This document shows, piece by piece, positions 1-33,306 of a stretch of DNA of 33,306 nt. Below the pieces are notes generated by a model. The model had not been told where the DNA came from, made no database searches, and was given only the letters and a program-made list of their open reading frames with translations. This DNA is from Actinomycetes bacterium. GTDB taxonomy: Bacteria > Actinomycetota > Actinomycetes > Nanopelagicales > Nanopelagicaceae. Both the position numbers and the translations under genes were made by a program. Positions within the stretch are counted from its first letter, which is position 1; every line of letters begins with the position of its first letter. The stretch covers positions 1 to 33,306 of the forward strand of contig JANXZF010000102.1 in the NCBI GenBank assembly GCA_025355665.1. The letters run 5' to 3'.

Positions 1-1
1 G

Positions 2-58
2 GAACACCTTCGCGCAAAGCGCGGTACTCAGGCAGCGAACGACCTGCTTGTCGCATAA
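2..58 (+). CDS. C-terminal tail of an upstream gene (partial)
   Basis: An open frame enters from the left edge and ends at a TAA at 56-58, giving the last 18 residues of a protein ([18 protein letters not shown]). The composition looks coding, but the piece is too short to identify. In many actinobacteria the gene just before hemA is the redox repressor rex, so that is a possibility from context only. The other forward frames also stay open for a while, so the assignment is tentative. Confidence 0.35.
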
Positions 59-188
59 ACCAGATAGGAAGGTGCGAAGTGCGAATGCCTGAGTAGGCCT
101 GAATCAACTGGGAGTGCGCTGTACGCCCAGTAACAAGGGGATGATCCAATGGCAAGGACACGGGAGCATCATGCCATTGAATTGGGAC

Positions 189-201
189 TACTATTCGCGA
201 G
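189..201 (+). promoter_or_regulatory. Putative leaderless -10 for hemA
   Basis: The hexamer TACTAT at 189-194 fits the actinobacterial -10 consensus TANNNT and ends 6 nt before the GTG at 201. That spacing is expected when transcription starts on the start codon itself. The same geometry recurs before tetR, the P-type ATPase, the ABC ATPase and copC in this window. No convincing -35 is visible. The sequence shows only the motif and spacing; its use as a promoter is inferred. Confidence 0.45.
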
Positions 202-1457
202 TGGCGTTGGTACTCATTGGTGCGAGTCATCAAAACCTTGCTCTTTCCGAACTTGAGTTGCTTGAGCGTGAAGCCGGCCGAATCCGCGATCAACTCTTTT
301 CCGCCCCATCATTCGAATCTGGAATTACTGGCGGAGTCGTTGTAGCGACGTGCAATCGATTCGAAGTCTATTTTGAGACCGAAATCTTCCATTCAACTGT
401 CGACTATGTTCTTCGCACGATAAGCGAGATCACGGGATTGGATCCTGAGCAGACCAATCGTTCTCTGGAAGTGTCAGCAGGTTTTGTGGTTGTAGAGCAT
501 TTGTTCTTGGTGGCAGCGGGACTCGAATCAATGATTGTGGGTGAGGCCGAAATCACCGGTCAGGTCCGCAGCGCATTTACGCAAGCGCAATCGGCGAATA
601 CAACCACGCCTGTGCTTGAGCAGTTATTTCAAAGAGCGCTGGCAACGTCGAAGGTTGTTCAAAGTTCGACCGGCCTTGGCGCAGCAGGGCGATCAATCGT
701 TGACGTCGCCCTAAATGTGGTGGAATCGCGTTACGGCGGAATCATGGGTAAGCGGGCGATTGTTCTGGGAACCGGCGCATATGCCCGAGTTGCGGTCGCT
801 GCTTTGCAACGTCGGGGTTGTGACGATATTTCGATTTATTCGGCCACTGGGCGCGCGCGACAATTCAGCGAAAGCCACAACACGGTAGCTATCAGCCAGG
901 ATGGGCTACGCGATGCACTCGCGAATACTGATTTGGTCGTTGGATGTAGTGGGAATGCAACGTCGATCCTGAACGCAGAATTTGTACGATCTGCCAGAGG
1001 GGACAAGTTCCTTCCGATGATCGACGTGGCACTGGCATCTGATTTCGCTTCGGATGTGAGAGAACTTGAGTCGGTTGATGTGATCGACTTGGACGTCGTG
1101 CGAAAAAACGCCCCGAAAGAGCACAGCGAGGAAATTGAACTTGCTAACGAGATCGTGCAGAAGGCGGTTATCAAGTTCGAAAATGAACAGTCGGCAAGAA
1201 CTATGGACCCCGCAATTGCTGCAATGCGCTCGCACGTCGGAATCTTGATCGACCTTGAAGTCAAACGCGTGCGAGATCGCGCAGGAGATGAAGTCGCAGC
1301 GGATGTTGAATTCTCACTTCACCGTGTGACCAACGCTCTGTTGCATACTCCGTCGGTTCGCGCTCGAAATCTTGTGCGCGATGGCGAGCAGAAGGATTAC
1401 CGAACAGCGATTCAAGTCCTCTTCGGGATTGATCTCGAGACTCCCGAAGATGTCTAA
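201..1457 (+). CDS. hemA: Glutamyl-tRNA reductase HemA
   Basis: HemA uses NADPH to reduce glutamyl-tRNA(Glu) to glutamate-1-semialdehyde, the first committed step of C5-pathway tetrapyrrole synthesis in the cytosol. The protein has the N-terminal catalytic domain with the TCNR motif, whose nucleophile is Cys51 from this start. It also has the family signature around [15 protein letters not shown], an NADPH-binding Rossmann segment ([12 protein letters not shown], near residue 185) and a helical C-terminal dimerisation domain. The GTG at 201 places the first strand (ALVLIGASH) and the catalytic Cys at the same distance from the start as in characterised GluTRs, and it has a leaderless -10. An in-frame ATG at 171 with GGGAG 4 nt upstream is an alternative that adds 10 residues. 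The 3' end overlaps hemC by 8 bp, so translation is probably coupled. At 418 aa it is normal length for the family. Confidence 0.95.
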
Positions 1458-2388
1458 TCGTCCGTTAATAATTGGTACGAGGGGCAGTCTTCTTGCAACA
1501 ACTCAGACAAGGCTTATTAGTTCTTCTTTAACGGCGTTGGCTGGTTACACGATCTCCGAGAGAATTATTCGAACTGAAGGCGACGATGTGACGACGTCGC
1601 TGACCAAGGCGGCCCGTCCTGGAGTCTTTGTCACTGCTCTACGAACCGCGCTTCTACGCGGCGAGGTAGACGTGATCGTTCATTCGTTCAAAGATCTTCC
1701 CTCGATGCCCGAAGCTGAAATCACAATCGCTGCCGTGCCCATACGCGAGGACTTCCGTGATGCCTTGATTTCACGTGAAAACTTGGCCCTTATGAAACTT
1801 CCCGTCGGTTCCAGAGTCGGGACTTCATCGCCACGCCGATCCGCTCGCATAGCGCACGTTCGCCCTGATTTGATGGTTCTTCCTATGCGAGGCAATGTTG
1901 ATACGCGCTTGCGGAAAGTTGCGGAAGGTGAATTCGATGCCGCAGTTCTCGCGGTTGCTGGGTTGAATCGTGTCGGACATGCGAACAAGATAACTGAGTT
2001 CTTTACGCCTGATTTGCTGCTGCCGGCTCCCGCGCAAGGGGCTCTTGCGGTGGAGTGCAGACGAGATGATCTTGAATTGATTCAGACTCTTGCATTGCTA
2101 AATGACCCGTATACGCGGATGGTCACGACCGCAGAAAGGGCGGTGCTTGTCGGCATCGGCGCAACATGTGCGACCGCCATTGGAGCCCTCGCGGACTTCA
2201 ATAACGGCACACTTACTCTGACTGCTGAACTTTCTGCTCCGGATGCGAACGAACATGAGCGTGCGAGCCTCACACAAGAGGGATTATCGATGGAAAATTT
2301 GGGGTCGGCCTATGAACTTGGACTGAAGTTGGCACGCAAGATTTTGGAAACCTCTCTTGGGACTCGACTGGGATTGACGCGTGATTAA
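1450..2388 (+). CDS. hemC: Porphobilinogen deaminase (hydroxymethylbilane synthase) HemC
   Basis: HemC polymerises four porphobilinogens into hydroxymethylbilane on a covalently bound dipyrromethane cofactor. The N-terminus shows the family start IIGTRGSLLATTQT. The substrate/cofactor-binding segments HSFKDLP, GTSSPRR and RGNVDTRLRK are present. Cys240, in the context GATCATAIGA, matches the cofactor-attachment cysteine, although the neighbouring residues differ from the common GGCQVPIGA. The ATG at 1450 lies inside the last codons of hemA (8 bp overlap) and fits the known N-terminus; upstream in-frame starts would add residues unlike the family. The 312-aa length is typical. It is the second gene of the hem operon, and its stop overlaps the hemD start. 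Confidence 0.95.
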   Translation: MSNRPLIIGTRGSLLATTQTRLISSSLTALAGYTISERIIRTEGDDVTTSLTKAARPGVFVTALRTALLRGEVDVIVHSFKDLPSMPEAEITIAAVPIREDFRDALISRENLALMKLPVGSRVGTSSPRRSARIAHVRPDLMVLPMRGNVDTRLRKVAEGEFDAAVLAVAGLNRVGHANKITEFFTPDLLLPAPAQGALAVECRRDDLELIQTLALLNDPYTRMVTTAERAVLVGIGATCATAIGALADFNNGTLTLTAELSAPDANEHERASLTQEGLSMENLGSAYELGLKLARKILETSLGTRLGLTRD

Positions 2389-3136
2389 GCCAGTCCTTCT
2401 TGTTCGGGCGCAGAACAACGAAACCGATCAGGCTGCGCTAACAAAGCTCGGGATCCCCTCTCTAATTGACCCCTATCTCGAGATTCGCGTTTGCGAAGAT
2501 GCGACCGAAGCAGAGCAACTCCTTTCGATTCTTGATGGTTCGGATGATCCAGTTTGGCTCGTCGCAACTTCGGTAAATGCTTTTAGGTTTTGGTCGCAAA
2601 TCGTGGGAGCAGATCGGCTTAGAGCGGCTATTCAGAAACACCCACAAGCCAAGTTCGCCGCAATTGGAGAGGCAACGGCAAATGTCCTTCGAGATTTCGG
2701 GGCGAATGAGATCGTTGTTTCTCGAGACTTCACGGGGCAATCTTTGGGAGAGGATTTGATAGCGAAGAATTCGGTTGGCCACGCAATTGTGCCCGGCGGA
2801 AATCTGGCAATGAAGTCCTTGCCAAGTACTTTGGAGACTTCAGGATGGCGAGTCAGTACTGCCATCGTCTATACGATCTCACCGGTGGCGAAGGAACCAA
2901 TGTCAGTTCGCATGGTCAAGAATAAAGAGGTGAGCGCCATTCTTTTTCGCTCGCCAAGTGCAGTCCGAGCCTTGACACATTTCGTTCCGAATCCAGAGGT
3001 CGATCTCGTTTGCATCGGCCCAACCACGGCAAGAGCCTTCACGGATCAGGGCCTCGCTCCTTCGGCCGTTTCTCCAGGCCCATCAGCCGAAGTGGTGGCC
3101 TCCACCATTTATTCGCTAATGTTCCAAGAAAGATAG
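2381..3136 (+). CDS. hemD: Uroporphyrinogen-III synthase HemD
   Basis: HemD closes hydroxymethylbilane into uroporphyrinogen III, inverting ring D. Sequence conservation in this family is low. The protein nevertheless has the expected two-lobe pattern: an N-terminal VLLVRAQ strand, the LVATSVNAFRFW segment, a mid-protein IPGGNLA, LFRSPSAVRAL, and a C-terminal CIGPTTARAFTDQG followed by SAEVVASTI. The 251-aa length is usual. It starts with GTG at 2381, overlapping the hemC stop by 8 bp, and is followed after 9 bp by hemB. The position between hemC and hemB supports the assignment strongly. Confidence 0.92.
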   Translation: MIKPVLLVRAQNNETDQAALTKLGIPSLIDPYLEIRVCEDATEAEQLLSILDGSDDPVWLVATSVNAFRFWSQIVGADRLRAAIQKHPQAKFAAIGEATANVLRDFGANEIVVSRDFTGQSLGEDLIAKNSVGHAIVPGGNLAMKSLPSTLETSGWRVSTAIVYTISPVAKEPMSVRMVKNKEVSAILFRSPSAVRALTHFVPNPEVDLVCIGPTTARAFTDQGLAPSAVSPGPSAEVVASTIYSLMFQER

Positions 3137-3145
3137 GTGGGCACC

Positions 3146-4129
3146 ATGGGCATCATTGAAAGACCGAGACGGCTTCGAAGTACGGAACGACTTCGTGCGA
3201 TGGTCCGCGATACCAATGTCTCTTCTAGTTCTTTGATTCTCCCTATTTTCATTCGCGAAGGATTAACCACCCCGAAACCAATTTCTGGCATGCCCGGGGT
3301 TGTCCAGCACACGAAGGAATCCTTTAAAGTTGAAATCGATAGGGCGATGCGCGCGGGTATCGGCGGCGTAATGATTTTTGGAATTCCCGAGGAGCAAGAT
3401 GTTATGGGCTCCCAAGCCTTGAATCCCAACGGTGTTCTATCAAATGCCATTCGAGATGCGCGCAATATCGCCGGAGATGACTTGGTGATAGCGGCGGATC
3501 TCTGCCTCGATGAGTTCACTAGCCACGGCCATTGTGGAGTTCTCGATACACAGGGTTCGATCGACAACGATGCAACATTGAAAATATACGGAGAGATGTC
3601 CAAAATCCTCGCTCAATCTGGCGCGCACATGCTTGGAACGAGCGGAATGATGGACGGACAAGTTGGCGTCGTTCGTTCTGCCCTTGATGGCGCGGGTTTT
3701 ACAGACGTGCTGATCCTTGCTTATGCCGCGAAATTTGCTTCAGCATTTTACGGACCATTCCGCGAAGCTGTGGAATCACAATTAGAGGGAAATCGAAATA
3801 CTTATCAACAAGATCCGGGAAACATAAAGGAATCGATGCGCGAGGTCCGTTTGGATGTTGCAGAAGGCGCCGACATCATCATGGTCAAGCCAGGCATTGC
3901 CTACCTTGATATTTTGTATGCGACGACCCAGGCCGTTGATGTTCCCACGGCTAGTTACATCGTTTCAGGTGAGATGGCGATGCTTGAAGCGGCCGCTGCA
4001 CAAGGTTTAATCGAACGCGAACGCGCCATCCTGGAAGTCCTTTCTTCGGTTAAGCGCGCGGGCGCATCTGTAATTTGCACATATTGGGCGATAGAAGCTG
4101 CCGAACTTCTCAGAAAGAATTTCGCATGA
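3146..4129 (+). CDS. hemB: Delta-aminolevulinic acid dehydratase (porphobilinogen synthase) HemB
   Basis: HemB condenses two 5-aminolevulinates into porphobilinogen. The two active-site lysines are visible: K196 in YAAKFAS and K248 (Schiff base) in [10 protein letters not shown]. The metal-site stretch reads D118-L-C120-L-D122-E-F-T-S-H-G-H129-C130, so Asp replaces the middle cysteine of the classical three-Cys zinc site. The DLCLDEFT form is familiar from actinobacterial enzymes. ATG 3146 is preceded at 5 nt by AGGTGG (3135-3140) and is preferred over the in-frame GTG at 3137 directly after the hemD stop. The 327-aa length is normal. The stop overlaps the hemL start as ATGA. Confidence 0.95.
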
Positions 4130-5439
4130 GTTCTACTGAGAAATCGCAGTACTGGCATGACCGTGCTTTGAAAGTTATCCCCGGTGGAGTCAGTTCTCCT
4201 GTCCGTGCATTTTCTGCAGTCGGCGGAACTCCGCGGTATTTCGTGGAAGGTAAGGGCTCGCGAGTCATAGATGTTGATGGCAATGAATATGTAGACATGG
4301 TTGGTTCGTGGGGGCCGATGATTGTCGGTCATGCTCACCCAGAGGTCGTTCGTCGAGTAATCGAGACCGCATCGAAATCGTCATCGTTCGGCGCGGCCAG
4401 TCCAAATGAAGTGCTACTCGCGGAGGAAATTATCAAGCGAGTTGGCGCCATTGAGCGGGTGAGGTTTGTTTCATCAGGTACTGAGGCCGTGATGACGGCA
4501 GTTCGACTGGCTCGAGCCGCCACTGGCCGAAATGTAATCGTGAAATTTGCTGGGTGTTATCACGGGCACGCGGACGCACTACTCGTGCAAGCCGGCTCTG
4601 GAGTATTAACTCTTGGTCTTCCAAATTCTCCTGGCGTCACACCGGGACAGGCTCAAGACACTGTGGTCGTGGCCTACAACGATTTCGATGCCATTAAGGA
4701 CCTCTTTGCGAAGCGCGGCAGCGAAATTGCCGCTGTATTAACTGAAGCAGTTCCTGCGAATATGGGTGTTGTTCCTCCTGCTTCAGGATTCAATGCCCTA
4801 CTTACAGAGCTGTGTCATTCGAACGGTGCGTTATTTATTTTGGATGAAGTAATGACTGGTTTTCGACTCTCGTCGGGTGGTTGGTGGCATTTGGTGAACA
4901 AGGAAGAGAATTGGACGCCTGATCTCTTCACTTACGGCAAAGTAATTGGTGGCGGCTATCCCGTGGCTGCTGTTGCAGGTCCTGCGCGAGTGATGGATTT
5001 GTTAGCGCCAATTGGCTCGGTGTACCAAGCAGGAACTTTAAGTGGAAATCCAGTTGCGACAGCAGCGGGACTTGCCACACTTTTATTATGCGATGACGCT
5101 TTGTATGCCACGTTGAACAAACGAGCCCGCGAAGTGGGGGAGGTCGTTTCGGCTGCATTGGCCAAGGAAGGCGTTCCCCACAAAATGCAGAACGCAGGCA
5201 ATCTTTTCTCAATTTTCTTTACGGATAAAGATGTTCGCACTTTCATAGATGCGCAAATGCAAGACACAAAGGCTTTTGCTACGTTCTTTCATGCAATGCT
5301 CGACAACGGGGTTTCGCTTCCACCATCGGCCTATGAGGCGTGGTTTGTATCAGGTGCACACACGGACGCCGATATCGAACTCATTGCGAAAGCCTCTAGT
5401 GCGGCAGCAAAGGCAGCAGCCGGCAAAACTAGCGTTTAG
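4126..5439 (+). CDS. hemL: Glutamate-1-semialdehyde 2,1-aminomutase HemL
   Basis: HemL is a PLP enzyme that isomerises glutamate-1-semialdehyde, the HemA product, to 5-aminolevulinate, the HemB substrate. It shows the typical start ([16 protein letters not shown]), the [16 protein letters not shown] segment, the [10 protein letters not shown] motif and the PLP Schiff-base lysine K272 in [11 protein letters not shown]. At 437 aa it matches the family. The ATG at 4126 overlaps the hemB stop by 4 bp (ATGA), so the five hem genes look like one translationally coupled operon. Its 3' end overlaps the convergent tetR gene by 11 bp, and no terminator hairpin is visible between them. HemE and later heme genes are not in the window. 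Confidence 0.96.
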
Positions 5440-6007
5440 ATTTAAGAGCGTCTGAAGCAATCTCGACAAGCAGATCCAAATTCAATTCCCATTTCCAATC
5501 CTCAGGGACATGCGCGTGTGGAGGCGGAACAATTCCTAGAAAAATAATTCCCATCGCAATCCTCGCGCGCATCTTGCTCTCGGCCGTTGGCTTCTTGCCA
5601 GCGAGAAGTTCTTGCAATCTCAGCATCGCGTGATGAGCCTCGGGTCCCTGAGCCATTACGTCTGCTTTCATTTCTGAAAGCGCGAGCCTAACAACGTCTC
5701 GATGGGAGAGCATGAATTCTGCGAACTCCTGCAAGATCGCCGAAGTTTGCGAACTGTTCGTCGGGAATTTCTTATACTTATTTGTGAGTGCTTCGAGATC
5801 TTCGTTGGAGGACTGCAAGAGAGTTTGGAAAATTGATTCTTTACTTTCGAAGTGGTGATAGATAGCCGCTTTAGACAGATGCAGTTTCTCGGCTAGATCC
5901 GACATCGAAGTTCCAGCGAAACCATTGGCCGAAAAGAGTTCTGCCGCCGCGGCCAAGATTGCCTCCCGAGTCGAAAGCGGGGCCTCGATTTGCGCTTTGT
6001 GCTTCAC
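5429..6007 (-). CDS. TetR/AcrR-family transcriptional repressor
   Basis: The N-terminal TetR helix-turn-helix is clear: [13 protein letters not shown], then [20 protein letters not shown], then KESIF. The divergent C-terminal part would bind a ligand and dimerise. The gene is divergent from an MMPL exporter, so its likely job is to repress that exporter and itself until a toxic lipid or drug ligand appears. I chose the GTG at 6007 (192 aa). A longer frame opens with TTG at 6043, but that extension would be encoded by the operator and by the -10 TACAGT, which ends exactly 6 nt before GTG 6007. The ligand cannot be told from the sequence. Confidence 0.88.
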
Positions 6008-6013
6008 GCCCCT

Positions 6014-6042
6014 ACTGTATCTACCAACCGTTCGGTAAGCCA
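6014..6042 (-). promoter_or_regulatory. tetR promoter with palindromic TetR operator
   Basis: On the minus strand, TTGGCT (similar to TTGACA) is followed after 18 bp by TACAGT (6014-6019), and after another 6 nt by the GTG start. The spacer holds the imperfect palindrome TACCnAnCGnTnGGTA at 6022-6037, with 12 of 16 positions symmetric. This resembles operators of many TetR repressors. It also lies about 40 bp before the divergent MMPL gene, so one site could control both. The symmetry is seen directly; binding is inferred. Confidence 0.6.
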
Positions 6043-6077
6043 AATCATCGGCTGAGCCTCATATTCAAGGAGCGCGC

Positions 6078-8198
6078 ATGTCCTTCCTCGCCAATTGGAC
6101 CTTCAAGCATCGCAAATTAGTTGTCGTTATCTGGCTCGTGCTCTTGGTTGCCATCACGGGGGTCGCCCAGAAAGTCGGCAGCGCTTACAGCGATTCATTT
6201 ACTTTACCGAAGACTGAAAGCAAGACCGCCCTTGATCTACTGACCAAATATGCGCCAGCGCAAAAGGGCGACTCGATACAAGTTGTCTATGCGGCCAAGG
6301 TTGGCGCGTTGACCCAACAAGAAGTCGCACCGATTGAAGCAAAGCTTTCGAAACTCAATCACGTATCAAGTATTGATTCGCCATTTGGCGGCCGTAACGG
6401 CGCAATCAGCAAGGACGGAAAGATCGGGTTTTCAACCTTGCATTTAGATGTTCTCGGTCGTGACATGAGCAAGGCAGACGTTGTTGCAATTGTAAATGCT
6501 GCGAGGAGTCTTTCTGGAAATAAGGTTCAGGTCGAACTCCTAGGAACGGCCATTCAAAAGGCTACCCAGACTAAACCGGGATCGAGTGAAGGAATTGCAT
6601 TACTTGCAGCCGCGATAATCCTTTTCATAACCTTTGGCAGTTTGGTCGCAACACTAATTCCTCTGTTAGTGGCCGTTGTCGGATTAGGAATTGCCTCATC
6701 GGTAGTTGGCCTTCTCAGCCATGGGATCTCGACGGCTCAATTCGCGCCGATACTTGCATCCCTTGTCGGCCTTGGTGTCGGAATTGATTATGCGCTCTTT
6801 ATTGTCACGCGCTTTCGACAGGGCATTCATTCGGGAATCTCGGTTGAAGATGCGATCAAAACGGCGGTAAGGACTTCAGGACGGGCCGTGCTCTTCGCTG
6901 GAATTATTGTGTGCATTGCGCTCCTTGGCCTTTTTACAGTTCGGGTAAGTTTCCTTTATGGGGTTGCAATCGCCGCTTCGCTTGCAGTTCTCATAACTAT
7001 GAGTGCTTCATTGACATTGCTTCCCGCACTTCTGGCAATGGTCGGCAAGAAGATAGATCGCTTTTCTATGCCGGGGCGAAGTAAACAATCTCACGATATT
7101 GAAAGTGGCGGTTGGGCGAGATGGTCGGCCGCGATTCAGCGCAGACCCATTATTTGGAGCGTAAGCGCCACCGCTGTTCTGTTGCTTCTATGCCTGCCCG
7201 CATTAAGTATGAGACTAGGAAGCGCAGATTCGGGCAACGATCCAAAGAACACCACTACTCGCGCCGCATACGACTTACTCGCAAAGGGCTTCGGTGCTGG
7301 ATACAGCGGCCCGCTTATGTTGGTTGCCTCGATTCCGCAGGGGGCCGATGCGAGCGTGCTCAATCAACTCGAATCCAAGGTTTCACTAGATAAGGACGTT
7401 GCTCAGGTAACACCTGCCTACATCACTCCAGATCACTCACTGGGAATTATTACGGTCTACTCAAAGAGTTCGCCTCAGTCAGCGGCAACTTCGGATCTGA
7501 TCAAGAGGCTTAGAAAAACCACAATCCCTAGCGTGATGTCGAATTCGCAAATTCACGTGTACGTGGGTGGAATCGTTGCGATCTTTGCCGATTTCGAAAG
7601 TGTTCTGTCAAGCAAACTTCCGGTATTTATAGGCGTTGTAGTTCTCTTGAGCTTCTTGCTCCTGATGATACTTTTCAGAAGTTTGTTGATCCCACTCAAG
7701 GCCGCAGTTATGAATATCTTCTCGATTGGCGCGGCTTTCGGAGTTGTCGTGGCCGGATTCCAATGGGGTTGGGCTGAACCGATACTTGGGGCAAAAGCCG
7801 GACCGATTGAGGCGTTCTTGCCCATCATGCTTTTCGCAATTCTCTTCGGGCTCTCGATGGACTATGAAGTCTTTTTAGTTTCGCGAATCCAGGAGGAGTG
7901 GCTCAAATCCCACGATAACTCCGCGGCTGTTCGACGAGGTCTCGCCGCAACCGGTGGAGTCATCACATCCGCGGCAACAATCATGTTCGCAGTATTTGGC
8001 GCGTTCGTTTTTGGTGGCCAGCGAATCATTCAAGAGTTCGGCGTTGGACTTGCCGCGGCTGTGCTCTTTGATGCTTCAGTGATTCGATCGGCGTTGGTTC
8101 CGGCACTAATGCAATGGTGGGGTAAGGCGAACTGGTGGTTTCCTACTTGGATGGATAAATTCTTGCCACGAATTTCACTTGAGGATTCCGACGTCTAG
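6078..8198 (+). CDS. MMPL-family (RND superfamily) membrane exporter
   Basis: This is a large inner-membrane transporter of the MMPL type, moving hydrophobic substrates by proton antiport. The 706 residues fold into two halves. Each has one N-terminal helix, an extracytoplasmic domain and a bundle of five helices, about 12 helices in all. The Asp-Tyr pairs used for proton relay in MMPL proteins are present in both halves: D237-Y238 in GVGIDYALF and D595-Y596 in GLSMDYEVF. The length resembles short YdfJ-like members rather than the roughly 950-aa mycobacterial MmpL3. The ATG has a good ribosome site (AAGGAG, 6067-6072). It is divergent from tetR and shares the operator region. The substrate is unknown; lipid or drug export is a family-level guess. 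The end overlaps the convergent peptidase gene by 24 bp. Confidence 0.93.
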   Translation: MSFLANWTFKHRKLVVVIWLVLLVAITGVAQKVGSAYSDSFTLPKTESKTALDLLTKYAPAQKGDSIQVVYAAKVGALTQQEVAPIEAKLSKLNHVSSIDSPFGGRNGAISKDGKIGFSTLHLDVLGRDMSKADVVAIVNAARSLSGNKVQVELLGTAIQKATQTKPGSSEGIALLAAAIILFITFGSLVATLIPLLVAVVGLGIASSVVGLLSHGISTAQFAPILASLVGLGVGIDYALFIVTRFRQGIHSGISVEDAIKTAVRTSGRAVLFAGIIVCIALLGLFTVRVSFLYGVAIAASLAVLITMSASLTLLPALLAMVGKKIDRFSMPGRSKQSHDIESGGWARWSAAIQRRPIIWSVSATAVLLLLCLPALSMRLGSADSGNDPKNTTTRAAYDLLAKGFGAGYSGPLMLVASIPQGADASVLNQLESKVSLDKDVAQVTPAYITPDHSLGIITVYSKSSPQSAATSDLIKRLRKTTIPSVMSNSQIHVYVGGIVAIFADFESVLSSKLPVFIGVVVLLSFLLLMILFRSLLIPLKAAVMNIFSIGAAFGVVVAGFQWGWAEPILGAKAGPIEAFLPIMLFAILFGLSMDYEVFLVSRIQEEWLKSHDNSAAVRRGLAATGGVITSAATIMFAVFGAFVFGGQRIIQEFGVGLAAAVLFDASVIRSALVPALMQWWGKANWWFPTWMDKFLPRISLEDSDV

Positions 8199-8903
8199 TC
8201 GGGTCTCCTTCACGGTTCCCCCAACCTTCTCTACGAAATAGGCCGAAGGTCCATCCGTTTCTGAGGGCTTGTCGGAAACGACTTCAATTGGAAGTCCATC
8301 TTCATAAAGAATGCCGACTCCATCATCTGTTGCATAGACAGTTTCAAAGGTTTCATTCTGTACGAGATCGTGAGTAAATGGCCTGCGTTGAGCTTCAGAG
8401 TTGTAGTGCACCGCATTTCCGAATGGCAAAAGTCCCATGCCATTTGTGACTACGCGCAAGTCGGGTCCAAAAGAATCAGTGGAGCCTCCTTGGTGCCAGC
8501 AGATGGAGCCAGCGCTGACGCCACCAAGAATTACACCGTTTTCGTAGGCTTCGCGCATTACAACGTCGACCTCATGTAACTTCCAAATTGCCAGAAGATT
8601 GACGACAGATCCACCACCCACCCAGATGACATCTGAATTCAAGATGTGCTCCCTGACAGGTGCGTTAGGCTGAGTAAAGAGTTGGAGGTGCGTAACGTCG
8701 CAACCGATGCCAGTCATCGCTTCATAGGATCGGGCGATGTAACTCGCGTTGTCCCCGCTGGCCGTGAGGACGAAGCAAACGCGTGGCCTGTCTTTCTTTG
8801 ACAATTCCAGCATCCGTAGAAATGTGGGGGCTGGCTTGAATAGGTCCCAACGATCGCGCGCTACAAAACCGCCACTTGTTGCCATAATTCTTCGAATGGT
8901 CAT
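8175..8903 (-). CDS. Peptidase S51 family (peptidase E / cyanophycinase-like) protein
   Basis: Members of this class-I-amidotransferase-like fold include alpha-aspartyl dipeptidase PepE and cyanophycinases. The signature is VIWVGGGSVVNLL, followed by the nucleophile elbow GVSAGS with Ser130. A candidate catalytic histidine is H166 in AVHYNSE. No signal peptide or membrane segment is seen, so it should be cytoplasmic. Length is 242 aa against about 230 for PepE. The ATG at 8903 has a strong AGGAGG 8 nt upstream. It converges on the MMPL gene with a 24-bp 3' overlap, and its 5' side is divergent from the P-type ATPase. The substrate (acidic dipeptides?) is not determined by sequence. Confidence 0.85.
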   Translation of the reverse strand: MTIRRIMATSGGFVARDRWDLFKPAPTFLRMLELSKKDRPRVCFVLTASGDNASYIARSYEAMTGIGCDVTHLQLFTQPNAPVREHILNSDVIWVGGGSVVNLLAIWKLHEVDVVMREAYENGVILGGVSAGSICWHQGGSTDSFGPDLRVVTNGMGLLPFGNAVHYNSEAQRRPFTHDLVQNETFETVYATDDGVGILYEDGLPIEVVSDKPSETDGPSAYFVEKVGGTVKETRLDVGILK

Positions 8904-8959
8904 ATGCCATGCCTCCTTTGGTGAGAACCTCTGACTTGGGGCCAGATATTTCGGCGCCC

Positions 8960-8994
8960 ACTCTCGGAGTTTAGTTAAGTGGCGAGAGTACGCT
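8960..8994 (+). promoter_or_regulatory. Inverted repeat and leaderless -10 before the P-type ATPase
   Basis: ACTCTCG (8960-8966) and its exact reverse complement CGAGAGT (8983-8989) flank a 16-nt spacer. The right arm ends on the first base of the hexamer TACGCT (8989-8994), which lies 6 nt before the ATG at 9001. The arrangement suggests a leaderless promoter with a dyad operator over the -10 region. No ribosome site is present before the ATG, in keeping with a leaderless mRNA. The cognate regulator is unknown. Confidence 0.4.
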
Positions 8995-9000
8995 CAACAT

Positions 9001-11445
9001 ATGACGGCTCCAGTTGGTCTTTCTACTCAGGAGGCCGCTGTCAGGTTGGCGAAGAACGGGCCGAACATACTCGATTCTCGTTCGCGCAACTCGGCATGGA
9101 AGTTGCTGTTGCGACAATTCGAGAGTCCTATAATCTTGATTCTCTTTGCTGCGACCATCATTTCGATGTTCCTGGGTGAGGTCACCGACGGAATTATCAT
9201 CCTCGCGATCATTGTCCCCAGCGGATTGCTTGGTTTTTGGCAGGAGCATCGTGCGAGTAAGACCATGGAATCACTTCTCAATCAGATTCACATTCATGTG
9301 GAGGTAATCCGAGATGGGAAAGAAATAACGATTCCGATCGAGGAAGTAGTCGTTGACGATCTGGTCGCTCTTCGCGCAGGGGATTTGGTTCCTGCTGATA
9401 TCCACGTCGTTCAAGCCAGTGGCCTAATGGTCGATGAATCAGCCATGACGGGTGAGTCCTTTCCGAGAGAAAAGGCTGTTGGGGAAATCGATGCGGCGAA
9501 GCCGTTGGCGCAAAGGGGATCGGAACTCTTCTATGGAACCCATGTAGTCAGTGGAGTAGGTCAAGGCATCGTCATCAAAACAGGTCGCGATACTGAATTC
9601 GGCGAAATCGCCCAATCACTCAATTCGCGCGATGTTACAACGGGATTCGAGCGCGGAACGACCGCTTTTGGAATGTTGCTCCTCAAGGCCATGATCTTCC
9701 TAGTTTCAGCACTTTTTATTGTCAATATGTTTTTACACCGCCCGATAATCGATTCGCTGCTCTTCTCCCTTGCGTTGGCAGTAGGCCTCACACCTCAATT
9801 GCTCCCGGTGATCATTTCAGTCTCTCTTGCGGCTGGGGCAAAGCGCATGGCCCAAAAGCAAGTATTGGTGAAGCGCCTTGACGCGATTGAAGACTTCGGC
9901 CTCATGACCGCCTTGTGTACTGACAAAACAGGAACGATCACAGCCGGAGCGATTCGACTCGATGGTGCACTTGACCCAACTGGGGAGGTAAATGAGCGCG
10001 TGCTCGAGTTGGCCTTCCTCAATGCGAAATCCCAAAAAGGGTTCATCAATCCTTTGGATGCTGCAATAGTGAGTTCGGTAGGTACCAAATTCACCGAGGC
10101 TAAGGTTCTTGGTGAGATTCCGTACGATTTTGAGAGACGACGTCTAACCGTGCTCGTTGACGATCACGGTCCCCTGATGAATACAAAAGGAGCTTTTGCG
10201 AGCATTCTGGGTATTTGCACGAACGTTCGCGTTGGAAAAGAACTCAAACCTTTGGCTCCGATGATGACAGAACTTCAGAATCTATTCCAAGAAATCAGCA
10301 GCCAAGGAAATCGTGTATTAGGAATTGCCACAAAGTCAGTGACCGCCCAGGCGAGAGTCAGCATTGATGACGAGAAGGAAATGGTTTTTGAGGGCATATT
10401 GGTCTTCCATGATCCGCTTAAACCTGACGCTAAGGAGGCAATCGAAGAATTAGCAATGCTAGGAATCGATCTCTACATGATTACCGGTGACAACCGCTTT
10501 GCGGCAAAATCAATAGCATCTCAAGTCGGGCTGCCATCTGAGGTCGTCCTGGTGGGCGCCGACATATCCGCTTTGGATAATGATGCCCTCAACGAGAAAG
10601 TTAAAAGGTGTCGCGTATTTGCCGAGGTAGATCCAATTCAGAAGGAAAGAATCATTCTGGCCGTAAGGGCCTCGGGAGCAACGGTTGGCTATTTCGGCGA
10701 TGGGATAAATGACGCGGCAGCACTGCACGCGGCCGACGTGGGGATTTCTGTTGACACTGCCGTCGATGTCGCTAAAAACGCTGCCTCAATAGTTCTTCTG
10801 GATAAAGACCTGCGAGTTATCGCACAGGGCGTTTCCCTTGGTCGAACCACATTCGTCAACACGATGAAATATGTGAGGGTAGGGGTGAGCGCCGCATTTG
10901 GAAATGTAGTGTCTATGGCGATAGCCGACATATTTCTTCCATTTCTACCTATGCTCCCAATGCAAATCCTGCTCCTTAACTTTATGACTGATTTTCCTGC
11001 CATCGCCATATCGGGGGATCAAGTTGACTCTGAGGACATCATTAAACCCAGGGCCTGGGATATAAAGGCAATTCGAAAATTCATGATCTACTTCGGACTC
11101 TTGAGTTCAGTATTCGACATTGTCACTTTCATTGTTTTGAGGCGAGGATTCCATGCCCCAGATACGCTCTTTCGTAGTGGTTGGTTTATCGAGTCCACTC
11201 TGACCGAATTAGCGGTCATGATGGTTCTTAGAACTCACCGGCGATTTTGGCGGAGCAAGCCCGGTAAGGGTCTGTTCTGGTCAAGTCTGATTTTGGCGGT
11301 GACAACTATCGCAATTCCCTTCACCGGTTTCGGCAGTGTGATTGGCCTTGCGGTCCCTCCACTTAATTTGCTGATTATCCTTTTTGGTCTTATTGGCATC
11401 TACATCGTCTTGAACGAGATCGCGAAGAAATACTGGATGAAGTAG
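9001..11445 (+). CDS. P3B-type cation-transporting ATPase (MgtA-like)
   Basis: This is a P-type ATPase, most likely importing Mg2+. In order it shows an N-terminal cation-ATPase segment, the first membrane pair, and the actuator domain with MTGES. The fourth helix reads VGLTPQLLPV, close to the LTPEMLP of MgtA-type pumps. Next come the phosphorylated Asp308 in DKTGT, the nucleotide domain, the hinge GDGIND (566-571) and six C-terminal helices. The 814-aa length is shorter than E. coli MgtA (about 900), mainly at the N-terminus. Gln replaces the Glu of the TPE motif, so ion specificity is less certain. Two small membrane-protein genes follow without a gap, which suggests one transcript. The start lacks a ribosome site but has a -10 at leaderless distance. 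Confidence 0.9.
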   Translation: MTAPVGLSTQEAAVRLAKNGPNILDSRSRNSAWKLLLRQFESPIILILFAATIISMFLGEVTDGIIILAIIVPSGLLGFWQEHRASKTMESLLNQIHIHVEVIRDGKEITIPIEEVVVDDLVALRAGDLVPADIHVVQASGLMVDESAMTGESFPREKAVGEIDAAKPLAQRGSELFYGTHVVSGVGQGIVIKTGRDTEFGEIAQSLNSRDVTTGFERGTTAFGMLLLKAMIFLVSALFIVNMFLHRPIIDSLLFSLALAVGLTPQLLPVIISVSLAAGAKRMAQKQVLVKRLDAIEDFGLMTALCTDKTGTITAGAIRLDGALDPTGEVNERVLELAFLNAKSQKGFINPLDAAIVSSVGTKFTEAKVLGEIPYDFERRRLTVLVDDHGPLMNTKGAFASILGICTNVRVGKELKPLAPMMTELQNLFQEISSQGNRVLGIATKSVTAQARVSIDDEKEMVFEGILVFHDPLKPDAKEAIEELAMLGIDLYMITGDNRFAAKSIASQVGLPSEVVLVGADISALDNDALNEKVKRCRVFAEVDPIQKERIILAVRASGATVGYFGDGINDAAALHAADVGISVDTAVDVAKNAASIVLLDKDLRVIAQGVSLGRTTFVNTMKYVRVGVSAAFGNVVSMAIADIFLPFLPMLPMQILLLNFMTDFPAIAISGDQVDSEDIIKPRAWDIKAIRKFMIYFGLLSSVFDIVTFIVLRRGFHAPDTLFRSGWFIESTLTELAVMMVLRTHRRFWRSKPGKGLFWSSLILAVTTIAIPFTGFGSVIGLAVPPLNLLIILFGLIGIYIVLNEIAKKYWMK

Positions 11446-12003
11446 ATGAGGAAGAATTCACGCAATTCCACGCTCTGGATCATCACGTTCTTTATAGGAA
11501 CTATTTTCCAGTTTTGGAGAGGCTCTCAGATAGACACTTTGGTCTTCGCAGTTTTCACCTCCTTGCTTCTGGTTGCTTCGCAAGAAATGCTCGGATTTCC
11601 GAATTTACGCGCTACGAATTTCGCCACATCCTTCGGCATTCTCTTTGTTTTTACCCTCGTGTTTACGATCGTCGGTATTCATTCTGTTCTTTCGGCGATC
11701 TTCTACCTCGCCCTTGTTCCCCTTGTGTCGAAGAGTATGTGGAGAGGCGATTCGAACGTTGTCGTAACCTCTACACCGGCAATACGCAAAGCCTCGAGCA
11801 TTTGGTTCACAATCGGGGTGGTCACATGCTTAGCTGAATTGGGAAATTATTTCGCGGCGGCTGCAACGCACAATGACAAGGTGTATCCGACAATTACAGT
11901 GCTTGTCGACCCCTTTGTTGCTCACATCTCGGGGAAAATCGTCTTCGTACTTCTCTGGGCAACTATCGGTGTTGGACTCTTGAGAGTGTCAGCCAAGACA
12001 TGA
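11446..12003 (+). CDS. Hypothetical multi-pass membrane protein
   Basis: I do not recognise this family. The 185-residue protein has five or so hydrophobic segments (around residues 9-25, 30-47, 60-95 in two spans, 115-135 and 160-180), with basic residues at the N-terminus. It contains no catalytic motif that I can name. The ATG directly follows the ATPase stop codon (TAG|ATG), so translation is probably coupled. Its own stop overlaps the next small gene as ATGA. That gene order suggests an accessory role for the cation ATPase or a common membrane function, but this is inference from position only. Confidence 0.75.
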   Translation: MRKNSRNSTLWIITFFIGTIFQFWRGSQIDTLVFAVFTSLLLVASQEMLGFPNLRATNFATSFGILFVFTLVFTIVGIHSVLSAIFYLALVPLVSKSMWRGDSNVVVTSTPAIRKASSIWFTIGVVTCLAELGNYFAAAATHNDKVYPTITVLVDPFVAHISGKIVFVLLWATIGVGLLRVSAKT

Positions 12004-12209
12004 GTACCGACGTTTTCATGCTCTCCTATCTGCTTCTAGCCTTTGCCGCGCTAGCGACGTGGGTGTATTCACGCTTGCGCCCTCTTCGGGTGGCACCCTT
12101 TGGGCAACTGCTTCGACACATGATGATTAATCGCGTCAATCGGATCGCGGTTTTCGCAATCTGGTGGTGGGTCGGATGGCATTTCTTCGGTCAGCCTTTT
12201 CCGAATTAG
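12000..12209 (+). CDS. Small membrane protein, DUF6186-like
   Basis: This 69-aa protein has one N-terminal membrane helix (about residues 6-24) and a second hydrophobic stretch near the C-terminus with the aromatic run AIWWWVGWHFF. That ending, after a basic loop (LRPLRV ... INRVNRI), resembles small actinobacterial proteins grouped as DUF6186; this is my recognition and was not searched. The start overlaps the preceding stop by 4 bp (ATGA), so it belongs to the ATPase transcript. The function is unknown. Confidence 0.7.
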   Translation: MSTDVFMLSYLLLAFAALATWVYSRLRPLRVAPFGQLLRHMMINRVNRIAVFAIWWWVGWHFFGQPFPN

Positions 12210-12226
12210 TCTGACCAATATCACTT

Positions 12227-12240
12227 GCATAGGGCTATGC
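12227..12240. promoter_or_regulatory. Short perfect palindrome upstream of nfeD
   Basis: GCATAG-GG-CTATGC is a 6-bp perfect inverted repeat with a 2-bp centre. It lies in the 82-bp gap between the small membrane gene and the NfeD-like gene. The 2-nt centre is too tight for an RNA hairpin loop, so a protein-binding site is more likely than a terminator. There is no T-tract. Confidence 0.3.
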
Positions 12241-12291
12241 CCTTGGTGGTCTTTCGGTGGTACGTTGGACGTAAGTCTTAGGAGACGCCCA

Positions 12292-12732
12292 ATGCACTAT
12301 TGGATATGGCTTGCACTCGCAGGTGGATTCGTCGTTCTTGAAATACTGACCCTAAGTTTGATCTTCTTTTCCTTTGCCATTGCAGCACTCGTAGGCGCTT
12401 TAGGTGCGGCCGTTTGGATCGGATCGTCAGTCCAATGGGTAGGTTTTGCCATAACAGCTGTGCTGACTTTGGCAATAATTCGACCCATCGTGCGCAAGTA
12501 CCTTTTTAGAAAGTCCAGTGGCGGAAACACGGGTGTGGAGGCGTTGATTAATCACGAGGCCATCACGCTTACAGACGTGTCGTCGAGTGCAGGCACAATC
12601 CGGCTTCGGAACGAGACCTGGACTGCGCGTTGCGATACTGGCTCGATTCCGGCCGGGTCTGAAGTGCTTGTAGCCCGCATAGATGGAGCCGTTGCAATAG
12701 TCGTCCCAAAAGTTTCCAATAAAACTGTATAA
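12292..12732 (+). CDS. NfeD-like membrane protein (short form)
   Basis: NfeD proteins work with SPFH/stomatin-like proteins in membrane microdomains. This 146-aa short form has two to three membrane helices (about residues 5-50 and 53-72), then a soluble C-terminal domain. That domain looks like the NfeD OB fold (EALINHEAIT, SAGTIRLRNETWTARCD, GSEVLVARIDGAVAIVV). The serine-protease domain of long NfeD proteins is absent. ATG 12292 has AGGAG (12280-12284) 7 nt upstream and is better than the in-frame TTG at 12265. An SPFH gene follows 10 bp downstream, the classic partner pair. Confidence 0.9.
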   Translation: MHYWIWLALAGGFVVLEILTLSLIFFSFAIAALVGALGAAVWIGSSVQWVGFAITAVLTLAIIRPIVRKYLFRKSSGGNTGVEALINHEAITLTDVSSSAGTIRLRNETWTARCDTGSIPAGSEVLVARIDGAVAIVVPKVSNKTV

Positions 12733-12742
12733 GGAGAGTTTC

Positions 12743-13621
12743 ATGTCAGCCGCCAATATCGCACTAATAGTCCTTCTGGTGATCGCGATCGCCATCGTCG
12801 TGGGAGCTATCAAGATTATTCCGCAAGCACGTGCGGGTATTGTTGAAAGATTGGGCAAGTACCACCGAACCCTTGGACCTGGGCTCAATCTAATAATTCC
12901 CGGGATTGATCGACTTCGTCCACTCGTTGATCTACGTGAAAAGGTCGTCTCATTCCCACCTCAACCGGTAATTACCGAGGATAACTTGGTGGTAAATATC
13001 GACACCGTTATCTATTTCCAGGTTACGAATGCGAAATCCGCGACTTATGAAATTGAGAATTACATTCAAGGCATAGAACAGTTGGTTGTCACCACACTTC
13101 GAAACTCAGTCGGCGGGCTTGACCTCGAAAAGGCATTGACATCGCGTGACCATATCAACGCAATTCTTCGCGGTGTTTTGGATGAGGCAACGAGCAAGTG
13201 GGGCGTTCGCGTAAATCGAGTTGAAATTAAGGCTATTGAGCCACCCCCTAGCGTCCAAGAGTCGATGGAAAAACAAATGAGGGCCGATCGCGATAAACGA
13301 GCTGCGATCCTTACTGCCGAAGGAGAGAAGCAGAGCCAAATTCTAAAGGCCGAGGGAGCGCGGGCGTCAGACATTCTTCGCGCCGAAGGTGAAGCCCAAG
13401 CTGCAGTTATTCGCGCCGAAGGTGAAGCCACTGCAATTGCAAAGGTATTTAAGGCGATTCACGATGGCAATGCCGACGACAAGGTATTGGCATACAAATA
13501 TCTTGAACAGTTGTCTGTAATCGCAAACGGAACCTCAAGCAAGGTATGGGTGATTCCTGCCGAGTTGTCAGGAACGGTGAGCACAATCGCGCGCGCTTTC
13601 AAAGAGTCGGGTAAGGGATAA
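12743..13621 (+). CDS. SPFH/Band 7 family protein (paraslipin/QmcA type)
   Basis: This is a membrane-anchored scaffold of the stomatin/prohibitin superfamily. An N-terminal helix (about residues 5-25) precedes the Band 7 domain: IIPQARAGIVERLGKYHRTL, GLNLIIPGIDRL, VVSFPPQPVITEDN, and the conserved VRVNRVEIKAIEPP. It ends in a charged coiled coil rich in Ala-Glu-Gly repeats (about residues 180-235), used for oligomerisation. The 292-aa length is typical. The start has AAGGAG 7 nt upstream, and nfeD lies 10 bp before. The two proteins probably form one complex affecting membrane order or protein turnover. Confidence 0.93.
   Translation: MSAANIALIVLLVIAIAIVVGAIKIIPQARAGIVERLGKYHRTLGPGLNLIIPGIDRLRPLVDLREKVVSFPPQPVITEDNLVVNIDTVIYFQVTNAKSATYEIENYIQGIEQLVVTTLRNSVGGLDLEKALTSRDHINAILRGVLDEATSKWGVRVNRVEIKAIEPPPSVQESMEKQMRADRDKRAAILTAEGEKQSQILKAEGARASDILRAEGEAQAAVIRAEGEATAIAKVFKAIHDGNADDKVLAYKYLEQLSVIANGTSSKVWVIPAELSGTVSTIARAFKESGKG
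13378..13429 (+). repeat. Direct repeat inside the SPFH coiled coil
   Basis: A 19-nt sequence (TCGCGCCGAAGGTGAAGCC) occurs identically at 13378-13396 and 13411-13429. The 33-bp period encodes an 11-residue repeat (RAEGEAxxAVI). Less exact copies (KAEGEKQSQIL, KAEGARASDIL) precede it. Eleven-residue repeats are normal in SPFH coiled coils, but the exact nucleotide identity suggests recent duplication or gene conversion. Confidence 0.7.
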
Positions 13622-13632
13622 CTTGGCGATCC

Positions 13633-14199
13633 ATGGAGAATCTCCTGTCGAAATTTGATCGATACCTCTACCTCTGGTTACTCGTCGTTTTTCTTTTTGG
13701 TCTTTCGGTCATGACTTCTTACGTCCTTGTTCAGCAGGAGGGAAGGTCGTCAATAAATATTCCTTTGATTCAGATGGCGCAATCTGTTGAGGCCGATCTC
13801 AAATCCGGCGCTAGCACCTCTGCAATTTTAAAAGCACAGGAAATTGACCTCTCATTTGATCAAAGCCCTTTCATCACCTTGTACGCGCTAGATAAGAAGG
13901 TTATTGGAAGTAGCCAACATTTCCACGGGACTACGTTGACCCTGCCCGACGGCGTGCTGGTCAATGCCAGAGAAAATGGGGAGGTTCGCCTCACATGGCA
14001 GCCACGACGCAACTTGCGGTTTGCAACCGTTACCGACTACCTGCCCAACTTCGGGTATGTCTCCACCGCCCAATCGCTTGAAGAAACTGAGGCGCGTGCA
14101 ACGAGGGCAAAGTGGATTGGCTTTAGCGCAATCGGTCTTGGTTCTGTGGTCTCGGGAATCGTGATGTGGTACCTGGCGAAACGTCGAAAAGGGAACTAG
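13633..14199 (+). CDS. Membrane protein with an extracytoplasmic sensor-like domain
   Basis: The 188-aa protein has a membrane helix at about residues 14-33, roughly 120 residues outside the membrane, a second helix at about 160-181, and a short basic tail (KRRKGN). The outer part reads like the sensor region of a histidine kinase (FITLYALDKKVIGSS, VRLTWQPRRNLRFATV, YVSTAQSLEETEAR), but the protein stops after the second helix. No HAMP, kinase or cyclase domain follows. Similar short proteins exist in other bacteria without known function. It lies 11 bp after the SPFH gene and before the kdpDE relic. Either it is a stand-alone signal-binding protein or its effector has been lost. Confidence 0.75.
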   Translation: MENLLSKFDRYLYLWLLVVFLFGLSVMTSYVLVQQEGRSSINIPLIQMAQSVEADLKSGASTSAILKAQEIDLSFDQSPFITLYALDKKVIGSSQHFHGTTLTLPDGVLVNARENGEVRLTWQPRRNLRFATVTDYLPNFGYVSTAQSLEETEARATRAKWIGFSAIGLGSVVSGIVMWYLAKRRKGN

Positions 14200-14308
14200 A
14201 TCGAGGTCGTATGTAATCCGTTAGGAATCAGGGTCGTCGACGCCAACGCTGACACTTCCTGCCTAATATCTTCGAATAGGCGAGTGGTGGAGGAATGATG
14301 GTAGATCT

Positions 14309-14374
14309 GATGTTGGTGGTCTTTCAGTTGTGGTGTCGATCCCCATCAAACTTGAAGAAAATGCGAAGCGCTAA
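14309..14374 (+). pseudogene. Remnant of kdpD (C-terminal end only)
   Basis: The frame DVGGLSVVVSIPIKLEENAKR ending at TAA 14372-14374 matches the way KdpD sensor kinases end (a glycine-rich turn, then a final strand such as GLTVVVSLP). It sits 5 bp before a degraded kdpE, as kdpD does. Upstream, the only further similarity is a few residues in the same frame (NDGRS, 14294-14308), and stop codons appear in all frames between 14200 and 14300. The rest of the roughly 850-residue kinase is absent. The identification rests on position and this short similarity. Confidence 0.55.
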
Positions 14375-14379
14375 TCTCA

Positions 14380-14941
14380 ATGCTAAAGGTGCTAGTTTTT
14401 GATGACGAGCCGCAGATCATTCGTGCTCTGGGAATAAACACCCAAGCTCGTGGATTTCTGATGATTGCCGCAGCCACTGGAAAAGAAGGTCTTGAGATGG
14501 CGGCTCAACCCAAACCAGATGTTGTTGTCGTAGATTTAGGATTATCGGATATTGGGGGAGTGGAGGTAGTAAAGAACCTACGGTGATGGAGCAATATGAC
14601 GATACTGGTTCCTTCTGGGAGGTCTGACTCAGTGCAAAAAAGTTGAGGCCCTCAATAATGGGGCAGGCGACTACGTTACAAGACTTTTCAACATCGAAGA
14701 ATTTTTTGCAAGAATACGGGCGGTTTCAATGCGAATTAGCCAAGTGGAGTATCCAAAAGTTCAAATTGGCTTTTGGCAAGTTGGCCTTGCAGATAGAGTG
14801 ATTTGCAATCCAGCGACCGTAGAACAAGTTCGGCTTACGCCCTTCGGAGGGCAAATACTAGAGCCCGATCCTTCGGCACCCAAGCATTTCTTGACTGAGA
14901 CTGGCTTGGGTTACCGATTTCTACCAAGTTCGCTTTTGTAA
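14380..14941 (+). pseudogene. Degraded kdpE (KdpE-type response regulator)
   Basis: The first 68 codons read like KdpE: VLVFDDEPQIIRAL, then KPDVVVVDLGLSDIGGVEV with the phospho-acceptor Asp. An in-frame TGA at 14584-14586 stands where the family has Gly before Trp (probably GGA to TGA). After it the similarity continues (WSNMTILV). A run of six A's near 14637-14641 then shifts the frame by one, and in the new frame the text resumes as VEALNNGAGDYVT and FFARIRA. At VRLTP the match jumps to LEPDPSAPKHFLTETGLGYRF, the normal C-terminus. About 45 residues of the winged-helix domain, including the recognition helix, are therefore deleted. With three independent lesions this is a pseudogene. Confidence 0.9.
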
Positions 14942-14945
14942 TCGG

Positions 14946-15674
14946 CTACTTTGTTTTCCTTTTTAGCGTGAGTGCTCCAGCCGCAAGTAGTCCGAATAGG
15001 AAGAGCGCCAGTATCAGGAAATCGCGGGTCACCGATCCTTGTCCGGCGACCACCTTTTGAGTCGCATCAACAGCGTAAGTCAGGGGCAAGTAATCAGAAA
15101 TAATGCGCAAAATTGAGGGCATGCTCCCTCGGGGAACAAGCAAGCCGCTAAGGAGTAATTGCGGAAAAAGCACTGCAGGAAGAAATTGAACGGCCTGGAA
15201 TTCCGTTTTCGCAAAAGAACTAACAAAAATTCCGATCGCCATTCCGAGAAGTGCGTCGAGTATTGCGACGACGATGAGCATGAGTTGGGATCCAGCGATC
15301 TTCAGGCCGAGTGGACCAAGGGCGACAGATGAAACGATTGTGGCCTGGATCAATGCGGCGATACCGAATGCTTTTGCATAACCCAAAATGAATTCGAGTT
15401 TTGTAATTGGAAGGATCAGCAAGCGCTCGAGTGTGCCTGAAGTGCGCTCACGCAATGTTCCGACGCTGGTGATCAGGAACATGACCAACATAGGGAAGAT
15501 TCCAAGCAATGAGGCGGCGACGCGTTGAAAGACGATGGGCTGATTTTGGTAGACGTACTTAAGGATCGTCATTAAAAGAACTGGAGCCAGAATCATCAAC
15601 GCAATTGTTCGCGGATCGTGACGCAATTGCGAAAGTATTCTGCGGGCCGTACCCCAGATACGCCGGATGCTCAT
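14946..15674 (-). CDS. ABC-2 type transporter permease
   Basis: This is the membrane subunit of an ABC exporter: 242 residues with six hydrophobic segments and the ABC-2 pattern (TSVGTLRERTSGTLERLLILPI after the second helix, then LLLSGLLVPRGSMPSILRIISDYLPLTYAV). The start ATG at 15674 overlaps the ATPase stop as ATGA; a longer in-frame extension upstream would lie inside the ATPase gene and is unlikely. It is co-transcribed with the ATPase at 15671-16378. Daunorubicin/multidrug-type exporters have this organisation, but the substrate is unknown. It ends 5 bp from the kdpE relic. Confidence 0.9.
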   Translation of the reverse strand: MSIRRIWGTARRILSQLRHDPRTIALMILAPVLLMTILKYVYQNQPIVFQRVAASLLGIFPMLVMFLITSVGTLRERTSGTLERLLILPITKLEFILGYAKAFGIAALIQATIVSSVALGPLGLKIAGSQLMLIVVAILDALLGMAIGIFVSSFAKTEFQAVQFLPAVLFPQLLLSGLLVPRGSMPSILRIISDYLPLTYAVDATQKVVAGQGSVTRDFLILALFLFGLLAAGALTLKRKTK

Positions 15675-16378
15675 ATTTTCTCCACCAAAGAGATAAAGAC
15701 CGCTTCCATATCGTCTGTTTTTGTCTGCTCCTTGAGTTCTTGTGGCGTTCCTCCCGCGAGTATTCGGCCATCGCGGAGAAGGTATAGGGAATCGCAACGA
15801 TCTGCCTCGTCCATAACGTGACTGCTTATGAGAAGGGTCTTGCCTTGATCTGCCAGTTTATGGAAGAGGTTCCATAGATCCCTTCGTAGTACCGGATCTA
15901 GTCCAACGGTTGGTTCGTCCAGAATCAAAAGTTCGGGTTTACCTAGCAGCGCGGTTGCAAGTGCCAACCGGGCTTTTTCTCCACCAGACAGGGAAGAAGC
16001 GAGTTGTTTCTGATTCTTAGTGAGATCCACTAATTCAAGAACTTCGTGTACCGAAATTTCAGATTGACCCAAAATCCGCGCAAAATAACGTAGGTTCTCA
16101 AGACATGTTAAATCCGTGTAGATGCTCGCGCTCTGGGTGAAATAGCCGATGCGTGTTCTCAAATTTTTCGAGCCTGCGGTCCGTCCAAATACTGTGATGC
16201 TGCCTGACTGACTGGCTTGGACACCGACAATGCTTCGCATGATCGTTGTCTTTCCGCTGCCACTTGGCCCGAGTAGTCCCACGATCTTTCCACGATCAAT
16301 GTACATCGTGAGATTGGGGATGATCGTTTTTCCGTCTCGGATAATCCTCAGATCGGAAATACGAACGCCTTCTGGCAT
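15671..16378 (-). CDS. ABC transporter ATP-binding protein
   Basis: This is the nucleotide-binding subunit of the ABC-2 exporter encoded directly downstream. It has Walker A GPSGSGKT (37-44), a Q-loop region YFTQSASIY, the signature LSGGE (130-134), Walker B LLILDE (150-155) with the D-loop VGLDP, and the switch histidine in ISSHVMDEAD. It is 235 aa, a single domain. The ATG at 16378 has no ribosome site; the hexamer TAGCCT ends 6 nt upstream, so the mRNA is probably leaderless. Its stop overlaps the permease start by 4 bp. Confidence 0.93.
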   Translation of the reverse strand: MPEGVRISDLRIIRDGKTIIPNLTMYIDRGKIVGLLGPSGSGKTTIMRSIVGVQASQSGSITVFGRTAGSKNLRTRIGYFTQSASIYTDLTCLENLRYFARILGQSEISVHEVLELVDLTKNQKQLASSLSGGEKARLALATALLGKPELLILDEPTVGLDPVLRRDLWNLFHKLADQGKTLLISSHVMDEADRCDSLYLLRDGRILAGGTPQELKEQTKTDDMEAVFISLVEKI

Positions 16379-16384
16379 GTTAGA

Positions 16385-16390
16385 AGGCTA
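16385..16390 (-). promoter_or_regulatory. Putative leaderless -10 for the ABC exporter operon
   Basis: On the minus strand TAGCCT (TANNNT) is followed by six bases and then the ATG at 16378. There is no Shine-Dalgarno sequence. It belongs to the recurrent spacing pattern seen in this window. Confidence 0.4.
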
Positions 16391-16421
16391 CTCGCCCAAC
16401 TGCTCATTTCATGCTTCTATA

Positions 16422-17495
16422 TCAATGGGGAAGTTTGGTTGCCCTTGTAAATTGCTTTGGCCACGTGGCTCGCTGACCAAGTTCTTCAGACGCGGCCAGG
16501 GCCCATCGTGGGTTGCGAAGCATTTCTCGTGCCAGCATTACGGCGTCGGCTTTTCCAGAGGAGATTATCTCCTCAGCCTGATGAGCATCCGTGATTACAC
16601 CGACGGCCGAAGTTGCAATGTGGGCCCTATCTCGTATTTCCTTCGCGAATGGAACTTGGTAGCCGGGACCTACAGGGATTACTGCATTTGGCACGAGTCC
16701 TCCCGAAGAGACATCAATGAGGTCCACTCCCAATTTCTTAAGTTCTACGGCGAGAATTACCGATTGGTCAATGTCCCATCCGCCATCAACCCAATCGGTG
16801 GCAGAAATTCTTACGAATAGGGGAGTTCCATCCGGAATGACATTTCTAACTCTCTGAGCTACTTCGAGAAGGAATCGCATCCGTCCTTGGATGTTTCCGC
16901 CATATTCATCTGTACGTTGATTTGTTAATGGTGAAAGGAATTGGTGCAGTAGATAGCCATGAGCCGCGTGAATCTCAATAACATCAAATCCAACCCTTAT
17001 GGCTCTTGTCGCGGCTTCTCCGAAGTGATCCACAAGTGAAGCGATCTCCATGGCCGAGAGCATGTGTGGCACTTGCATGCCGGTAAAGGGAATGGAAGTG
17101 GCGGAAACTGTCTGCCATCCACCTTCCTCTTCGGTGGCGATGAGGTGGTCATTCCAAGGCAGCATTGTCGAACCTTTACGACCGGCATGTGCGAGTTGGA
17201 TTCCGATTTTCGATCCCATTGAATGTGCAAAATCCACAACGGGTTTGAAGGCTTGAGCAAGTTCATCGTTCCATATGCCGGGGCATCCGACAGATATTCG
17301 ACCTTCGGGCACAACACCCGTGGCCTCGACGAATATCAGACCAGCACACCCTGTTGCCAAGGCCCCAAGATGGATTCGATGCCATTGCCCAATCAATCCG
17401 TTCATTGCCGAGTACTGGCACATGGGGCTGACCCATGCTCGATTGGGAATATTGAGATCGCGAATTTGCATTTCTCGGAAGAGTGCGACTGGCAT
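16422..17495 (-). CDS. Old Yellow Enzyme family NADH:flavin oxidoreductase (YqjM type)
   Basis: An FMN-dependent ene-reductase of the TIM-barrel OYE family, reducing activated C=C bonds with NAD(P)H. It belongs to the YqjM (thermophilic-like) class: Cys26 and Tyr28 in SPMCQYSA fall at the residue numbers known from YqjM when translation starts at 17495. The substrate-binding pair H176/H179 (IHAAHGYLL) and the HAGRKGS motif are present. It is 357 aa against 338 in YqjM, with the extra at the C-terminus. The start has AGGAG about 10 nt upstream; in-frame ATGs at 17531 and 17588 are rejected because the extra residues do not fit the family. It is divergent from copC. Confidence 0.94.
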   Translation of the reverse strand: MPVALFREMQIRDLNIPNRAWVSPMCQYSAMNGLIGQWHRIHLGALATGCAGLIFVEATGVVPEGRISVGCPGIWNDELAQAFKPVVDFAHSMGSKIGIQLAHAGRKGSTMLPWNDHLIATEEEGGWQTVSATSIPFTGMQVPHMLSAMEIASLVDHFGEAATRAIRVGFDVIEIHAAHGYLLHQFLSPLTNQRTDEYGGNIQGRMRFLLEVAQRVRNVIPDGTPLFVRISATDWVDGGWDIDQSVILAVELKKLGVDLIDVSSGGLVPNAVIPVGPGYQVPFAKEIRDRAHIATSAVGVITDAHQAEEIISSGKADAVMLAREMLRNPRWALAASEELGQRATWPKQFTRATKLPH

Positions 17496-17578
17496 CGGGG
17501 GTGGCTCCTTATGGCTGTTTGATTTCGACATAACTTTAACGTTCTGAAGTCCATAGAAATTCCACGTGCAGCTAGGGG

Positions 17579-17584
17579 TATCTT
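17579..17584 (+). promoter_or_regulatory. Putative leaderless -10 for copC
   Basis: TATCTT fits TANNNT and lies exactly 6 nt before the ATG at 17591. No ribosome site is found at a normal distance. A GGGTAT half-site (17576-17581) overlaps it, but the matching left arm is missing. Confidence 0.4.
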
Positions 17585-17590
17585 GCATTC

Positions 17591-18139
17591 ATGAGATTGA
17601 GACGTGAATTTGCGCTTGTGGTGTTCCTAATTTTTTTTTGGATCTCGACCCCCTCTGCTCAGGCTCATGCAGAACTCGTGACATCCAATCCGCCCGTTGG
17701 TGCACACCTAAGTGCCCTGCCATCACAGGTTGCTGTTACATTTGATGGAAACCTGTTAATCCTTGGTGGGGCCAAGACGAACGTTTTGACGGTTAGTGAC
17801 TCACATGGGAATGAAATTGACGCGAAGAATTCGCGCTTGAGTGGTGCGACCCTCACTGTTGATCTAAATCCGGTGTCCTCCACGGGTGAATTTGTTGTCA
17901 GTTGGAGAGTTGTCTCAGGTGACGGACATCCTGAACAAAGTTCTTACCGCTTTACGGTCATTGGCTCACAATCGGATGTCCCGACCCCTTCTGCTACTAC
18001 TTCGCCGACGCCCATCGTGTCCCCGCACGGGCAAGACTTCTGGACTCGCTACAGGACTCGATTATTCTTACTTCTTGGGTTAGTAATCGCGATTGGTATA
18101 TGGGTTGGCGCTGAACGCGCGCGTAGGAAATCGGAGTAA
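17591..18139 (+). CDS. CopC-domain copper-binding protein, membrane-anchored
   Basis: An exported protein with a signal peptide (residues 1-25, cleavage expected at AQA|HAEL), a CopC beta-sandwich and a C-terminal membrane helix (about 156-173) with a basic tail. Cleavage would expose His26 as the N-terminal residue. Together with D111 and H113 in SGDGHPEQ this reproduces the Cu(II) site of CopC proteins. A Pro/Thr/Ser-rich linker (about 130-145) joins the domain to the anchor. The 182-aa length is usual for actinobacterial CopC proteins without a CopD part, and no copD is nearby. It carries a run of nine T's at 17631-17639 within the signal-peptide code. Likely role: binding or delivering copper outside the membrane. 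Confidence 0.9.
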
Positions 18140-18174
18140 GTTACAAGATCACGATTGACGGAGATGAGGTTCCA

Positions 18175-19155
18175 ATGCAGAAGCGGAAGCTGGGTCAAGG
18201 TTTAGAGGTTTCGGCTGAAGGCCTTGGGTGCCTCAGCATGAACGATTTCTACGGCGTGAAAGACGAAGAGAGTGGTATGAAGACGATCCATCATGCTTTG
18301 GATCGTGGGGTTAATTTTCTCGACACTGCAGACGCGTATGGCCCATATACAAATGAACTTCTGATTGGAAGAGCGATCCAGTCTCGACGCGCTGAAGTGA
18401 TTATTGCCACGAAGTTTGCGTTCGAGAGAGATGCAGCTGGGAAGTTCTTGGGCATTAATGGACATCCGGATTACGTTCGCAAAGCGTGCGATGCTTCCTT
18501 GCAACGGCTCAACGTCGATTACATCGATCTCTACTATCAGCACCGAGTAGATAAAAAGGTTCCGATTGAGGACACGTGGGGAGCTATGAAAGGTCTAGTT
18601 GAGAGCGGAAAAGTTCGCTATTTGGGAATCTCAGAGGCAGGACCGGCAAATATTCGAAAGGCACATGCGGTACATCCGATCGCGGCGGTGGAGTCTGAAT
18701 TGTCTCTGTGGTCACGCGATGTAGAAGAAAACGGCGTGTTATCCACGGTGCGAGAACTTGGCATCGGATTTGTGGCTTACTCACCATTAGGTCGAGGCTT
18801 TCTTTCAGGTCAAATTCGCAGCTTCGAAGACCTTGAGCCAGATGATTTTCGTCGAACCCAACCGCGTTTTCAGGGTGAGAACTTCGCCAAGAATCTTGAG
18901 TTACTTGATCGAATCAAGCAAATCGCCGACAAGAAGAGCATCACTCCAAGCCAACTAGCCCTCGCATGGGTTCTAGCTCGGGGCAATGACGTTGTCCCAA
19001 TTCCGGGCACTAAAAATGTTAAGTACCTTGAAGAGAATATTCGGGCAGTTGACGTTCAATTGAGTGCGGAAGATCTTCGTCAGATTGATGAAGTCGTACC
19101 TCTAGGCGCTTTTGCGGGCGACCGCTATGAAAATATGTCCAACGTAAATACTTAA
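18175..19155 (+). CDS. Aldo/keto reductase
   Basis: An NADPH-dependent carbonyl reductase with a TIM barrel. The catalytic tetrad is visible as D50 and Y55 (FLDTADAYG), K80 (ATKF) and H121 (YYQHRVD). The C-terminal NADP-binding segment ([17 protein letters not shown]) is also present. The 326-aa length matches the family, and the subgroup resembles YhdN/AKR13-type reductases. ATG 18175 has GGAGATGAGG just upstream. It is downstream of copC on the same strand (35-bp gap) and convergent with the CBS gene, leaving only 11 bp between their stops. The physiological substrate is unknown. Confidence 0.93.
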
Positions 19156-19166
19156 AACCGGGGAAA

Positions 19167-19592
19167 TCAGGAATTGACGTAATCAGTCAGGGCTTTTCGT
19201 TCGTCATCTAACTCGGTGATGTGAGCTTTTACCACGTCGCCAATGGAAATTATCGAAACAAGATGCTTGTCTGCGTCGACAACTGGAATATGTCGAACTC
19301 GACGTTCAGTCATGATTGTCATCAACTCTGCAACCGTTGCGTTGGTTTCGCAGGTTACGACATCGACCGTCATTAGATCCCGAACGTGCATGCCGACTAG
19401 TCGATCGAGTTTTCCAGGCATGGCCCGGACCACGTCTCGCTCTGAAACGATGCCTTCGATTTTGCGTCCATCGGGAGAAACCACCAGCGCACCGACATGA
19501 TGCACATTAAGCGCGTTTACCAAATCGTGAACACTCGCGCTTGGTGAAATAGTTTCGACTCTTTTTCCTGCAATCAGTGCACTGATCTTCAT
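19167..19592 (-). CDS. CBS-domain protein
   Basis: A 141-aa protein consisting of two CBS motifs (a Bateman module) and nothing else. The first runs from about residue 10 to 60 (VHDLVNALNVHHVGALVVS ... GIVSERDVVRAM) and the second from about 70 to 125 (VRDLMTVDVVTCETNATVAELMTIMTERRVRHIPVVD ... SIISIGDVV). Such proteins sense adenine nucleotides or regulate partner proteins. The ATG at 19592 has AGGAGG upstream; a longer frame reaching into the upstream gene is rejected. It lies 38 bp downstream of the nitronate-monooxygenase-like gene and may be its co-transcribed regulator. Confidence 0.9.
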   Translation of the reverse strand: MKISALIAGKRVETISPSASVHDLVNALNVHHVGALVVSPDGRKIEGIVSERDVVRAMPGKLDRLVGMHVRDLMTVDVVTCETNATVAELMTIMTERRVRHIPVVDADKHLVSIISIGDVVKAHITELDDERKALTDYVNS

Positions 19593-19630
19593 CGCGCCTC
19601 CTCTGCTGGTCCTGATTGCATACTGCTCCC

Positions 19631-21058
19631 CTAAGAGCCCACATTCAAGAGGTAGTCGACTGCCGCCGCTGCACTCCACCCGTCTGGATGGGTTTTGAGC
19701 AATTCACGTGCTCCTCCTAAGTCGGCGCCAAGGGTGATTAGTGGCGGCTCGACGTAACCGTCTGCACGTGTTTGCCCCAGTCCGATATTCGACATAAGAG
19801 CGTTGCATAAGCATTTTCTATCGGCGAGTTGAGCTTCGTCACCGCCCTTGCGAATGTAAACGTGAGAAGGCTCGGACGGACATCGATAACCCACAACACC
19901 TGGGGATCGCTCGTAAGGAACACGAAGGTAACCAAGATCGCACAGACGTGGTCGTGCCTCGTAGACCTCCTTGTCTGAAAGAGTGTCGGGCAAAGTGGCA
20001 ACTTTGAAGGGAAACCCAGTTGGTGAGGCCAGAGGGTCGGTGCGAACGACCAACTCTCCGGATTCAAGATTGTCCATGAGTTGTTGGCGAAGAGATGGTT
20101 CAAGTCCAGATTCTTCCGCCAAGGAAAAGATTGTTCCAACTTGAACTCCAGCAGCACCGACTTCTAGCGCAGTGCGAACCTGTCGTGGAGTTGCTTGTCC
20201 GCCCGCCAACCAAAATGGAAGACCTACCATCGCAACCTTTGCCACATCGGCAATGTCTCTTGGTCCAAAGATGGGTTGCCCGTCGTTATCCAAAATCATT
20301 GTTCCGCGTGGTGGCGCGTTATGACCGCCAGCGGTGAATCCTTCGACGATGAATCCGTCTGGCCTAGTAACTAGATCCTTTGCTAGATACGTGGCCAAGA
20401 CATGCGCCGAAACGATTGCAAGGAATTTTGGTCTGCGAGGCGGTGATACAGCGATACCGGTGAATGTCTTTGGATAGAAAATTTCTTTGTACGGCTCAGT
20501 TCCGCCATCGACGTGAACGTTGAGAGAGGCGGGTTTGTTTTCCGACAAGAGATTAAGCAGGTTAGGGATTTCCGCGGGAATCCCCGCGCCCATCAAAACG
20601 TAATCAACGCCAGCGAGCATTGCACCGTAAGCAGCACTTGGCGTCGCCATCTGAATCTTCTCGAGAAAGTTGACCCCGATAAGTCCGTCGTGGCCTTCCT
20701 TCGCCAACCATACTTCGACGAAGTTTGAGCAGACCCAGAGTTCAAGGGCATCCTTCGAGGGACGAAGACTCAGTTTTGGAATGGGGATGAAAGGGTCGCC
20801 GTGTCGACCTTCAGGTCGGAAATATTTCGCTTCAACGCGTTGTGCGATCTCCGAGACCGGAAATGCGGCAAGGGCTCGGCGGACATGTCCGCCGACATCG
20901 CCTTCCTGGAGTCGCCTTGCGATGACTGCATCGATGGCGGTGCCTGAAACTACGCCTAATTGACCAGTCATGGAGACCGCCCTAGCCAGTTTCCAGGACG
21001 AGACGGCGATACCCATTCCGCCTTGGATGATGACGGGCAGGTGCTGGGTATCTCTCAC
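19631..21058 (-). CDS. Nitronate monooxygenase-like flavoprotein (long form)
   Basis: An FMN-dependent TIM-barrel enzyme of the 2-nitropropane dioxygenase/nitronate monooxygenase superfamily. The barrel shows IIQGGMGIAVSSWKLA at the N-terminus, GVNFLEK, FIVEGFTAGGHN, and the phosphate-binding LAGGQATPRQVRTALEVGAAGVQVGT. Unlike the 320-380-aa standard form it is 475 aa, with a C-terminal extension containing four cysteines (C373, C393, C416, C418) that could bind a metal. The start is GTG at 21058, with TATACG 6 nt upstream. A CBS gene follows. The substrate is unknown; nitroalkane detoxification is the family default. Confidence 0.85.
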   Translation of the reverse strand: MRDTQHLPVIIQGGMGIAVSSWKLARAVSMTGQLGVVSGTAIDAVIARRLQEGDVGGHVRRALAAFPVSEIAQRVEAKYFRPEGRHGDPFIPIPKLSLRPSKDALELWVCSNFVEVWLAKEGHDGLIGVNFLEKIQMATPSAAYGAMLAGVDYVLMGAGIPAEIPNLLNLLSENKPASLNVHVDGGTEPYKEIFYPKTFTGIAVSPPRRPKFLAIVSAHVLATYLAKDLVTRPDGFIVEGFTAGGHNAPPRGTMILDNDGQPIFGPRDIADVAKVAMVGLPFWLAGGQATPRQVRTALEVGAAGVQVGTIFSLAEESGLEPSLRQQLMDNLESGELVVRTDPLASPTGFPFKVATLPDTLSDKEVYEARPRLCDLGYLRVPYERSPGVVGYRCPSEPSHVYIRKGGDEAQLADRKCLCNALMSNIGLGQTRADGYVEPPLITLGADLGGARELLKTHPDGWSAAAAVDYLLNVGS

Positions 21059-21072
21059 ACGGTCAGCGTATA

Positions 21073-21102
21073 GGACTTGAAAAGTCCCACCCTACCGAGG
21101 GT
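21073..21102. promoter_or_regulatory. Two adjacent inverted repeats in a divergent promoter region
   Basis: GGACTT-GAA-AAGTCC (21073-21087, 6-bp perfect arms) is followed by ACCCT-ACCG-AGGGT (21089-21102, 5-bp perfect arms). Both lie in the 86-bp gap between the divergent flavoprotein and beta-propeller genes. The first directly abuts the putative minus-strand -10 TATACG (21067-21072), an operator-like position. Regulation is inferred. Confidence 0.35.
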
Positions 21103-21144
21103 CTATCTGGCTCGAATCGGAGTGGCGAGGGGTGGCGCTCGGGC

Positions 21145-22200
21145 ATGTTTAAAGGGAAATCGATACTGTCACCTCTTGTGAAGACCAAATCAATTCTCAG
21201 AAGTTCCCTATCGGTATTCGTTGCAGGATCAATTCTTGCTCTGGCCGCGAGCGCAAATGCCGCGACCACCTTCAAATCTGACCCTTCAGCCCTTCCCGGC
21301 CCGATCATGATTGCCGATGAAGGCAACAATCGGATAGTTGTTGTGGATCCTTCAGGAACCCCGCGGTGGATATTTCCGCAGAAGGGCGATCTCAAACCGG
21401 GTCAGACCTTCCGTACTCCTGATGACGTTTTTTTATCACCTGATGGCAAATCAATCATTGCCACAGAGTCCGAACACCAGATGGTGAGCATCATTGATAT
21501 TGCCACCAGAAAGATCACCTTTGAATATGGTGTTGCAGGTCAGGGATCCCACGCAAAGGGACACTTGAATAATCCCGATGATGCCATGATGCTGCCCGAC
21601 GGCAGATTGATCATCGCTGACATTAAGAACTGTCGTGTTCTTTTCTTGGATCCGACTACTAGAAAAACAACCCAACTTGGAAAGACCGGCACGTGCTACC
21701 ACAATCCGCCCAAGACTTTCGGAAGTCCCAATGGCGCATTCCCAATGCAAGACGGACGTTTTCTGGTAACTGAAATCAATGGGGATTGGGTAAGTGCGAT
21801 GTCGATAGGCGGCAAGATTTCTTGGTCGGTTCATGCGCCAGGAATCGCGTATCCATCGGATACCAATGAAATCTCGCCCAACGTTTATGTCACTGTGGAT
21901 TTCAGCAAGCCTGGCGCGATAATTACCTTCGATTCCAAGGGCAAGTTGCTTTGGAAATACAAGCCGACTGGATCAGCGGCCCTTGACCATACTTCATTAG
22001 CTACGGGTCTTCCGAACGGAAAGATCATTGCCAATGACGATGCAAATAACCGCGTGATTATTGTTGACCCCAAAACGAAGAAAGTTGTCTGGCAGTACGG
22101 ACACAAGGGTGTTAAAGGCTCGGCTCCAGGATATCTCAATAATCCTGATGGTCTAGAACTTATCCCCGCCAACGCTTTAGTTAATTTCAAACTCTCATAA
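21145..22200 (+). CDS. Secreted NHL/beta-propeller repeat protein
   Basis: An exported protein with a signal peptide (hydrophobic core about residues 21-35, probable cleavage at ANA|ATT near residue 39) and a mature part built from repeated blades of the type IMIADEGNNRIVVVDPSG, RLIIADIKNCRVLFLDP and KIIANDDANNRVIIVDPKT. This is the NHL/YVTN-like propeller pattern, with about six blades. No catalytic motif is recognised, so it may bind ligands or proteins outside the cell. The first ATG (21145) gives a rather long n-region; a GTG at 21178 would give a more usual signal peptide and is a real alternative. The protein is 351 aa. It is divergent from the flavoprotein gene, with a hairpin after the stop. 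Confidence 0.8.
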   Translation: MFKGKSILSPLVKTKSILRSSLSVFVAGSILALAASANAATTFKSDPSALPGPIMIADEGNNRIVVVDPSGTPRWIFPQKGDLKPGQTFRTPDDVFLSPDGKSIIATESEHQMVSIIDIATRKITFEYGVAGQGSHAKGHLNNPDDAMMLPDGRLIIADIKNCRVLFLDPTTRKTTQLGKTGTCYHNPPKTFGSPNGAFPMQDGRFLVTEINGDWVSAMSIGGKISWSVHAPGIAYPSDTNEISPNVYVTVDFSKPGAIITFDSKGKLLWKYKPTGSAALDHTSLATGLPNGKIIANDDANNRVIIVDPKTKKVVWQYGHKGVKGSAPGYLNNPDGLELIPANALVNFKLS

Positions 22201-22219
22201 TTAGCGCTCTCAAAGGCGA

Positions 22220-22256
22220 ACGCGAGGGCCATACCAATTGGTTATGGCACTCGCGT
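22220..22256 (+). terminator. Hairpin after the beta-propeller gene
   Basis: ACGCGAGGGCCATA (22220-22233) pairs with TATGGCACTCGCGT (22243-22256), a 14-bp stem with one mismatch. The loop contains CCAATTGG. It starts 20 bp after the stop. There is no U-tract after it, so it is either a terminator without a U-tract, as is common in actinobacteria, or an mRNA-stabilising structure. Confidence 0.6.
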
Positions 22257-22324
22257 CCGGATCAGATGGTTTAAGTCATCCTCATATCTTCGGAGAGTGA
22301 GAGACGAGGACAAACCACCACTTG

Positions 22325-22342
22325 TGCACCTTTACAGGTGCA
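22325..22342. other. Second small inverted repeat in the 22201-22480 gap
   Basis: TGCACC-TTTACA-GGTGCA is a perfect 6-bp stem with a 6-nt loop, 117 bp before the cstR1 operator. The 280-bp gap from 22201 to 22480 holds this repeat, the hairpin at 22220 and the operator at 22444, but no open frame that I believe. The repeat could be a protein-binding site or part of an untranslated RNA. Confidence 0.3.
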
Positions 22343-22443
22343 TTACTAATCATCCTGTCGCGCATTTGACTCTGCTATCCATATTGCGAGTGGCAACCCT
22401 AAAAAGCAGGAGTAGAACTCTCATTTTCTGATAATGTTTAGTG

Positions 22444-22459
22444 ATACCCCTCAGGGTAT
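22444..22459. promoter_or_regulatory. CsoR/CstR-type operator 1
   Basis: ATACCC-CTCA-GGGTAT is a perfect 6-4-6 palindrome of the C/G-tract type bound by CsoR-family repressors. It lies 21 bp before the cstR1 start and about 9 bp after a candidate -10 (GATAAT, 22430-22435). The flanking GTG before ATACCC is shared with operator 2. cstR1 would be autoregulated. Confidence 0.75.
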
Positions 22460-22480
22460 TTCGTAATAGGGAGATAATTG

Positions 22481-22777
22481 ATGGTTAAGAAGACGCCGCC
22501 AGTCCTAACTCATGTTTTGCAAGATGAGGCCCAACTCATTGCAATTAGTAAGCGCATCAAACGGGCACACGGTCAATTGGGCGCCATATCGCGGATGATC
22601 GATGAGGGACGCAGTTGCGAGGATATCGTGACGCAAATGTCTGCAGTAGGTAAGGCGATCAATACGGCGGCAATCACTCTTATTTCGGCCAGTCTCAAGG
22701 AGTGCATTGAGAACGGAACTTCTGATACGCAGGCCCTTACTGACAAACTCCAGAAGCTCTTTTTAAGCTTCGCGTAG
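22481..22777 (+). CDS. CstR-like (CsoR/RcnR family) sulfane-sulfur-responsive repressor, copy 1
   Basis: A small all-helical DNA-binding repressor of the CsoR/RcnR/FrmR family (DUF156). The N-terminal helix carries KRIKRAHGQLGAISRMI. Two cysteines, C46 (RSCEDIV) and C75 (LKECI), are 29 residues apart, exactly the spacing of the CsoR/CstR sensor thiols. The Cu(I)-ligand histidine of CsoR is replaced by Ser71, which points away from copper and towards the CstR class, where persulfide or polysulfide crosslinks the two cysteines. The protein is 98 aa. ATG 22481 follows GGGAG at 7 nt. Operator 1 lies directly upstream, and the gene precedes a thioredoxin/rhodanese/CoADR operon. The effector class is inferred from residues and context. 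Confidence 0.88.
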   Translation: MVKKTPPVLTHVLQDEAQLIAISKRIKRAHGQLGAISRMIDEGRSCEDIVTQMSAVGKAINTAAITLISASLKECIENGTSDTQALTDKLQKLFLSFA

Positions 22778-22810
22778 TCCCAACGGGGGGGCGGGCAGGA
22801 TAAATTTGTG

Positions 22811-22826
22811 ATACCCTAGGGGGTAT
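22811..22826. promoter_or_regulatory. CsoR/CstR-type operator 2, over the thioredoxin start
   Basis: ATACCC-TAGG-GGGTAT is a perfect 6-4-6 palindrome whose last two bases are the A and T of the thioredoxin ATG (22825). TACCCT (22812-22817) inside it fits TANNNT and ends 7 nt before the ATG, so the operator would cover both the -10 and the transcription start of a leaderless mRNA. AGGGGG is too close to the ATG to be an ordinary ribosome site. Confidence 0.75.
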
Positions 22827-23193
22827 GGCAACCATTGCATTATCTGCTGAATCCTTCGACCAAGCTGTGCTGAAGGAGGGAACAGTCCTTGTTGATTTCT
22901 GGGCCGCTTGGTGTGGCCCATGCCGTATGTTCGCGCCGATTTTCGAGGAAGCATCTGAGAAATATCCGGAACTAATTTTTGCAAAGGTAGATACCGAAGC
23001 AGAACAATCGCTTTCGGCAGCGGCTGGAATCTCATCAATTCCTACTCTCATGGCCTTTCGTGACGGTATTCTGCTTTTCAACCAAGCGGGGGCACTTCCT
23101 GCCTCAGGCCTTGATGAACTCATTACCGCGATTAATAACGTGGATATGAATGAAATTCGTGTTTCATTATCTGAGCAGCCTGAGAAGTCATGA
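22825..23193 (+). CDS. Thioredoxin
   Basis: A single-domain thioredoxin of 122 aa. It has the redox-active WCGPC motif (C30, C33), preceded by VLVDFWAAW, and the cis-proline loop SSIPTLMAF. A short C-terminal extension after about residue 105 ends in LSEQPEKS. No signal peptide is seen, so it is cytoplasmic. As first gene of the CstR-controlled operon it probably reduces persulfides on proteins or small thiols and recycles the rhodanese domains. Its stop overlaps the cstR2 start as ATGA, and operator 2 overlaps its start codon. Confidence 0.94.
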   Translation: MATIALSAESFDQAVLKEGTVLVDFWAAWCGPCRMFAPIFEEASEKYPELIFAKVDTEAEQSLSAAAGISSIPTLMAFRDGILLFNQAGALPASGLDELITAINNVDMNEIRVSLSEQPEKS

Positions 23194-23489
23194 CAGTCAA
23201 AAAAGCGAAAATCCCTGCCAGTAAAGTAGTTCTGGATCAGAAGCAGATTGACGCTATTGGCTTGCGTTTGAAACGCGCCCACGGTCAATTGGGTGCGGTA
23301 GTGCGTATGTTCGAAGAGGGCCAATCCTGCAATGACATCGTCGTTCAGATGGCGGCGGTGAGCAAGGCCATTAACACCGCGGCTTTCACGCTTATTTCTG
23401 AGAACCTCAAGAACTGCCTGATCGAGGATCAAGCAAGCGCTCCAGAAGTGACCCATCGGCTTCAGAAGCTCTTTTTGAGTTTGGCATAA
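23190..23489 (+). CDS. CstR-like (CsoR/RcnR family) repressor, copy 2
   Basis: A paralogue of the repressor at 22481, clearly related along its whole length and ending in the same LQKLFLS-x-A tail. The sensor cysteines are C47 (QSCNDIV) and C76 (LKNCL), again 29 apart, and Asn72 stands at the CsoR histidine position. The Asn is as in staphylococcal CstR (NLIEC). The protein is 99 aa. It starts inside the thioredoxin stop (ATGA) and lies 3 bp before the rhodanese gene, so it sits within the operon it may regulate. The two paralogues may form mixed tetramers or respond to different sulfur levels; the sequence does not say which. Confidence 0.88.
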   Translation: MTVKKAKIPASKVVLDQKQIDAIGLRLKRAHGQLGAVVRMFEEGQSCNDIVVQMAAVSKAINTAAFTLISENLKNCLIEDQASAPEVTHRLQKLFLSLA

Positions 23490-23492
23490 CAG

Positions 23493-23888
23493 ATGAAAAC
23501 GAGAAAACTAGTACTGATCTTGATTGCTAGCGCATTGGTGCTAGCTGGATGCTCCTCAAGTAAAGGTGCGATCACCAACATGAACTCAAGCGATTTTTCG
23601 AGCAAGATCCAAGAGCAGGGTGTAGTCGTACTTGATGTTCGCACACCTAGTGAATATGCCCAGGGCCATATTGCTAACGCGATCAATATCGATGTCGAAG
23701 CAGGAACTTTCAATTCAGAGGTCGCGAAATTGGATAAGACCAAGACGTACGCGGTCTATTGCCACAGCGGTCGCAGGTCGGCTATTGCCACGACTGCGAT
23801 GGCCCGAGCCGGATTCGAACACATTTTCAATTTACAGAATGGCTTAACTGATTGGATGGTGCACGGCATGATGGTAGTAACCTCATAA
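23493..23888 (+). CDS. Rhodanese-domain lipoprotein
   Basis: A 131-aa protein with a lipoprotein signal peptide: KTRK, a hydrophobic core, and the lipobox LAGC with Cys20 as the lipidated residue. One rhodanese domain follows (VVVLDVRTPSEYAQGHIANAINI). Its active-site loop is CHSGRRS with Cys90, the persulfide carrier. The domain should therefore act outside the cytoplasmic membrane, transferring sulfane sulfur at the cell surface. It starts 3 bp after cstR2, and its TAA overlaps the next ATG by one base. An extracytoplasmic location next to cytoplasmic sulfur enzymes implies handling of external polysulfide or thiosulfate (inference). Confidence 0.92.
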   Translation: MKTRKLVLILIASALVLAGCSSSKGAITNMNSSDFSSKIQEQGVVVLDVRTPSEYAQGHIANAINIDVEAGTFNSEVAKLDKTKTYAVYCHSGRRSAIATTAMARAGFEHIFNLQNGLTDWMVHGMMVVTS

Positions 23889-25531
23889 TGAAGATTGTCA
23901 TTGTCGGTGGAGTTGCCGGCGGGATGTCGGCTGCGACTCGACTTCGAAGGCTCGATGCTTCTGCTGAAATCATCGTCCTAGAAAAGAGCGGTCATGTTTC
24001 CTACGCCAATTGCGGACTGCCTTATTACGTCGGCGGAATCATTGAGGACGAAGAGTCTCTCTTTCTGCAGACCCCTGAGTCCCTACATGCCCGATTTAGG
24101 CTCGAAGTGCGAGTACTTACTGAGGCGGTGAGTATCGATGAGGCCAAGAAATCCGTGGAAGTCCGCGATCTCGCCACTGGGACCATTTCAGAGATTTCCT
24201 ACGACAAGTTGATTTTGAGTCCCGGAGCATCCCCTGTTGTGCCGCCGATTCCCGGAATTGAATTGGCGCTCACCCTTCGCACGGTTGAAGATGTTGAGAA
24301 GATTTTCGCTCGGGTTGAGAGAAAGCCGCGAAATGCTGTGGTTATTGGCGGCGGCTTTATCGGAGTCGAGGTTGCCGAGAACTTAGTACACAAGGGAATA
24401 GCGACCTCAATTGTCGAGGCCCTGCCACAGGTCTTGGCACCCCTGGATCCAGAAATGGCCACCCTCGTTGCCGAGGAGTTGGTGCAGAAAGGCGTGAATT
24501 TAGTATTCGGTAACGGCGTTGCCTCAATCGATGAAGATTCTGTGACATTGGCCAGTGGCGACGTACTGCCGAGTGATCTAGTAATTCTTGCCATCGGCGT
24601 GCGTCCTGATGTTGCCCTGGCAAAAAATGCGGGGCTTCGCATTGGCGAACGCGGGGGCATTGATGTCGACAAATACAATCGCACAAGCGACCTAGATATA
24701 TATGCCGTCGGTGACGCGGCAGAAAAGTGCGATTCGCTAGATGGCAGTGCGACCCTGGTACCACTTGCCAACATTGCCAATCGTCATGGGCGAGTAGTTG
24801 CAGACCACATCAACGGACGTGATGTACGTCTGGTGTCGACAATCGGAACCGCGATCGTGAAAGTATTCGATCTGACCATCGCCACTACGGGTTGGAATGA
24901 GAAGCGACTGGTAGCAAGCGGACGTGAGCACTATGTCATTCATACACATCCGTCATCGCACGCCGGCTACTACCCGGGCTCTAAATCCATGGCACTCAAA
25001 TTGATTTTTGACAGTGCTACAGGGGAAATTTTGGGTGCTCAGGGTATTGGCACCGAAGGAGTCGACAAGCGAATCGATGTCATTGCCACGGCAATACGTG
25101 GCGGGCTAACTGCGCCTGAGTTAGCCGATCTTGAACTGGCATATGCGCCTCCGTTTGGTTCGGCGAAAGATCCAGTGAACATGCTTGGCTACGTCGCTGA
25201 GAATTATCTCTCTGGACTATCCAAGACAGTTCAATGGCACGAGGTCGATAACTATCAATCACGCGGATACTCGGTTTTGGATGTGCGGAGTGAATCGGAG
25301 TTCGCTCGAGGTTCGATTCCACATTCGATCAATATTCCTATTGATGAGTTGCGCGAACGAATCGGCGAGATATCCGACCATAATCTCGTGGTCAGCTGTC
25401 AGGTCGGAATTCGTGGCCACGCCGCTTCCTTGCTGCTGAATGAGATGGGATTTAATGCCGTAAACCTTGATGGCGGATATCAGACGTGGAGTCATTCTCC
25501 AGTTCGCGTTTCATTACTTGTACATTCGTAG
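23888..25531 (+). CDS. CoA-disulfide reductase / rhodanese fusion (CoADR-Rhd)
   Basis: A flavoprotein of the pyridine-nucleotide disulfide reductase family fused to a C-terminal rhodanese domain. It shows the FAD motif VIVGGVAGGMSAA, the single active-site Cys42 in SYANCGLPYY (typical of CoADR/NADH-persulfide reductase), the NAD(P)H motif VIGGGFIGVEVAENL, and a second FAD motif DIYAVGDAAE. The dimerisation domain covers about 325-445. The rhodanese domain (about 460-547) includes Cys504 in VVSCQVGIRGHA. The 547-aa length fits CoADR-Rhd enzymes, which reduce CoA disulfide, CoA persulfide and polysulfide. ATG 23888 overlaps the preceding TAA; an earlier in-frame start inside the rhodanese gene is unlikely. 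Confidence 0.94.
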   Translation: MKIVIVGGVAGGMSAATRLRRLDASAEIIVLEKSGHVSYANCGLPYYVGGIIEDEESLFLQTPESLHARFRLEVRVLTEAVSIDEAKKSVEVRDLATGTISEISYDKLILSPGASPVVPPIPGIELALTLRTVEDVEKIFARVERKPRNAVVIGGGFIGVEVAENLVHKGIATSIVEALPQVLAPLDPEMATLVAEELVQKGVNLVFGNGVASIDEDSVTLASGDVLPSDLVILAIGVRPDVALAKNAGLRIGERGGIDVDKYNRTSDLDIYAVGDAAEKCDSLDGSATLVPLANIANRHGRVVADHINGRDVRLVSTIGTAIVKVFDLTIATTGWNEKRLVASGREHYVIHTHPSSHAGYYPGSKSMALKLIFDSATGEILGAQGIGTEGVDKRIDVIATAIRGGLTAPELADLELAYAPPFGSAKDPVNMLGYVAENYLSGLSKTVQWHEVDNYQSRGYSVLDVRSESEFARGSIPHSINIPIDELRERIGEISDHNLVVSCQVGIRGHAASLLLNEMGFNAVNLDGGYQTWSHSPVRVSLLVHS

Positions 25532-26305
25532 ATGTCTCATCAAACTGATTGGGCCAACTCACTTGCAATGTGGGCGATTCCGCAGGAGATATTAGCTAAG
25601 GCGACAACGACCCCATGGATTCACCCACCAGAACTATTTGCATTACCAGAAGTTATCGATTCGACTATTTCTCACTCGCGCGCCCGGGAAGCACTCCCCG
25701 TCGGGGGATCGGTTCTGGACGTGGGTTGCGGCGGGGGAATTGCCACCTTCGCACTCGCCGATAGCTCTTATGTAATTGGCGTGGATCACCAGAGTGAAAT
25801 GTTGGAAATGTTCGCTGCAAACGCGAAGGTTCGCGGCTTGAGGTGCGAGACATTCGAAGGTTTTTGGCCTCAAGTATCCCCGAAGGTGCCGGTCGCCGAT
25901 GTCGTTGTCTGTCATCACGTTGCTTATAACGTGGCGGAGATTGGTCCATTTCTTAAAGCATTGGATTCGCACGCGAGGAAGCGGGTTGTCATCGAAATGC
26001 CAACTCGCCACCCCTTATCCAATCTTTCGCCGGCGTGGATGCGCTTTTGGAACCTTGAGAGACCGAGTACTCCCAACGCGCAAGATTTGTTGGATGTTCT
26101 TAAGGAAATCGGAATTGAGGCTCATGTTGACTATTGGGTTGGGAAAATGAGAGATCGTGGTGATCTTGATCGTGATAGCGAATTTATGCGCGTGAGACTT
26201 TGTCTTCCACCAGAGCGTTTAGGCGAGGTTCGTGAGTACTTGGTTCAGAATCCCGTGCCAAAGCAGCGCGATGTTGCAACTATTTGGTGGGACGTTAGCG
26301 CTTAG
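25532..26305 (+). CDS. Class I SAM-dependent methyltransferase
   Basis: A Rossmann-fold methyltransferase of 257 aa. It has the SAM motif I DVGCGGG (63-69), an acidic loop ending VIGVDHQSEML (motif II), and VADVVVCHHVAYNV as motif IV. The C-terminal part (VVIEMPTRHPLSNLSPAWMRFW) resembles uncharacterised actinobacterial methyltransferases. The ATG follows the CoADR stop with no gap, so it is almost certainly in the sulfur operon. Methylation of a thiol or sulfide product is an attractive role but is only positional inference; a housekeeping role unrelated to sulfur is also possible. Its end overlaps the convergent membrane gene by 11 bp. Confidence 0.88.
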   Translation: MSHQTDWANSLAMWAIPQEILAKATTTPWIHPPELFALPEVIDSTISHSRAREALPVGGSVLDVGCGGGIATFALADSSYVIGVDHQSEMLEMFAANAKVRGLRCETFEGFWPQVSPKVPVADVVVCHHVAYNVAEIGPFLKALDSHARKRVVIEMPTRHPLSNLSPAWMRFWNLERPSTPNAQDLLDVLKEIGIEAHVDYWVGKMRDRGDLDRDSEFMRVRLCLPPERLGEVREYLVQNPVPKQRDVATIWWDVSA

Positions 26306-26672
26306 CGCGGAAGTAGCTAAACCACCCGTAAGCCGCGGCGACTATTAAATATGGCGCAACGCTTGCTAGGGATGACGCAAAGTCCACGCCGACTCGTGAA
26401 ACATGAAAGCCATCCGTGACTGCAGTGACAAGAAAAGTGACAATGGCAAAAGCCAAGGGAGCCGTTGCGGCCGATACGTATTCAGTGCCTGATCGCCCAA
26501 AGCGAGTGGTACCAAGGACTGCTAAACAGATCATCACACCGGTGTAAACGCCGACGCCATGTCGGAGAACAATTTCGATTGTAGAGACAAGCCCGATGAA
26601 GAAGGTCTGCAAAACCACGACCCCGGGTTTGGTAAGTCCCTTTTTGGATGTCGCTGTTGTGGGCGAAGCCAT
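26295..26672 (-). CDS. Small membrane protein (DUF6542-like)
   Basis: A 125-aa protein with a short basic, Thr/Ser-rich N-terminus and four hydrophobic helices (about residues 18-36, 42-55, 67-87 and 100-118). The spacing and the neighbourhood of ychF and rmuC resemble actinobacterial proteins of the DUF6542 group; I did not search this. The ATG at 26672 overlaps the rmuC stop by one base (TGATG), so it is translated from the rmuC mRNA. Its function is unknown. Confidence 0.75.
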   Translation of the reverse strand: MASPTTATSKKGLTKPGVVVLQTFFIGLVSTIEIVLRHGVGVYTGVMICLAVLGTTRFGRSGTEYVSAATAPLAFAIVTFLVTAVTDGFHVSRVGVDFASSLASVAPYLIVAAAYGWFSYFRAKR

Positions 26673-27844
26673 CAGTTCTCCTCGTCTATCTCTTCGACAT
26701 CAATGAAATCCTCGGGCGCATCAAGGGCAAGTTTGCTCTTGAGTTCGCGGACATTATCGGACACCTCAGGAAAGGCCTTTAGTTTACTGGAATCACCCGA
26801 CACCCCAAGACTCATGATTTTCTTAGCAGGACTTAGGACGGTGCTCTCTGCAGTTGGAATCATGTCGTTGTACGCCTTGACTGTTTGCTTGAGGCGATCC
26901 CCAACCGCGACGATTTTTACGTGAAGTGATGCGACGTTTTTGAGGAAAGTGCCCGCCAATTCTTGAATTTCGGCAGCGCTTTCAGCAAGTCGATTCCGGC
27001 TAAAGACATATCCCACCGTAGCCAATAGGGACATCATGGTCGTCGGGGTCGCGATGGTGACGTTCTTTCTGAAGGCCTTTTCGAGCAGATGAGGATCGAC
27101 GCGTAAGGCTTCGGTAAGAATGGACTCAAACGGAGCAAAGAGCACAACGAAACTGGCCGAGTCATCTCTATCGGCGTAGCCGCGTTTAGCTAGCGCATCA
27201 ACGTGCTTGAGTAAATCTTTTGCGTGTTGCTCGAGGGATTCTTCACGTAGGGCCACATCTTCGGTGTCGAAGGCTTCGAGGAATCTCTCAAAGGGGAACT
27301 TCGAGTCGATGAATAGAACGCTCGAACCCGGAAACGAAATGGTGATGTCGGGGATTCCGACTTTATCGCCATCACCTGTCATGTATTTCTGCCGAGTGAA
27401 GTGCACGCCTTCGATAAGCCCGGCATTTTCAAGTAATTGTTCGAGTTGGGCCTCACCGAATTTTCCGCGGGTTTGCGAACTAGACAGTGCGCCAGCAATT
27501 TTCGTTGTCTCTTCTAGTAGCGATTTATTGGTGGTCGCCATATTGGTGAGGTCGTTACGAATTTTCTGCTCTGCTGTTACGCGACTTAATTCGGCCTCCC
27601 GTGCCTGCATCGACAGGGAATCCACTGATTTCTTCATAGCCTCGAGTTCGCTCGCCAGTCGCGTCGTTTCTGTTTGCGAGCCCTGCATGGAGGCGATCTG
27701 CTTTTCCAGAGTTCCGACCGATGCATTGGCAATATTGAGTTGGGCCTGGACGGCGGCAGAGCGAGCCCGCGAAAGAAGAAAGCCGATAATTGCTCCGACG
27801 AATAGGCCCAAAATGCCCAGGGATATTCCCACCGAATTGCTCAT
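26672..27844 (-). CDS. rmuC: DNA recombination protein RmuC
   Basis: RmuC family proteins limit recombination at short inverted repeats and resemble nuclease-like folds. The 390-aa protein has an N-terminal membrane helix (about residues 5-24), a long coiled coil (about 28-105) and the RmuC domain (about 110-330). The conserved text includes RGKFGEAQLEQLLENAG, PDITISFPGSSVLFIDSKFPFERF, and FAPFESILTEAL followed by ATPTTMMSLLATVGYVF. The C-terminus is acidic (DVEEIDEEN). It is divergent from ychF with 51 bp between the starts, and it is transcribed together with the small membrane gene. Confidence 0.93.
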   Translation of the reverse strand: MSNSVGISLGILGLFVGAIIGFLLSRARSAAVQAQLNIANASVGTLEKQIASMQGSQTETTRLASELEAMKKSVDSLSMQAREAELSRVTAEQKIRNDLTNMATTNKSLLEETTKIAGALSSSQTRGKFGEAQLEQLLENAGLIEGVHFTRQKYMTGDGDKVGIPDITISFPGSSVLFIDSKFPFERFLEAFDTEDVALREESLEQHAKDLLKHVDALAKRGYADRDDSASFVVLFAPFESILTEALRVDPHLLEKAFRKNVTIATPTTMMSLLATVGYVFSRNRLAESAAEIQELAGTFLKNVASLHVKIVAVGDRLKQTVKAYNDMIPTAESTVLSPAKKIMSLGVSGDSSKLKAFPEVSDNVRELKSKLALDAPEDFIDVEEIDEEN

Positions 27845-27895
27845 GGGCTTATCGTGGCAGGAACCACCGACGAAGACGCGTAGGCTCTACTTCTC

Positions 27896-28969
27896 GTGAG
27901 CCTCTCTATCGGAATTGTCGGAATGCCAAATGTGGGTAAGTCCACCCTCTTTAACGCCTTAACCAAGAACAACGTCCTGGCCGCCAACTATCCCTTTGCC
28001 ACGATCGAGCCAAATGTCGGAGTTGTAGGTGTGCCCGATCCGCGCCTGGCAGTCTTGGCTGGCATTTTCGGATCGCAAAAATTGCTGCCGGCCGTAGTGT
28101 CGTTCGTCGATATCGCTGGAATCGTAAAAGGCGCCTCCGAAGGCGCGGGGCTAGGCAACCAGTTCTTGGCCAACATTCGCGAGACTGATGCGATCTGCCA
28201 GGTGATTCGAGTTTTCAACGACAGCGATGTCATTCACGTCGAAGGGCGGGTTGATCCAGCTAGCGACATGGAAATCATTAACACCGAATTGGCCCTTGCC
28301 GACCTGCAGACGATTACGAAGTCGATGTCGCGCATTGAAAAAGATGCCCGCATAAACAAAGATCGCCAGCACGTTCTCGATGCTGTCAAAGAGGCCGAGA
28401 CCGTTCTCAATTCTGGCAAGCCTTTGTCGGGCAGTGGCGTTGACCTAGAGGCGCTCGCAGAATTGCACCTACTCACGGCTAAGCCATTTCTTTATGTTTT
28501 CAATGTTGATGCAACCGAACTCAATGACACAGAACTTCGAGCCCGACTCTCGGCCCTCGTTGCTCCTGCCGAGGCCATCTTCTTAGATGCCAAAACTGAG
28601 GCAGAATTGGCAGAACTCAGCGATGAAGATGCTCTCGAACTCCTCAATTCAATTGGTCTTAGCGAACCTGGCTTGGCCACACTCGCCCATGTTGGCTTTC
28701 GGACCCTGGGCTTGCAGACCTATCTAACAGCGGGGCCAAAAGAAACTCGTGCGTGGACCATTCACGTAGGAGACACCGCTCCAATGGCCGCAGGTGTGAT
28801 TCACACAGATTTCCAGAAGGGTTTCATCAAGGCAGAAGTCGTCTCATTTGATGACTTGGTCGCCGCCGGTTCAATGGCCGAAGCAAAGGCGAAAGGTAAA
28901 GTTCGGATGGAAGGAAAGGACTACGTCATGCATGACGGAGATGTTGTCGAATTCCGATTCAACGTTTAG
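27896..28969 (+). CDS. ychF: Redox-regulated ATPase YchF (Obg-family P-loop protein)
   Basis: A conserved ribosome-associated P-loop protein of the Obg family that hydrolyses ATP rather than GTP. It has the P-loop GMPNVGKST (9-17), with Met where most family members have Leu. It also has switch [22 protein letters not shown], a helical coiled-coil insert (about 120-200), YVFNVDATE at the nucleotide-base position, and a C-terminal TGS domain (about 275-357: [37 protein letters not shown]). The 357-aa length matches the usual 360-365. The start is GTG at 27896 with no clear ribosome site. It is divergent from rmuC, an arrangement also seen in other actinobacteria. Confidence 0.96.
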
Positions 28970-29096
28970 TTCTCAGCAAATCTTCTACCTACTCAAGGTA
29001 AACACTCTGTAGTTGTGCGGGGATTTACCAGACTTGATATCTAGTGTCGACGATCAATGCATCAAAGGCTCAAAGGCCGAGGAGACCAAGACCACT

Positions 29097-30248
29097 GTGA
29101 GTTTTATGCCAACGCGCGTTCGATCCGCAAGTCATCCCAACTTCGTTGCTCGGCGTGTTTTTGTGAGCATTGGTGCACTTCTCCTCATCGGTGTAACCGT
29201 TACTGGCTGGTCGCTTGCAAGGTCCGTCTTTACGCCCGTGAATGATCCTGTCTCGGCAAAGATTGCCGAGTGGGCGCGCGGACACGGCTTGGGTACTGTG
29301 GTTACAACTCTTGAGGCTCTCCAATACCGCCTCAATCCGCCAAAGATTGGCGGCACTCCCACTGGCTCGCTTCTCCAACCTTCAACAGTGTCCGTTAACT
29401 GGAATTCCCGAGGTGAGCATTTGCTACAAAGTTCGCTTGCAACGGTTGTCACACCTTCATTGCCAAATGAGGGCAAGTACAAAGTGATTGTCACATCCCA
29501 TGGAATGCCGTTGGTGCAGGTCGCATATTTACGTCCAGATGCCTTGCACACTTCGTACTTAAGTGCAGTCGTTTGGATGTCCGGTAAGCACACTCGACTC
29601 GTGCAACATCCTGGCCAATCCGATCCTGGGAAATTGCCTTTGTGGTCGACAAAATCAAGCCTTGTAAATTCAAGCGCCTCGGGGTTGGTAGCTGCCTTCA
29701 ATGGCGGATTCAAAATTAAGGATGCACGTGGCGGTTTCTATCAAAATGGCCACACTTTCGGAACTCTGACACCGGGTGCTGCATCATTAGTTGTCTATAA
29801 AAATGGAAAGAGCGCGATTGGTGCATGGGGAAGTGATGTCTCAATGACTGCAGATGTAGTTTCGGTAAGGCAGAACCTTCAACTTCTAATTTCCAATGGT
29901 CAACTCGCTAAGAACCTTGACGTGGCTGTACGTGCGAACTGGGGAACCACCGTTGGTGCATCCACCGATGTTTGGCGAAGTGGAATCGGCGTCACGGCTA
30001 ATGGCGACTTGGTATACGCGGCCGGGGATGCTTTGTCTGCCCGATCCCTCGCGACCTTATTACTGCACGCCGGCGTCGTGCGCGCGATGCAACTCGACAT
30101 CAACAAATCGTGGATTTCGTATATGTGGTACACGCCGAATTCAGGGTCAACTCTCTTAACACCACACAAGATCTTGGATTTCCAGCGACCCGCAAACAGA
30201 TATTTCTTTACGACGAGTCGCGATTTCTTTGCTGTTTACTACAACTAG
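29097..30248 (+). CDS. Membrane-anchored phosphodiester glycosidase (NAGPA) domain protein
   Basis: A 383-aa protein with an N-terminal signal anchor (about residues 20-40) and a large extracytoplasmic part. The part from about residue 185 matches the phosphodiester glycosidase (NAGPA-like) domain: VAAFNGGFKIKD, GGFYQNG, LVVYKNGKSAIGAWG, and a C-terminal ARSLATLLLHAGVVRAMQLDIN. In the family this domain cleaves phosphodiester-linked sugars; the substrate here is unknown but may be a cell-wall or exopolysaccharide part. GTG 29097 lies 12 nt after AGGAG (29080-29084); ATG 29106 is nearly equivalent. A longer frame from 29013 has no support. It is followed after 94 bp by another surface protein. 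Confidence 0.85.
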   Translation: MSFMPTRVRSASHPNFVARRVFVSIGALLLIGVTVTGWSLARSVFTPVNDPVSAKIAEWARGHGLGTVVTTLEALQYRLNPPKIGGTPTGSLLQPSTVSVNWNSRGEHLLQSSLATVVTPSLPNEGKYKVIVTSHGMPLVQVAYLRPDALHTSYLSAVVWMSGKHTRLVQHPGQSDPGKLPLWSTKSSLVNSSASGLVAAFNGGFKIKDARGGFYQNGHTFGTLTPGAASLVVYKNGKSAIGAWGSDVSMTADVVSVRQNLQLLISNGQLAKNLDVAVRANWGTTVGASTDVWRSGIGVTANGDLVYAAGDALSARSLATLLLHAGVVRAMQLDINKSWISYMWYTPNSGSTLLTPHKILDFQRPANRYFFTTSRDFFAVYYN

Positions 30249-30342
30249 ACTCGGATTTGTTGAATAAATCATAGTTTGCCTTTGATGGTGCCTTCCTCGG
30301 GGTAACATCTTTGTCAATCGCGACGGATGGGAATCATTAGGC

Positions 30343-32058
30343 ATGTTCAAACTGGCTAAAGCCATCTATAGAGAGTGGCAGACTTTCCGCGCTCATCCAA
30401 AGGCGACGCTCTTTAGCGTGATCGCCGTCGTACTTATCGCCCTCGGTGCGGGACTAAGTATCACTTTCTATTTCGACTTACAGGAACGCCAACCCGTGAA
30501 GATTGCCGCTTTGGCAAAGCATCCTGATATCAAAAAGAATGCAATTGAGACCTTCGCGCAATCATTGGCCACCAAAATTCCGGCAGATATCAGCCAGTAC
30601 AAGAACTCAACCTGCGCGCCACCCGCGGGCGAATGGGTGAAGGTGGAAAATCAAAAACCAGGCGTGAATATGTCGATGAAGAGTTGGCACAATCTAGATA
30701 TAGCAAGCCCTAGGGGAAGTGTCCTTTGGTTGGATCAGTCCTCAGTCTCCTGTGGGCAGACCATCAACATTTATGCATCTTCGCACTTAACGACCGAGGC
30801 TCCAGCCGGTAAAAGAACTTTCGAGGCGCTACGAATCGGCTGGTACGGCGGAAGTGGCGCGCGACTTGTCTGGACATCAAAACCGATGAAGTTGAAGATG
30901 CAGAAGACGCCAATCGTACGAAACGCCGAGCGCATGGTTGAAACTAAATGGAAGTCCACCTTGAAATTCACGGTGGGGCAGGATTGGACTCCTGGCTTCT
31001 ATTTGATTGCATCAATTTCTCCTCTTGGCGCTATCGAATCGGTCGCGCCACTAATTGTGCGGAGCCCATTGGCCAGTTCGAAACTCGTATTGGTTCACTC
31101 AACGATGACCTGGGCTGCATACAATACCTACGGTGGTCGGTCGCTCTATTTGGGACCGGGCGGAAGCGTCGTCGGGCGTCGCCTTGAGCGCAGTCGTATC
31201 GTTTCCCTCGATCGCCCTATTGAAGGCAGCGGAGCTCTTCATTTGGATCGCGATGGAATCACCTTGGTTCAGTTTCTGGAAAAAGAGGGTCTCAATACCG
31301 ATCAAATCGCAGATACCGACCTCCATCAATGGCCCTCGATTTCAACGCATTACAACGGGCTTGTCTTCAGTGGCCATGCTGAATATTTCACGCGTCGGAT
31401 GTTTGAAACTGCAATCGCCGACCGAAATCTGGGAATCAATCTGGCTTTTCTCGGTGCGAATAATGCCTATTGGCAAACTCGCTTAGGACCCTCGCCTAGA
31501 GGGGAGTACCGCCACGTCATTGTCTACCGAAAGACGACTGAGGATCCGGTGAGGGCAAATAAATTTGTGACGGTTGAATTTCAAGATCCGCACGTGAACA
31601 CGCCCCCGAACCTCATTTTGGGAACGGAAACAAATGGAGTGCATGTCTACGGAAATTTGCACGCCGTTGACATTCCGAAATGGCTAAAGATCCCCGCTAA
31701 TTCAACGATCGATGGAGTATCCGGTGATACTGAAATCGATGCCACGGTTAAGAATGCGGCGGAGCCGCCTAACGTTCACGTGCTATTCACAGGTAAGTTG
31801 CAATTTAGAGACGAGCTCTCGTCAACCGAGGAGGAAGTTTCGAAGTTTGAAAAAGTTCCCGTTGAGCAAACGGTCTGGTTTACAACGCCTTCGGGTTCTG
31901 CTGTATTTGATGCGGGGCTCACCACATGGACCTGCAACCTATTGCCATCGTGTGTGTCTCACGCAGCTGGGCCGGCAACGGAGACGACCATGCAAACTTT
32001 GACCAGTCAGATTTTGACCTTATGGCAGCAACGGGCAGTTGGTAATACCCTTAAGTAA
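30343..32058 (+). CDS. Membrane-anchored protein with N,N-dimethylformamidase-beta-like C-terminal domain
   Basis: A 571-aa protein with one N-terminal membrane helix (about residues 24-46); the rest is outside. The segment ALRIGWYGGSGARLVW, then the strand pattern WTPGFYLIASI, and the signature TWAAYNTYGGRSLYLG are typical of the domain named after the beta subunit of N,N-dimethylformamidase. That domain is found in many actinobacterial secreted proteins of unknown activity. Later motifs GLVFSGHAEYFTRRM and LAFLGANNAYWQTR continue the match. No amidase activity can be claimed. It lies after the glycosidase-domain gene and before an MFS exporter, a group that suggests envelope or polysaccharide work. 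No strong ribosome site is seen before ATG 30343. Confidence 0.82.
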   Translation: MFKLAKAIYREWQTFRAHPKATLFSVIAVVLIALGAGLSITFYFDLQERQPVKIAALAKHPDIKKNAIETFAQSLATKIPADISQYKNSTCAPPAGEWVKVENQKPGVNMSMKSWHNLDIASPRGSVLWLDQSSVSCGQTINIYASSHLTTEAPAGKRTFEALRIGWYGGSGARLVWTSKPMKLKMQKTPIVRNAERMVETKWKSTLKFTVGQDWTPGFYLIASISPLGAIESVAPLIVRSPLASSKLVLVHSTMTWAAYNTYGGRSLYLGPGGSVVGRRLERSRIVSLDRPIEGSGALHLDRDGITLVQFLEKEGLNTDQIADTDLHQWPSISTHYNGLVFSGHAEYFTRRMFETAIADRNLGINLAFLGANNAYWQTRLGPSPRGEYRHVIVYRKTTEDPVRANKFVTVEFQDPHVNTPPNLILGTETNGVHVYGNLHAVDIPKWLKIPANSTIDGVSGDTEIDATVKNAAEPPNVHVLFTGKLQFRDELSSTEEEVSKFEKVPVEQTVWFTTPSGSAVFDAGLTTWTCNLLPSCVSHAAGPATETTMQTLTSQILTLWQQRAVGNTLK

Positions 32059-32132
32059 ATAGTTCGCACGAGCAAAATGTCTGTTCCTGTTTACCCTTGT
32101 CTAGGTCTGCGCTTCAGCGACATGATTGGCGG

Positions 32133-33306
32133 ATGCGAAAAAAAAATCCAAAAGGCTGGAAGACAGTTCGAGTAATTGCGATATCTCGCGCGATTTCGCT
32201 TCTTGGTGACGAACTTGCCATCTTCGCTCTTCTCTTAAGAGTTAAGCACAACGGTGGAGGGGCACTCTCAATCGCTGCGATCATGGCTGCAGGACAGTTG
32301 CCATTAATCTTGCTCTCACCTTGGGCGGGAACAATTACTGATCGTGTGCCTGTACGTCGTCTCGCGCCAATTGTTACCACTGTGCAGGCAGTCTTTGCCG
32401 CACTCCTCGCGTTCAATTCCCCGCTTGCAGTTTCTGTTTTGCTCATATGTTTAATCGGTGTTGGGCAAGCGCTTTCAGGTCCCGCGTGGTCGGCGACTCT
32501 GCCGGAGATCGTCGGCAAGGAAGCCATGCCGCGCGCGATGTCGCTATTCCAGGCGTTGTACGCCTTGGCAGGGATTGCTGGACCTGCAGTTGCCGGGCTT
32601 ATGGTGAGCAGATTTGGTTATGTAGCACCGATGATTGCGGATGCGGCCACGTTCGCGCTGATCACACTTGTTCCCATTTTACTTACACTGCCATTTCACG
32701 CGCGCGATAAAGGGCCCCGTGTACGGGGTGACGTGTGGATCGGTTTGCAAGTGGTGAGAAAAGAGCCAGTTCTAAGAGCTTTAGCAATTCTTGGATTTAG
32801 CCTTAACGTCACAGTGGGCATGTACAGCGTGGGTGAACTATTTTTTGCATTAAACAACTTGCATGCCACCACATATATCTATGGTCTAGTTGGCTCCACA
32901 TTTGCAGCGGGCGCATTATTGGCGGCCGTGTTCAATGAAAGGCGTGAAGTGAATCAGGAGCGGTTGCCCGTAAATATCATTACTGGCGCTCTATTAGCGG
33001 GACTTGGAGTTTTTCTTACTGGCCTTTCTTGGCATTGGGCACTGCTCTTTCCAACGGCAGCCCTTGCTGGAGTTGGAGTCAGCACTTTGAACGCGTACTT
33101 CTTTGCGCTCATGCTTCAACGTGCTCCAGATGCAAGTCGAGGACGTGTCGCATCAGCGGTGCAAGGTGTGACGTCAGCCGGGCAGATTGCTTCGTTCGGA
33201 ATCGGGGGCGTAGTCGTCTCTGTGATCGATCCGCGGATCGCGATACTACTTAGTGGAATCGCTTGTCTTATGACGACTGGTGCGTTTACTCGCACTGTGC
33301 TTGGAG
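32133..33306 (+). CDS. MFS transporter (3' end outside window)
   Basis: The open frame runs from ATG 32133 to the window edge: 391 codons and no stop. The translated protein has the hydrophobic pattern of about eleven to twelve helices. MFS features include ISLLGDELAIFAL in helix 1, WAGTITDRVPVRRL (motif A) between helices 2 and 3, and a central charged loop (HARDKGPRVRGD). It belongs to the drug/efflux-like group (MFS_3 type). Directly after the start codon is a run of nine A's (32138-32146) encoding lysines, a potential slippage site. An out-of-frame ATG at 32122 runs into a stop after 17 codons. It is missing perhaps the last 10-40 residues. Confidence 0.9.
   Translation, partial: MRKKNPKGWKTVRVIAISRAISLLGDELAIFALLLRVKHNGGGALSIAAIMAAGQLPLILLSPWAGTITDRVPVRRLAPIVTTVQAVFAALLAFNSPLAVSVLLICLIGVGQALSGPAWSATLPEIVGKEAMPRAMSLFQALYALAGIAGPAVAGLMVSRFGYVAPMIADAATFALITLVPILLTLPFHARDKGPRVRGDVWIGLQVVRKEPVLRALAILGFSLNVTVGMYSVGELFFALNNLHATTYIYGLVGSTFAAGALLAAVFNERREVNQERLPVNIITGALLAGLGVFLTGLSWHWALLFPTAALAGVGVSTLNAYFFALMLQRAPDASRGRVASAVQGVTSAGQIASFGIGGVVVSVIDPRIAILLSGIACLMTTGAFTRTVLG

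Follow-up and report, generated by a model that had tools for sequence, protein, structure and literature searches.

The stretch of DNA analysed here (the window) is the first 33,306 bases of contig C98 in the draft genome of a freshwater-type actinobacterium, which amounts to 1.87 Mb in 138 contigs. Within it, a pseudogene spans positions 14315-14941, where the 3' end of a kdpD gene is followed by a broken kdpE. The features of this locus, from left to right, are:

12743-13621, plus strand: SPFH/Band 7 gene, the conserved left flank
13633-14199, plus strand: 188-aa ORF, the intact upstream neighbour, hydrophobic at its ends and matched by no Pfam or NCBIfam family
14315-14374, plus strand: kdpD 3' remnant (about 19 codons and a stop, GGLSVVVSIP...), identified by a KdpD-tail profile, a shuffle test and its spacing to kdpE
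14380-14941, plus strand: kdpE pseudogene, identified by tblastn with intact KdpE and by a receiver that is 58-60% identical to those of its closest canonical KdpEs
14584-14586, plus strand: in-frame TGA stop in kdpE
14636-14641, plus strand: six-A run with a one-base frame shift in kdpE
14843-14857, plus strand: winged-helix deletion junction (FGGQI), placed by alignment to intact KdpE
14946-15674, minus strand: ABC-2 permease gene, the conserved, converging right flank; its ORF was listed as 14946-15797, and the start was set by the G112 homologue, which begins at residues matching MSIRR

When used as a tblastn query, the intact KdpE of a family-mate (L011:10873-11559) matches positions 14380-14631 with 58% identity, passing through the in-frame TGA, and resumes in another frame up to position 14923, for a combined E of 5e-32 over the two frames. 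The receiver domain of the relic is 52-60% identical to canonical KdpE, compared to 35-38% for other regulators of the genus, and in a phylogenetic tree the relic is placed within the KdpE clade with a support of 100/100. The original prediction, made from the sequence letters, described a kdpE remnant with three lesions, and tblastn and alignment together recover all three. The TGA had been read as replacing a Gly codon; the stop is indeed present, and the replacement of Gly is plausible but unproven, since the aligned residue is Gly in two class-level KdpEs (L118 and L131) but Thr in two family-mates. The frame shift had been ascribed to an extra A, and counting one A of the 14636-14641 run as extra does restore the KdpE alignment. 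Finally, the relic passes from LTP straight to LEPDPSAP, so that relative to the L011 KdpE a net of about 43 winged-helix residues is missing, close to the 45 or so proposed earlier.

Changes at near-invariant receiver residues had been overlooked by the earlier reader. Alignment of the relic receiver with 31 intact canonical KdpEs shows substitutions at position 78 (L to P), at 96 (D to G) and in the Lys-Pro pair, at 101 (K to R) and 102 (P to L); the first Asp of the GADDY motif is among the changed residues. While the N-terminal acidic Asp pair and the phosphorylated Asp are retained, the conserved Lys-Pro is thereby lost. Counting the invariant columns at which the relic deviates was considered as a way to prove decay, and dropped, because the intact KdpE of family-mates G077 and G189 departs from the class consensus equally often (11-12 of 58 columns) while keeping its catalytic Lys; the argument is instead carried by the specific catalytic changes. 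With no open frame covering both receiver and winged helix, and without the conserved receiver Lys, the relic yields no working response regulator.

The kdpD tail is short, which is why its match in an HMM search is by itself non-significant (E of about 0.2-0.5). A position profile of the KdpD tail, however, gives it a score that was equalled in none of 2000 dinucleotide shuffles. Furthermore, the relic kdpE directly follows it, with 65 nt from the kdpD tail to the kdpE start as compared to 61 nt in the intact G077 operon. As such, the survival of the last 20 or so kdpD codons, as put forward earlier, holds up at about 19 codons and a stop; an HMM search upstream of position 14315 found no longer kdpD remnant, and we therefore limit the claim to these codons.

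As the original prediction also stated, the kdpFABC pump genes do not lie beside the relic: the 33-kb window holds no kdpA, no kdpC and no further pieces of kdpD, and its sole significant kdpB-like match is an intact cation P-type ATPase (9001-11445). KdpA was found neither in this genome nor in 20 other genomes of the genus, and the same holds, among the matches listed, for the KdpD N-terminal domain and full-length KdpD. The intact kdp operon that was to be sought in sister genomes was thus not found in the genus, but it does exist in the wider family, where two of the 201 genomes (G077 and G189) have a full KdpD above cut-off and kdp genes intact through kdpE. In G077, this KdpD sits in a kdp operon (contig C1, L011) whose neighbourhood includes none of the genes flanking the relic. 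In that operon, kdpA (L011:4143-5743) is split into two overlapping ORFs close to an ambiguous base, which probably reflects an error of assembly. The relic is missing from the sister genomes. A search for relatives sharing the same short pieces, a possibility raised earlier, found its DNA in none of the 200 other family genomes, apart from 50 bp that match kdpE in G077 and two weak hits of short length. A DNA search of plasmid records gave no match to the relic either.

The junction between the SPFH and ABC-2 genes differs among relatives. In the closest sister, G148, about 45 bases separate the two matches, with neither the 188-aa ORF nor the relic in between, and the junction is also empty in G003 and G094. 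In G112 it holds a homologue of the 188-aa ORF only, and in G070, G106 and G088 a different, unrelated 218-aa gene with CxxC motifs on the minus strand. At least four states of the junction (window 13621-14946; L224, L225, L226, L114, L013, L014, L228) are thus seen: empty, 188-aa ORF only, ORF plus kdp relic, and the 218-aa gene. As it is empty or differently filled across relatives, the junction appears to be a spot at which genes turn over. Beyond this genome, the 188-aa ORF has homologues in just three members of the family (G112, G136 and G033), and in at least G136 the homologue lies in another neighbourhood. The named relatives of the SPFH protein belong mostly to actinobacterial genomes from aquatic metagenomes, Candidatus Planktophila and Nanopelagicaceae among them.

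Taken together, we are highly confident that what survives here is the 3' end of a canonical kdp(FABC)DE operon, decayed and without function. Such an operon would once have occupied the convergent junction between the SPFH gene with its 188-aa neighbour and the ABC-2 exporter pair, probably having arrived there by horizontal gain. Judging from the remaining pieces, most of it would then have been deleted, leaving kdpD with some 20 codons and kdpE with a stop, a frame shift, part of its DNA-binding domain missing and no Lys-Pro. Because the occurrence of kdp is patchy, we favour horizontal gain followed by decay, although the tree does not settle between gain and inheritance. The rival to the gain step alone, which we regard as possible though clearly the less probable course, is that the ancestor of the family had kdp and that nearly all its descendants lost it, leaving the relic as a last trace. 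In keeping with this, the relic joins the KdpE of G077 and G189 at 94/77 when these are included in the tree. However, the relic is one of the longest branches, this join was flagged as possible long-branch attraction, and in a tree without those two rows its position is unresolved. The rarity of KdpD above cut-off in the family, and the different gene neighbourhood of the family-mate operon, likewise argue against vertical descent.

If the operon was indeed gained and then decayed, when did the decay take place? One stop in 185 codons translates to neutral change of about 0.06 substitutions per site, and to about 0.31 at the most, an estimate that hangs on that single stop. Synonymous divergence between this genome (G000) and G148 is 0.6 or more for the genes measured, so that decay after the split from G148 is compatible with these numbers. 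The earlier suggestion that the loss took place quite recently agrees with the stop count, but sits poorly with the long branch of the relic, and the age is therefore poorly constrained and a recent date weakly supported.

Could the break be an assembly or sequencing artefact, in a strain that has intact kdpDE here? The draft state of the assembly would allow for it, and two lesions, each of a single base, could be errors. Nevertheless, we consider it very improbable as a whole explanation, because it does not account for the missense changes at invariant sites including the Lys-Pro motif, the loss of about 43 residues, or the absence of nearly all of kdpD inside a 33-kb contig whose genes on either side of the relic are intact, and the genome has no KdpA anywhere.

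The same genome also carries an intact relative of KdpDE on another contig, C18:

L109:6956-11467: intact, overlapping three-gene cluster of a short KdpD, a KdpE and a KimA

Both this KdpE and the relic are KdpE-clade regulators of one genome, and the relic might as such be a decayed duplicate of the KimA-linked pair. We reject this, at odds as slim as those of an artefact: the relic is only 40% identical to the KimA-linked copy, compared to the 58-60% for its nearest canonical KdpEs, and the KimA-linked copies form a clade of their own (100/100, and 100/99 in a second tree) with the relic outside. Least credible of all is that the fragment was kept for a function, e.g. as a regulatory element or as a small peptide resembling a receiver; although the phosphorylated Asp and the acidic pair persist, the frame is broken, the Lys-Pro is lost and hardly any matching DNA is found in the family. 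A decayed end of a canonical operon, then, is what we take the segment to be, and in itself such a relic is ordinary.

The more interesting by-product is the KdpDE-KimA cluster. Its kinase is a 479-aa protein with DUF4118, HisKA and HATPase domains, lacking a KdpD or USP domain; its regulator has KdpE as best NCBIfam match, below the cut-off; and its 781-aa transporter matches the solved KimA structure 6s3k (E = 3e-92). The same trio is present in G148, G112, G094, G070, G033 and G006 (L110, L111, L112, L113, L217, L219), making seven family genomes with this one, and a comparison of this genome with G148 shows purifying selection on each of the three (omega 0.02-0.06). A second KimA is encoded on contig C59, and KimA matches occur in 168 of the 201 genomes of the family. 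Of the kdpABC and Trk/Ktr genes proposed earlier for a genome search, KdpA and TrkH were looked for and are absent, and Kup is absent from this genome as well. Potassium uptake probably rests on KimA-type transporters. Around the two kimA copies, no c-di-AMP riboswitch reaches the Rfam gathering score. In genus g7 (L222:6097-9202, L223:2423-5547), KimA adjoins a KdpE-like regulator that is more distantly related, and a short DUF4118 protein of about 250 aa lies nearby, which hints at another version of the KimA-linked system.

From gene order, we infer that the KdpD/KdpE pair on C18 may regulate KimA. Whether, in these actinobacteria, a shortened KdpD and a KdpE paralogue were re-wired to control KimA instead of KdpFABC, with a canonical kdp operon being gained and lost again along the way, we regard as an even bet. 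In either case, the broader claim of the original prediction, that the lineage has lost high-affinity potassium control, is unsupported, because the same genome has both the intact cluster and a second KimA. What is lost from this locus is the canonical kdp operon, not potassium-responsive regulation as such, and potassium control has probably not been lost. The locus thereby illustrates how, in aquatic actinobacteria with small genomes, the operon for a potassium pump was probably gained, and then lost, at a single variable junction, and cautions that loss of kdp does not equal loss of KdpDE-type control where an intact KdpDE-like pair adjoins KimA. If KimA is the main importer of the family, this would be a testable case of a two-component system switching its target transporter.

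How does this compare with known systems? A related situation has been described for Bacillus thuringiensis BMB171, which has a defective KdpDE, with a truncated kdpD resembling the KdpD N-terminal domain and no kdpE found, and a kdpFABC that is kept under a c-di-AMP riboswitch (PMC6488665). Both cases have a remnant of the kdp regulator and potassium handled by other regulation. However, the pump is kept there, whereas here it is gone and a 3' kdpD tail and kdpE remain. KimA homologues and KdpDE are both mentioned in Streptomyces (PMC10117811); a link between KdpDE and KimA is not reported in the literature searched, which was represented mainly by titles and abstracts. Compared to the KdpDE of intact kdpFABCDE operons (G077 C1, L011), the relic shares the order and spacing of kdpD and kdpE, a receiver of about 58-60% identity and the C-terminal motif LEPxPxxPxxLTExGxGYRF, but has a stop, a frame shift and deletions, with kdpFABC and most of kdpD gone. 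The C18 cluster resembles the relic system in its KdpE-clade regulator and in the KdpD-type DUF4118 membrane domain of its kinase. It differs in being intact, in having no N-terminal KdpD and USP domains, in a receiver with only 40% identity to that of the relic, and in having a KimA-type transporter in place of KdpFABC.
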